A stretch of 48,319 nt of DNA from Specibacter cremeus (GTDB lineage: Bacteria; Actinomycetota; Actinomycetes; Actinomycetales; Micrococcaceae). Position numbers and translations under genes: made by a program. A model generated the notes under the pieces. It did no database searches. It had not been told where the DNA came from and saw only the letters and a program-made list of their open reading frames with translations. Where the stretch lies: NCBI RefSeq assembly GCF_003946885.1, contig NZ_RWKQ01000034.1, positions 239 to 48,557 of the forward strand, written 5' to 3'. This document shows positions 1 through 48,319 of this stretch, one piece after another; within the stretch, counting starts at the first letter, position 1, and the number at the start of each line of letters is the position of its first letter.

Positions 1-2490
1 CGGGACCTGCTGGTTGGCGGACAGGGGGGACGTGTCGGTTTGCTCGAAGATGGCGTCGACGTAGTAGTTGCTGCCCTCGTAGCTGTTCGTGGGGAAACTG
101 CCGTTGGTGTTGTACACCCCGGCCGGCGGTGCGCCGAACCCGCCGGCCACGGACAGGGGCGCCGCCGAGGTGCCCGCATACGCCCAGTAGTAGTTGGCGT
201 AGGAGTAGTGGCCGTTGGGGGCCGAATACGAGACCACGTACGTTTGTCCGGCGGTCACCTGCACGGGTGAGACGAACCGGGCGCTCTGCCATCCGCTGGC
301 CGTCTCATTGGTGAACGTCACCGTGGCCAGCTTCGCCCCGGCGGTGCTCCACAGGGTGCCCGTGTGGGTGCCGGTGTTGGCCGCGCTCTTGTAGAAGCGG
401 ACCCCGGAGATGAACCCGTTCTGGTTGGGTGTGAACTGCAACCCCATTTCGACGGAACTCGCGTCCCCGGAGTCCGGGTTCTTGGGCACCTCGTTGCCGA
501 GGAGGCTGTAGGGACCGGTGACCTGGATGTTCGTGGACGTCGGTGTGGCCGGGTAGTTGGCGCTGTCGTCGACGCCGCGGGCCAGGATCGTGGTGGCGCC
601 GACCCCATGCTGGATGTAGGAATACGTCCAGCTGGTGGTGCCCTGCGCCGGATGCCAGCTGGCCCCGCCGTCGGTGGACACCTCGACACCGACGACGACG
701 CCGCCGCCGGCGTCGGCGGCCGTGCCCGTCACCGTGACACTGGCGCCGTTGGCTATCGAGGCCCCGGCCGCCGGGGACGAGATGACGACGGTGGGCGGGG
801 TCTTGTCCGTGCTGGCCGTGGCCTTGACCAGGGACGCGTCCAGGGTCAGCGGCTGGGCGCCCATGTCGGCCAGCAGGTTCACCTCGGCCTGTTGCATGCG
901 CGGATCGGCGGGTGCGCCGTTGCCGTCGTGGGTTTGGTCCAGGCCCCACGTCCACTGCACGCTGCCGGCGGAGAAGATCAGCGCCCCGCTGGCGGCCTTG
1001 TACAGCGTGATGTGGTGCGTGGTGGTTCCGGGGGCCACCGTGTTGCCGAAGTCCTGCAGGTACTGGGGGACGGAGCCCACCGTCGTGGACAGGTCGATCA
1101 GTCCTTGCGGCCGGAACCCGTTGTCGAGGTCCTCGTTGGATTCGTAGCCGACGGTGTGGGGTGCCAGCGCCTGGGTGGTGCCGGGCGCCATGGACGTCAG
1201 CGACGTGTTCCGCCACAGCCGGGTCTGGCCCTGGGCCGCGGTGACCGTCACGGGCAGGTCGGTGTAGTTGGACATGTAGATGGTGCCGCTGAGCGCGTTT
1301 TCGGGGATCCCGGCCCCGTTGGCCTTGGAGGCGAACCGGGGATCGCGCCACGTGCCGGTCCACTCGGGGGACGGATCGATCTTGGCGTTCGACCACGTTT
1401 CCTTGTAGCACGTGATGGTCCGGTAGCTGGTGCCGTCGGTCGTGGAGGCCTCGTAGCGGGTATGCCAGTAGTCGTCGTTGCCGGACAGGAACTGCAGGTT
1501 GACGCCGGCGTCCCCGGCGGCCTTGATGTTGGCACGCTGGTTGGCGGACCAGTACTCGTCATGGCCCACGGAGAGGAACACGTTGTGGTTCTTGATGAGG
1601 GAGCCGTAACGGTCGGAGTCCACCCCCGCCATGTAGGAGACGTCATAGCCGTTCTTTTCCAGGAACCTGACCATGGGGTACTCGTTGGCGAAGTAGAAGT
1701 CGCGTCCCTCATTGTCGCCGCGCGTGACGACCGGGCGGTTGTAGCTGATCTTGAAGGCCCGGCCGATCTCGGCGCCCTGGTAGAAGTCGGCACCGCCGTA
1801 CGTGTTGTACGCCTGCCACGTCGGATCGGAGGTTTGGAACACCACGGTGGAGTGGCTGGCGTCGTTGCGGACAATGAACGTGATCTGGCTTTGCCCACCC
1901 GTGTCGGTGCGCGTCAGGAGGGCGATGTAGACGCCCGAGACGGCCGTGGACGGGACGGCCCACGAGGCGGACAGGGCCCAGTTGCCGCAATCGTACAGTT
2001 GCGTGGTCACATCGGAGAGGCACTGGGGCTGGGTCTGCGGCAGTTTCGCCGACGGCGTCACCGAGGCGATCTTGCGGGCCCCCAGGCCCTGGTACCAGCC
2101 GGTGCGGTAGATGTCGACCGTGTAGGCGGCGGCGTTCGTGTTGACCTTGAAGCCAATGGTGTTGCCCGCGTTGACGCTGATGTCGGTGGAAAAGCCCTGG
2201 ATGGACGAGTCCCCGGCGCCGCTGATGTCCCACACCGAGGGGTCGGTTCCCGGCTTGCTGTTCTCACAGCTGACCGGGTTGCTGCCGGCCCCGCACGGGT
2301 CAAGGGCGGAGGCCTTGGCGGCAAACGCCGTCACGAGGTACGCGGACACCAGGGCCATGACCATGAGGATGGCCAGAACCCGGCGGCCCGGCCCCCAGCC
2401 GGTCGCCGGAAGGATACCGGACGCACCGCCGCGACCATCACGTCCAACCGATGACCGTGTGCGCCTTTGCGATCGACTTGATGATTTCAA
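1..2490 (-). CDS. Exported N,N-dimethylformamidase-like / Ig-like / DUF4082 protein, 3' end outside window
   Basis: The frame is open across the window edge, so only the first 830 residues are visible. I chose TTG 2490 because AGGGG lies nine bases upstream and it leaves an Arg-rich N-terminus before a hydrophobic segment (about residues 38-58) ending in an AxA-like cleavage site; ATG 2364 is an alternative inside that segment. Residues about 90-510 resemble the large-subunit fold of N,N-dimethylformamidase, with a VGHDEYWS motif near residue 310. About 555-640 is an Ig-like module (VEVSTDGG...W), and about 655-815 is a DUF4082-type beta sandwich ending in SYEGSNYYVDAIFE. DUF4082 proteins are often surface or carbohydrate-associated. 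Amidase activity is not shown: only the family resemblance is visible. It lies downstream of the ole operon on the same strand but 196 bases away, so it is probably a separate unit. Confidence 0.8.
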   Translation of the reverse strand, partial: MKSSSRSQRRTRSSVGRDGRGGASGILPATGWGPGRRVLAILMVMALVSAYLVTAFAAKASALDPCGAGSNPVSCENSKPGTDPSVWDISGAGDSSIQGFSTDISVNAGNTIGFKVNTNAAAYTVDIYRTGWYQGLGARKIASVTPSAKLPQTQPQCLSDVTTQLYDCGNWALSASWAVPSTAVSGVYIALLTRTDTGGQSQITFIVRNDASHSTVVFQTSDPTWQAYNTYGGADFYQGAEIGRAFKISYNRPVVTRGDNEGRDFYFANEYPMVRFLEKNGYDVSYMAGVDSDRYGSLIKNHNVFLSVGHDEYWSANQRANIKAAGDAGVNLQFLSGNDDYWHTRYEASTTDGTSYRTITCYKETWSNAKIDPSPEWTGTWRDPRFASKANGAGIPENALSGTIYMSNYTDLPVTVTAAQGQTRLWRNTSLTSMAPGTTQALAPHTVGYESNEDLDNGFRPQGLIDLSTTVGSVPQYLQDFGNTVAPGTTTHHITLYKAASGALIFSAGSVQWTWGLDQTHDGNGAPADPRMQQAEVNLLADMGAQPLTLDASLVKATASTDKTPPTVVISSPAAGASIANGASVTVTGTAADAGGGVVVGVEVSTDGGASWHPAQGTTSWTYSYIQHGVGATTILARGVDDSANYPATPTSTNIQVTGPYSLLGNEVPKNPDSGDASSVEMGLQFTPNQNGFISGVRFYKSAANTGTHTGTLWSTAGAKLATVTFTNETASGWQSARFVSPVQVTAGQTYVVSYSAPNGHYSYANYYWAYAGTSAAPLSVAGGFGAPPAGVYNTNGSFPTNSYEGSNYYVDAIFEQTDTSPLSANQQVP

Positions 2491-2526
2491 GGCGGGGTTC
2501 CCCTGTCGCGAGAGACCGAACGTTGT

Positions 2527-2557
2527 TTAAATGCAGTGGCGCTTAAATGCAGCGGCG
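2527..2557. repeat. Two near-identical 15-bp direct repeats upstream of the exported protein
   Basis: TTAAATGCAGTGGCG (2527-2541) and TTAAATGCAGCGGCG (2543-2557) differ at one base and lie one base apart. They sit 37-67 bases upstream of the start of the exported protein, inside its promoter region. They could be a regulator site on the minus strand, but no regulator can be assigned. Confidence 0.45.
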
Positions 2558-2686
2558 GACAGATGCTGTTGCCGGGGGCAAGCACCAATCCAATCAGAGG
2601 CTAGGACGGCGGATGCGCGGAGGCAAGGAAAATCGGCAGAGACAAGTAGTGCCGGCGCGAAAATCGAGTACTCGGGGAAGGCCCGG

Positions 2687-3730
2687 TCAGCGACCTGAGT
2701 AGTAGGCGGCCAGGCGGGCCAGGCCGTCGTCGATGGTGATGGCGGGCGTCCAGTCGAGGACCTCCCGGGTGCGGCGCTGGTCGAACCAGTGCGCGGTGGA
2801 GAGCTGTTCGGCCAGGAAGCGGGTCATCGGCGGCTCGTCGTGCACCCAGCCGCGCGAGCCGGCGAACGTCCACGCCCCCTCGATCGCGGACCCGGCGGAG
2901 CGCGCCAGCCAGCCCGGAACCGAGCGGGAAGGAGCCCGCACCCCGGCGGCCGCGCAGATCCCCGCGATCAGTTCCCCGACCGGGCGCGGCTGCCCGTTCG
3001 TGACCACCAGCGCCTGGCCGTGCGCGTGGCCCATGCGTTCCAGGCCGCGGACGATCGCGGCCGCGGCGTTGTCCAGGTACGTGGTGTCGATGAGTGCCGT
3101 GCCGTGGTCCAGCAGCGGCAGCCGGCCTGCCCGTGCCCGGTCCACCACGCGCTGCACGAGCTGTGTGTCGCCGGGGCCCCACACCACGTGCGGCCGGATC
3201 GCCGTCACGCGAAAATCCACGGCATCCGCGGCCAGGGCCAGCAGTTCGGCCGCGGCCTTCGACCGGGCGTAGTGTCCGTGCGCCCGGGACGGATCGGCCG
3301 TGCCGGCGCCGGCGCCGGCGATCGAGGAACCGAAATGTGCCACGGACGGGGACGACACGAACACGAAGTCGCGGACCCCGGCGGCCCGGGCGGCGGAAAG
3401 CAGCACGCGGGTCCCGTCGATGTTCGTCGCCACGAATTCGCTCCACGCGCCGGTGAACGACACCTTCGCGGCCAGGTGGATCACCGCATCCACGCCGTCC
3501 ACGGCACGCGCCACGGCGTCCGGATCGGCCACCGAGCCCTGCACGGACTCCCACCCGGAATCGACGGGCCGGCGCTGCAGCGTGCGCACCCCGTACCCGG
3601 CGTCGGCGAGCAACTGCGCGACCGCGCCGCCCAGCAGGCCGCTCGTGCCGGTCACGAGCACCCGTCGGCCGGCCACGGCGTCAGGGGCGGCGCGCGGCGA
3701 ACCCGCGGGCGTCGTCGTACGCCTGTTCAC
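2687..3730 (-). CDS. oleD: OleD-like NAD-dependent epimerase/dehydratase (2-alkyl-3-ketoalkanoate reductase)
   Basis: A 347-residue short-chain dehydrogenase of the extended (3-beta-HSD/epimerase) type. The Rossmann motif GTSGLLG follows VLVT near residue 30, and the catalytic YxxxK is seen in GHYARSKAAAE. In olefin biosynthesis OleD reduces the 2-alkyl-3-ketoacid made by OleA to the 2-alkyl-3-hydroxyacid, using NADPH. The start is GTG 3730, whose GTGA overlaps the stop codon of the preceding oleBC gene, so the two are translationally coupled. Taken alone the protein could be any epimerase; the specific role rests on its position as the last gene of an oleA-oleBC-oleD operon. Confidence 0.85.
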   Translation of the reverse strand: MNRRTTTPAGSPRAAPDAVAGRRVLVTGTSGLLGGAVAQLLADAGYGVRTLQRRPVDSGWESVQGSVADPDAVARAVDGVDAVIHLAAKVSFTGAWSEFVATNIDGTRVLLSAARAAGVRDFVFVSSPSVAHFGSSIAGAGAGTADPSRAHGHYARSKAAAELLALAADAVDFRVTAIRPHVVWGPGDTQLVQRVVDRARAGRLPLLDHGTALIDTTYLDNAAAAIVRGLERMGHAHGQALVVTNGQPRPVGELIAGICAAAGVRAPSRSVPGWLARSAGSAIEGAWTFAGSRGWVHDEPPMTRFLAEQLSTAHWFDQRRTREVLDWTPAITIDDGLARLAAYYSGR

Positions 3731-6402
3731 GCCCGCCGTCCCGCAAGCCTGCGGGCAGCCCACGCCGCCAGGGCCGTCCGGTCGATCTTGGAGTTGTGCC
3801 GGATGTCGGTGGGCATGGCGTCGATGACCAGCACGGCGGCGACGTCCATGCCAACCCCGTCCACGCCGGTGGCATCCGCCACGGCCGTGCGCACGGCCGC
3901 GGCCAGCGCGGGGGACGCCAGCCCGGAACGTTTCGCCGGCGGGGCCGTCTCCACGATGGCCACGGCGGCCTGGGTGCCCGCCGGTCCAACACCGACGACG
4001 GCGGCGCGCGCCACCGCGGGCACGCCCTGGGCCGCGTGTTCCCCGGCAACGGGGGTGCGAACCCCGGCGGGGGTGGTCAGGATGTGGCCGAGCCGGCCCT
4101 CGACCCACAACCGGCCGGCGTCGTCCAGGTGCCCGACATCGCCGCTGCGGTGCCAGCCCGGGATCGACACGCTGGCCCGTTGGGTGATCCACAGCCGGTC
4201 GTACCGCTTCTTCACGTGCGGGGCGCTGACCAGGATCTCCCCGGTGACGCCCGGCTCGAAGGACGGCTGGCCTGCCACGGAACCGTCCGCGGCCAGGGGC
4301 GCGATCGCCACGGTGGCGCCGCTGACCGGGGTCCCGACGCACACGCCGTTGCCGTTCCCGGCCGCCCGGATGCCGGCAAGGTCGATGTCCGTCACCGGCA
4401 GCGCCTCGGTCATGCCGTACGGGGTGTGCAACGACGCGTTCGGGACCAGGGCCTGAACCCGCGCGAGCAGCGGTTCGGCGATCGGCGCGCCCGCGGACAA
4501 CAGCAACTCGACAGTGGCCAGGGCCGCACGCTGGCCGTCATCGAGCGCTCCGGACGTGGCCAGCACGTTGACCAGCGCGGCCGGGGACGCGAACACCGTG
4601 GTCGCCTGCACGGCCCGCGCCGCCTCGGCCAGGGCGACGGCGGTCAGCGTGGCCGGCGCCGTGACGTCCATGGCCGGGGTGACGGACGTGGCGCCAAGTG
4701 CCGGGCCGAGCAGCGCGAACGGGGCGAAACCGGCCACGAGGGCGGTGCCGGCGCGCAGGTCGTACGTCGACCGGAGCGTGTCCCGCATGGCCGCGAGCCG
4801 GCGGTGCGTGTACACGACGCCCTTCGCCGGGCCGGTGGAGCCCGAGGTGAACAGCACGGCGGCGTCCGCGTCCGGATCGGCGGGCGGGAACGGCACCGAT
4901 CCCCGGCGTGCCCTGCCGGCGGCCAGCAGCGAGGGCACGGTCGCGGCGACGTTCAGCAGGCCGGCCTTCCGCACCGAAAGCGGTCCGGCGGCAATCCTGA
5001 GGCCCGGCCAATTGAACAGCCGGGCACCGGCCAGGGCCCGCTCGATGCCGACAAGATAGGTCGGCCCGGCACCCTTGATGGCCCGGCTCATGCCCGCAGT
5101 GCCGAGTCCGGCGTCGGCCACGACGACGACTGCGCCCAGCCGCAGGCACGCGTAGATCAGCGTGGTCAGCCCGATGCCGGGCGGGACGAGCAGGCTGACC
5201 CGGTCCCCGGCGCGCACGCCCAGCCCGGCCAGGCCGGTGGCCAGGTCGTCCACACGCTCGGCCAGCTCCGCCCAGGACAGGGCCGTGGAGGACGCGCCCG
5301 GCGCCATGTCGACGACGGCCACGGACCGGTCGCCGCGGCGCGAATCCAGCTCGGCCAGCATGGGGGTGTACGTTTCGACGGGTCGCGACACGCTCGCAGG
5401 GCTCGCTGCTCCACCGCCGGCGGCGAGGACGTTCCGCGCCAGCCAGTCAAACATCGGGGTGGCCACGTCCCGGTCCTCCTGGACCAGGTGGCCGGCACCC
5501 TCGAAGCGGTGCACGTCGGCCTGCGGCAGCCGGTCCATGAGGTCGCGCAGGTACCGGTCGGAGAACACCGGGTCCTTCGGCCCCCACAGCAGCAGCGCCG
5601 GCACGTCCAGCGACCGCACGGCCTCTGAAACGGAGGCAAGCGCAGCCCAGCTCGGGTGCCCGGGCGCGGCCGGGATGTCGGCCACGAAGTTGCCCACGCC
5701 GGCGCGCCGCGGAACCGTCAGGTACGGGGCCATGTACGCGGCACGGACCTCCGGGGCCAACGGCGGCCGCGCCAAACCGTGCGTGACGCGCAGGAAGGCG
5801 GCCGACGTCGTCGTGCCCCACGTGTGCACGGCCGGGTGGAGCGCCAGCGACAACGCCGGCGGAAGTGAAAAGCCGGCCGGGTGCACGGCGGTGTTGGTCA
5901 GCGCGACGGCGGCGAGCCGCTCGCGCTGCCGGCTCGCCCAGCCGAGCGAGATGATGCCGCCCCAGTCGTGCCCCACGGAGACCAGCGGGCCGGTGGCCGA
6001 TGGCCCAGTGAGCCCGAGCGCGTCGGTGAGGTCGCCCAGGTCGGTGATGCGGTCGGCGAGGCGGCGGAACGTGCCGGTGCGTTCGGAGAAGCCCATGTCG
6101 AGCTGGTCGACGGCGATCACCCGCCACGGACCGCCCGCGGCCACCGTGGACGCGGACGTGGCGCCGGCCAGCAGCGTGCGCCACAGGTACGACCAGGTCG
6201 GGTTGCCGTGCACGCACAGCAGCGTCCCGGCGGGTTCACGGCCGGCCAAGTCGTCGATGTTGTCGAGGACGTGCCACCGGCGGTGCGTGCCGGGCAGCTC
6301 GATCGACGCCGTGGACGGCACGGACAGGGTGCGGGACCAGGACGCGGGGACGCCCGGCCACAGCTCGTCGGGGGTGGACAGGTGGGCCGTGCCGGCTACC
6401 AC
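3727..6402 (-). CDS. oleBC: OleBC fusion: beta-lactone decarboxylase domain joined to beta-lactone synthetase domain
   Basis: An 891-residue two-domain protein. Residues 1 to about 320 form an alpha/beta hydrolase of the haloalkane-dehalogenase type with HGNPTW (65-70), the nucleophile elbow VGHDWGG (Asp146) and a late GAGHLVQEDRD histidine; this is the OleB part, which decarboxylates a beta-lactone to a cis-olefin. After a Gly/Ala-Ser linker, about 350-891 is an AMP-forming ligase-like OleC domain with FTSGSTGPAKG, YGMTEALP, HRSGDVGHLDD and the late lysine in NSKIDR; OleC turns the 3-hydroxyacid into a beta-lactone using ATP. Fused OleBC proteins are known from Micrococcus and relatives. GTG 6402 overlaps the end of oleA by seven bases and has GGAAA five bases upstream. 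All expected catalytic residues are present. Confidence 0.9.
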   Translation of the reverse strand: MVAGTAHLSTPDELWPGVPASWSRTLSVPSTASIELPGTHRRWHVLDNIDDLAGREPAGTLLCVHGNPTWSYLWRTLLAGATSASTVAAGGPWRVIAVDQLDMGFSERTGTFRRLADRITDLGDLTDALGLTGPSATGPLVSVGHDWGGIISLGWASRQRERLAAVALTNTAVHPAGFSLPPALSLALHPAVHTWGTTTSAAFLRVTHGLARPPLAPEVRAAYMAPYLTVPRRAGVGNFVADIPAAPGHPSWAALASVSEAVRSLDVPALLLWGPKDPVFSDRYLRDLMDRLPQADVHRFEGAGHLVQEDRDVATPMFDWLARNVLAAGGGAASPASVSRPVETYTPMLAELDSRRGDRSVAVVDMAPGASSTALSWAELAERVDDLATGLAGLGVRAGDRVSLLVPPGIGLTTLIYACLRLGAVVVVADAGLGTAGMSRAIKGAGPTYLVGIERALAGARLFNWPGLRIAAGPLSVRKAGLLNVAATVPSLLAAGRARRGSVPFPPADPDADAAVLFTSGSTGPAKGVVYTHRRLAAMRDTLRSTYDLRAGTALVAGFAPFALLGPALGATSVTPAMDVTAPATLTAVALAEAARAVQATTVFASPAALVNVLATSGALDDGQRAALATVELLLSAGAPIAEPLLARVQALVPNASLHTPYGMTEALPVTDIDLAGIRAAGNGNGVCVGTPVSGATVAIAPLAADGSVAGQPSFEPGVTGEILVSAPHVKKRYDRLWITQRASVSIPGWHRSGDVGHLDDAGRLWVEGRLGHILTTPAGVRTPVAGEHAAQGVPAVARAAVVGVGPAGTQAAVAIVETAPPAKRSGLASPALAAAVRTAVADATGVDGVGMDVAAVLVIDAMPTDIRHNSKIDRTALAAWAARRLAGRRA

Positions 6403-7421
6403 GCAATTTCCATCATGGTGGTGTTCAGCCCGGAGCCGACGCCCATGCACAGCACGCGGTCGCCCGCGGCCAGCGTCTGCGACTCCTGGGCCAGCGTCAT
6501 GGGCAGCGACGCCGGGCCCACGTTGCCCCACTTCGGGAACGTGACCGGGACGCGGGACTTGACCAGGTTCACGGCCTTGATGATCGCGTTCGTGTACGAA
6601 TTCGAGACCTGGTGGGTGACGTAGCGGTCCATGCTGCGCCAGTTCCAGCCGTCCCTGTGTGCCTCGTGCCAGGCGTCGGTGACGAGTTCCAGCCCGTTGT
6701 CCAGCAGCCCCTTCGTGTCCGTGAACATGCCGTCCGGCCCGCCCACGCACAGCTCGTGGTGGGCCGTGCCGGCGCGGGAGACGCCGCCGAGGATGCGGTG
6801 GCCGCCCGGGTGCGCGTCGGCCGGGCCCAGCACGGCGGCCGCCGCGCCGGAGCCGAGCGTGAGGGTGGCGAATTCGCGCAGGTAGTCGTCGCGGGTGGAC
6901 GTCTCGGCGTTCAGCCGGCGGAACGTGGTCTCCTGCGTGGCCTGGGCGTCCTCGCCGGCCACGATCAGGGCGTACCCGATCTGGCCGGAATCGATCATGT
7001 TGGCCGCAAGCGTCATGCCGTTGACGAAACCCAGGCAGGCGTTGGCCAGGTCGAAGTTCATGGCCGACGACGGCAGCCCCAGCCCGTTGTGCACCTTCAC
7101 GGCCACGGACGGTTCCAGGTTGCGGCGTGTCACGGACGTGTTGATGAGCAGGCCGATCTCGCCCGGTTCGACGCCGGCCTCCGCCATGGCCTTGGCCCCG
7201 GCGTCGATGGCGGCGTCGTCGAACTGGGTTCCGGGGGCCCACCAGCGGCGCTCGGTCACGCCGGCCACGCGCTCGAGCAGCCGCTTGGACAGGCGCAGCC
7301 GCTTCAGGCTGGGGGCCAGCCGCGTGTCGAACTCGGTGGAACTGACGACGACGGGCGCCTCCACCGCGGAGACCGCCAGGAGCGAGGTGTTGGTGTGTCG
7401 AAACGTCGCGTTGCCGATCAA
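6396..7421 (-). CDS. oleA: OleA, thiolase-fold acyl-CoA head-to-head condensing enzyme
   Basis: A 341-residue FabH-like thiolase-fold protein. OleA condenses two fatty acyl-CoA molecules into a 2-alkyl-3-ketoacid, the first step of long-chain olefin synthesis. The active-site Cys is in DLANACLGF; the His and Asn of the triad are in THQVSNSY and KWGNVGPAS. I chose TTG 7421 because AAGG lies seven bases upstream and the product then begins MIGNATFRHTNTSLLAV, the usual OleA N-terminus. ATG 7490 would add 23 residues that do not resemble the family. It is the first gene of the operon and diverges from smc. It differs from true FabH (also in this window at 44818-45891) by the NACLGF motif and its ole neighbours. 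Confidence 0.88.
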   Translation of the reverse strand: MIGNATFRHTNTSLLAVSAVEAPVVVSSTEFDTRLAPSLKRLRLSKRLLERVAGVTERRWWAPGTQFDDAAIDAGAKAMAEAGVEPGEIGLLINTSVTRRNLEPSVAVKVHNGLGLPSSAMNFDLANACLGFVNGMTLAANMIDSGQIGYALIVAGEDAQATQETTFRRLNAETSTRDDYLREFATLTLGSGAAAAVLGPADAHPGGHRILGGVSRAGTAHHELCVGGPDGMFTDTKGLLDNGLELVTDAWHEAHRDGWNWRSMDRYVTHQVSNSYTNAIIKAVNLVKSRVPVTFPKWGNVGPASLPMTLAQESQTLAAGDRVLCMGVGSGLNTTMMEIAW

Positions 7422-7674
7422 GTTCCAGCCTTTGTGTTGTCGAAGTTCTGGTCGATATGCGGAATTGTTCGGGCCGCGGGGACGGGCCATTCGTCGCCGC
7501 AGACACGGCGGGCCCGTCCCGGAAAATACCCAACTTGTTAACTATGCACCCAACGCGGACGTTCCCGCACATACGCCGCACGGCATAAACAGGCGGCGAA
7601 CAGGCCGCCTTCCCGCATGGTTGTCGGGGCGGCACGGTAGATTGGGGATAGTTCATTCCGCCTGCAGGAGCCTG

Positions 7675-7708
7675 TTTTCAGGAGACACTGATTTTCAGGA
7701 GACACCGA
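7675..7708 (+). promoter_or_regulatory. Tandem 17-bp duplication carrying two Shine-Dalgarno sequences before smc
   Basis: TTTTCAGGAGACACTGA (7675-7691) is followed at once by TTTTCAGGAGACACCGA (7692-7708), one mismatch. Each holds CAGGAG, and a third CAGGAG lies at 7665-7670. The second copy is correctly spaced for TTG 7710. The rest of the 288-base gap between oleA and smc holds a possible -10 (TAGATT, 7638-7643) and a small hairpin at 7591-7610. Confidence 0.7.
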
Positions 7709-7709
7709 T

Positions 7710-10700
7710 TTGCATTTGAAGAGTCTGACCGTGCGCGGGTTCAAGTCCTTCGCCTCGGCCACAACCTTCGACTTTGAACCCGGCGTGACGGCGGTCGTGG
7801 GCCCGAACGGGTCGGGCAAGTCCAATGTGGTGGACGCGCTGGCCTGGGTCATGGGCGAACAGGGCGCCAAGACGCTGCGCGGCGGCAAGATGGAGGACGT
7901 CATCTTCGCCGGCACGGCGGGCCGCCCGCCGCTGGGCCGCGCCCAGGTGTCGCTGACCATAGACAACACCGACGGCGCGCTGCCGATCGAATACTCCGAG
8001 GTCACCATTTCGCGGACCCTGTTCCGCACGGGCGGCTCCGAATACGCCATCAACGGCACCGGCTGCCGGCTGCTGGACATCCAGGAGCTGCTCTCCGATT
8101 CGGGGCTGGGCCGGGAGATGCACGTGATCGTCGGCCAGGGCCAGCTCGACAAGGTCCTGCACGCCACGCCCGAGGACCGGCGCGGGTTCATCGAGGAGGC
8201 GGCCGGCATTCTCAAGCACCGCCGGCGCAAGGAAAAGACGCTGCGCAAGCTGGACGCCATGGGTGCCAACCTGGCCCGGCTGACGGACCTGACCACGGAG
8301 ATCCGCCGCCAGCTCACGCCGCTGGGCAAGCAGGCCGAGGTGGCCCGGCGGGCGCAGACCGTGCAATTCGACGTGCGGGACGCCCGGGCCCGGCTGCTCG
8401 CCGACGACATCGTCCAACTCACCACGGCCGCGGCCCAGGACACGGCCGCCGAGGAGGCCATGAAGGCCCGCCGGGCGGAGGTCGAGGAACTGCTGCGGGC
8501 GGGGAGGGAACGCCAGGCCGAGCTGGAACGCCTCGGCGCCGCCGCCACCCCGGCCCTGAACGCGGTCCGCGACACGTGGTACCGGCTCTCCGCCGTGAAG
8601 GAACGCTTCGCCGCGCTGGCGCAGCTGGCCGCCGAACGCCAACGCCACCTGGGCGCGGCGGAGCCCGCCCCGGACCCCAGTCGCGACCCCGACAAGCTGG
8701 CCCGCCAGGCCCGGCAGGTCCGGGACGAGGAGGCGGAGCTGGAGCTGGCCCTGGAGGAACGCCGGATCGGCCTGGAGACGGCGCTCGAACTCAAACAGGA
8801 CGCCGAGGCGGCCGTGCGCGAAGAGGAACAGCGTGTCACGGCCCTGCTGCGTGCCACGGCCGACCGTCGCGAGGGGCTGGCCAGGCTGGCCGGCACGGTC
8901 GCCTCGGCCCGCTCCCGGGTCGAGGCCGCCGAGGCGGAGATTGGCCGGCTCCGTGGGTCCATGTCCGCCGGGACGGACCGCCGCCGGGTCGCCGCCGAGG
9001 AGTTCGCCACACTCGAGGCGCAGGTGGCCGGTGTGGAGGAGGGGGAGGAATGCCTCGACGCCGATTACGAACAGGCCGCCGCCGCGCTCGCCGTCCTGGA
9101 CGCAGAACTCGAGCAACTGACCACAGCCCAGCGCACGGCCGAGCGGGAACGCGACGCCCTGGTGGCCCGCCGCGACGCGCTCGCCGTGGGACTGCGCCGC
9201 AAGGACGGCTCGGCCCACCTGCTCTCGGCCGGGCTGGACGGTGTGCTCAGCGCCGTCGCCGACCTGCTTGCCGTCGAGGCCGGGCATGAGACGGCCATCG
9301 CCGCTGCGCTGGGCGCCGCCGCCGAGGGCGTTGCCGTCAGCGGGGCCAGCGCGGCCGTCGATGCGCTGGAACTGGTTAAGAAGGACGACGGCGGCCGCGT
9401 CACCCTGGTCGTCGCCGGCCCCCCCTCCCAACTGGTGGACAGTAGCTGCACGAAATCCGCGGATTCCGAGCAGCTACTGTCCACTCGATTGGCGGTGGGG
9501 GAGGCCGTGCGCGCCGTGGCGGGCGCCGCCGTCGGACGTGCCGTGGTGACGTGCCCGCCCGAGCTGGCCGACGCCGTCGACGCCCTGCTGCACGACGTGG
9601 TGCTGGTGCCGGACTTGGCCGCGGCGGCCGAGGCGGTGGCCGCGTATCCGGGGTTGACCGTCGTCACGGCCGCCGGCGACGTGCTGACCGCGCATGCCGT
9701 GCACGGCGGGTCGGCCGGGGCGCCGTCATTGCTGGAATTGCAAGCCGACGTGGACCAGACCGAGGCCGACCTGGCGTCCGTGACGGCGGAGGGGGAACGG
9801 CTGCGGTTTACGCTGGCCGCCGTGCAGGCCCGGCGGCAGGAGGCGGCGGCCGCCCAGGCCGCCGCGCTGGAGGCGCTGAACGATTCCGACGCCCGGCTGG
9901 CGGCCGTGACGGAGCGGTTGGGGCATCTGGGCTCCGTGCTGCGGTCGGCGTCGGGGGAGTCGGAACGGTACGAGGCGTCGCTGGCGGCGGCCACCGAGAA
10001 CCGCGACCGGGAGCAGGCCGCGCTGGCCGAGGCGGCCGACCGGTTGGCCGCCGCGCGGCAGGCCCCGGCCGACGCCGAGCCGTCCATGGAGGGCCGGGAC
10101 GCGCTGGCCGCCCAGGCCAGCGCGACGCGGGCCGTGGAGATGGAGGCCCGGCTGGCGCTGCGCAGCGGCGAGGAGCAGCTGACGTCGATGCGCAACCGTG
10201 CGGCCGGGCTGGAACGCGCGGCCGCCGTGGAGCGGGCGGCGCGGGAACAGGCAGCGGCGCGGGCCCGGCGTCGTCGGTACCAGGGCGCCAAGGCCGCGTC
10301 CGTTGCCGCGGCCGTGGAGGTCATGCTGGCGCGGATTGCGGCGTCGATTTCGATGGCCGCCGAGGAACGGGACACCGCCGAGGAACTGCGGGCGGAACGG
10401 GACGCCGAGTTGTCCGGGATCCGTGTGGCCAACGCGGCCCTCGACACGGAGCTGGCCGCGTTGACGGATTCCGTGCACCGGGACGAGCTGGCCCGGGCGG
10501 CCCAACGTCTGCGGATCGAGGCCTTGGAAAACAAGGCCATCGAGGAGCTCGGGCTGACCGTGGACCATCTGCTGGCCGACTACGGGCCGGACACGCTGGT
10601 GCCGCCGGGTCCGGGGGAGGCCACGGACAAGTGGGCGGCGCTGCGTGTCGAGGTCGACGCCGACGGGTCGCCGGTGCGCGACGGCGTGCCGTTTGTGCGG

Positions 10701-11354
10701 GCCGAGCAGGAGAAGCGGCTCAAGCGGGCCGAGAAGGACCTGGCCGCGCTGGGCCGGGTGAACCCGCTGGCGCTGGAGGAGTTCGCGGCGCTCGAGGAAC
10801 GGCACCAATTCCTGGCCGGCCAGCTGGAGGACCTGAAGAACTCGCGCAAGGACCTGATGGACATCATCAAGGAGGTCGATGCGCGCGTGCAGGAGGTGTT
10901 CTCCGCCGCGTTCGCGGACACGGCCGTGCACTTCGAGCGCGTGTTCGGCCGGCTGTTCCCGGGCGGGGAGGGCCGGCTGGTGCTGACCGACCCCTCCGAC
11001 ATGCTGACCACGGGCATCGAGGTCGAGGCGCGGCCGGCCGGGAAGAAGATCAAGCGGCTCTCGCTGCTCTCCGGCGGGGAGCGCTCGCTGACGGCCGTGG
11101 CACTGCTGGTGGCCATTTTCAAGGCCCGGCCGTCCCCGTTCTATGTCATGGACGAGGTCGAGGCCGCGCTGGACGACACCAACCTGGGCCGGCTCATCAC
11201 GATCTTCGAGGAGCTGCGGGAGTCCAGCCAGCTCATCATCATCACGCACCAGAAGCGCACCATGGAGGTCGCCGACGCCCTGTACGGCGTCACCATGCGC
11301 GGCGACGGCGTCTCGACGGTGATCAGCCAGCGGCTTGAGCCCGCCGCGCGGTGA
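7710..11354 (+). CDS. smc: Chromosome segregation ATPase SMC
   Basis: A 1214-residue structural-maintenance-of-chromosomes protein, the core of the condensin that compacts and segregates the chromosome with ScpA/ScpB. The N-terminal head has Walker A GPNGSGKS (31-38). Long Ala/Glu/Arg-rich coiled coils flank a hinge at about residues 505-660. The C-terminal head has the ABC signature LSGGERS and the Walker B region YVMDEVEAALDD. The start is TTG, placed by the adjacent CAGGAG. Two oddities: residues 576-592 in the hinge are encoded by a 50-base nested palindrome, and the stop codon lies inside a GGTGATTGAGC repeat. Normal smc neighbours such as rnc and mutM are not upstream; the ole operon is there instead. 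ftsY follows after an inserted MFS gene. Confidence 0.97.
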   Translation: MHLKSLTVRGFKSFASATTFDFEPGVTAVVGPNGSGKSNVVDALAWVMGEQGAKTLRGGKMEDVIFAGTAGRPPLGRAQVSLTIDNTDGALPIEYSEVTISRTLFRTGGSEYAINGTGCRLLDIQELLSDSGLGREMHVIVGQGQLDKVLHATPEDRRGFIEEAAGILKHRRRKEKTLRKLDAMGANLARLTDLTTEIRRQLTPLGKQAEVARRAQTVQFDVRDARARLLADDIVQLTTAAAQDTAAEEAMKARRAEVEELLRAGRERQAELERLGAAATPALNAVRDTWYRLSAVKERFAALAQLAAERQRHLGAAEPAPDPSRDPDKLARQARQVRDEEAELELALEERRIGLETALELKQDAEAAVREEEQRVTALLRATADRREGLARLAGTVASARSRVEAAEAEIGRLRGSMSAGTDRRRVAAEEFATLEAQVAGVEEGEECLDADYEQAAAALAVLDAELEQLTTAQRTAERERDALVARRDALAVGLRRKDGSAHLLSAGLDGVLSAVADLLAVEAGHETAIAAALGAAAEGVAVSGASAAVDALELVKKDDGGRVTLVVAGPPSQLVDSSCTKSADSEQLLSTRLAVGEAVRAVAGAAVGRAVVTCPPELADAVDALLHDVVLVPDLAAAAEAVAAYPGLTVVTAAGDVLTAHAVHGGSAGAPSLLELQADVDQTEADLASVTAEGERLRFTLAAVQARRQEAAAAQAAALEALNDSDARLAAVTERLGHLGSVLRSASGESERYEASLAAATENRDREQAALAEAADRLAAARQAPADAEPSMEGRDALAAQASATRAVEMEARLALRSGEEQLTSMRNRAAGLERAAAVERAAREQAAARARRRRYQGAKAASVAAAVEVMLARIAASISMAAEERDTAEELRAERDAELSGIRVANAALDTELAALTDSVHRDELARAAQRLRIEALENKAIEELGLTVDHLLADYGPDTLVPPGPGEATDKWAALRVEVDADGSPVRDGVPFVRAEQEKRLKRAEKDLAALGRVNPLALEEFAALEERHQFLAGQLEDLKNSRKDLMDIIKEVDARVQEVFSAAFADTAVHFERVFGRLFPGGEGRLVLTDPSDMLTTGIEVEARPAGKKIKRLSLLSGGERSLTAVALLVAIFKARPSPFYVMDEVEAALDDTNLGRLITIFEELRESSQLIIITHQKRTMEVADALYGVTMRGDGVSTVISQRLEPAAR
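9435..9484. repeat. Nested palindromic element inside the SMC hinge coding region
   Basis: Perfect 15-base arms GTGGACAGTAGCTGC (9435-9449) and GCAGCTACTGTCCAC (9470-9484) enclose a 20-base loop that itself holds the perfect palindrome AATCCGCGGATT (9454-9465). It is in frame and encodes SMC residues 576-592 (VDSSCTKSADSEQLLST). The arm resembles CAGCTACTGCCCA in the repeat-rich gap near 27990. Confidence 0.8.
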
Positions 11355-11458
11355 TTGAGCTTGTCGGTGATTGAGCTTGTCGAAATCCCGGTGTCTCGAC
11401 AAGCTCGACCACCGGTGATTGAGCCTGTCGAAATCGGGTCTCGACAAGCTCGACCACC
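11350..11458. repeat. Cluster of GGTGATTGAGC-type inverted repeats at the 3' end of smc
   Basis: A partial copy (11350-11365) is followed by two full palindromic copies (11366-11413 and 11414-11458). Each full copy runs GGTGATTGAGCYTGTCGA, a short centre, then TCGACAAGCTCGACCACC. The smc stop TGA is at 11352-11354, inside the first copy. The hairpins may also terminate smc and the convergent MFS gene. This type of dispersed repeat is common in Arthrobacter relatives. Confidence 0.85.
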
Positions 11459-11484
11459 GCCGCGCCCCCTCGGCCCGGTTCCCG

Positions 11485-12702
11485 TCAACCCCGGGTCCCG
11501 CGTGCCGGCAGCCAGAACAGCATGCCGACCAGGGCGACGGCCGTGGCCATGGTGAATGCCGGGCCGTAGGAGAACGCGTCCACGAGCACGCCGGCCGCGA
11601 TCGGGCCGATGATGGTGCCGAAGTCCTGGCTCATCTGGAACGTGGCCAGCACCTTGCCACCCGAGCGCTCATTGCCGATCACGTCCGCCACGGTGGCCTG
11701 CTGTGCCGGGCCCATGAGTCCACTGCCCAGTCCGGCGATGGCCGAGATGACAAAGAACCAGAGCTCCTCGCCGGTGAATCCGAGCAGCCCCATGGCGACG
11801 CCGTTGACGGCCAGGCCAAGCAGGATCATCGGTTTGCGCCCCCACGTGTCGGCCAGCCTGCCGGAGAACGTCAGCGCGACGGCCGTGCCCACGGCGAACA
11901 CGGCAAGCGACGTGCCGGCGACCTGCGGGCCCGCGTGGAGGACCGCCGTCGCGAACAACGGCACCAGCGCCATGCGGATGCCCATGGCCGACCAGCCGTT
12001 GGCGAACGCCGACACCAGGACGGCCCGGTACGGCGGCAGGCCCAACGCCTGCCGCAACTCCATGGGCTGCTTCTCGGCGGCCGGGGCGCCGACGCGGGTG
12101 CCGGCCGGGACGCCAACGCCAGGTGCCAGCTGCGTTGCCACGAGAATGGCCACGATCACCAGGGCCCCGGCGTAGACGAGGAACGGCAGTTGCAGCCCCA
12201 GGCCGGCCAGCAGGCCGCCGACGGCAGGACCGGCGATGTTGCCCAGCAGGAACGATCCCGAATACAGGCTCGACACCCGGCCGCGGGCCTGCGGCGGCGC
12301 CAGCCGGATCAGCAGGCCCATGGCGGCGACGGTGAACATGGTGGACCCGATGCCGCCCAGCCCGCGGAACACGAGCAGCTGCCAGTAGTCCTGCGCGAAC
12401 GCGCACGCGGCCGACGACGCGGCCACGATCAGGATGCCGAGGATGTAGGTCCACCGTTCGCCGAGGCGTTCGACGAGCACGCCGCTGAGCGGGGCGAAGA
12501 CCAGTCGCGTGAACGCGAACGCGCTCACGACGACGGCTGCCGCACTGACGCTGACATGGAAACTCTGGGCGAATTGCGGCAGGACGGGGGCGACGATTCC
12601 GAAGCCGATGGCAATCAGGAACGCCGCGGCGACCAGGACCTTGATCTCCCGGGGGAGCGCCACCCGAGCGCTCAGGTCGGGGCTTGTCGTTTGGCGGGTC
12701 AT
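11485..12702 (-). CDS. MFS transporter, MdtG/Bmr-like drug efflux type
   Basis: A 405-residue multi-pass membrane protein with about 12 hydrophobic segments, of the drug:H+ antiporter-1 type. The loop 2-3 signature appears as RLVFAPLSGVLVERLGERW and its second-half counterpart as FSGRLADTWGRKPMI. It probably exports a small hydrophobic compound by proton antiport; the substrate cannot be told. ATG 12702 is chosen because GGGAGG lies upstream and the hydrophobic first helix follows a short polar N-terminus ending in PREIKVL. It is convergent with smc and divergent from ftsY, so it interrupts the usual smc-ftsY pairing. Confidence 0.85.
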   Translation of the reverse strand: MTRQTTSPDLSARVALPREIKVLVAAAFLIAIGFGIVAPVLPQFAQSFHVSVSAAAVVVSAFAFTRLVFAPLSGVLVERLGERWTYILGILIVAASSAACAFAQDYWQLLVFRGLGGIGSTMFTVAAMGLLIRLAPPQARGRVSSLYSGSFLLGNIAGPAVGGLLAGLGLQLPFLVYAGALVIVAILVATQLAPGVGVPAGTRVGAPAAEKQPMELRQALGLPPYRAVLVSAFANGWSAMGIRMALVPLFATAVLHAGPQVAGTSLAVFAVGTAVALTFSGRLADTWGRKPMILLGLAVNGVAMGLLGFTGEELWFFVISAIAGLGSGLMGPAQQATVADVIGNERSGGKVLATFQMSQDFGTIIGPIAAGVLVDAFSYGPAFTMATAVALVGMLFWLPARGTRG

Positions 12703-12727
12703 CACCCTAGATCCTCCCACGCCTCCC

Positions 12728-12787
12728 AAGTAGGGCGCACTTGCGCACCATTCCGGGCCCGAATCGGTGCGCAACTGCGCCCTACTT
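12728..12787. repeat. Large inverted repeat between the MFS gene and ftsY
   Basis: 22-base arms (12728-12749 and 12766-12787) match at 21 of 22 positions. Each contains GTAGGGCGCA, and the centre ATTCCGGGCCCGAAT is itself nearly palindromic. The element lies between two divergent starts, 20 bases upstream of the putative ftsY -10. It is too far from any gene end to be an obvious terminator and resembles a REP-type element. Confidence 0.8.
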
Positions 12788-12807
12788 CGCGGGAAGTCGG
12801 CCCGTGA

Positions 12808-12813
12808 GAGACT
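12808..12813 (+). promoter_or_regulatory. Putative -10 for leaderless ftsY mRNA
   Basis: GAGACT is followed by six bases (GGACGA) and then GTG 12820. The spacing would place the transcription start at the start codon, and no Shine-Dalgarno is present. Confidence 0.5.
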
Positions 12814-12819
12814 GGACGA

Positions 12820-14025
12820 GTGAATCAGACTCTTGCCGTCATCCTGTACATCGTGATCGGGCTCGCCGTTGTCGGCGCCCTGATCCCTGTCTTCCTGAAG
12901 GCGCGGAAGAATTCGCAAACACATGCCGGGACCCGGGACGCCAACGATCCGGCGCCCACGGCATCCGCGGCCCCGGCGGCGACCGGCACCCTGCTGGAGG
13001 ACCGCCCCGCAACCCAGGCCCCGCCGTCGTCCACCGAAGCGGCCGCGGATTTGGAGTCCCTCCTGGAGGAACCGGCCGCTCCGGCCGTGGAGCGGCCGCT
13101 GCCCGTCGAGGGCCGCCTGGTGCGGCTGCGCGCCCGCCTGGCGAAATCCAACAACGCGCTCGGCAAGGGGCTGTTGGCGCTGCTCTCCCGCGACACCATC
13201 GACGAGTTCGTGTGGGAAGAGGTCGAGGAGACGCTGCTGCTGGCCGACATCGGCACCGACTCGACCACGGCCCTGGTGGACACGCTGCGCGAGCGCGTCA
13301 AGGTACTCGGCACGCGGGATCCCGAGCACGTCCGGGCGTTGCTGCGCGAGGAACTCATCCGGCTCGTCGACCCGACCATGGACCGGACGCTGAAGATTGA
13401 CCGGCACGACGACCGGCCCTCGGTGCTCATGGTGGTCGGTGTCAACGGCGTGGGCAAGACGACGACCGTCGGCAAGCTGGCCCGGGTGTTCGTCGCCGAG
13501 GACAAGGACGTGCTGCTGGGCGCGGCGGACACGTTCCGCGCGGCCGCGGCCGAGCAGTTGGCCACCTGGGGTGCCCGGGTGGGCGTGCCGACGGTGAAGT
13601 CCGACGTCGACGGCGCGGATCCGGCGTCCGTCGCCTTCGAGGCGGTGAAGGCGGGCATCGAGCAGGAAGTCGACGTCGTCATGGTCGACACCGCCGGGCG
13701 CCTGCAGAACAAGGTCGGGCTCATGGACGAGCTTGGCAAGGTCAAGCGCGTCATCGAGAAGCAGGCCACGGTCGACGAGGTGCTGCTCGTGCTGGACGCG
13801 ACAACCGGCCAGAACGGCCTGACCCAGGCCAAGGTGTTCTCCGAGGTCGTGAATATTTCCGGCATCGTGCTGACCAAGCTGGACGGCACCGCCAAGGGTG
13901 GCATCGTCGTCGCCATCCAGAAGGCCCTCGGCGTGCCGGTCAAGCTCGTCGGGCTCGGCGAGGGCCCGGACGACCTGGCCCCGTTCGACGCGGAGGGCTT
14001 CGTGGACGCGCTGCTCGAGGGCTGA
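12820..14025 (+). CDS. ftsY: Signal recognition particle receptor FtsY
   Basis: A 401-residue SRP receptor GTPase that docks Ffh-ribosome complexes at the membrane for co-translational insertion. An N-terminal membrane helix (about residues 5-25, LAVILYIVIGLAVVGAL) is typical of actinobacterial FtsY. An acidic Pro/Ala-rich linker follows to about residue 90, then the N domain and the G domain. The G domain has G1 GVNGVGKTTTVGK near 207-219, DTFRAAAAEQL, G3 DTAGRLQNK and G4 TKLDGTAKGG. The partner Ffh is at 19111-20688. The gene ends just before a strong hairpin terminator and is probably transcribed alone. Confidence 0.96.
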   Translation: MNQTLAVILYIVIGLAVVGALIPVFLKARKNSQTHAGTRDANDPAPTASAAPAATGTLLEDRPATQAPPSSTEAAADLESLLEEPAAPAVERPLPVEGRLVRLRARLAKSNNALGKGLLALLSRDTIDEFVWEEVEETLLLADIGTDSTTALVDTLRERVKVLGTRDPEHVRALLREELIRLVDPTMDRTLKIDRHDDRPSVLMVVGVNGVGKTTTVGKLARVFVAEDKDVLLGAADTFRAAAAEQLATWGARVGVPTVKSDVDGADPASVAFEAVKAGIEQEVDVVMVDTAGRLQNKVGLMDELGKVKRVIEKQATVDEVLLVLDATTGQNGLTQAKVFSEVVNISGIVLTKLDGTAKGGIVVAIQKALGVPVKLVGLGEGPDDLAPFDAEGFVDALLEG

Positions 14026-14031
14026 TTCATT

Positions 14032-14067
14032 CCGTGAAAGTGCCCGCCTCGGCGGGCACTTTCACGG
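14032..14067 (+). terminator. ftsY terminator hairpin
   Basis: Perfect 17-base arms (14032-14048 and 14051-14067) surround a two-base centre, six bases after the ftsY stop. There is no U-run, as is common in actinobacteria. Confidence 0.8.
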
Positions 14068-14111
14068 TCACGGCGACTTTCGGACGCGCGGGGCGCCACG
14101 GATCACGTTCA

Positions 14112-14256
14112 CGTCAATCCAGTGAGCAGATCACGCCGTTCTGGAGGTCGTCCGTCAATCCAGTGAGCAGATCACGCCGGAATTCCCCGCCCGGAACGTC
14201 GTCATCTGCGCACTCAATGGGGGCGTGGGCACCAGAGCGTCCCGATCTGCACACTC
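14112..14256. repeat. Intergenic cluster of four AGTGNGCAGAT motifs, two in each direction
   Basis: Two identical 27-base direct repeats (14112-14138 and 14153-14179) each contain CAGTGAGCAGATCACG. Downstream, ATCTGCGCACTC (14204-14215) and ATCTGCACACTC (14245-14256) carry the same motif on the other strand, so copies 2 and 3 form an inverted pair around CCGGAATTCC. The cluster fills most of the 322-base gap between ftsY and the DUF559 gene. Confidence 0.8.
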
Positions 14257-14347
14257 GACTATGAGGTTCGGCCCCGGAACGGCATGACGCGGCGCGCGGC
14301 TGTGGATAACTTCTGCACGGTCTCCATTTTTGGTGGCTAATAGAGGA

Positions 14348-15358
14348 ATGCGATCACCAAGTCCCCTCCCGCACAGTCTGCGCGGGCGACCGTTCACGCT
14401 CACGGATTCCGATGCGCTGGGCATTTCCCGTCGGCGAACGCGGGCTGGTGACTTGCGCGCCCCCAGCAGGAGGATTCGCGTTCCCAGGGGCGTGCGGATG
14501 GCGATGCTGGACCGGTGCCGGCCCTACACCCAGGTGACCGTCGACGGCGTCGTCAGCCATGTGACGGCGGCCCAGATCCACGGGCTGGTCCTGCCGAACA
14601 GGTTGGCAGGCCGACCGGTCATTGACCTGGCCCGTCCCCGGGGGAAGAGCAATGTGCGTCGACGGCACGTCGTCGGGCACCGGCTGGAATTGGGTGAAGG
14701 TGAGGTGGTCCTGGTGGCCGGCGTGCCGGTGACATCCGTTGCGCGCACGTGGCTCGACCTGGCCTCCGTGCTCGGCCTGGACGACCTGGTGGCCATGGGA
14801 GACCAGATCGTCAACGAGCACCACCGGAACTTCGGCCCACGCAAGGTGGCCCTGGTCCCACTTGCCAAACTGCAGGAATATGTCGCGTCCAAGCGCTGCG
14901 TCAGGGGGATCGCCAAGGCACGTGCGGCGCTGGCCCTGGTCCGGGTGGGCGTTGACTCACCCCGGGAAACACGGGTCCGGCTGATGCTGCAACGGGCGGG
15001 ATTGCCGGAATTCGTCCCCGACCATCCGATCCGCAACGAACGGGGCGAACCGGATGTCTGGCCCGACCTGGCCTGCGACGAGTTCCGGACGTGCGTGGAA
15101 TACGAGGGCATGCACCACCTCACGGTTGGACAGCAGGCCTCCGACCATGACCGTGACTTCCGGACCCGGCAACTGGGCTGGCACCAGGCGCGGATCAACG
15201 ACGACGACATGCGGGCCGGCTCCGCCGTGGTGGTGGCCAAGGTGGCGCGCATGCTGGTGCGCGGCGGCTGGCCGGACCCGAACAGCGTGGACCCGAACAA
15301 CACTGACCCGAACGGCACTGCCGGGCGCGTAGCGCGCCGGAAACGGGCGGGCGTGTAA
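14348..15358 (+). CDS. DUF559/Vsr-like endonuclease-fold protein of unknown role
   Basis: A 336-residue protein of a type scattered through actinobacterial genomes. The N-terminal part (about 20-180) resembles the AbiEi-like antitoxin or winged-helix proteins (TSVARTWLDLASVLGLDDLVAMGD). The C-terminal part (about 205-310) resembles the Vsr/DUF559 nuclease fold, with RLMLQRAGLPE, EPDVWPDLACDEFRTCVEYEGMHH and late DHDRDFRTRQLGW. An acidic pair followed by ExxxxH is consistent with a restriction-like metal site, but activity is unproven. ATG 14348 follows AGAGGA directly and lies six bases after a -10-like GCTAAT, so it may be leaderless; GTG 14333 is an alternative. It is a single gene between ftsY and amtB, downstream of a repeat cluster, and may be a later insertion. 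Confidence 0.72.
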   Translation: MRSPSPLPHSLRGRPFTLTDSDALGISRRRTRAGDLRAPSRRIRVPRGVRMAMLDRCRPYTQVTVDGVVSHVTAAQIHGLVLPNRLAGRPVIDLARPRGKSNVRRRHVVGHRLELGEGEVVLVAGVPVTSVARTWLDLASVLGLDDLVAMGDQIVNEHHRNFGPRKVALVPLAKLQEYVASKRCVRGIAKARAALALVRVGVDSPRETRVRLMLQRAGLPEFVPDHPIRNERGEPDVWPDLACDEFRTCVEYEGMHHLTVGQQASDHDRDFRTRQLGWHQARINDDDMRAGSAVVVAKVARMLVRGGWPDPNSVDPNNTDPNGTAGRVARRKRAGV

Positions 15359-15386
15359 CGCGCCGGAAACACAACCGACACGCGCC

Positions 15387-15445
15387 TTTTACCTGCACCC
15401 GCCAAACGTAACAGCTTGGCAATCTTTTACGGCGCCCGCCGAAAC
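15387..15445 (+). promoter_or_regulatory. Candidate nitrogen-control region upstream of amtB
   Basis: CTTTTAC followed after ten bases by CAAAC or GAAAC occurs twice (15387-15407 and 15425-15445), with GTAAC at 15408-15412 between them. TNAC and GAAAC half-sites recall actinobacterial GlnR boxes, but the spacing does not fit the classic six-base gap, so assignment to GlnR is tentative. Confidence 0.35.
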
Positions 15446-15530
15446 AGGGTCCCGGCAAAGTTGTGAGGGTCAACATTGCACCCGCCCCGCAGAAGTGGCC
15501 GCAATACCCTCACAACGAAAGGCCAGCACC

Positions 15531-16868
15531 GTGAACACTGGCGATACCGCGTGGGTCCTCGTCTCGGCAGCCCTGGTGCTGCTGATGACGCCGGGCTTGG
15601 CATTCTTCTACGGCGGCATGACGCGCGCCAAGGGCGTGCTCAACATGATGATGATGAGCTTCGGCGCCATCGCCGTCGTCGGCACCCTCTGGGTGTTGTT
15701 CGGCTACTCCATGTCGTTCGGCCGCGACACCGGCGGCGGGATCATCGGCAACCCGTTCCAGCATTTCGGCCTGCAGGGCCTGCTCAGCACCACCACCAAC
15801 GTCCCGCTCGTGGGCACCATCCCGGAGATCGTGTTCGTCGGTTTCCAGGGCGTGTTCGCGATCATCACGGTCGCCCTGATCACCGGAGCCATCGCCGACC
15901 GGGCCAAGTTCGGCGCCTGGCTCGTGTTCGCCGCCATCTGGGTCACGGTCGTCTACTTCCCGGTGGCGCACTGGGTGTTCGACTTCAACAAGGACGCCGC
16001 GGGCAACCCGATCGGCGGCTGGATCGGCCAGGGCCTGGGCGTCATCGACTTCGCCGGCGGCACCGCCGTGCACATCAACGCCGGCGCCGCGGCGCTCGCA
16101 CTGGCCCTGATCGTCGGCAAGCGCAAGGGCTTCGGCAAGGACCCGACCCACCGCCCGCACAACCTGCCGTTCGTCATGCTCGGCGCCGGCCTGCTCTGGT
16201 TCGGCTGGTTCGGCTTCAACGCCGGCTCCGCCCTGGGCGCCAACGCCGTGGCCGGGTACGCCTGGATCAACACGCTGGCCGCCCCCTGCGCCGCGACGCT
16301 CGGCTGGCTGCTGGTCGAGCGGCTGCGTGACGGCCACGCGACCAGCCTCGGTGCCGCGTCCGGCGCCGTCGCGGGCCTGGTCGCCATCACCCCGGCCTGT
16401 TCCGCCATCACCCCGATGTGGTCGCTCGTGCTCGGCCTGCTGGCCGGTGTCGTTTGCGCCCTCGCCGTCGGGCTGAAGTACCGCCTCGGCTTCGACGACT
16501 CGCTGGACGTCGTCGGCGTCCACCTGGTCGGCGGCCTGTTCGGCACGCTGTTCATCGGCCTCGCCGCGGACCCGGGTTCCCCGGCGGCCGGCAGCGGCCT
16601 GTTCTCCGGCGGCGGGCTGGAACTGCTGGGCAAGCAGGCGATCGGCGCGTTCGCCGTCATGATCTACTCGTTCGTCATCGCCTACGCCATTGGCTGGGTC
16701 GTCAACAAGACCATGGGCTTCCGGATCTCCAGCGACCACGAGGCCGCCGGCATCGACGTCTCGCTGCACGCCGAGACCGCCTACGACTTCGGCGGCCGCT
16801 CCTCGGGCGCCTTCCACCCGTCCCCGCTGCCGGTCCCGGCACCCCAGCCCGAGAAGGTTGACGCATGA
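15531..16868 (+). CDS. amtB: Ammonium transporter AmtB
   Basis: A 445-residue ammonium channel of the Amt/Rh family with about 11 transmembrane segments. Family signatures seen are FFYGGMTRAKGVLNMMMMS, DFAGGTAVHINAG (first pore histidine) and DVVGVHLVGGLFGT (second pore histidine). It takes up ammonium when nitrogen is scarce. GTG 15531 is chosen because GAAAGG lies eight bases upstream; an in-frame GTG 36 bases earlier lacks a ribosome site. The last bases (ATGA) overlap the start of glnK, so the channel and its regulator are translationally coupled. The cytoplasmic tail (about 395-445) is long and Pro-rich. Confidence 0.96.
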   Translation: MNTGDTAWVLVSAALVLLMTPGLAFFYGGMTRAKGVLNMMMMSFGAIAVVGTLWVLFGYSMSFGRDTGGGIIGNPFQHFGLQGLLSTTTNVPLVGTIPEIVFVGFQGVFAIITVALITGAIADRAKFGAWLVFAAIWVTVVYFPVAHWVFDFNKDAAGNPIGGWIGQGLGVIDFAGGTAVHINAGAAALALALIVGKRKGFGKDPTHRPHNLPFVMLGAGLLWFGWFGFNAGSALGANAVAGYAWINTLAAPCAATLGWLLVERLRDGHATSLGAASGAVAGLVAITPACSAITPMWSLVLGLLAGVVCALAVGLKYRLGFDDSLDVVGVHLVGGLFGTLFIGLAADPGSPAAGSGLFSGGGLELLGKQAIGAFAVMIYSFVIAYAIGWVVNKTMGFRISSDHEAAGIDVSLHAETAYDFGGRSSGAFHPSPLPVPAPQPEKVDA

Positions 16869-17203
16869 AGCTCCTGACAGCCATCATCCGCCCGGAATTG
16901 CTGGACCCGGTGCGTGCCGGCCTGGAGAGCTTCGGCGTCCAGGGCCTGACCGTCAGCAGCGCGCACGGTTACGGCCGCCAGCGCGGGCACACGGAAATCT
17001 ACCGCGGCGCCGAGTACACGGTCGACCTGCACCCGAAGATCCGCATCGAGGTGCTGGCCACCGACGACCAGGCGTGGGACCTCATGGACGTCATCGTCGC
17101 CACGTCGAACACGGGCCGCGCCGGCGACGGCAAGGTCTGGATGGTCGAGGTCTACGAGGCCGTCCGGGTCCGCACCGGCGAGCGGGGCGCCGCCGCGGTG
17201 TGA
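16865..17203 (+). CDS. glnK: PII nitrogen regulatory protein GlnK
   Basis: A 112-residue PII signal protein. It senses 2-oxoglutarate and ATP/ADP and plugs AmtB when nitrogen is ample. The T-loop GRQRGHTEIYRGAEYTVD carries Tyr51, the residue modified in actinobacteria by the adenylyltransferase GlnD. Gln39 and the B-loop TGRAGDGK are present. It starts on the ATGA overlap with amtB and is followed five bases later by a terminator. No glnD follows, although amtB-glnK-glnD is a common order in other actinobacteria. Confidence 0.96.
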   Translation: MKLLTAIIRPELLDPVRAGLESFGVQGLTVSSAHGYGRQRGHTEIYRGAEYTVDLHPKIRIEVLATDDQAWDLMDVIVATSNTGRAGDGKVWMVEVYEAVRVRTGERGAAAV

Positions 17204-17207
17204 CGCA

Positions 17208-17247
17208 CCTGCCGCCGTCGTACGTCAACAAGTACGACGGCGGCAGG
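17208..17247. terminator. Bidirectional terminator between glnK and zwf
   Basis: Perfect 16-base arms CCTGCCGCCGTCGTAC (17208-17223) and GTACGACGGCGGCAGG (17232-17247) flank an eight-base loop. CGCTTTTGCG follows. It lies between the convergent glnK and zwf genes. Confidence 0.9.
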
Positions 17248-17260
17248 CGCTTTTGCGCCG

Positions 17261-18802
17261 TCAACCATCGGCGCGCTGTTTATCCCCGGCGCTCCGAGGA
17301 CGGCTCGAGCGCCAGTCGGCGGGGCCGTCGCTGCCGGCGGCGTACTCCTCCAGCGGCACCGTGCCGGCACGCCAGGCGGCGAACGCCGGTTCGACGATCC
17401 GCCAGCATTCCTCGGCGGTGTCGGCGCGCACGGACAGCAGCGGGTCGCCGGCCAGCACCGAGTCGAGCACCTCCCCGTAGGGAAGCAGCGGGTCGCTGGC
17501 CAGTTCGGTCTCGAGCCGGACCCGGTCCAGCTCGAACAGGTTCCCGGGGCCGTTGACGTCCAGGTCGAGTGTCAGGTTCTCCGGGCCGAAGCCGATGTGC
17601 AGCCGGGTGGGGGCGTCGACGCCGCGGAAGCCGTCGGGCAGGTGCGGGACCGGCTTGTACGTGATGACGGCCTCCTTGCGGTTGCGGCCCAGCGCCTTGC
17701 CGGAGCGCAGCAAGAACGGCACGCCGGCCCAGCGCCAGTTCTTCACCCGGATCTCGACCTCGGCCAGGGTCTCGGTGTTGTTGGCCGGGTCCACGCCGGC
17801 CTCGGCCGTGTAGTCGGGCACCGGCCGGTCCCCGATGGCCCCGGCCGTGTAGCGGGCGCGCCGGGTGCTGCGGGCGAAGTGGTTGTCGATGGAGCTGGCC
17901 CGCAGCACGGCCGCGATGCCGTCCCGCACATCCCGTTCGTCCAGCGAGGCGGGGGCCTCCATGGCGATGATGGCCATGATCTGCAACAGGTGGCTCTGGA
18001 TCATGTCGCGGCCGGCGCCGGCATGATCGTAGTAGCGGGCCCGGTTCTCGAGCGTGAGGTCCTCGTCGAAGATGATCTCCACCTTCGCAATGTGTTCGGC
18101 GTTCCACAGCGGCTCCAACAGCCGGTTGGCGAACCGCAGGCCGACGATGTTGAACACGGTGGACTTGCCCAGGAAGTGGTCCACGCGGTGGATGTGGTCC
18201 TCCGGGACCAGCCCGGCAAGCGTTGCGTTGAGCCGGGCCGCCGATTCGGCACCCGAACCGAACGGCTTCTCCATCACCAGGCGGGTGCCTTCGGGCAGGT
18301 CACCCGCGGTGAGTGCCTCGCAGGCGGCCTGGCTGACGGCCGGCGGCAGCGCGAAGTACACGGCCACGGGGGCCTGCAGGGTCTTGAGGAGCCGGCCCAG
18401 TTCGCCCGGCGCCGTCACGTCCAGCCGGTGGTATGTGCTGGCGTCCTTGACCCGGGCCAGCTCGGCGCTTCCTTCGGCGGTGCTTCCTTCGGCGGTGCTG
18501 CCTTCATCGGCGCCGGCGAAGCTGTCGTCGAGGCGCTGCCGCCAGCGTTCGGCCGTCCAGTCGTCGCTGCCGGCCCCGACCAATTCCAGCCTCGGCGCCC
18601 GGCCGGCGGCGATGAGCCGCCCGACCCCGGGCAGCAGCAGCCGGCCGGTCAGGTCGCCCGAGGCGCCGAGGACCAGCAGTGTGCGGACCTGGTGGCGTGC
18701 GGAACGATGCCCGTGGCGTCGCCCGTTCGGGTGCGTTGGGTGATGCGTGTCTGAGTCTGGCGAGGGATGTTCCGCCGCGGGGTTCTCGGTGCTCTGGGTC
18801 AC
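17261..18802 (-). CDS. zwf: Glucose-6-phosphate dehydrogenase
   Basis: A 513-residue NADP-dependent glucose-6-phosphate dehydrogenase, the entry to the oxidative pentose phosphate pathway. The NADP-binding motif is GASGDLTGRLLLPG near residue 40, the substrate/active-site motif is IHRVDHFLGKSTVFNI, and the family region DLTLENRARYYDHAGAGRD follows. GTG 18802 is chosen by a -10-like CATGCT exactly six bases upstream and by the expected length; the first 35 residues are His/Pro-rich and not conserved. A 15-base tandem repeat (18472-18501) encodes a GSTAE repeat in a surface loop. It stands alone, not in a tkt-tal-zwf-opcA cluster, so it may be a second paralogue or a specialised relative. Confidence 0.85.
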   Translation of the reverse strand: MTQSTENPAAEHPSPDSDTHHPTHPNGRRHGHRSARHQVRTLLVLGASGDLTGRLLLPGVGRLIAAGRAPRLELVGAGSDDWTAERWRQRLDDSFAGADEGSTAEGSTAEGSAELARVKDASTYHRLDVTAPGELGRLLKTLQAPVAVYFALPPAVSQAACEALTAGDLPEGTRLVMEKPFGSGAESAARLNATLAGLVPEDHIHRVDHFLGKSTVFNIVGLRFANRLLEPLWNAEHIAKVEIIFDEDLTLENRARYYDHAGAGRDMIQSHLLQIMAIIAMEAPASLDERDVRDGIAAVLRASSIDNHFARSTRRARYTAGAIGDRPVPDYTAEAGVDPANNTETLAEVEIRVKNWRWAGVPFLLRSGKALGRNRKEAVITYKPVPHLPDGFRGVDAPTRLHIGFGPENLTLDLDVNGPGNLFELDRVRLETELASDPLLPYGEVLDSVLAGDPLLSVRADTAEECWRIVEPAFAAWRAGTVPLEEYAAGSDGPADWRSSRPRSAGDKQRADG

Positions 18803-19110
18803 GTTCCCAGCATGCCATGACGGGCCGCGAATGTCTGGCCTGCGGCGGCCCAGGGACGGATCTGCGGCCGGGGACCGAAAAAGGGCGGCCGGGGCGCTGA
18901 CGGGCCGCAAATCAATGGCACCATCGGGCCGCTCCAGTTGGTACCCTTGATAGTTGAGTCCTACGGGAAAGGGAGCGGGTCGGCACGTGCGGCCGCCCGC
19001 CGTTCTCATCCTGCAATTCGATAGCCGTGCCCGCCGTCGCGGATCCGCCCAGTCCCGGGCGGGTTCGCGCGGGCTGCGGTGATTCCACGACTGAAAGAAG
19101 CACACGGCAC
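18803..19110 (+). promoter_or_regulatory. Divergent zwf/ffh gap with long ffh leader
   Basis: This 308-base gap holds no convincing gene. A possible ffh -10 is TACCCT at 18942-18947, giving a leader of about 160 bases. The leader contains a small hairpin (CCGCCC/GGGCGG near 19047-19064). GAAAGAAG at 19093-19100 is the ribosome site for ffh. I found no match to the conserved 4.5S RNA loop (GGAAGG/AGCAG type). Confidence 0.35.
18809..18814 (-). promoter_or_regulatory. Putative -10 for leaderless zwf mRNA
   Basis: On the minus strand CATGCT is followed by GGGAAC and then GTG 18802, the same six-base spacing seen at other starts here. Confidence 0.45.
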
Positions 19111-20688
19111 GTGTTCAATTCGCTATCCGACCGGCTGACAGCAACCTTCAAGAACCTGCGCGGCAAGGGCCGGCTCAGCGAGGCCGACGTCGACGCCACG
19201 GTCCGGGAGATTCGCCGCGCCCTCCTCGACGCCGACGTGGCCGTGCCGGTGGTGCGCGAATTCACCGGCAAGGTCCGTGAACGTGCCCTGGGCGCCGGGG
19301 TCAATGCGGCGCTTAACCCGGCGCAGCAGATCGTCAAGATCGTCAACGAGGAACTCGTCGCCATCCTGGGCGGGGAGACGCGGCGGATCCATCTGGCCAA
19401 GAACCCGCCGACCGTCATCATGCTGGCCGGCCTGCAGGGCGCCGGCAAGACGACGCTCGGTGGCAAGCTGGCCAAGTGGCTCAAGAGCCAGGGGCACAGC
19501 CCGCTGCTCGTCGCCGCGGACTTGCAACGCCCCAACGCGGTCAAGCAACTCCAGGTCAACGGCGAGCGCGCCGGAGTGCCCGTCTTCGCCCCGCACCCGG
19601 GCGTCTCGAGCGAGTTCGAGGCCGCCACCGGCGACCCGGTCGCCGTCGCCCGGGCCGGCGTCGCGGAGGCGAAGGCAAAGCTGTACGACGTTGTCATCGT
19701 CGACACGGCCGGGCGCCTTGGCATCGACGCCGAGATGATGGCGCAGGCCGCGAACATCCGCGCCGCCATCACCCCTGACGAGGTCCTGTTCGTCGTCGAC
19801 GCCATGATCGGCCAGGACGCCGTCACCACGGCGCAGGCGTTCAACGAGGGCGTGAACTTCACCGGTGTGGTGCTCGCCAAGCTCGACGGCGACGCCCGCG
19901 GCGGTGCGGCCCTCTCGGTGGCATCCGTGACCGGCAAGCCGGTGATGTTCGCCTCCACCGGTGAAAGCCTGGACGACTTCGAGCTGTTCCACCCGGACCG
20001 GATGGCCAGCCGCATCCTCGACATGGGTGACGTCCTGACCCTGATCGAGCAGGCGGAAAAGAACTGGGACCGGGCCGAGGCCGAACGGATGGCGCAGAAG
20101 TTCGCCGACCAGGAGGACTTCACCCTCGACGACTTCCTCGCCCAGATGCAGCAGATCCGCAAAATGGGCTCCATGAAGAAGATGCTCATGATGATGCCGG
20201 GCGCCGCGAACATCCGCCAGCAGCTGGAGAACTTCGACGAACGCGAGATCGACCGGGTCGAGGCGATCGTGCGGTCCATGACCCCGCATGAGCGCGTGGC
20301 CCCGAAGATCATCAACGGATCCCGCCGCGCCCGCATCGCCAGGGGGTCCGGCGTGCACGTCTCCGAGGTCAACGGCCTGCTGGAGCGTTTTGGCCAGGCG
20401 CAGAAGATGATGAAGAAGATGGCCCAGGGCGGCGGCATCCCCGGCATGCCGGGGATCGCCGGGCCGGGCGGCTTCGGCGGCGCGCGCAAGGGCAAGAAGG
20501 TCGTCAAGAAGAAGGCCCGCTCCGGCAACCCGGCGAAGGCGGCGCAGGAGGCCCGCGAGGCGGCCGAGCGCCGGGCGAACGCCGGGCGGTCACTTCCCAC
20601 GGGCGCCGCCTTCGGCGCGGGGACCGAGGAATTCGACCCGGCGGCGCTGAACCTGCCCAAGGGATTCGATAAGTTTTTGGGTAAGTAA
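19111..20688 (+). CDS. ffh: Signal recognition particle protein Ffh
   Basis: A 525-residue SRP54 GTPase that binds signal peptides and 4.5S RNA and delivers nascent membrane proteins to FtsY. The N domain begins MFNSLSDRLTATFKNLRGKG. The G domain has GLQGAGKTTLGGK near 108-120, DTAGRLGIDAEM and AKLDGDARGG. The Met-rich M domain (about 330-470) has MKKMLMMMPGA, RRARIARGSG and MMKKMAQGGGIPGMPG. A Lys/Ala-rich tail follows. GTG 19111 matches the usual N-terminus and has a ribosome site; an in-frame start 84 bases upstream would add unconserved residues. Confidence 0.97.
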   Translation: MFNSLSDRLTATFKNLRGKGRLSEADVDATVREIRRALLDADVAVPVVREFTGKVRERALGAGVNAALNPAQQIVKIVNEELVAILGGETRRIHLAKNPPTVIMLAGLQGAGKTTLGGKLAKWLKSQGHSPLLVAADLQRPNAVKQLQVNGERAGVPVFAPHPGVSSEFEAATGDPVAVARAGVAEAKAKLYDVVIVDTAGRLGIDAEMMAQAANIRAAITPDEVLFVVDAMIGQDAVTTAQAFNEGVNFTGVVLAKLDGDARGGAALSVASVTGKPVMFASTGESLDDFELFHPDRMASRILDMGDVLTLIEQAEKNWDRAEAERMAQKFADQEDFTLDDFLAQMQQIRKMGSMKKMLMMMPGAANIRQQLENFDEREIDRVEAIVRSMTPHERVAPKIINGSRRARIARGSGVHVSEVNGLLERFGQAQKMMKKMAQGGGIPGMPGIAGPGGFGGARKGKKVVKKKARSGNPAKAAQEAREAAERRANAGRSLPTGAAFGAGTEEFDPAALNLPKGFDKFLGK

Positions 20689-20824
20689 GCGCTAACTCGG
20701 TTTCAATATCCGTTTCCCAGAAAGTTCCCAGCCATCCGGCCTGCCTTGGGTCTAGACTGCTCGTGAAGCGTCCATGTGGACCAAACCGATCCACCGCAGT
20801 GTGCGCTTTGCCAGGAGGCGCATG

Positions 20825-22690
20825 ATGAATTATTTGCGAACTCGTGGGGGGAACCGGAAGCGGATCTTCCCGGTTGTAGGAAGCGTTGCAGTGATCTTGT
20901 TGGCCCTGACGGCATGTTCGGGGACCGGCTCCGGAAACAACACCGCCGCCTCGGCGAACGCGCCGGGCAAGGCGACAAACACGGCCACGTTTGCGGAACC
21001 GCCGAATACCGTGCCGAACTGGATTTGGCCGTTTGCACCAATCGCGGATTTCTCCGTATCGAACATTTCCGATTTGCAGTACCTGATGTTCCGCCCGCTG
21101 TACTGGTTTGGCGACCAGGGCAAGGCGCAGGTTAACGATTCGTTGAGCCTGGCCGCGGAACCGGTTTACAGCAACGGCGGCAAGACCGTCACCATCAAGC
21201 TCAAGCCATACAACTGGTCCAATGGCACGCCGGTCAGCTCGACCGACGTGATGTTCTGGTACAACATGGCCAAGGCCGAGAAGACCAACTACGCCGCCTA
21301 CGTGCCCGGGCAATTCCCGGACAATGTGGTCTCGGCGTCGGCCCCCGATGCGCAGACTGTCGTGTTCAACACGGATAAGGCCTACAGCGAGCAGTGGTTC
21401 CTGTACAACCAGCTCGGGCAGATCACCCCGATGCCCGCGGCGTGGGACATGACCGCGGCGAACACCAAGGGCGATTGCGCGACGAACCAGTCCGGCTGCG
21501 CGGCCGTGTACAAGTACCTGATCTCCCAGTCGAAGGACCTGCCCACGTACGCCACCAACCCGCTGTGGCAGGTGGTTGACGGACCGTGGACGCTGAAGTC
21601 GTTCAGCTCCGACGGGCACATCACGTTCGTGCCGAACACCAAGTACTCGGGACCGGTGAAGGCGTCGCTGAAGGAGTTCAAGGAGGTTCCGTTCACCACG
21701 GACGACGCGGAGTTCAACGTCCTGCGCGGTGGCAGCACCCTTGATGTCGGCTACCTGCCCACCCAGGACCTGAGCGCTCCGCGTCCGGAAAACACGACAC
21801 CTGACCAGCCCGGGCCCAACCCGTTGAGCAAGAACTACACCTTGGCGCCGTGGAACCTGTACGGCATCAACTACTTCCCGATCAACTACAACAACCCGAC
21901 GGTTGGGCCGATCTTCAAGCAGCTGTACTTCCGCCAGGCGTTCCAGTCCGTGGTTGACCAGCCGGCCATCCTGAAGTCCGCGGCGAAGAACTACGGCTTC
22001 CAGACCACCGGCCCGGTGCCGTTGTTCCCGGACAGCCCGTTGATCTCGCAAGTCGAGAAGAACAACCCGTACCCGTTCAACATCGACGCGGCCAAGAAGG
22101 ACCTGACCGACAACGGCTGGACCGTCACCGCCGGTAGCGCGGCCACCTGCTCGAAGCCGGGAACGGCTGCGGGCGATTGCGGCGCCGGGATCACGGCCGG
22201 GCAGAAGCTGGAGTTCACGCTGCAGTACGCCAGCGGCCAGCAGACCATCACCACGGCCATGGAGTCGCTGAAGTCCAACGCGGGCCAGGCCGGCATCGTG
22301 CTGAACCTCGTCCCGGCGCCGTTCAACACGGTCACCGGTACCGCGGTCCCGTGCTCCGGCAAGACCTGCACGTGGCAGATGGGCAACTGGGGTGGCGGCT
22401 GGGTCTACGCACCCGACTACTACCCGACCGGCGAGACGCTGTTCCAGACCGGAGCAGGTTCCAATAGCGGCAGCTACTCGAACCCCGCCATGGACAAGCT
22501 GATCGCGGACTCGACAACGCAAAGCGGCACCGCTGTGATGCAGGCGTACGAGGACGCGCTGGCAAAGGACGTTCCTGTCATCTGGCAGCCGAACTACACC
22601 TACAGCCTGACCATGGTCGCGAACGCGCTGCAGGGCGCCACCCCGCAGAACCCGTACGCGAACATCAACCCCGAGGCCTGGCACTACTGA
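20825..22690 (+). CDS. Peptide ABC transporter substrate-binding lipoprotein
   Basis: A 621-residue family-5 (OppA/DppA) solute-binding lipoprotein. It would bind oligopeptides or dipeptides outside the membrane and hand them to the permeases encoded next. The signal peptide is RKRIFPVVGSVAVILLALTAC, with lipid-modified Cys31 in an LTAC lipobox. Family features are PLYWFGDQGKAQVNDSLS, VDGPWTLKSFSSDGHITFV and FRQAFQSVVDQPAI. ATG 20825 is preferred over the adjacent ATG 20822 because AGGAGG ends six bases before it. A possible promoter, TAGACT at 20753-20758, lies upstream. It is first in an operon with 22774-26979. The substrate cannot be told from sequence. Confidence 0.93.
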   Translation: MNYLRTRGGNRKRIFPVVGSVAVILLALTACSGTGSGNNTAASANAPGKATNTATFAEPPNTVPNWIWPFAPIADFSVSNISDLQYLMFRPLYWFGDQGKAQVNDSLSLAAEPVYSNGGKTVTIKLKPYNWSNGTPVSSTDVMFWYNMAKAEKTNYAAYVPGQFPDNVVSASAPDAQTVVFNTDKAYSEQWFLYNQLGQITPMPAAWDMTAANTKGDCATNQSGCAAVYKYLISQSKDLPTYATNPLWQVVDGPWTLKSFSSDGHITFVPNTKYSGPVKASLKEFKEVPFTTDDAEFNVLRGGSTLDVGYLPTQDLSAPRPENTTPDQPGPNPLSKNYTLAPWNLYGINYFPINYNNPTVGPIFKQLYFRQAFQSVVDQPAILKSAAKNYGFQTTGPVPLFPDSPLISQVEKNNPYPFNIDAAKKDLTDNGWTVTAGSAATCSKPGTAAGDCGAGITAGQKLEFTLQYASGQQTITTAMESLKSNAGQAGIVLNLVPAPFNTVTGTAVPCSGKTCTWQMGNWGGGWVYAPDYYPTGETLFQTGAGSNSGSYSNPAMDKLIADSTTQSGTAVMQAYEDALAKDVPVIWQPNYTYSLTMVANALQGATPQNPYANINPEAWHY

Positions 22691-22735
22691 CAGGTCCCGG
22701 CACGGTGAAGCGCAAGTGAGGAGGCGGCGAAGGAC

Positions 22736-22777
22736 ATGACTTCGCAGAACACGCCGACCGGACGGCCGGCGCCATGA
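22736..22777 (+). CDS. 13-residue leader ORF coupled to the first permease
   Basis: ATG 22736 follows GAGGAGGCGGCGAAGGAC, a strong ribosome site, and encodes MTSQNTPTGRPAP. Its TGA overlaps the permease ATG (ATGA, 22774-22777). The permease itself has no other ribosome site. The peptide is probably a coupling device or the remnant of a longer permease N-terminus. Confidence 0.6.
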   Translation: MTSQNTPTGRPAP

Positions 22778-23718
22778 TCGGCTACATTGTCCGCCGCCTC
22801 CTCCAGGCCGTCCTGGTGGTCCTGGTCGTGACCATCATCGTGTTCATCCTGCTGCACCAGCTGCCCGGTGGCGCGGCACGGGCGATCCTGGGCCCGCGGG
22901 CAACCGCGGCCCAGATCGCCGATTTCAACGCCGCCAACGGCTACGACCAGCCGTTGGTCATCCAGTACTTCCGGCAACTGGGCCAGTGGGTGACCGGGGA
23001 CTTCGGCTTCTCGATCAAGCTGAACCAGTCGGTCGGTTCGCTGCTGGTCCAGCGCATGCCCAAGACCATCATCCTGGGCCTGTTGTCGCTGGTGCTGACG
23101 GTCATTGTGGCGGTGCCGCTGGGCATCTACCAGGCCGTGCACCGCAACAAGTCGTTCGACTACGTGGCGACCGGGCTGTCGTTCATCTTCTATGCGGCGC
23201 CGACGTTCTTCATCGGCATCATCATGATCGAGATCTTCTCCCAGAACCTGGGCTGGTTCCCGCCGGAGGCGCCGCAATCGGACGGCATCGGACCCATTTT
23301 CCAGGAATTCGACGCCATGATCCTGCCCATCGTCACGCTGGCCCTGTTGAGCATCGCCGGGTTTTCCCGGTACATGCGATCGTCCGTGCTGGACAACATC
23401 GACCAGGACTATGTGCGCACGGCCCGGGCCAAGGGTGCCTCGCCGTCGCGGGTGCTGGCGCACCACGTGCTGCGCAACGCGCTGATCCCGATCATCACGC
23501 TGCTCGGCCTGTCCCTGCCGGCACTGTTCGCCGGGGCCCTGATCACCGAATCCATTTTCAACTTTCCCGGCATGGGCCTGCTGTTCTGGCAGGCCGCGCA
23601 GGCGTCCGACTACCCCGTGGAGCTCGGCGTCGTCATCATCACGGCGTTTGCCACGGTGGTCGGGAACCTGCTGGCGGACGTCTCGCTGGCCGTACTCGAT
23701 CCGAGGGTGAAGCTATGA
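22774..23718 (+). CDS. Peptide ABC transporter permease, DppB/OppB type
   Basis: A 314-residue inner-membrane permease with six transmembrane helices. The first begins IGYIVRRLLQAVLVVLVVTIIVF, and the ATPase-contact EAA loop is RTARAKGASPSRVLAHHVLRNAL. It pairs with the permease encoded next to form the peptide channel. The start lies inside the ATGA overlap with the 13-residue leader ORF, and its stop overlaps the ATG of the next permease, so the whole set is translationally coupled. Confidence 0.93.
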   Translation: MIGYIVRRLLQAVLVVLVVTIIVFILLHQLPGGAARAILGPRATAAQIADFNAANGYDQPLVIQYFRQLGQWVTGDFGFSIKLNQSVGSLLVQRMPKTIILGLLSLVLTVIVAVPLGIYQAVHRNKSFDYVATGLSFIFYAAPTFFIGIIMIEIFSQNLGWFPPEAPQSDGIGPIFQEFDAMILPIVTLALLSIAGFSRYMRSSVLDNIDQDYVRTARAKGASPSRVLAHHVLRNALIPIITLLGLSLPALFAGALITESIFNFPGMGLLFWQAAQASDYPVELGVVIITAFATVVGNLLADVSLAVLDPRVKL

Positions 23719-24668
23719 CCATCCGTCCCGGGGAGGGGATTCCAGCCGGGGTCCTCGACGAGGCCCACGGCGAGGGGGCCGCCGTCGCGGTCTCCAGCAC
23801 GGGACTGCCCGTCGGCAAGGCCAAGAGCATGTTCCGGCTCGGCTTCGAGGTGTTCATCCAGAACCGGCTGGCCATCGTGGGGTTCATCGTCCTGGTCCTG
23901 GCCGTGCTGTTCTGTTTCCTGGGCCCGGTGCTGTACCCGACCGACCAGGTGACCGTAAACCTGGAGAACGTCAACCTGCCACCCGGTCCCGGCCATCCGC
24001 TGGGCACCGACCAGACAGGGTACGACCAGTTCGGCCGGCTCATGGTGGGCGGCCAGGTGTCGCTGATGATCGGCTTCGCGGCCGCCATCATCGCCACGAT
24101 CGTCGGAACCATCTGGGGTGCGGTCGCCGGCTTCTTCGGCGGCTGGGTCGACGCGGTCATGATGCGCATCGTCGACGCCATCCTGTCCATCCCGATCCTG
24201 TTCCTGCTCTTGTTCCTGGTCACGATCGTCAAGCCCAGTGTCCCGGTCATGATCTTCGTGCTGGGGCTGACGGCGTGGCTGGTGCCGGCCCGCCTGGTGC
24301 GCGGCGAATCGCTGACCCTGCGCGTGCGCGAATACGTCCAGGCGGTGCGGGTCATGGGCGGCACGTCCTGGCATGCGGTGCTGCGGCACATCATGCCGAA
24401 CGTGATCGGCACCGTGATCGTCAACGCGACGTTCCAGGTGGCCGACGCCATCTTGCTGATCGCCTACCTCGGCTACCTGGGCCTGGGCATCTCCCCGCCG
24501 GCCACCGACTGGGGCGGCATGCTCAGCAACGGCACCGCGTTCGTGTTCACCAACTATTGGTGGCTGATCTACCCTCCGGGGTTCGCGATCATCATCGTCG
24601 TCGTCGCCGTCAACCTGGTCGGGGACGGGCTGCGGGATTCGGTCGAGGTCCGGCTGCAACGGCGCTGA
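23715..24668 (+). CDS. Peptide ABC transporter permease, DppC/OppC type
   Basis: A 317-residue permease with an N-terminal cytoplasmic stretch, the OppC-N motif FRLGFEVFIQNRLAIVGFIV, six predicted helices and the EAA loop RVREYVQAVRVMGGTSWHAV. The family sequence HPLGTDQTGYDQFGRLMVGG follows the first helix. It forms a heterodimer with the preceding permease. ATG 23715 overlaps the previous stop by four bases. Confidence 0.94.
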   Translation: MTIRPGEGIPAGVLDEAHGEGAAVAVSSTGLPVGKAKSMFRLGFEVFIQNRLAIVGFIVLVLAVLFCFLGPVLYPTDQVTVNLENVNLPPGPGHPLGTDQTGYDQFGRLMVGGQVSLMIGFAAAIIATIVGTIWGAVAGFFGGWVDAVMMRIVDAILSIPILFLLLFLVTIVKPSVPVMIFVLGLTAWLVPARLVRGESLTLRVREYVQAVRVMGGTSWHAVLRHIMPNVIGTVIVNATFQVADAILLIAYLGYLGLGISPPATDWGGMLSNGTAFVFTNYWWLIYPPGFAIIIVVVAVNLVGDGLRDSVEVRLQRR

Positions 24669-24705
24669 ACGCCAGCCGCACACCAACGCAGGGAAGGAGA
24701 CCGGC

Positions 24706-26979
24706 ATGCCGCTCTTGGACATACGCGACCTGAGCACGGACATCCAGCTGAGCAAGTCCGTGGTGCACGCCCTCGATCACGTCTCGCTGCACGTCGACGC
24801 CGGCGAGTGCCTGGGCCTGGTGGGCGAATCGGGCAGCGGCAAGACCATGACGGCCATGTCGATCGAGCGGCTGCTGCCACCCGGCGGGCACATCGTCAAC
24901 GGGGAGATCCTGCTGGACGGCGAGGACCTGGTCAAACTGCCCGAACAACGCCTGCGGGAGATCCGCGGCGTCGACATCGGCATGATCTTCCAGGACCCCA
25001 TGACGTCGCTGAACCCGGTCGTGACCATCGGCGACCAGGTGGCCGAGCCGCTCATGCTGCACCGCGGCATGGGCAAGTCGGCGGCCCTGAAGGAGGTCGT
25101 GGACATGTTCGGCCTGGTGGGCATCCCCAGCCCGCTGCAGCGCGTCAAGGACTACCCGCACCAGCTCTCCGGCGGCCAACGCCAGCGCGTCATGATCGCC
25201 ATGGCACTGATCTGCCAACCGAAACTGCTCATCGCCGACGAACCGACGACGGCCCTGGACGTGACCGTGCAAAAGCAGATCCTGGAACTGGTGGCCCGGC
25301 TGCGTGCCGAGTTCCACATGGCCATGATCCTGGTGACCCACGACCTGGGCGTCATCGCCGGCAACGCCGACCGCGTCGTCGTCATGTACGCCGGCAAGGT
25401 CGCCGAGATGGCGGACGTCCACACCCTGTTCGCCGCGCCCAAGCACCGGTACACCGACGCGTTGTTCGAGGCGCTGCCGGAACGCGTGGCCGGCACGGGC
25501 GAACGGCTGTACTCCATTCCGGGCCTGCCACCGGATTTGACCGAGCCGCCGCCGGCGTGCCGGTTCGCGCCGCGCTGCCGCTTCGCCGTCGCCCAGTGCC
25601 GGGCCGAGGTGCCGCCGGTGACGACCATCGCCACGCCCTACGGCCCGCAGGAGTTCGCCTGCATCGTCCCGCGCACCACGCCGCTGGGCATGCCCGAGCC
25701 CCGGGACTTGCGCACCACCATCCCGGAAGTGGCGCGCGTGGAGGCGGCCGAGCTGGAAGCGGGCATGGAGTTGTCGCTGGTGAAGGACGACGGCGGGCAC
25801 GACCTGGGTGCCCACGGCGCCGGCCCGTCGTCGTCGGACGCCCGCTCCTGGGTGGCCCCGACGACGTTCATCCCCGCCGACGGCACCCCGCTGTTGCAGA
25901 TCCAGGAAGCCGTCAAGGACTTCCCGGTGACCGCCGGGGCCATCCTGCGCCGGCACGTGGGCGACATCAGCGCCGTCGCCGGTGTCACCGTGTCCATCCC
26001 GCGCGGGCAGACCCTCGGCCTGGTGGGCGAGTCGGGGTGCGGGAAGACGACGCTGGGGCGCATGGTCGTGGGGCTTGACACGCCGACCAGTGGCGCCATC
26101 CTGTTCCGCGGCCGGCGCATCAGCCAGCTGCGCGGCAAGGAGGCCAAGGAGGGGCGCCGGAACGTGCAGTTCATGTTCCAGGACTCCTACGCCTCACTCA
26201 ATCCGCGCATGCGCGTGCGCTCCATCCTGCGCGAGCCGCTGGACATCCAGCACGTCGGTTCGCCCCGCGACCGCAACGACCGGGTCGACGAGTTGCTGGC
26301 CGCCGTGGGGCTGCCGGCCCGGGCCGCCGAACGCTACCCGCACGAGTTCTCCGGCGGGCAGCGGCAACGCATCGGGCTGGCCCGCGCGCTGGCCCTGCAA
26401 CCGGGTCTGATCGTCGCCGACGAACCGGTCTCGGCCCTGGACGTGTCCATCCAGGCACAGGTGCTGAACCTGATGAAGGAGCTCCAGCGGGACCGTGAAC
26501 TGACCTACCTGTTCATCAGCCACGACCTGTCCGTGGTCAGGTATCTCTCCGACGTCATCGCCGTCATGTACCTGGGCAAGATGGTGGAGGTTGGCCCGGC
26601 CGCCACCGTGTATGCGCACCCGCAACACCACTACACCCGCGGCCTGATCGATACGATCCCCATCCCGGACCCGGTGATCGAGCGCAGGAAGGCGAAATTG
26701 GGCGTGCGCGGCGAACTGCCCTCGGCCATGAACCCGCCCAGCGGGTGCCGGTTCCGCACCCGGTGCCCGATGGCGCAGGAGATCTGCGCCCGGGTCGAAC
26801 CGCCGCTGCAACCCGGCGGCGGACACGAGCCGATGCCGGCCGACGAACTGGCCGCCGCCACGGCCAAGGCCGTGGCCGCCGGCACCGTGCCGCACCTGGT
26901 GGCCTGCCACTTCCCGATCAACGGCCACGCCGCCGCCGACACCCTGACCGACGAAACGGCCGCGCCCGACCCGGTCTGA
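24706..26979 (+). CDS. Fused double ATPase of the peptide ABC transporter (DppD-DppF)
   Basis: A 757-residue protein joining two ABC ATPase domains that are often separate genes. Domain 1 has Walker A GESGSGKT (40-47), signature LSGGQRQRVMIA near 154 and Walker B LLIADEPTTALD. Domain 2 has Walker A GESGCGKT near 441-448, signature FSGGQRQRIGLA near 547 and Walker B LIVADEPVSALD. Each is followed by an oligopeptide-type C-terminal extension with Cys clusters (PPACRFAPRCRFAVAQC and GCRFRTRCPMAQEIC), which in relatives bind iron-sulfur or structural metal. AAGGAG precedes ATG 24706. It powers the two upstream permeases. Confidence 0.95.
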   Translation: MPLLDIRDLSTDIQLSKSVVHALDHVSLHVDAGECLGLVGESGSGKTMTAMSIERLLPPGGHIVNGEILLDGEDLVKLPEQRLREIRGVDIGMIFQDPMTSLNPVVTIGDQVAEPLMLHRGMGKSAALKEVVDMFGLVGIPSPLQRVKDYPHQLSGGQRQRVMIAMALICQPKLLIADEPTTALDVTVQKQILELVARLRAEFHMAMILVTHDLGVIAGNADRVVVMYAGKVAEMADVHTLFAAPKHRYTDALFEALPERVAGTGERLYSIPGLPPDLTEPPPACRFAPRCRFAVAQCRAEVPPVTTIATPYGPQEFACIVPRTTPLGMPEPRDLRTTIPEVARVEAAELEAGMELSLVKDDGGHDLGAHGAGPSSSDARSWVAPTTFIPADGTPLLQIQEAVKDFPVTAGAILRRHVGDISAVAGVTVSIPRGQTLGLVGESGCGKTTLGRMVVGLDTPTSGAILFRGRRISQLRGKEAKEGRRNVQFMFQDSYASLNPRMRVRSILREPLDIQHVGSPRDRNDRVDELLAAVGLPARAAERYPHEFSGGQRQRIGLARALALQPGLIVADEPVSALDVSIQAQVLNLMKELQRDRELTYLFISHDLSVVRYLSDVIAVMYLGKMVEVGPAATVYAHPQHHYTRGLIDTIPIPDPVIERRKAKLGVRGELPSAMNPPSGCRFRTRCPMAQEICARVEPPLQPGGGHEPMPADELAAATAKAVAAGTVPHLVACHFPINGHAAADTLTDETAAPDPV

Positions 26980-27017
26980 GCACTCCCGCCGCCGCGGGCG
27001 CGCCCAGCCCGATCCGG

Positions 27018-27023
27018 TACCCT
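27018..27023 (+). promoter_or_regulatory. Putative -10 for leaderless hydrolase mRNA
   Basis: TACCCT, then six bases (GCTGGA), then ATG 27030. There is no Shine-Dalgarno. Confidence 0.55.
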
Positions 27024-27029
27024 GCTGGA

Positions 27030-27779
27030 ATGAGCAAAACCCGCATCGTGTTCGTCCATGGGTCGGGCCGCTACGGCGCCGCCGCATGGCCGACCCAGCA
27101 CCGGTTGGCGGGCCGCTACGATTGTCTCTTTCTCAAGCGCACCGGTTTTGACGCCGTCGTCCCTCCGCAGCCCACCGACTTCGCCGCGGACGAGGCGAAT
27201 GTGATCGAGGCGCTCGGCGCCGGCGGGCACGTGGTGGCGCACGCCCAGGGTGCGATCGCGGCCATGATGGCGGCCGTCGCCCGGCCGGACCTGGTGCGCT
27301 CGCTGGTGCTCGTGGAGCCGGCGTGCCTGTCGTTGACCGCGGAATTGCCGGCGTCGGCCGCGTACCGGGGGCAGCTCGAGCGGTTGTACGCCCGGCGGGG
27401 GCAGCTCACCGACGCGGAGTTCGCCCGCGAGCTGGCCCGGGTTGCACCGGCCGGCGGGTTCGTCGACTCATCCGTTTCCGGCTCCACCGGCACCGGCGTG
27501 TTCGGCGGTGGCGTGCCGGAGTCCGCCGACCGCGTCGCCACCCGGCTGCGGCTGCAGGCGCCACCGTGGGAGGCGCCGCTCCACATCGTGCCGGGCGTGC
27601 CCACGCTGGTGCTGACCGGCGGTTGGGAGCCGCTGTACGAGGAGATCGCCGGCTATCTGGTCACGACCGGGGCGCGGCACCTGGTGGCGCCCGGCGGGCA
27701 CCGGCTGCACGACCTGCCGGAGGGAGCGGCACTGATCGAGGAGTTCATCGCCGCCGATCCTGGCGGGGGCGGCCTCTAG
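27030..27779 (+). CDS. Alpha/beta hydrolase-fold protein lacking the serine nucleophile
   Basis: A 249-residue alpha/beta hydrolase-fold protein. FVHGSGRYG near residue 8 is the oxyanion-hole region and VAPGGHRLHDLPE holds the late histidine. The nucleophile elbow, normally G-H-S-x-G, reads A70-H71-A72-Q73-G74, with GCC (Ala) at 27243-27245 where Ser is expected. Ordinary esterase chemistry is therefore unlikely; a binding or regulatory role, or a lyase-type reaction, is possible. It follows the transporter operon by 50 bases but has its own -10-like signal, so it may be transcribed alone. Confidence 0.75.
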   Translation: MSKTRIVFVHGSGRYGAAAWPTQHRLAGRYDCLFLKRTGFDAVVPPQPTDFAADEANVIEALGAGGHVVAHAQGAIAAMMAAVARPDLVRSLVLVEPACLSLTAELPASAAYRGQLERLYARRGQLTDAEFARELARVAPAGGFVDSSVSGSTGTGVFGGGVPESADRVATRLRLQAPPWEAPLHIVPGVPTLVLTGGWEPLYEEIAGYLVTTGARHLVAPGGHRLHDLPEGAALIEEFIAADPGGGGL

Positions 27780-27887
27780 TTCGGTGGCCGGCATGGTTTG
27801 CCGGCTTCGGGACCGTGGCCACCCGGGGTTGGTGCCGCCTGGGCTTCGATGGGCCGGCTGTCATGGGCGGAAGGGCCATGGCATCTG

Positions 27888-28013
27888 GCGAACCAGTGGA
27901 CTGCAAACGCTCGTTTGCGAACCAGTGGGCGGTAAGTGCTCGTTTCGGGCCGATTTTCGACATCTGCTGTCCAGTAGTTTGCGTCATCGACAGCTACTGC
28001 CCAGCAGTTGCGT
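27888..28013. repeat. Repeat cluster in the 415-base gap before the GNAT gene
   Basis: Two adjacent imperfect 29-base copies (27888-27916 and 27917-27945) each begin GCGAACCAGTGG and end GCTCGTTT. They are followed by two diverged copies of CTGYCCAGYAGTT (around 27967-27980 and 27994-28007), the second preceded by CGACAGCTA. The rest of the gap (27780-28194) is non-coding as far as I can see. CAGCTACTGCCCA here is close to the arm of the palindrome inside smc. Confidence 0.7.
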
Positions 28014-28182
28014 CCCGGGCCCGGGCGTCCGCGGCCGGCGCCGGCGGGGCAGCCCCTGACGCGGCGACGGCCGCCCGAACAAACACCTCCGACTTTTCCG
28101 GTCACCGCATTAGCCTTTCGGCCTCCCCAAGCTTCGTCCCCGGCCGCTCCCACCGCTCGCACGCTCGGGGCCCCTCGGCCTC

Positions 28183-28188
28183 TAGGCT
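28183..28188 (+). promoter_or_regulatory. Putative -10 for leaderless GNAT mRNA
   Basis: TAGGCT, six bases (GGTGTC), then ATG 28195; no Shine-Dalgarno. Confidence 0.55.
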
Positions 28189-28194
28189 GGTGTC

Positions 28195-28701
28195 ATGTTC
28201 GACATCCGGCCCGCGGGGATCAACGAGTTCTCGCTGCTGCCCCTCCTCGAGGCGGAGGCCGATGCCGTCTTCGCGACGCCCGGGTCCACGATTGACCCGG
28301 CGCGGTTGCCGCCGCCGGCGTCCGTGGCCGAGTATGCCGGTGCGTTCCACATCATGGTGGCCGGGCGCCCGCCGGTGGGGTTCGTCCGGTTGGAGATCGT
28401 CGACGGGCTGGCGCACCTGGAGCAGCTGGCCGTCAGCCCCGACGTCGGCCGGCGCGGGATCGGCCGGTCGCTCGTGGATGCGGCCAAGGCGTGGGCGCGC
28501 GAATCCGGGTTCACGGCCATGACGCTGTGCACGTTCGCTGACGTACCGTTCAATGCGCCGTTCTACGCGTCGTGCGGGTTCTCGCAGGTCGCCCTGCTCA
28601 CGCCCGGGCTGGCCCGGCTGCGGCGGATCGAGACGGAGCTGGGCTTGGACGCCTTGGGCCGGCGCGTCGTCATGCGGGCGGAGCTCTCCGCCGGTGATTG
28701 A
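28195..28701 (+). CDS. GNAT family N-acetyltransferase
   Basis: A 168-residue Gcn5-related acetyltransferase. The acetyl-CoA-binding core is LEQLAVSPDVGRRGIGRSLV near 80-99, where VGRRGIG is the R/Q-x-x-G-x-G/A pyrophosphate loop, followed by the late FYASCGF strand-helix. It transfers an acetyl group from acetyl-CoA to an unknown amine or protein. It is a single gene with a leaderless-type promoter. Its TGA stop lies inside a GGTGATTGAGC repeat, so the last residues (SAGD) may derive from the repeat. Confidence 0.85.
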   Translation: MFDIRPAGINEFSLLPLLEAEADAVFATPGSTIDPARLPPPASVAEYAGAFHIMVAGRPPVGFVRLEIVDGLAHLEQLAVSPDVGRRGIGRSLVDAAKAWARESGFTAMTLCTFADVPFNAPFYASCGFSQVALLTPGLARLRRIETELGLDALGRRVVMRAELSAGD

Positions 28702-28717
28702 GCCTGTCGAAATCACC
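28693..28717. repeat. GGTGATTGAGC-type repeat at the 3' end of the GNAT gene
   Basis: A single 25-base copy beginning GGTGATTGAGCC and ending AATCACC, with seven-base inverted ends. It is the same family as at 11350-11458. The GNAT stop TGA (28699-28701) lies within it, in a different frame from the smc case. Confidence 0.75.
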
Positions 28718-28793
28718 CGGGCACGGGTCCCGTCCCGCAGCCCCGGAAACCATCCGTGTGACGAAACCGTGCGACTCCGCGCCATTTGGAATA

Positions 28794-28809
28794 ACTTGAA
28801 GCTTCAAGT
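28794..28809. promoter_or_regulatory. Perfect palindrome ACTTGAAGCTTCAAGT, likely operator
   Basis: A 16-base perfect palindrome, 41 bases before the VOC gene, with a related half-site AACTTCAA at 28826-28833. The TTGAAG inside it can serve as a -35 for a -10 near GTTAGT (28818-28823). MarR-family repressors of glyoxalase or dioxygenase genes use sites of this kind. No regulator gene is adjacent in this window. Confidence 0.6.
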
Positions 28810-28850
28810 AGTTTGGTGTTAGTGAAACTTCAACCGACCCGGGAGTCACC

Positions 28851-29720
28851 ATGACCACCACCGACAACCTGCTCTCCGCCGACCTCTCCATGGGCACCGT
28901 GATGCTCAAGGTCGGCGACATGGCCACGATGAGCGACTACTACCAAACCGCCCTGGGCCTGGACGTCGTGGCCGAGGCCGACGGCGGCCAGTACCTGGGC
29001 CGCGGCGCCACGCCGCTGGTCCACCTGCAACCGGCCAAGGGCCTGCACATCCCGGGCCGGGGCGAGGCCGGGCTGTTCCACACGGCGTTGCTGTTCGACG
29101 ACCAGGCATCCCTTGCCGCCACGGTGGCCACCGCGGCCCAATACAACCCCCGGCTGTTCGCCGGCAGCGCCGACCACCTGGTCTCCGAGGCGTTCTACTT
29201 CACGGACCCGGAAGGCAACGGCATCGAGCTGTACTGGGACCGCCCGCGCAGCGAGTGGCGCTGGGACGGGTCCGCGGTCGTCATGGACTCCCTGGCGCTT
29301 CCCCCGCAGGGCTTCCTGGACCAGCACCTGACCGAGGCCTCGGTGACGGGCCAGCGCGACGCGGCCGCCGCCGTCGGACACGTCCATCTGCAGGTGGGTG
29401 ACGTCCAGACGGCCCAGCAGTTCTACGTGGACACGCTCGGCTTCGAGCGCACGGCCGGCTGGCACGGCCAGGCCTTGTTCGTCTCGGCCGGCGGCTACCA
29501 CCACCATATGGCCATGAACGTGTGGAACAGCCGCGGCGCCGGCCCGCGCAAGGATACGCTGGGCCTGGGCGAGGTGCTGATCCAGCTGCCCGGCCGGGAC
29601 GACGTCGGCGCGCTGGCGCAGCGATTGGCGCACCACAAGATTGCGGTCGCCGATACCGGGGCCGAACTCGTCTTCCTTGATCCGTGGCACAACCGGATCC
29701 GGGTTAGTGTGGAGTCGTAA
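28851..29720 (+). CDS. Two-domain VOC (glyoxalase/extradiol dioxygenase-like) protein
   Basis: A 289-residue protein with two vicinal-oxygen-chelate modules (about 15-130 and 170-285), similar to CatE-type ring-cleavage dioxygenase relatives. Domain 1 begins TVMLKVGDMATMSDYYQTAL and contains FYFTDPEGNGIELYWDRP. Domain 2 begins GHVHLQVGDVQTAQQFYVDT, contains YHHHMAMNVW and ends FLDPWHNRIRV. The His in GHVHLQV and HHMAMN are likely metal ligands, whereas domain 1 lacks the first His. The substrate is unknown, possibly a quinone or thiol adduct. Expression is probably controlled by the upstream palindrome. Confidence 0.85.
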   Translation: MTTTDNLLSADLSMGTVMLKVGDMATMSDYYQTALGLDVVAEADGGQYLGRGATPLVHLQPAKGLHIPGRGEAGLFHTALLFDDQASLAATVATAAQYNPRLFAGSADHLVSEAFYFTDPEGNGIELYWDRPRSEWRWDGSAVVMDSLALPPQGFLDQHLTEASVTGQRDAAAAVGHVHLQVGDVQTAQQFYVDTLGFERTAGWHGQALFVSAGGYHHHMAMNVWNSRGAGPRKDTLGLGEVLIQLPGRDDVGALAQRLAHHKIAVADTGAELVFLDPWHNRIRVSVES

Positions 29721-29786
29721 CCCGGCCACCTGGGTGGCCGCCGAGACGCAACACCCCTTGCCCGCGACGCGCGAAAGGTGCTTTCT

Positions 29787-30236
29787 GTGCCCAATTACTC
29801 CGAGTTCTTCATCGCCGACCACCACGTGGCCGTGGCCCGCGCCAAGGCCCGCGACGCCGGCACGTCCCCGAGCGTCGACGTCCCCGTGCTGCCCACGCCC
29901 GGCCTCAGCGACCTGGAGATCGAGGTGCTCGGCGAACTGGCCGCCCGCAAGGTCCATGCCACGGGGGTGCGCGCCGAGCTGAACATGGTCGACATCGCCC
30001 TCGATTCGCTGTACGCGGTCCCGGACGCGCTGGTCGAGGTGTTCGCCGAGCTCGCCACGGCCGAGGAACCGGAGACCATCCCGGAACTGGCCGCCGAATG
30101 GGCGCGCGACGACGTCATGGAGTCCGCGCCGGAGGTCACCGAGCCACTCGTGCGCCAGCTCGCCTCGATGGCCGCAACCGTGCACGCGGAGGCGGAGAAC
30201 GACACCCGGCTGGGGCTGTTCTTCTACTCGGCCTAG
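29787..30236 (+). CDS. Hypothetical protein upstream of rpsP
   Basis: A 149-residue acidic protein that I do not recognise. It has no signal peptide or membrane segment. It is rich in Ala, Glu and Val with predicted helices, for example LSDLEIEVLGELAARK and DALVEVFAELATAEEPETI. GTG 29787 is chosen because GAAAGG ends eight bases upstream; GTG 29778 overlaps that site. It lies 66 bases after the VOC gene, and the rpsP promoter begins right after its stop, so it is probably the end of the preceding unit. Confidence 0.65.
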   Translation: MPNYSEFFIADHHVAVARAKARDAGTSPSVDVPVLPTPGLSDLEIEVLGELAARKVHATGVRAELNMVDIALDSLYAVPDALVEVFAELATAEEPETIPELAAEWARDDVMESAPEVTEPLVRQLASMAATVHAEAENDTRLGLFFYSA

Positions 30237-30243
30237 CGTCTGG

Positions 30244-30249
30244 CATAAT
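30244..30249 (+). promoter_or_regulatory. Putative -10 of the rpsP operon
   Basis: CATAAT in TGGCATAATGG is a strong -10 match. It leaves a leader of about 125 bases before rpsP GTG 30383, containing CTCTC/GAGAG pairing near 30276-30308 and the ribosome site AGGAGA at 30367. No clear -35 is visible. Confidence 0.6.
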
Positions 30250-30382
30250 GGATGGGTACTCGATCCGCGCGGCCCCTCTCTCCGTGCTGCGATCGGAGTC
30301 CTTGAGAGTTCCGTGAATCGGCCCGCCCCACGGGAGCGTGCAACGGGATTCGCCCCTTTTCGAACCAGGAGAAACCACAAAA

Positions 30383-30787
30383 GTGGCCGTAAAGATTCGT
30401 CTGAAGCGCTTCGGCAAGATGCGCGCCCCGTACTACCGCGTCGTCGTCATGGATTCGCGCGCCAAGCGCGATGGCCGTGCCATCGAGGAAATCGGCAAGT
30501 ACCACCCGACCGAGCAACCCTCGTTCATCGAGATCGACTCGGACCGTGCCCAGTACTGGCTCGGTGTCGGCGCGCAGCCGACCGAGCAGGTGTTCAAGCT
30601 GCTGAAGATCACCGGTGACTGGCAGAAGCACAAGGGCATCGCCGGCCAGGAAGGCACGCTGAAGACCAAGGCCCCGAAGCCCGCCTTCGTCGCCCCCGAG
30701 GCCAAGAACGTCGTGCTGAGGGAAGCCATCACGCCGAAGGCCAAGAAGGCCGACGAGGCTCCGGCAGAGACCGCCGAGGCCGAGTAA
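30383..30787 (+). CDS. rpsP: 30S ribosomal protein S16 (bS16)
   Basis: A 134-residue ribosomal protein of the small subunit. The core [19 protein letters not shown] and [19 protein letters not shown] match bS16, and the conserved core ends near residue 85. The Lys/Ala/Glu-rich tail to 134 is a common actinobacterial extension. GTG 30383 is set by the canonical start and AGGAGA upstream; an in-frame start 45 bases earlier would add unconserved residues. It heads rpsP-khpA-rimM-trmD. Confidence 0.97.
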
Positions 30788-30788
30788 C

Positions 30789-31031
30789 TTGCTGGCCGAT
30801 GCGCTGGAGCACCTGGTCCGCGGAATCGTTGACTTTCCCGAGGACGTCAAGGTCCGCCTGTTGAACAACCGTCGCGGGGAAACCCTCGAGGTTCGCGTGC
30901 ATCAGGACGATTTGGGCCGCGTGATCGGCCGCCAGGGTCGCACCGCCCACGCCCTGCGCACGGTGGTTGCGGCGCTGGCTCATGGCGAACCGGTTCGTGT
31001 GGACGTGGTCGACACGGACCGTCGCCGCTAG
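30789..31031 (+). CDS. khpA: KH-domain RNA-binding protein KhpA
   Basis: An 80-residue single KH domain (YlqC/KhpA family). The RNA-binding loop is the GRQG in VIGRQGRTAHALRTVV (47-50). KhpA partners with KhpB in RNA regulation of cell division and envelope genes in other bacteria. The start is TTG 30789, one base after the rpsP stop, so translation is coupled to rpsP. It is nearly always found between rpsP and rimM. Confidence 0.93.
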   Translation: MLADALEHLVRGIVDFPEDVKVRLLNNRRGETLEVRVHQDDLGRVIGRQGRTAHALRTVVAALAHGEPVRVDVVDTDRRR

Positions 31032-31032
31032 T

Positions 31033-31090
31033 CCCCAGCGGCTCCCGCTGCTCGCAAGCTCGCAGCGGGGCCCTCGCCGCTGTGGGCCCA
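31033..31090. repeat. 58-bp dispersed repeat, copy 1
   Basis: This sequence matches the reverse complement of 48262-48319 at 54 of 58 positions. It begins CCCCAGCGGCTCCC, has GCTCGCAAGCTCGCA in the middle and ends GCTGTGGGCCCA. It starts just after the khpA stop. A shorter, degraded relative lies at about 28143-28184. Confidence 0.85.
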
Positions 31091-31137
31091 CCCACGCCCT
31101 CCCTCGGGCGCGTGGGCCCACCCACATGCCTCTAGTC

Positions 31138-31170
31138 GCGGCCCCGGCACCCTCGTGGTGCCGGGGCCGC
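31138..31170 (+). terminator. Strong hairpin between khpA and rimM
   Basis: 14-base arms GCGGCCCCGGCACC (31138-31151) and GGTGCCGGGGCCGC (31157-31170) with a five-base loop. It may end or attenuate the rpsP-khpA message before rimM, whose start is 35 bases on. Confidence 0.75.
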
Positions 31171-31204
31171 TTCCATTCCCGACACGATCCACCCAGGAGA
31201 TCCC

Positions 31205-31744
31205 ATGCAGGTCCAGGTTGCCCGACTCGGCAAGCCGCACGGCATTCGCGGTGAAGTCACCGCCCAGGTGCTCACCGACGACCCGGATGCCCGGTTTGTC
31301 GCCGGCGCCGAATTCGCCACCAGGCCGGCACGGGCCGGGGGACTGGTGGTGCGCAGCGCCCGCTGGAACAAGGACATCCTGCTGCTCGGCTTCGAGGGCG
31401 TGCTCACGCGCAACGACGCGGAGCTGCTGCGCGGGACCACGCTGTTCATCGACGCCGAGGAGGACACGGACGACGACGGCTGGTACGAACACGATTTGCT
31501 GGGCCTTGAGGTGCGGGTCGGCAGCGAGACGGTTGGCAAGGTTACGGGGTTGCGCACCCTGCCGGTGCAGGATCTGCTGATCGTCGAGGACGCCAACGGC
31601 GAGGAGGTGCTGGTCCCGTTCGTCGAGGAGATCGTCCCCGAGGTCGATACCGAGGCCGGCTATGTGCGGCTCACCCCGCCGCCGGGGCTGTTCGAGCTGA
31701 ACCGCGGGGAGCCCGGGGCCGATGCGGCGGAGGGCGAACGGTAG
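31205..31744 (+). CDS. rimM: 16S rRNA processing protein RimM
   Basis: A 179-residue ribosome maturation factor that binds S19 and the 30S head. The N-terminal domain begins [17 protein letters not shown]; the C-terminal PRC-barrel (about 98-170) has [31 protein letters not shown] and [12 protein letters not shown], which are typical. ATG 31205 has AGGAGA five bases upstream (TCCC spacer). trmD follows after two bases, so the two are coupled. Confidence 0.96.
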
Positions 31745-31746
31745 CC

Positions 31747-32538
31747 GTGCGCTTTGACGTCTTCACCATCTTCCCCGAATACCTGGCCGCGCTGGAGCTG
31801 AGCCTGATCGGCAAGGCCCGCGGCCAGGGCCTGTTGGAGGTCGCCGTGCATGATCTGCGCGACTTCACCACGGACCGCCACCGCACGGTTGACGACTCGC
31901 CGTACGGCGGCGGCGCCGGCATGGTCATGAAGCCCGAGCCGTGGGCGCAGGCGCTCGAGTCCGTGCTGGACCCGCACGCGGACGCGAAGCCGACGCTGAT
32001 CGTGCCGTCCCCGGCCGGCGAGGTGTTCACCCAGGCGCTGGCCCATGAGTTCGCCGCGCGGCAGCACCTGGTGTTCGCCTGCGGCCGCTACGAGGGCATC
32101 GATGAACGCGTCTTGGACTGGGCCGCCGACCACTACACCGTCCGTCCCGTCAGCCTCGGCGACTACGTGCTCAACGGCGGCGAGGTGGCCGTGCTGGCCA
32201 TGGTCGAGGCGATCGGCCGCCTGGTCCCCGGTGTGGTCGGCAACCCCGAGTCGCTGGTCGAGGAGTCGCACGCCGACGGGCTGCTCGAGTATCCCGTGTA
32301 CACGAAACCCGCCGCATGGCGCGACCGGGAGGTCCCGGAGGTGCTGCTCAGCGGCAACCACGGGAAGATCGCGAAGTTCCGCCGGGAGCAGCAGCTGCGG
32401 CGCACGGTCGCCCGCCGGCCGGACCTCATCGCCGCACTGGACGCCGGGTCGCTGGGCAAGGCGGACCGCAACGTGCTCTGGGAACTGGGGTACGCCGTCG
32501 TCGACCGTCAACTGGTGAAGCGGGAAGCCGCCACGTGA
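31747..32538 (+). CDS. trmD: tRNA (guanine-N1)-methyltransferase TrmD
   Basis: A 263-residue SPOUT-class enzyme that methylates G37 of tRNA using S-adenosylmethionine, which prevents frameshifting. It starts [13 protein letters not shown]. The motifs [29 protein letters not shown] and the knot region [12 protein letters not shown] are all present. The start is GTG 31747, two bases after rimM. The next gene in most genomes is rplS; here an MFS/TetR pair comes between. Confidence 0.97.
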
Positions 32539-32587
32539 CCCGATCACGGCCATTGCCGCGGTGAAATTCTGGGAGTAACATTCGTTT

Positions 32588-32599
32588 TAGTTGCAACTA
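32588..32599. promoter_or_regulatory. Palindrome TAGTTGCAACTA, likely operator of the efflux gene
   Basis: A perfect 12-base palindrome 24-35 bases upstream of the efflux start at 32623, overlapping the likely promoter. It is a plausible site for the TetR-type repressor encoded downstream (34172-34774), although MarR proteins use similar sequences. Confidence 0.55.
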
Positions 32600-32622
32600 C
32601 CAAAATGGAGGTGACACTCATA

Positions 32623-34191
32623 ATGGAAACGACAGTCATGATCGAACGGTCCACGCGCAAGTGGTGGGCCCTCGGCGCCCTCAGCCTGGCCGTGATGGCG
32701 GTCAGCCTGGATTCCACGGTGCTCAGTGTCGCGCTGCCCACGCTGGCCGGCGTCTTCCACGCCACCGAACCCGACCTGCAATGGTTCACGGCCGGGTACC
32801 TGCTGGTCCTGGCCGCCGCCATGCTGCCGATCGGGTTGATCGGCGACCGCTTTGGGCGCAAGCGGCTGCTGATGGTCGCCCTCGTCCTGTTCGGCGCCGG
32901 GTCGGCGGCCTGTGCCTTCTCGACGACGTCGCTGGAGTTCATCGCGGCGCGGATGTTCCTGGGCCTGGCCGGCGCGGGGATCGTGGTCATGGTCCTGGCG
33001 GCCTTGACGGTCCTGTTCGACGACGCCGCGCGGCCCAGGGCGGTGGGCATCTGGGCTGCGGCGAACTTCCTGGCGCTGCCGATCGGGCCCATTCTGGGCG
33101 GCTGGCTGCTGACCAATGTCTGGTGGGGCTGGGTCTTCCTGGTGAACGTGCCGGTGGCGTTGGTGGGCATGCTGGTCGCGGGGGCGCTGGTGCCGGAATC
33201 CCGCGCCGCGCAACGCCCGGGCCTGGACCCGGCCGGCGTCGCCTTGTCCGTGGCGGGGCTGGCCGTGGCCGTGTACGGGTTCATCCGGGCCGGCCAGGAC
33301 GGCTGGACCGACCCGGGCGCCTGGGTGGCCATCGTCGTCGGGGCGGCCCTGTTGGCCGGCCTGTTCCTGGTGGAGCGCCGCATCGGCGGACGCCCCGGCG
33401 GCAGTCCGCTGGTGGACGTTGCCCTGTTCTCCGAGCCGTCCTTCACCTGGGGTGTGATCCTGGCGGCCGTGGCCGGGCTGGCCATGATCGGAACGCTGTT
33501 CACCATGCCGCAATACTTCCAAGGCGTGCTCGGCGCCGACGCCCTCGGCTCCGGCCTGCGGCTGCTGCCGCTGGTGGCCGGCCTGGTGGCGGGGACGCTG
33601 GGCGCCTCCGTCGCGGCCCGGGCCGTGGGTGCGAAGGCGGCCACCGCCGCCGGCTTCGCGCTGCTCGGCCTGGGCGCGGGGATCGGCACCCTGACCACCG
33701 TGGCATCCGCCGACTGGTTCCTGGGCCTGTGGCTGGGGCTCGTCGGCGCCGGGATGGGGCTGGTGATGGTCACGGCCAGCACGGCGGCGCTCTCCCGGCT
33801 GGACGAGGACCGCAGCGGGGTCGGCTCGGCCGTGCTGCAGTCGGCCAGCAAGGTCGGTGCGCCGCTGGGCGCCGCCGTGCTGGGCAGCGTGCTGCACGCG
33901 TACTATGTGGCCGGGCTGGCCGGTCAGGGGCTGCCGCCGGCGATTGCCGCGGCGGCCCGGCACAGCGTGTTCGCCGGCGTGGCCCTGGCCGCCCGGGCGC
34001 GGCCGGCCGACGTCGCGGCCGTGCGCGAAGCCTTCGTGGGCGGTATTTCGGCGGCCCTGTGGGTCTCGGTGGCGATCTGTGGTGGTGGGTTCGTGTTGGC
34101 CTTGGTGTTCATGCCGCGGGGCGGCGCCGGCCGCGATAGGCTCGGAAAAGCCGACGGGAAGGAGCCCAAACTTGTCAGCGGAGACGCATAA
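32623..34191 (+). CDS. DHA2-type MFS efflux transporter (14 TM)
   Basis: A 522-residue drug:H+ antiporter-2 family membrane protein (EmrB/QacA relatives). Family signatures are SLDSTVLSVALPTL in helix 1, QWFTAGYLLVLAA, IGDRFGRKRLLM in loop 2-3 and GPILGGWLLTNVWWGWVFLVNVPVAL in helix 5. It probably exports toxic organic compounds. ATG 32623 is chosen over ATG 32605 because GGAGGTG lies nine bases before it. Its 3' end overlaps the TetR gene by 20 bases, forming an efflux/repressor operon set into the trmD-rplS junction. Confidence 0.93.
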   Translation: METTVMIERSTRKWWALGALSLAVMAVSLDSTVLSVALPTLAGVFHATEPDLQWFTAGYLLVLAAAMLPIGLIGDRFGRKRLLMVALVLFGAGSAACAFSTTSLEFIAARMFLGLAGAGIVVMVLAALTVLFDDAARPRAVGIWAAANFLALPIGPILGGWLLTNVWWGWVFLVNVPVALVGMLVAGALVPESRAAQRPGLDPAGVALSVAGLAVAVYGFIRAGQDGWTDPGAWVAIVVGAALLAGLFLVERRIGGRPGGSPLVDVALFSEPSFTWGVILAAVAGLAMIGTLFTMPQYFQGVLGADALGSGLRLLPLVAGLVAGTLGASVAARAVGAKAATAAGFALLGLGAGIGTLTTVASADWFLGLWLGLVGAGMGLVMVTASTAALSRLDEDRSGVGSAVLQSASKVGAPLGAAVLGSVLHAYYVAGLAGQGLPPAIAAAARHSVFAGVALAARARPADVAAVREAFVGGISAALWVSVAICGGGFVLALVFMPRGGAGRDRLGKADGKEPKLVSGDA

Positions 34192-34774
34192 ACCGACGGG
34201 TGGGCTGCGCGAACGAAAACGTGCCAAAATGCGGAGGGAGATCCAGGCGCAGGCCCTGCAACTGTTTCGGGACCAGGGCTATGACGCCACCACCGTGGAA
34301 CAGGTCGCCGCCGCGTCACTGGTGTCGGAGAGCACCCTGTACCGGCACTTTCCCACCAAGGCGGACCTGGTGCTGCAGGACGACATGGATCCCCTGATCG
34401 ATGCCGCCTTTGCCGCGCAACCGCCCGAACTCAATGCCGTGGAGGCCATCGTGGGGGCGATGCGCGAGGTCCTGGGGCACGTCTCGGGGGCGGAGGCGGC
34501 CGGTATGCGCGAGCGGATGAACCTGTTGTGGACGGTGCCGGAATTGCGGGCCACCGCCTTGGACCAGCTGGTTCAAGGCATCGAGCAGGTGGCCGCCCTG
34601 GCGGCGGCCCGCACCGGCCGGACCGTGGACGACCCCCAGATCCGTGCCCTCGCCGGCGCCGTGGTGGGGGCCGCCATGGCGGCGCTGCTCAGCGCCGTGG
34701 GTGATCCGGGGGCCGACCTGGTCGGGCTGGTCGCCGAGTACCTCGACCACATCGAGGCGGCCCTGCGGCTCTGA
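34172..34774 (+). CDS. TetR family transcriptional regulator
   Basis: A 200-residue repressor. The N-terminal helix-turn-helix is ALQLFRDQGYDATTVEQVAAASLVSESTLYRHFPTK in outline (residues about 29-64), the classic TetR pattern. The C-terminal ligand domain is Ala/Leu-rich. TTG 34172 is chosen because AAGGAG lies eight bases upstream; it overlaps the end of the efflux gene by 20 bases. It most likely represses the efflux operon, with the palindrome at 32588-32599 as the candidate operator. Confidence 0.92.
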   Translation: MSAETHKPTGGLRERKRAKMRREIQAQALQLFRDQGYDATTVEQVAAASLVSESTLYRHFPTKADLVLQDDMDPLIDAAFAAQPPELNAVEAIVGAMREVLGHVSGAEAAGMRERMNLLWTVPELRATALDQLVQGIEQVAALAAARTGRTVDDPQIRALAGAVVGAAMAALLSAVGDPGADLVGLVAEYLDHIEAALRL

Positions 34775-34812
34775 GACGATGACGGAATTCGTCGCCGGGG
34801 CACGCCATGTGG

Positions 34813-35005
34813 CAAAATGGGGTGCAGTGCCCGCTGGGCGCGTTCCTGCCACAGGGGGAGCGTCCGCCAACAGTCCGGCACACCGGCAAACCATCCACGG
34901 CGCAGCCGGTCAACCATGCTTCGACGCCCGGGTCGGGCCCGCAAGGGCGCCCGGTGCGCCGCAACACAACGCGAGCGACCTGTGGCGTTTGCCAGGAGAG
35001 AGAAC
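34813..35005 (+). promoter_or_regulatory. rplS promoter and leader
   Basis: A -10-like CAAAAT (34813-34818, in TGGCAAAATGG) lies after the TetR gene. It would give a leader of roughly 185 bases with several GC-rich hairpins (for example GCCGG/CCGGC-type pairs around 34880-34915) and AGGAGAG just before rplS. Autogenous leaders are known for some rplS genes elsewhere, but I cannot assign this to a known class. Confidence 0.45.
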
Positions 35006-35365
35006 ATGCATATTCTCGATTCCGTTGACGCAGCCAGCCTGCGCAGCGACATCCCCGCCTTCCGCGCCGGCGACACCCTCAACGTGCACGTGAACATCAT
35101 TGAAGGCACCCGCTCCCGCGTGCAGGTCTTCAAGGGCTTCGTGCTGCGCCGCCAGGGCGACGGCGTCCGCGAGACGTTCACGGTCCGCAAGATCTCCTTC
35201 GGTGTCGGCGTGGAGCGTACCTTCCCGGTGCACTCCCCGGTCATCGACAAGATCGAGGTCGTCACCCGTGGCGACGTGCGCCGCGCCAAGCTGTACTACA
35301 TGCGCGACCTGCGCGGCAAGGCCGCCAAGATCAAGGAAAAGCGCGAGAACACGTCCGCCAAGTAA
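35006..35365 (+). CDS. rplS: 50S ribosomal protein L19 (bL19)
   Basis: A 119-residue large-subunit protein at the 30S-50S interface. The core [51 protein letters not shown] and [19 protein letters not shown] match the bL19 family. ATG 35006 follows AGGAGAG. Signal peptidase genes follow at a spacing of 14 bases, as in other actinobacteria. Confidence 0.97.
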
Positions 35366-35379
35366 CGGGCGAAAGCGCT

Positions 35380-36024
35380 TTGACCGAAGCGAAACGCCGG
35401 CCCGGGAAACCGGGCTGGCGTTTTGTCATTGTGGCCGTCGTCGCGTTCGTGCTGGCCCTTTCGCTGGTGCGCAACACGTGGGTGGACGTCTACTCGATCC
35501 CGTCCGCGTCGATGGAGCCGCTGCTGGTCGTCGGCGACCGGGTGCTGGTCTCCCGCACCGCGTTCGCGGGCGCCGGCGTCCGGCGCGGCGACGTCGTGGT
35601 CTTCGACGGGCGCGGCTCGTTCACGCCGCCGGCCTCCGGGCGCGGCCCCGTCGCGGACGCCCTGGTCGCGGCCGGGCAGTGGCTGGGTGTGGTGGCGAAC
35701 AACGACATCTACGTCAAGCGCGTGCTCGGCGTGGCCGGGGACACCGTGAAATGCTGCACCGCCGCCGGCCAGCTGGAGGTCAACGGCGTCCCGATCACCG
35801 AACCGTACCTGTACCCGCACGACGCGCCCAGCGAGCTGCGGTTCGAGGTGCGCGTTCCGGACGGTAAGTTATGGCTCATGGGCGATCACCGTGCCGTCTC
35901 CGCCGACTCCCGCGACCTGCTGGGCGCCCCGGGCGGCGGCCTGGTGGACGTGGACCGCGTCATCGGCCGGCCGGTGCAGGTGCTCTGGCCGCCGGCCCGG
36001 ATCCAGTCCTTTCCGGCCCGCTAG
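35380..36024 (+). CDS. lepB: Signal peptidase I, first copy
   Basis: A 214-residue type I signal peptidase that cleaves signal peptides outside the membrane. One N-terminal membrane helix (WRFVIVAVVAFVLALSLV) is followed by the catalytic Ser in YSIPSASMEPLLVVGD, the catalytic Lys in DIYVKRVLGVAGDTV and the late motif LMGDHRAVSADSRDL. The start is TTG 35380, after GAAAG. Box E reads SADSRD, slightly unlike the second copy's DSLDSRY. It is the first of two tandem peptidases. Confidence 0.92.
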   Translation: MTEAKRRPGKPGWRFVIVAVVAFVLALSLVRNTWVDVYSIPSASMEPLLVVGDRVLVSRTAFAGAGVRRGDVVVFDGRGSFTPPASGRGPVADALVAAGQWLGVVANNDIYVKRVLGVAGDTVKCCTAAGQLEVNGVPITEPYLYPHDAPSELRFEVRVPDGKLWLMGDHRAVSADSRDLLGAPGGGLVDVDRVIGRPVQVLWPPARIQSFPAR

Positions 36025-36070
36025 GCGCCGCACGCCCGGCAAGAACCAACCCCAAGGAAAGCAGCGATTG

Positions 36071-36982
36071 ATGCAGCAGAACCCGCCCGGCACGCCGGGA
36101 GAGCCGGAGTACGACGGCGATGCTGCCGCCGGCCGGGAGCGCGACGCCGGCTCCGGCGTAGTGCACGATGGCGCAGCCGACGCCGGGCACGGTTCAGGGC
36201 ATGCTTCAGGGCATGGTCCAGGGCACGGCTCAGGGCACGGCTCAGGGCACGGCTCAGGGCACGGCCAACACAGTGCGGGCAAACGCGGTGCCGGCAAGCC
36301 GTCGGGTCCCCGGGGCGTGGCATTGTCGTGGCTGAAGGAGATCGGCACGATCGTCGTCATCGCGCTGCTGTTGTCGTTCCTGATCAAGACGTTCCTGTTC
36401 CGTGCGTTCTTCATCCCGTCCGGGTCCATGGAGAACACCCTGCAGGTTGATGACCGGATCTTCGTGAACCTGCTGGTGCCGTCCCCGATGGCGCTCAAGC
36501 GCGGCGACGTCGTCGTGTTCAAGGACACCCAGGGCTGGCTGCCGGCCACGGCGCCCGTGGACAAGGGGCCGTTCGGCTGGGTCGGCGACGCGCTCACGTT
36601 CGTGGGCCTGGCGCCGGACGAGTCCCAGCAACATCTGATCAAGCGCGTCATCGGGCTGCCCGGCGACCACGTCGTGTGCTGTGATGCCGCCGGGAAGCTG
36701 ACCATCAACGGCGCGCCCATCACCGAGCCGTATGTGTTCGCGGGCGCGGCGCCGTCCGCCACGCCGTTCGACGTCGTCGTCCCGGCCGGCGAGGTGTGGG
36801 TCATGGGCGACCACCGCAACGATTCCCTGGACTCCCGCTACCACCAGGACCAGCCGGGCAAGGGGTTCGTGCCGATCTCCGACATCGAGGGCCGGGCCAC
36901 CGTCATCGCCTGGCCGGTGACGCGCTGGGCGATCCTGGGCGACTACCCGCAGGTCTTCGCCGGCGTCCCGGCGGCCCGCTGA
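36071..36982 (+). CDS. lepB: Signal peptidase I, second copy, with Gly-His-Gly-Ser repeat tail
   Basis: A 303-residue type I signal peptidase. Residues about 1-90 are a hydrophilic cytoplasmic tail holding seven Gly-His-x-x units (39-66). The membrane helix IGTIVVIALLLSFLIKTFLF then leads into the catalytic Ser in FIPSGSMENTLQVDD, the catalytic Lys in HLIKRVIGLPGDHV and the motif VMGDHRNDSLDSRYH. ATG 36071 has AGGAAAG upstream. The stop overlaps the ATG of rnhB. The His-rich tail may bind metal or simply be a tandem-repeat expansion. Confidence 0.93.
   Translation: MQQNPPGTPGEPEYDGDAAAGRERDAGSGVVHDGAADAGHGSGHASGHGPGHGSGHGSGHGSGHGQHSAGKRGAGKPSGPRGVALSWLKEIGTIVVIALLLSFLIKTFLFRAFFIPSGSMENTLQVDDRIFVNLLVPSPMALKRGDVVVFKDTQGWLPATAPVDKGPFGWVGDALTFVGLAPDESQQHLIKRVIGLPGDHVVCCDAAGKLTINGAPITEPYVFAGAAPSATPFDVVVPAGEVWVMGDHRNDSLDSRYHQDQPGKGFVPISDIEGRATVIAWPVTRWAILGDYPQVFAGVPAAR
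36185..36268 (+). repeat. Seven 12-bp tandem units in the second signal peptidase gene
   Basis: Units of GGGCACGGCTCA or variants run from 36185 to 36268, in frame, encoding GHGS, GHAS, GHGP, GHGS, GHGS, GHGS, GHGQ. The middle copies are identical at the DNA level, which suggests recent expansion and possible length variation between strains. Confidence 0.9.
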
Positions 36983-37647
36983 TGCCCGCCGCCGCGCCCA
37001 CGCTCGACTTCGAGCGGGAACTCGCCGGGCAGGGGTACGCCCTCGTGGCCGGCTGCGACGAGGTCGGCCGTGGCGCGCTGGCGGGGCCCGTGAGCGTCGG
37101 GCTCGTGGTGGTTGCCGCCGGCCAGGAGCTGCTGGCCGGGGTGAAGGACAGCAAATTGTTGCGGGAGCCGGCTCGGCAGGCGCTGGTCCCCGTGATCCGG
37201 GACTGGGCCGTGGCCAGCGCGGTCGGGCACGCGTCGGCCGCCGAGATCGACGCCGTGGGTCTCGTGGCCGCGCTCCGGCGCGCCGGCGTGCGCGCCCTGG
37301 ACGCCGTGGCCGCCGAAGTGTTGCCGGGCGTCGTCATCCTCGACGGGAACCAGGACTGGCTGTCGGTCCCGGTGCAGCCCGAGCTGATGTTCGGCGGGGC
37401 CGCCGGTGGTGCCGACGTGCCGGTGCGCACGCGCATCAAGGCGGACCTGACGTGCCTGTCGGTGGCGGCGGCCAGCGTGCTGGCGAAGGTGGAGCGGGAC
37501 TCGATCCTGGCGGGGCTGGCCGTCTCGCACCCGGAATTCGGCTGGGACGTGAACAAGGGTTACGCCACGGCCGCGCACCGGGCCGCGATCGCCGCGCACG
37601 GCGCCACGGAGTTCCACCGCCGAACCTGGCGCCTCACCGCCGGGTGA
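36982..37647 (+). CDS. rnhB: Ribonuclease HII
   Basis: A 221-residue RNase HII that removes ribonucleotides from DNA. The metal-binding Asp26-Glu27 occur in GCDEVGRGALAGPV, and VKDSKLL follows. The later acidic residues lie in VILDGNQDWL and IKADLTCLSVAAASVLAKVERD. The C-terminus GWDVNKGYATAAHRAAI is typical. ATG 36982 shares a base with the lepB stop (TGATG), so the genes are coupled. Confidence 0.95.
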   Translation: MPAAAPTLDFERELAGQGYALVAGCDEVGRGALAGPVSVGLVVVAAGQELLAGVKDSKLLREPARQALVPVIRDWAVASAVGHASAAEIDAVGLVAALRRAGVRALDAVAAEVLPGVVILDGNQDWLSVPVQPELMFGGAAGGADVPVRTRIKADLTCLSVAAASVLAKVERDSILAGLAVSHPEFGWDVNKGYATAAHRAAIAAHGATEFHRRTWRLTAG

Positions 37648-37672
37648 GTGGGCGCCCGGCGCCGCCGTGGGG

Positions 37673-37678
37673 GATGAT
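37673..37678 (+). promoter_or_regulatory. Putative -10 for leaderless DUF2469 mRNA
   Basis: GATGAT, six bases (GGAACC), then ATG 37685; no Shine-Dalgarno. It allows transcription independent of rnhB. Confidence 0.45.
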
Positions 37679-37684
37679 GGAACC

Positions 37685-38017
37685 ATGAGTGCCGAGGACC
37701 TGGAAAACTATGAAACGGACATGGAGCTGCAGCTCTACCGCGAGTACCGCGACGTGGTCAACCTGTTCACCTATGTCGTTGAGACGGAGCGCCGTTTCTA
37801 CCTGGCCAACCATGTGGACCTGACGGCCCGTTCCGCCGACGGCGAGGTGTACTTCGACCTGACGCTGCAGGACGCCTGGGTGTGGGACGTGTACCGCACG
37901 GCGCGCTTCGTGAAGAACGTGCGGGTGATCACGTTCAAGGATGTCAATGTCGAGGAACTTGTGAAGACCGACGACCTGCAGATCCCCAAGGATGGGCACC
38001 TGGGGCCGTTGGGCTAG
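37685..38017 (+). CDS. DUF2469 family protein
   Basis: A 110-residue conserved actinobacterial protein of unknown function, almost always next to rnhB and yraN. It is acidic, starts MSAEDLENYETDMELQLYRE and has the conserved VVETERRFYLAN and LTLQDAWVWDVYRTARFVK. There is no signal or membrane segment. ATG 37685 fits the family and the leaderless promoter; an upstream in-frame ATG 18 bases earlier overlaps that promoter. Confidence 0.9.
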   Translation: MSAEDLENYETDMELQLYREYRDVVNLFTYVVETERRFYLANHVDLTARSADGEVYFDLTLQDAWVWDVYRTARFVKNVRVITFKDVNVEELVKTDDLQIPKDGHLGPLG

Positions 38018-38089
38018 ACTCCTCCACAGCCACCGCCACACCCTGCGCCGTCCACAGGGTGCGTCCCGGCACTGGTGCCCCCGCCCGGA

Positions 38090-38111
38090 CTCCGCGACGC
38101 TGGTCGCGGAG
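38090..38111 (+). promoter_or_regulatory. Hairpin masking the yraN ribosome site
   Basis: CTCCGCGAC (38090-38098) pairs with GTCGCGGAG (38103-38111). The second arm overlaps GGAGGA, the ribosome site six bases before ATG 38118, so it could limit yraN translation. Confidence 0.55.
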
Positions 38112-38117
38112 GAACAG

Positions 38118-38474
38118 ATGAAACCAAAGGACGAGTTGGGCCGGCGCGGCGAAATGCTCGCCGCCGACTACCTGGAAGACCGCGGCATCCGCGTCATCGA
38201 CAGCAACTGGCGCTGCCCGCGTGGGGAAATCGACATCGTGGCCGTCGACGGAAGCGATCTCGTCGTCATCGAGGTCAAGACCCGCCGCTCACGCAACTTC
38301 GGCGACCCGCTCGAGGCCGTCACGAGGGCCAAGCTGGCGCGGCTGAAGACGCTGGCCGTCATGTGGGCCCACGAGCACGGCCGCGGCCTGGGCGCCCTGC
38401 GCATTGACGTGTTGGGGATCATCGACGACGGCCGGTCGGAGCCCGACATCGCGCACCTCAAGGGGGTGTATTGA
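38118..38474 (+). CDS. yraN: YraN family (UPF0102) nuclease-fold protein
   Basis: A 118-residue protein with the restriction-endonuclease-like YraN fold. Motifs are LGRRGEMLAADYLEDRG, NWRCPRGEIDIVAVDG (Glu-x-Asp metal site) and VVIEVKTRRS (E-x-K). It is associated with DNA processing genes comM and dprA and probably acts on DNA, though the reaction is unproven. ATG 38118 follows GGAGGA. Its end overlaps the comM start. Confidence 0.9.
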   Translation: MKPKDELGRRGEMLAADYLEDRGIRVIDSNWRCPRGEIDIVAVDGSDLVVIEVKTRRSRNFGDPLEAVTRAKLARLKTLAVMWAHEHGRGLGALRIDVLGIIDDGRSEPDIAHLKGVY

Positions 38475-40018
38475 CCGTGGGCATGGGCCGGGCCCTGGCC
38501 GTGGCGCTTGTCGGCCTGAACGGCCACGTCGTCGAGGTCGAGGCGGACATCGGCCAGACGTTGCCGGCGTTCGTCCTGCTCGGGCTGCCCGATGCGTCGT
38601 TGAACGAGGCCAAGGACCGGATCCGGTCTGCGGCGCAGAACTCCGGCATCCCGCTGAGCCGGCGCAAGATCACCGTGAACCTGATCCCGGCGTCGCTGCC
38701 GAAGAAGGGTTCGGCGTTCGATCTGGCCATCGTCATGGCGACGCTCAATGCCGCCGGAGATGTCCGCGGCACGGGACAGACCGTGTTCATCGCCGAGCTG
38801 GGCCTGGACGGGCGGCTGCGGCCCGTGCGCGGCATCCTGCCGGCCGTGCTTGCGGGCCTGCGGGCGGGACGCCGGGACTTCGTCGTGGCGGCCGGGAACC
38901 TGGCCGAGGCCCGGCTGGTCGGCGGCGCCCGGGTGCGCGGCTACGAGTCGCTGGCCCAGGCCGTGCTGGACTATGGGGCCGACCCGCAGGATCTGGTGTT
39001 CGCGGAACCGGCGGCCATTCAGACGCCCAACGATGCCGCCGGCCCGGGCGCCGGGGAGGCGGCGGACCTGCGGGACGTGGCCGGGCAGCCGGAGGCGCGT
39101 CTGGCCCTGGAGATTGCCGCCGCGGGCGGCCACCACCTGCTCATGGTCGGCCCGCCGGGCTCGGGCAAGACCATGCTGGCCGACCGGTTGCCGGGGCTGT
39201 TGCCCGACCTTGACGACGGGGAGGCCATGGAGGTCACGGCCGTCCATTCGCTCGACGGACCGCACACCGGCATCGCCGCGTTGATGCACCGCCCGCCGTA
39301 CGAACGTCCGCACCACACCGCCTCGACGGCGTCGATCATCGGGGGCGGCACGGGTGTGCCCCGTCCCGGGGCGGCCTCCCGGGCGCACCGTGGCGTCTTG
39401 TTCCTGGACGAGGCGCCGGAGTTCGATCGCCGGGTCCTCGATGCGCTGCGGCAGCCGCTTGAAAGCGGTGAGCTGGTCCTGCACCGGTCGGCCGGCACGG
39501 CCGCCTACCCGGCGCGCTTCCAGCTCGTGCTGGCCGCCAACCCGTGCCCGTGTGGGAAGGCCGGCGGCAAGGGCACCGAGTGTAGCTGCACGCCCATGGC
39601 GCGGCGCCGATACTTCGGCCGGTTGTCCGGGCCGCTGCTGGATCGCGTCGACATCCAGCTGCAGGTCCACCGGGTCTCTCTGCCGGACCTGTCGTCCACG
39701 GAGCCGCGCGAATCCAGTGTGGACGTGGCGGCCCGGGTGCGGCGGGCCCGGGACCGCCAGGCGGCGCGGCTGCGACCCTTCGGGCTGGTGCGCAACGCCG
39801 ACGTCACGGGCAACCTGCTGCGCGGACCGCTGCAGCTCAAACGCACAGACACGGGCCTGCTGGACCGGGCCATGCAGGCGGGCACGCTGACGGCCCGCGG
39901 CTACGACCGGGTGTTGCGGATCGCCTGGACGGTGGCCGACCTCGCCGATCGGGACAGGCCCGGCGGCGACGACGTGGGGCTGGCCCTGACAATGCGACAG
40001 CGAGGACTGGGACTGTGA
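38471..40018 (+). CDS. comM: ComM/YifB family Mg-chelatase-like ATPase
   Basis: A 515-residue AAA+ protein. The N-terminal Lon-like domain (about 1-180) is followed by Walker A GPPGSGKT near 227-234, Walker B GVLFLDEAPEF and the Cys motif NPCPCG. In competent bacteria ComM is a branch-migration helicase that extends recombination of incoming DNA. TTG 38471 overlaps the yraN stop by four bases; GTG 38477 and ATG 38483 are alternatives. dprA overlaps its end. Confidence 0.93.
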   Translation: MTVGMGRALAVALVGLNGHVVEVEADIGQTLPAFVLLGLPDASLNEAKDRIRSAAQNSGIPLSRRKITVNLIPASLPKKGSAFDLAIVMATLNAAGDVRGTGQTVFIAELGLDGRLRPVRGILPAVLAGLRAGRRDFVVAAGNLAEARLVGGARVRGYESLAQAVLDYGADPQDLVFAEPAAIQTPNDAAGPGAGEAADLRDVAGQPEARLALEIAAAGGHHLLMVGPPGSGKTMLADRLPGLLPDLDDGEAMEVTAVHSLDGPHTGIAALMHRPPYERPHHTASTASIIGGGTGVPRPGAASRAHRGVLFLDEAPEFDRRVLDALRQPLESGELVLHRSAGTAAYPARFQLVLAANPCPCGKAGGKGTECSCTPMARRRYFGRLSGPLLDRVDIQLQVHRVSLPDLSSTEPRESSVDVAARVRRARDRQAARLRPFGLVRNADVTGNLLRGPLQLKRTDTGLLDRAMQAGTLTARGYDRVLRIAWTVADLADRDRPGGDDVGLALTMRQRGLGL

Positions 40019-41223
40019 ACACCTTTGAGACCCCAATCCGGGTGGGCAGTGACGCCCCGCGGATCGCCCGCGCCGCGCTGACCCGCCTGATGGAACCGGC
40101 GGATCTGCCCGGGCTGGCCCTGGTGCGGGCCGCCGGACCCGTCGAGGCGCTGGCGTTCATCCGCGGCTCCGCCGCCGGCAGCCCGGAACTCGAACGTGCC
40201 ATGAGCGCCGTGCTGGCCGATGCCGGGGTGCCCCGCTGGCCCGGACTGGCGGATGCGCTGACCCGGTGGCGGCCCAGGGTGGGTGACCTGGCGCCGGAAC
40301 GGGACCTCGCCATGATCGGGCGGCTGGGCGGCACGCTGCTGATCCCGGAGGACGACGCGTGGCCCGCCGCGCTCGGTGACCTGGAACTTGCCGCGCCCAT
40401 CGCGCTGTGGCTGCGCGGACGGCTGCGGGAGCTGCCACCGCTCGAGCGGTGCGTCGCCGTCGTCGGGTCCCGCGACAGCACCGCCTATGGTGCCAATGTG
40501 GCCGGCGAGGTCGCCCACGGGCTGGTTGGCCGGGGGTTCACGGTCATCAGCGGCGGCGCCTACGGGATCGACGCGCACGCGCACCGGGGGGCGCTCGGCG
40601 GCAATCCCGGCCGGTGGCCGGCGACCGTGGCCATCATGGCCGGCGGTCTGGACCGGTTCTACCCGGCCGGGAATGAGGAACTGCTCCGGGCCGTCGCGGA
40701 TGCCGGGGCGCTCGTGGCCGAGGTGCCGCCGGGCACCAATCCGACCAGGTACCGGTTCCTGCAACGCAACAGGCTGATCGCGGCGTTGGCGGCGGCCACG
40801 GTCGTCGTCGAGGCGCGCTGGCGCTCCGGGGCGCTGAACACCGCCCACCATGCCGATGCGCTGAGCCGTCCGGTGGGTGCCGTCCCCGGCTCGGTGTATT
40901 CGGCGAACTCGGCCGGCTGCCACCGGATCCTGCGTGAGGGATCGGCCGTGTGCGTCACGGACGTCGCCGAGGTCGCCGAGCTGGCCGGGGCCGCGGGCAG
41001 CAACCTGGCCGCCGAGCCGGTGGGCGCCGCCGCACGCCACGACGGGTTGGCCGTCGAGGACCTGCTGCTCATGGACGCGCTGCCCGTGGCGTCGGTGACG
41101 ACACCGCAGAAACTGTGTTCGGTGGCCGGGCTGGGCCTGCCCGCCGTGCTGGCCGGGCTTGGCCGGCTGGAGGTCATGGGACTGGCGGAGCGCGGCGGCG
41201 CCGGCTGGCGGCGGAAGAGGTAA
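40015..41223 (+). CDS. dprA: DNA processing protein DprA
   Basis: A 402-residue DprA/Smf protein, a RecA loader for incoming single-stranded DNA. The Rossmann-like core has VVGSRDSTAYGANVAGEVA, FTVISGGAYGIDAHAHRGAL and the later FLQRNRLIAALAAATVVVEA. The C-terminal 60 residues look like the winged-helix domain (TTPQKLCSVAGLGLPAVL). GTG 40015 overlaps the comM stop (GTGA). Confidence 0.95.
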   Translation: MNTFETPIRVGSDAPRIARAALTRLMEPADLPGLALVRAAGPVEALAFIRGSAAGSPELERAMSAVLADAGVPRWPGLADALTRWRPRVGDLAPERDLAMIGRLGGTLLIPEDDAWPAALGDLELAAPIALWLRGRLRELPPLERCVAVVGSRDSTAYGANVAGEVAHGLVGRGFTVISGGAYGIDAHAHRGALGGNPGRWPATVAIMAGGLDRFYPAGNEELLRAVADAGALVAEVPPGTNPTRYRFLQRNRLIAALAAATVVVEARWRSGALNTAHHADALSRPVGAVPGSVYSANSAGCHRILREGSAVCVTDVAEVAELAGAAGSNLAAEPVGAAARHDGLAVEDLLLMDALPVASVTTPQKLCSVAGLGLPAVLAGLGRLEVMGLAERGGAGWRRKR

Positions 41224-41273
41224 CACTTTGGTGGCGGGCGGCGGGGCAGCTTGCCCGGCCCGCTGTCGCGGCG

Positions 41274-41279
41274 GACAGT
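41274..41279 (+). promoter_or_regulatory. Putative -10 for leaderless xerC mRNA
   Basis: GACAGT, six bases (AGGGGG), then GTG 41286. AGGGGG could also act as a ribosome site, but it touches the start codon, which favours the leaderless reading. Confidence 0.4.
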
Positions 41280-41285
41280 AGGGGG

Positions 41286-42221
41286 GTGGATCAACACGAA
41301 CGGGACCGGCTGCCGGCGGAGTTCACCGCCGCGTCGACGGGCTTTGCCCGGTACCTTGCGGCCGAACGCGGCCGGTCGGCACACACCCTTCGGGCGTACC
41401 TGTCGGATCTTGACGCATTGTTCATCCATGCGGTGGCCGAGGGCTGCCACACGCTGGCCGACCTGGACCTGGGCCTGCTGCGCCGTTGGCTGGGGGCGCA
41501 AAGCACGGAGGGGCTGGCCCGCTCCACACTCTCGCGCCGTGCCGCCACGGTGCGCACATTCACCGCGTGGGCCACCCGGGAGGAACTCGTCCTCGTCGAT
41601 CCGGCGTTGCGGCTGCGGGCACCCCAGCGGGACAAGTCGCTGCCGGGGGTGTTGCAACAGCAGCAGGTCCAGCGCGCCCTTGGGGCCCTGGCCGAGGACG
41701 CCGCAGACGGGGGAGCCGTGCCGCTGCGCGACCTGGCCATGGTCGAGCTGCTGTACGCCACGGGTGTGCGCGTCGGTGAACTCGCCGGGCTGGACATCGA
41801 CGACGTGGACCTTGCGCGCCGCACGCTCACCGTCCTGGGCAAGGGCAACAAGGAACGGGCCGTGCCGTTCGGAGTGCCGGCCGCCCGGGCCGTCGACGGG
41901 TGGTTGCGGACCGGCCGGCCCGCCCTCTGGCAACCGGCCGGGGGCCCGGCGTTGTTCCTCGGCGTGCGCGGCCGCCGGATAGACCAGCGGCAGGTGCGCG
42001 CCGTCGTCGAACGCCGTCTGGCCGACCTGGGTGACACGTCCGCGACCAGCCCGCACACGCTGCGGCACTCGGCGGCCACGCACCTGCTCGATGGGGGAGC
42101 GGACCTGCGCACCGTCCAGGAGATCCTGGGCCACAGCTCGCTGGCCACCACCCAGCTGTACACGCACGTGTCCGTGGAACGGTTGCGGGCCAGCTACCAG
42201 CAGGCCCACCCGCGGGCCTGA
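41286..42221 (+). CDS. xerC: Tyrosine recombinase XerC
   Basis: A 311-residue site-specific recombinase that, with XerD, resolves chromosome dimers at dif. The N-terminal SAM-like domain is FARYLAAERGRSAHTLRAYLSDL in outline. The catalytic set is Arg in ATGVRVGELAGL, Lys in VLGKGNKERAVPF, HTLRHSAATHL, the His in LGHSSLATTQ and nucleophile Tyr in QLYTHV. It follows dprA by 62 bases. It is not obviously a phage integrase: length and position fit housekeeping XerC. Confidence 0.93.
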   Translation: MDQHERDRLPAEFTAASTGFARYLAAERGRSAHTLRAYLSDLDALFIHAVAEGCHTLADLDLGLLRRWLGAQSTEGLARSTLSRRAATVRTFTAWATREELVLVDPALRLRAPQRDKSLPGVLQQQQVQRALGALAEDAADGGAVPLRDLAMVELLYATGVRVGELAGLDIDDVDLARRTLTVLGKGNKERAVPFGVPAARAVDGWLRTGRPALWQPAGGPALFLGVRGRRIDQRQVRAVVERRLADLGDTSATSPHTLRHSAATHLLDGGADLRTVQEILGHSSLATTQLYTHVSVERLRASYQQAHPRA

Positions 42222-42460
42222 GTACGACACGCCGGGCGACACGCCGGACGTTGGCCGCTCATGGTGGCGTAACAATTGAAGCTGCGGCACAATGAAACAC
42301 GGATTCGCCCGTTGCGTTTTGCCCGGGCGGGAAGATCAATGATAGGGATGTAACCACACCAGTAAGGGCAAGATCGGGACGAGCACCAGCGCCGATGGGC
42401 GCCAGGGATCCGCGCTCGCGAACACACCGCTCCATGGCAGGTCGTTGGGGAAGACGCACC

Positions 42461-42466
42461 TACAGT
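42461..42466 (+). promoter_or_regulatory. Putative -10 of the DUF3145 gene
   Basis: TACAGT, followed by GGAGG and ATG 42479, gives a very short leader with a ribosome site. The rest of the 257-base gap after xerC shows no gene and no clear terminator. Confidence 0.5.
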
Positions 42467-42478
42467 ATGGAGGATGGT

Positions 42479-42982
42479 ATGAACGTCGGTTCGACGCGCG
42501 GTGTCTTGTTTGTGCATTCGGCCCCGGCCGTGATGTGCCCACATATCGAGTCGTCCATCAGCGCCGTGATGGACCAGCGCACGGGGTTGCAGTGGATCGA
42601 CCAGCCCGCTGCGCCCAATATGCTGCGCACGGAACTCGCCTGGGACGGCCCCGCGGGGACCGGTGCCAAGCTGGCTTCGGCGCTGCGCGGCTGGGCCAAC
42701 GTGCGCTACGAGGTGACCGAGGAACCGAGCCGGGGGGTCGACGGGTCGCGCTGGTCGCACACCCCGGAGCTGGGCATCTTCCACGCCGTCACCGACGTGC
42801 ACGGCAACATCATGGTCTCCGAGGACCGCATCCGCTACGCCTATGAGGCCGGCAAGGGCGACCCCGCGGCCGTGTACCAGGAACTGTCCCTTGCCCTCGG
42901 CGAGGCCTGGGACGAGGAACTCGAACCGTTCCGGCACGCCGCCGCGGGTGCCCCGGTGCGCTGGCTGCACCGCGTCGGCTGA
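42479..42982 (+). CDS. DUF3145 family protein
   Basis: A 167-residue conserved actinobacterial protein of unknown function. It begins MNVGSTRGVLFVHSAP and has LQWIDQPAAPNMLRTELAW, ALRGWANVRYEVTEE, GIFHAVTDVHGNIMVSEDR and a C-terminal acidic helix with LSLALGEAWDEELEPFRHAA. There is no signal peptide. ATG 42479 follows GGAGG. It is convergent with fabF and often lies near fatty-acid synthesis genes, which hints at a link but does not prove one. Confidence 0.9.
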   Translation: MNVGSTRGVLFVHSAPAVMCPHIESSISAVMDQRTGLQWIDQPAAPNMLRTELAWDGPAGTGAKLASALRGWANVRYEVTEEPSRGVDGSRWSHTPELGIFHAVTDVHGNIMVSEDRIRYAYEAGKGDPAAVYQELSLALGEAWDEELEPFRHAAAGAPVRWLHRVG

Positions 42983-43030
42983 AAGCGCATCGGCGGAAAC
43001 CTCCACCAAACTACCTGGAGCCAAAAACGT

Positions 43031-43063
43031 CGAGGCGGCCACCCAAACTGGGTGGCCGCCTCG
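43031..43063. terminator. Bidirectional terminator between DUF3145 and fabF
   Basis: 14-base arms CGAGGCGGCCACCC (43031-43044) and GGGTGGCCGCCTCG (43050-43063) around a five-base loop, between two convergent genes. Confidence 0.9.
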
Positions 43064-43100
43064 CCGTGTTTAGCCGGGCCCGCACGTGGGAGGGCGTGGG

Positions 43101-44336
43101 CTAGTGGTTGCGCACCACGATGACGGCGTTGTGCCCGCCGAAGCCGAACGAGTTGCTCAGCGCCACGATGTCGCCGGAAGGCAGGTCGCGGGCCGTGGTC
43201 ACCACGTCCAGCGGGATCTCCGGGTCCTGGTTCTCCAGGTTGATCGTGACCGGCGCCTTGCGGTCGTACACGGCCAGCACCGTCATGACGGCCTCCACGG
43301 CACCCGAGGCGCCCAGCAGGTGGCCGGTCTGGGACTTCGTGGCGGAGACCGCCACATTGTCCACGTGGTTTCCGAGGGCGGCCCTCAACGCCGTGTACTC
43401 GGGCCGGTCGCCGACGGGCGTCGAGGTGGCGTGGGCGTTCACATGCACCACGTCCTCCGCCTGCGCCCGGGCATCGAACAGGGCGGCCTTCAGCGCCCGC
43501 GTGGCACCCAGGCCCTCCGGGTCCGGGGCCGTGATGTGGTAGGCGTCGGCCGTGACCGACGTGCCGGCCAGTTCGCCGTAGATGCGCGCCCCGCGGGCCA
43601 GGGCATGCTCCTCGGCCTCCAGGACGAGCGCGCCGGCACCCTCGCCCATGACGAACCCGTCACGGTCGATGTCGTAGGGCCGGGAGGCGTGCTCCGGATC
43701 GTCATTGCGGCGTGACAGGGCCTGCATCGAGGCGAACGCCGCCAACGGCAGCGGGTGGATGGCCGCCTCGGCACCACCGGCCATGACGACGTCGGCCTTG
43801 CCGGCGCGGATCAGGTCCAGGCCCAGGTGCAGCGCCTCGGTGCCCGAGGCGCAGGCCGAGACCGGCGTGTGGGCGCCGGCCCGGGCGCCGAGGTCCAGGC
43901 TGACGGCGGCGGCGGCGCCGTTGGGCATCAGCATCGGGACCGTCATGGGCAACACACGGCGCGGGCCCTTTTCCCGCAGCGTGTCCCACGCGTCCAGCAG
44001 GGTCCACACCCCGCCGATGCCGGTGGCGAACGCGACAGCAAAACGGTCGTGGTCGATTTCCCCGAGGCCGCTGTCCTTCCAGGCCTCGCGGGCGGCGATG
44101 ACGGCGAACTGGCTGGACGGGTCCAGGCGCTTCGCCTCGACCCGGGACAGGACCTCGCTGGCCGGATTGCTGACCTTCGCCGCAAAGTGCACAGGAAGGT
44201 CGTACTTGGCCACCCATTCATCGGTCAGCGTGTGGGCGCCGGAAACACCCTTGAGGGCGTTCCTCCACATGGTCGGGACATCTCCGCCGATCGGCGTGGT
44301 CGCTCCGAGACCGGTGATGACAACTTTGCGGGACAT
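43101..44336 (-). CDS. fabF: Beta-ketoacyl-ACP synthase II (FabF)
   Basis: A 411-residue KAS II that elongates acyl-ACP with malonyl-ACP in type II fatty acid synthesis. It starts MSRKVVITGLGATTPIGGD. The active-site Cys is in PVSACASGTEALHLG near 163, and the two histidines are in VNAHATSTPVGD and SQTGHLLGASGA. It is the last gene of fabD-fabH-acpP-fabF, separated from acpP by 132 bases that include a strong hairpin. Confidence 0.97.
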   Translation of the reverse strand: MSRKVVITGLGATTPIGGDVPTMWRNALKGVSGAHTLTDEWVAKYDLPVHFAAKVSNPASEVLSRVEAKRLDPSSQFAVIAAREAWKDSGLGEIDHDRFAVAFATGIGGVWTLLDAWDTLREKGPRRVLPMTVPMLMPNGAAAAVSLDLGARAGAHTPVSACASGTEALHLGLDLIRAGKADVVMAGGAEAAIHPLPLAAFASMQALSRRNDDPEHASRPYDIDRDGFVMGEGAGALVLEAEEHALARGARIYGELAGTSVTADAYHITAPDPEGLGATRALKAALFDARAQAEDVVHVNAHATSTPVGDRPEYTALRAALGNHVDNVAVSATKSQTGHLLGASGAVEAVMTVLAVYDRKAPVTINLENQDPEIPLDVVTTARDLPSGDIVALSNSFGFGGHNAVIVVRNH

Positions 44337-44387
44337 GGTTCAACTCTCGTGGTAATAGACGAAGTGTTCAGGATGGGGCGTGTGCTG

Positions 44388-44421
44388 GTGGATGGCCGGG
44401 GCTGGCACCCCGGCCATCCAC
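44388..44421 (-). terminator. Strong hairpin between acpP and fabF
   Basis: 14-base arms (44388-44401 and 44408-44421) around a six-base loop. In the transcript it follows acpP by 47 bases and precedes fabF. It could be an attenuator or a barrier that stabilises the acpP message. Confidence 0.7.
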
Positions 44422-44468
44422 GCCGCCTGCGCCGCCTCCTGCGGGAGGCCGGGCCGGATCAGTGAGTG

Positions 44469-44714
44469 CTAGGCCTGGGCGCCGGCGATGAAGCTGACGG
44501 CGTCGCCGACGGTCTTGAGGTTCTTGACCTCTTCGTCCGGGATCTTCACGTCGAACTTCTCCTCGGCATTGACGACGATCGTCATCATGGAGATGGAGTC
44601 GATGTCCAGGTCGTCGGTGAAGGACTTCTCCAACTCGACGGCCTCGGGGGCCAGGCCGGTCTCTTCATTGACGATTTCAGCCAAACCGGCGAGGATTTCT
44701 TCGTTGCTGGCCAT
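44469..44714 (-). CDS. acpP: Acyl carrier protein
   Basis: An 81-residue acidic acyl carrier protein. The phosphopantetheine Ser is Ser40 in DDLDIDSISMMTIV. It carries growing chains between FabD, FabH and FabF. AAAAGGAG lies eight bases before ATG 44714. It is flanked by hairpins on both sides, which suits the need for more ACP than its partner enzymes. Confidence 0.97.
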   Translation of the reverse strand: MASNEEILAGLAEIVNEETGLAPEAVELEKSFTDDLDIDSISMMTIVVNAEEKFDVKIPDEEVKNLKTVGDAVSFIAGAQA

Positions 44715-44776
44715 TACAGGCTCCTTTTCTTGATGTGATGTGCCTGGTCAGGAATCTTGACCGTTTCAGGCGGTGT

Positions 44777-44804
44777 CGGACGGGCCGCGGGCGCGGCCCG
44801 TCCG
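44777..44804 (-). terminator. Strong hairpin between fabH and acpP
   Basis: 12-base arms CGGACGGGCCGC (44777-44788) and GCGGCCCGTCCG (44793-44804) with a four-base loop, just after the fabH stop in the transcript. The AT-rich run lies before the stem in the transcript, so classic termination is doubtful; partial termination or RNA processing is possible. Confidence 0.65.
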
Positions 44805-44817
44805 CGATTTTTCGTTT

Positions 44818-45891
44818 CTACGGGAGTCGGACGACTTGGGCGCCAAACACCAGGCCGGCACCAAAACCGATCTGCAGGGACAATTTACCGGAAAGTTCCG
44901 GATTCTCCGCCAACAGGCGGTGCGTGGCCAACGGAATCGAGGCGGCCGAGGTGTTGCCGGCGTCCGCGATGTCCCGGGCGACGATGACCGATTCGGGCAG
45001 TTTCAGCTGCTTGGCCAATTCGTCGATGATGCGCATGTTGGCCTGGTGCGGGACGAACGCGCCGAGGTCGGCCGCCTCGATGCCGGCCGCCTCGAGCGCC
45101 TGCTTGGCCACCTTCGCCATCTCCCACACGGCCCACCGGAACACCGTCTGCCCGTCCTGGCGCAGCGTCGGCCACAGGTTGGCCTGCGCCTCCCCGAGGG
45201 CCGCCAGGTCCAGGTCGTCCAGGTCCGTGCCATTCTTCATGCTCTGCTCGCTGAAGTCGCGGATCTCCAGTTGCGAGTGCGTCATGCCGATGGTGTCCCA
45301 CTTGCTGCCGTCCGAACCCCACACGGACGGGCCGATGCCGGGCTCCTCGGCCGGGCCGATCACGACGGCGCCGGCGCCGTCGCCCAGCAGGAACGAGATG
45401 GTGCGTTCGTGGTTGTCAATGACGTCCGACAGTTTCTCCGCGCCAATGACCAGCACGTAGTCGGCGGTCCCGGCCCGGACCAGGGCGTCGGCCTGGGCGA
45501 TGCCGTAGCAGTAGCCGGCGCAGGCGGCGGACACGTCGTAGGCGGGCGCCGGGCTGGCGCCGATCCGTTCGGCGATGAGCGCGGCCGCGGACGGGGTCGC
45601 GTACGGGTGGGTGACGGTGGAGACGATCACGGCACCGAGCTGGCCCGGGGCGATCCCGGCCTTCTCGATGGCCTCGCTGCCGGCCGCCACGGCCATGTCG
45701 ACGACCGACACGTCGTGCGGGGCCCGGTGCCGGGTGACGATGCCGGTGCGCTTGCGGATCCACTCGTCGGATGAGTCGATCCACTGGCACACGTCGTCAT
45801 TGCTGACGATGACGGACGGCCGGTACGCGCCGACGCCCAGGATCCGGGTCCCCTCGTGCAGGGCGTTTTGCTTCAGTGTGGGCGTGCTCAC
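44818..45891 (-). CDS. fabH: Beta-ketoacyl-ACP synthase III (FabH)
   Basis: A 357-residue KAS III that starts fatty acid synthesis by condensing acyl-CoA with malonyl-ACP. In actinobacteria it usually takes branched primers. The catalytic Cys124 is in DVSAACAGYCYG; His and Asn are in VPHQANMRI and DAGNTSAAS. GTG 45891 overlaps the fabD stop (GTGA) and has AAGGACACCA upstream. It is related to but clearly distinct from OleA at 6396-7421. Confidence 0.96.
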   Translation of the reverse strand: MSTPTLKQNALHEGTRILGVGAYRPSVIVSNDDVCQWIDSSDEWIRKRTGIVTRHRAPHDVSVVDMAVAAGSEAIEKAGIAPGQLGAVIVSTVTHPYATPSAAALIAERIGASPAPAYDVSAACAGYCYGIAQADALVRAGTADYVLVIGAEKLSDVIDNHERTISFLLGDGAGAVVIGPAEEPGIGPSVWGSDGSKWDTIGMTHSQLEIRDFSEQSMKNGTDLDDLDLAALGEAQANLWPTLRQDGQTVFRWAVWEMAKVAKQALEAAGIEAADLGAFVPHQANMRIIDELAKQLKLPESVIVARDIADAGNTSAASIPLATHRLLAENPELSGKLSLQIGFGAGLVFGAQVVRLP

Positions 45892-46829
45892 TGGTGTCCT
45901 TCTTCCCCCGTGGCCGGTTCGGCCAGCAGTTCCTTGGCGGTCTCCAGGTCGTCCGGAGTCTTCACCGCAACCGTGACAACGCCGTTCATGCCGCGTTTGG
46001 CCAGGCCCGTCAGCGTGCCCGCCGGCGTCAGCTCGATCAGGCGGGTCACGCCCATGGCGCCCATGGTGTCCATGCACTTGTCCCAGCGGACCGGGCGCGA
46101 CACCTGGGCGATGAGCGACTCCAGCGCCGCTTCGCCGGAGCGGACGACGGCGCCGTCGTAGTTGGACAGCAGCGGCACCGACGGCTGGTGGACCGTCAGC
46201 GACGGTGCCAGCGCCTCGAGCGCGGCGACGGCCGGGGCCATGTGGTGGGTGTGGAAGGCGCCGGCGACCTGCAGCGGGATGACCCGGGCCTTGGCCGGCG
46301 GGTTCGCCAGCAGCGCGGCGATCTGGTCCAGCGTTCCGGCGGCCACGGTCTGGCCCTTCGAGTTCATGTTCGCCGGGTCCAGGCCGGCGGCGGCGATGGC
46401 GGCCAGCACCTCGTCCGGGTCCCCGCCGACGACGGCGGCCATGCCGGTCGGGGTGACGGCGGCGGCCGCGGCCATCGTGGTGGCGCGTTCGCGCACGAAC
46501 GCCATGGCGTCGTCGTCGTTCAAGGTGCCGGTCAGCGCCGCCGCGGTGATCTCGCCCACCGAATGGCCGGCGACGACGGCCGGCAGCGTGTCCAGCGGCG
46601 CGTCGAGCAGGGCGTCGGCGGCGATGAGGCCGGCGGCGACGATCAGCGGTTGCGCCACCGCCGTGTCCTTGATGGTTTCGGCATCCGAGACCGTCCCGTG
46701 GGTGACCAGGTCGATGCCGGCGGCCTCGCTCAGGTAGGCGAGCCTGGCCTCGACGCCGGGCAGTTCCAGCCATGGGGAGAGGAAACCGGGGGTCTGGGAG
46801 CCTTGGCCGGGGCAAACTATTGCGAGCAC
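45888..46829 (-). CDS. fabD: Malonyl-CoA:ACP transacylase (FabD)
   Basis: A 313-residue transacylase that loads malonyl onto ACP. It starts MLAIVCPGQGSQTPGFL. The nucleophile Ser90 is in VVAGHSVGEITAA, and the His is in VAGAFHTHHMAP. GTG 46829 is preceded by GGAAAGG. It is the first gene of the fab operon, and an inverted repeat shared with the fasR promoter lies 66-85 bases upstream. Confidence 0.96.
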   Translation of the reverse strand: MLAIVCPGQGSQTPGFLSPWLELPGVEARLAYLSEAAGIDLVTHGTVSDAETIKDTAVAQPLIVAAGLIAADALLDAPLDTLPAVVAGHSVGEITAAALTGTLNDDDAMAFVRERATTMAAAAAVTPTGMAAVVGGDPDEVLAAIAAAGLDPANMNSKGQTVAAGTLDQIAALLANPPAKARVIPLQVAGAFHTHHMAPAVAALEALAPSLTVHQPSVPLLSNYDGAVVRSGEAALESLIAQVSRPVRWDKCMDTMGAMGVTRLIELTPAGTLTGLAKRGMNGVVTVAVKTPDDLETAKELLAEPATGEEGHQ

Positions 46830-46894
46830 GGTATCTACCTTTCCAGCCCGGGGCCGGTTTTCCCCGTGTTTTGGTGCACCAAGCTCCGGGGGTC

Positions 46895-46914
46895 CATTTG
46901 TAGGAAGTCTACAA
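46895..46914. promoter_or_regulatory. Candidate FasR operator upstream of fabD
   Basis: CATTTGT, eight bases, TACAA (46895-46914). The core TTGTAG-GAAGT-CTACAA is a perfect inverted repeat (46898-46914). The same CATTTGT-N8-TACAA arrangement occurs upstream of fasR. On the minus strand TACAAAT inside it could be the -10 of the fab operon. Confidence 0.7.
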
Positions 46915-46925
46915 CGTGGACGGGG

Positions 46926-48131
46926 TCAGGCGCGGCCATTGGGGCGCTCCGCGGCGGGCTTCGCCGGTGCCGCCAGCCGGCCCACTACAAGCGCTGTCTG
47001 CAGTACGAACGCCTCGCGGGGGATGAGCGGATCCCAGCCCGTGACGTCGCAGACCCGGCGCAGCCGGTACCTGACCGTGTTGGCGTGGACGAACAGTTCG
47101 CGTGCGGTGGCCTCCAGTGAATGACCCAGCTGCAGGTAGCTGCCCAGCGTCTCCGCCAACCCGTTCGAGGCGGCCACCAGGGGGCGGTAGATGTTGGCGA
47201 GCAGCGCCCGGCGTGCGGTCTCGTCGCCGGAGATCACGCGTTCGGGCCACAGGTCGTCGGCCGCCACGGGGCGTGGCGCGGCCGGCCACGCCTTCGCCAC
47301 GGCCATGCCGGCGAAGGCGGCCTGCGCGGCGGCGGTGGCCTCGTCGAACCCCGCGGCGAGGGGCCCGTACACGACCGGCCCCGGCGCGAACAGGTCGCTG
47401 AGCCGGTGGTAGGCCGGTTCCTTGTCGACCACGTTGCCCAACACCAGGATCAACCGGTCGCCCTGGATGCCCACGAGCACGTCGTCGGCGAAGCGGCCGG
47501 CCGCCCGGCGCAGCCCGGCGACGAACCCGGCATTCGTGCCGGACGGTGACGGGCCCACCATGACGGTGATGTTGTGCTGCGTCTTCCAGCCGAGCGCGGC
47601 GAACCGGGACTGCAGCGCGTCCGTGTTCTCGCCGCGCAGGATCCCGTCCACGGCCAGCGCTTCCAGCCGCGTGTCCCAGGAGCCGCGCGTCTCCGCGGCG
47701 CGGGCGTACACGTCGGCGGCGGCGAACGCGACCTCGCGCGAATACCGGAGCACGGCCTCGCGCAGCGCGACCTGCTCGTCCACCGGGGCCAGCTCCGGCA
47801 CCCGGTCCTCCACCACCTGGACCACGGTGCGGATCAGCTGCAGCGCCCGTTGCAGGCTGATCGAGCGGGTCAGCTCGGTCGGGGCGGTGCCGAACACGTC
47901 CGAGAGCACCCAGCCGGGCGAGGACGGGTGCTCGTACCAGGACACGAACGCGGCGATGCCGTTCTGTGCCACCAGGCCCAGGGCGGACCGTTCGTCGGAA
48001 CTGAGCCGCCGGTACCAGGGCAGCGTGTTGTCGAGTTCGCGCAGCGTCGAGGTGGACAGGTGCCCCAGGTTGGCGCGCAACCGCTCCAGGGTGCGCGAGG
48101 ATGCCGTCGGGTCGCTGCTGTCATATGCCAT
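46926..48131 (-). CDS. fasR: PucR-type regulator of fatty acid synthesis, FasR-like
   Basis: A 401-residue regulator with a middle GGDEF-like CdaR/PucR region and a C-terminal helix-turn-helix LEATARELFVHANTVRYRLR (about 348-367). It matches in type and position the FasR regulator that activates fabD-fabH-acpP-fabF in Streptomyces. ATG 48131 lies six bases after a -10-like TATGCT; a start 30 bases upstream is possible but overlaps that signal. It is transcribed in the same direction as the fab operon, 96 bases before fabD. Confidence 0.85.
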   Translation of the reverse strand: MAYDSSDPTASSRTLERLRANLGHLSTSTLRELDNTLPWYRRLSSDERSALGLVAQNGIAAFVSWYEHPSSPGWVLSDVFGTAPTELTRSISLQRALQLIRTVVQVVEDRVPELAPVDEQVALREAVLRYSREVAFAAADVYARAAETRGSWDTRLEALAVDGILRGENTDALQSRFAALGWKTQHNITVMVGPSPSGTNAGFVAGLRRAAGRFADDVLVGIQGDRLILVLGNVVDKEPAYHRLSDLFAPGPVVYGPLAAGFDEATAAAQAAFAGMAVAKAWPAAPRPVAADDLWPERVISGDETARRALLANIYRPLVAASNGLAETLGSYLQLGHSLEATARELFVHANTVRYRLRRVCDVTGWDPLIPREAFVLQTALVVGRLAAPAKPAAERPNGRA

Positions 48132-48137
48132 TGAACG

Positions 48138-48143
48138 AGCATA
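48138..48143 (-). promoter_or_regulatory. Putative -10 for leaderless fasR mRNA
   Basis: On the minus strand TATGCT, six bases (CGTTCA), then ATG 48131; no Shine-Dalgarno. Confidence 0.55.
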
Positions 48144-48165
48144 GGACCAGAGCCGTGCCAATGCC

Positions 48166-48188
48166 CATTTGTGTGATTGCTACAAATG
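48166..48188. promoter_or_regulatory. Candidate FasR operator upstream of fasR
   Basis: CATTTGT (48166-48172) and ACAAATG (48182-48188) are perfect inverted seven-base arms. The site sits at the fasR -35 region and matches the fabD site in sequence and spacing, which suggests autoregulation. Confidence 0.7.
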
Positions 48189-48192
48189 ACGA

Positions 48193-48233
48193 CGGCGGGG
48201 CCGCACCGCTGTTGTGGCGGTGCGGCCCCGCCG
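48193..48233. terminator. Strong hairpin upstream of fasR
   Basis: Perfect 17-base arms (48193-48209 and 48217-48233) with a seven-base loop. It probably ends a unit lying to the right of the window and insulates the fasR promoter. Confidence 0.8.
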
Positions 48234-48261
48234 CTGGTCGAGACCGGTCGGTGGTCGAGCC

Positions 48262-48319
48262 TGGGCCCACAGCGGCGGGGGACCCGGTGCGAGCTTGCGA
48301 GCAGGGGGAGCCGCTGGGG
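48262..48319. repeat. 58-bp dispersed repeat, copy 2, inverted
   Basis: The reverse complement of this stretch matches 31033-31090 at 54 of 58 positions. It reaches the window edge, so it may continue beyond. Confidence 0.85.

Follow-up and report, generated by a model that had tools for sequence, protein, structure and literature searches.

On balance, we consider it somewhat more likely than not that the linker in the hinge of the SMC protein described here derives from the in-frame insertion of a palindromic non-coding repeat, and that this repeat belongs to a REP-like family mobilised by its own AbiEi/DUF559-type nuclease. Copies of the repeat are dispersed over the assembly and lie mostly at the 3' ends of genes; one of them is situated within smc, and palindromes of this kind bracket nuclease genes, with the types of nuclease and palindrome paired one-to-one. 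REP-like palindromes are common in bacteria, and a large class of them is described in a review as being without a known transposase. A nuclease that pairs in this way with types of palindrome would be a mobiliser open to testing. If true, the proposal would also assign a function to a very common uncharacterised gene family of actinobacteria, and would provide a clear case of mobile DNA incorporated in an essential chromosome-organising protein.

The palindrome in the smc gene

The window (the whole analysed stretch of 48,319 nucleotides from Specibacter cremeus) contains an smc gene whose closest named relatives are from Arthrobacter. Its features are given below; R1 is the covariance model of the element described in the next section.

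7710..11354, + strand: smc (chromosome partition ATPase), 1214 codons, TTG start, SMC_N match at E 2.2e-70
9426..9492, + strand: copy of the dispersed element, in frame in smc, encoding SMC residues ~573-595; R1 match of 74.6 bits, E 3.2e-16, the copy itself being among the 21 sequences used for building R1
9435..9449, + strand: left perfect arm, 15 nt
9454..9465, + strand: inner 12-nt palindrome AATCCGCGGATT, within the loop
9470..9484, + strand: right perfect arm, 15 nt

The earlier note on this DNA had described perfect 15-base arms with a second 12-base palindrome in their loop, encoding residues 576-592 in frame. The arms, the inner palindrome (in a loop of 20 nt) and the position in the 1214-codon open reading frame are all as described, and the site lies inside the SMC_hinge domain (residues 510-641, E 2.1e-16 in a profile search). 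The palindrome stands, but the length of 50 bases assigned to the element falls short, as the R1 match spans about 67 bp (9426-9492). The predicted RNA fold of the element has an energy of -40.8 kcal/mol (z -6.5), and the segment is low in GC3: 18 of the 25 codons from 9426 end in G or C, a value as low being found in 6 of 1189 smc windows. Taken alone, the palindrome is only moderately unusual and is weak evidence (perfect arms of at least 15 nt appear in 2 of 300 synonymous-codon shuffles of smc); it is the homology of the element elsewhere in the assembly that decides that it is real.

The element encodes nearly all of the 26 residues that make up the linker at this site in the SMC studied here. 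In relatives the linker at the same site is hypervariable, ranging from 3 to 25 residues in 56 actinobacterial sequences and from 5 to 41 in 29 relatives from the genome search, so that a clean indel of 15-17 residues against close relatives, which the earlier note had expected, cannot be demonstrated. None of the relatives carries the same residues; those encoded by the element are private to the SMC of this genome. With R1, 31 SMC loci from relatives gave no match, and a hairpin scan (score at least 14) of 29 SMC loci taken with further flanks, which overlap the set tested with R1, found none. Within the hinge part of 80 SMC loci there was one GC-rich hairpin, in Kineosporia (L144), which as read appears unrelated in sequence to the element in smc. 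The smc copy had no match in the plasmid collection.

An AlphaFold model of the hinge (57 sequences), which matched SMC hinges among the solved structures (best 5h69, E 4.7e-10), has a mean pLDDT of 92, dropping to 60 over residues 573-582, and a helix at residues 584-601 that starts inside the element. The low confidence over the left half and the helix from residue 584 suggest that SMC would tolerate the insertion in the form of a flexible linker followed by a lengthened helix. The proposed surface loop therefore agrees with the hypervariable linker and with the left half of the element, but not with its right half, which is predicted to extend the helix. In-frame REPs in DNA-maintenance genes have already been described (PMC3733652), so that the insertion in smc adds a further example to a phenomenon already on record.

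A dispersed family at the 3' ends of genes

A query of 121 bases from the SMC region matched 22 distinct places of the assembly by BLAST, including the window (36 strand matches, the best foreign one at E 1.9e-15). R1, for which 21 of these 22 places were used and which is biased towards this assembly (G000), gave 85 strand matches at E <= 0.01, corresponding to at least 44 distinct places, a lower bound with 150 of 1441 candidates scored. The other genomic copies that had been supposed thus exist, at least 43 of them by R1, and the resemblance of the arm to a repeat cluster near 27990 is borne out by a match in the window.

27917..27983, + strand: second copy of the element, composite, more diverged, intergenic; R1 match of 38 bits, E 3.2e-6; grouped with the smc copy in the cluster of 26

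Clustering of the 44 copies yields groups of 26 (the smc copy included), 11, 4, 2 and 1. The arms are about 23-30 bp long, and the ends of the element read CCCAACTG and CAGTTGGG. In the alignment of 21 sequences, pairing with changes on both sides was found in 34 cells, with 0 of 500 shuffles as high; the count of pairs changed on both sides is not above that of the shuffles (275 of 500). No known RNA family was found in the window by Rfam at gathering thresholds, and a pattern scan of other genome contigs for the element, a set possibly lacking near records, returned nothing. Composite versions with several hairpins occur at 27917-27983 of the window and on contigs C8, C12, C24 and C34; they are reminiscent of BIMEs.

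According to gene calls from our home-made codon-likelihood gene caller, the smc copy is the only one of the 44 located inside a gene, the other 43 being intergenic or lying over gene ends. These comprise 24 copies between convergent genes, 13 between tandem and 3 between divergent ones, and 3 without a neighbour on one side; for 33 of the 43, a stop codon is no more than 30 nt away. The convergent share, 24 of the 40 copies with both neighbours called, compares with 36 convergent junctions among 235 in 400 kb of relatives (Fisher 1e-8); within the window, 3 of 39 junctions are convergent. In relatives, 11 of the 20 copies examined are convergent, and in Tsukamurella tyrosinosolvens all three inspected copies adjoin the 3' end of an annotated gene. 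As read from the sequence, some copies overlap stop codons and seem to supply them.

Nuclease genes enclosed by the palindromes

Palindrome pairs about 1 kb apart on contigs C26 and C10 enclose genes that are 67% identical to each other. The products of the bracketed genes are about 310 aa long, their N-terminus being AbiEi-like and their C-terminus DUF559/Vsr-like. The N-terminal domain is similar to that of the AbiEi antitoxins of type IV toxin-antitoxin systems (PADLOC profiles, E 1.1e-14 for P0002 and 4.3e-10 for P0003, the C26 and C10 nucleases), but here it is fused to a DUF559-like nuclease part. The assignment of the latter comes from scores below curated cut-offs: for DUF559 (PF04480, gathering score 20.6) P0002 has 15.3, P0003 17.1 and a paralogue in the window 16.6; REase_MTES_1575 matches the C-terminal part of P0002 and P0003 weakly, below its cut-off; and for Vsr (TIGR00632) P0003 has 14.4 bits against a cut-off of 97.85, with no match for P0002. 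In an alignment of 20 family members, DUF559 was matched in all 20 (best 4.8e-6) and MTES_1575 in 18, both at E <= 0.1. The likeness to Vsr/DUF559 is also seen in the residues invariant in this alignment, E207, D240, YxG, H257, Q262 and D266, which we take to be typical of such nucleases and to have a catalytic role, and in a match to the endonuclease-like protein 3hrl (E 0.0066) in a profile search of solved structures; a difference is that the genes here are bracketed by palindromes.

Two further features of the window belong to this family or to its flanks.

14348..15358, + strand: distant nuclease paralogue, 33% identical to P0002; AbiEi E 3.1e-10; DUF559 E 0.007, below cut-off
12728..12787, + strand: palindrome with hairpin score 19, sharing a 23-score stretch (12728-12750; similarity 23.0) with the left flank of the broken C4 nuclease locus

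No bracketing palindrome pair was seen around the window paralogue, and its AlphaFold model, made for it alone, was discarded (pLDDT 34). Upstream of it lies an iteron-like array, composed of two copies of GTCAATCCAGTGAGCAGATCACGCCG (14113-14138 and 14154-14179) followed by inverted GATCTGCNCACT variants. No AbiEii toxin gene was named among the neighbours with a named product at three annotated loci, and no nuclease relatives were confirmed in viral contigs.

The genome has 10 nuclease matches at 9 loci, 8 of which were examined (C42 was left out). Six of the eight (C26, C10, C4, C20, C7 and C39) are bracketed on both sides, each with its own palindrome type; the nuclease fragment on C23 has no bracketing palindromes. 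Each flank of the broken C4 locus resembles a copy on C55 (27.0 and 24.5), with a score below 20 against each other. For the C10 unit, examined through its NicO neighbour, synteny is not conserved and hence no empty site is comparable. A gene of about 310 aa between two C8 copies is, by reading, an unrelated one, so that not every palindrome pair holds a nuclease. The nuclease copy at the broken C4 locus (L330, contig C4:57200-62400) is split, with a stop codon and about 1.5 kb of other DNA inside it, and is still bracketed by palindromes.

Across the genus, flanks matching at a score of at least 20 were found at 23 of 30 nuclease loci versus 0 of 226 control genes, and 21 of 28 loci match at a score of at least 18 when the two discovery loci are excluded. 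In other genera of the order the corresponding numbers are 10 of 28 loci, one further locus having been dropped as too short, versus 3 of 313 control genes taken from 400 kb of those genomes. Flanks matching at score 20 are absent from 7 of the 30 genus loci and from 18 of the 28 order loci. Hairpins on both flanks (score at least 14) were present at 6 of the 15 close loci of the genus and at 4 of the 15 more distant ones versus 4 of 230 controls, and at 7 of 28 loci of the order versus 2 of 318. Loci of near-identical species are not independent in any of these counts. The best of the order controls (27.5; L360:12242-13270), although blindly chosen, is an AbiEi-family gene (E 1.5e-12, no Pfam match), and the bracketing system may therefore extend beyond DUF559-type proteins. 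The other two controls with matching flanks are, by reading, cysteine synthase-like and ThuA-like.

A strict palindrome test was passed by 12 of the 35 matching pairs (score at least 18). The other pairs consist of palindromes with imperfections or of short repeats in inverted arrays, which are found mostly in a nuclease lineage of 33-40% identity. At ten loci of the distant nuclease lineage (L229-L231, L233, L239-L241, L247, L248 and L298) there are inverted short-repeat arrays such as GACGCTCNCTCAC and no single long palindromes. In the plasmid collection, where six records matched, all five loci examined have matching flanks; the locus in NZ_CP012477.1 nearly coincides in coordinates with a G006 locus and may be identical to it. 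In Tsukamurella tyrosinosolvens (L343, NZ_LR134464.1) purC and purB are separated by a DUF559 gene with palindromes on either side.

Pairing of nuclease and palindrome types

The flanks of the C26 nuclease fall in the cluster of 26, which is that of the smc copy, and the flanks of the C10 nuclease in the cluster of 11. All seven flanking palindromes that were searched, directly or by their model, are dispersed. The G005 palindrome, beside a nuclease of 39% identity, occurs in 4 of 23 genomes (11 places in G005, 15 in G019, 3 in G008 and 2 in G009), and in each of the four one copy adjoins a nuclease gene. The G006 palindrome has 17 places in G006 and is present in six other genomes; that of G070, from another family, has 9 places in G070, 4 in G128 and none in two others. 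The Tsukamurella palindromes occupy 12 and 20 places, solely in Tsukamurella records, and the StoSoilB13 palindrome at least 40, both strands counted.

Similarity of the nucleases and similarity of the palindromes are correlated over 29 loci (Spearman 0.32; 0 of 2000 Mantel permutations as high). Among the 93 pairs whose nucleases have a similarity of at least 0.6, 12 reach a palindrome similarity of at least 15; among the 313 pairs with less similar nucleases, none does. The number of R1 matches per genome of the genus tends to be higher with a close nuclease (Mann-Whitney 0.006; 0.011 without G000). That the nuclease is present exactly where palindromes abound was rejected in favour of a tendency, R1 being biased to this assembly and exceptions existing: G018, G013, G014 and G011 have palindromes without a close nuclease (19, 11, 6 and 6 strand matches), and G002 has a truncated nuclease and no palindromes.

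Discussion

The bracketing AbiEi/DUF559-type nuclease is the best candidate for the mover of the palindromes. It would recognise its own palindrome type and cut or nick the DNA there, and this cutting would lead to solitary palindromes and the bracketed gene being copied or moved; insertions would persist where they are harmless, that is, after stop codons and, once, in the permissive SMC linker. In a comparison with MITEs, whose terminal inverted repeats match a full transposon of the genome, the unit of palindrome, nuclease and palindrome could be that full element. As to the mobile palindromic element in an essential gene that had been suspected at the outset, the dispersed copies agree with it, and its movement, like binding and cutting by the nuclease and the time of the insertion in smc, is something we infer from these patterns. 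The broader proposal, to which we give even chances, is that actinomycetes possess a widespread second REP system, independent of HUH enzymes, in which AbiEi-DUF559 nucleases mobilise the palindromes that bracket them, with a separate palindrome for each nuclease lineage, and that one such palindrome now forms part of the SMC hinge.

Another transposase might move the palindromes, the nuclease being carried along as cargo, or as a defence gene, through recombination between existing palindromes. Copies do occur in genomes without a close nuclease, the search covered PF01797 alone among transposases, and the AbiEi profiles come from a defence library; nevertheless, we find this explanation unlikely, since palindrome types are specific to nuclease lineages and diverge jointly with them, which random capture would not yield. 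We give still less credit to the flanks being operators or terminators of an autoregulated AbiEi-like gene, with the dispersed copies forming a regulon or serving as 3'-end processing signals under selection. AbiEi proteins bind inverted repeats, the antitoxins doing so in their own promoter (PMC7319586), and both the position of the copies close to 3' ends and the covarying base pairs (34 cells, 0 of 500 shuffles as high) would fit such a role, but the palindromes stand on both sides of the gene, number dozens of copies and differ between species, and within smc regulation or termination makes little sense.

The position after stop codons would likewise suit ordinary intrinsic terminators, alike through common base composition; this is very improbable given a 67 bp sequence common to unrelated loci, a type for each nuclease and a copy within an open reading frame. 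That the smc palindrome arose by chance in a low-complexity linker has a negligible probability: 15-nt arms do arise in 2 of 300 synonymous shuffles, but the 67-bp homology to 43 other places, seen in the BLAST of the SMC region against the assembly and in the R1 matches, rules it out.

Mobilisation by the paired nuclease can be compared with known systems. In systems of REPs and RAYT transposases (REPtrons), PMC3733652 describes the REPs as dispersed palindromes close to the 3' ends of convergent or tandem genes, which bracket a nuclease gene and sometimes supply stop codons or lie within DNA-maintenance genes. The family studied here is similar in its dispersed extragenic palindromes near gene 3' ends (at least 44 places; 33 of 43 no farther than 30 nt from a stop) and in bracketing the gene of a predicted DNA-cutting enzyme, albeit of a different class. 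REPs have short stems of 5-13 bp and are tagged at one end with GTAG or CGTC (Table 1 of PMC3733652), in contrast to arms of about 23-30 bp and the ends CCCAACTG and CAGTTGGG here. A further difference is the AbiEi/DUF559-like bracketed gene in place of a Y1/HUH transposase: PF01797 has no match in this genome and is present in 2 of 23 genomes of the genus, and a RAYT/Y1 mobiliser in this genome was ruled out.

No report linking DUF559/AbiEi nucleases to dispersed palindromes was found in the literature covered, which excludes most subscription journals. REP counts for Arthrobacter livingstonensis are given in PMC12306157, the passages covered naming no enzyme. CGTC-tagged REPs are, according to PMC3733652, without a known dedicated transposase; they resemble our family as palindromic repeats and differ from it in that a nuclease is linked here. 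Rickettsia palindromic elements, as that source also describes, are inserted in frame in protein genes and translated. The smc copy is similar as an in-frame insertion in a conserved protein gene with predicted translation; unlike them, the family has 1 of 44 copies in a gene, and a candidate associated gene exists.
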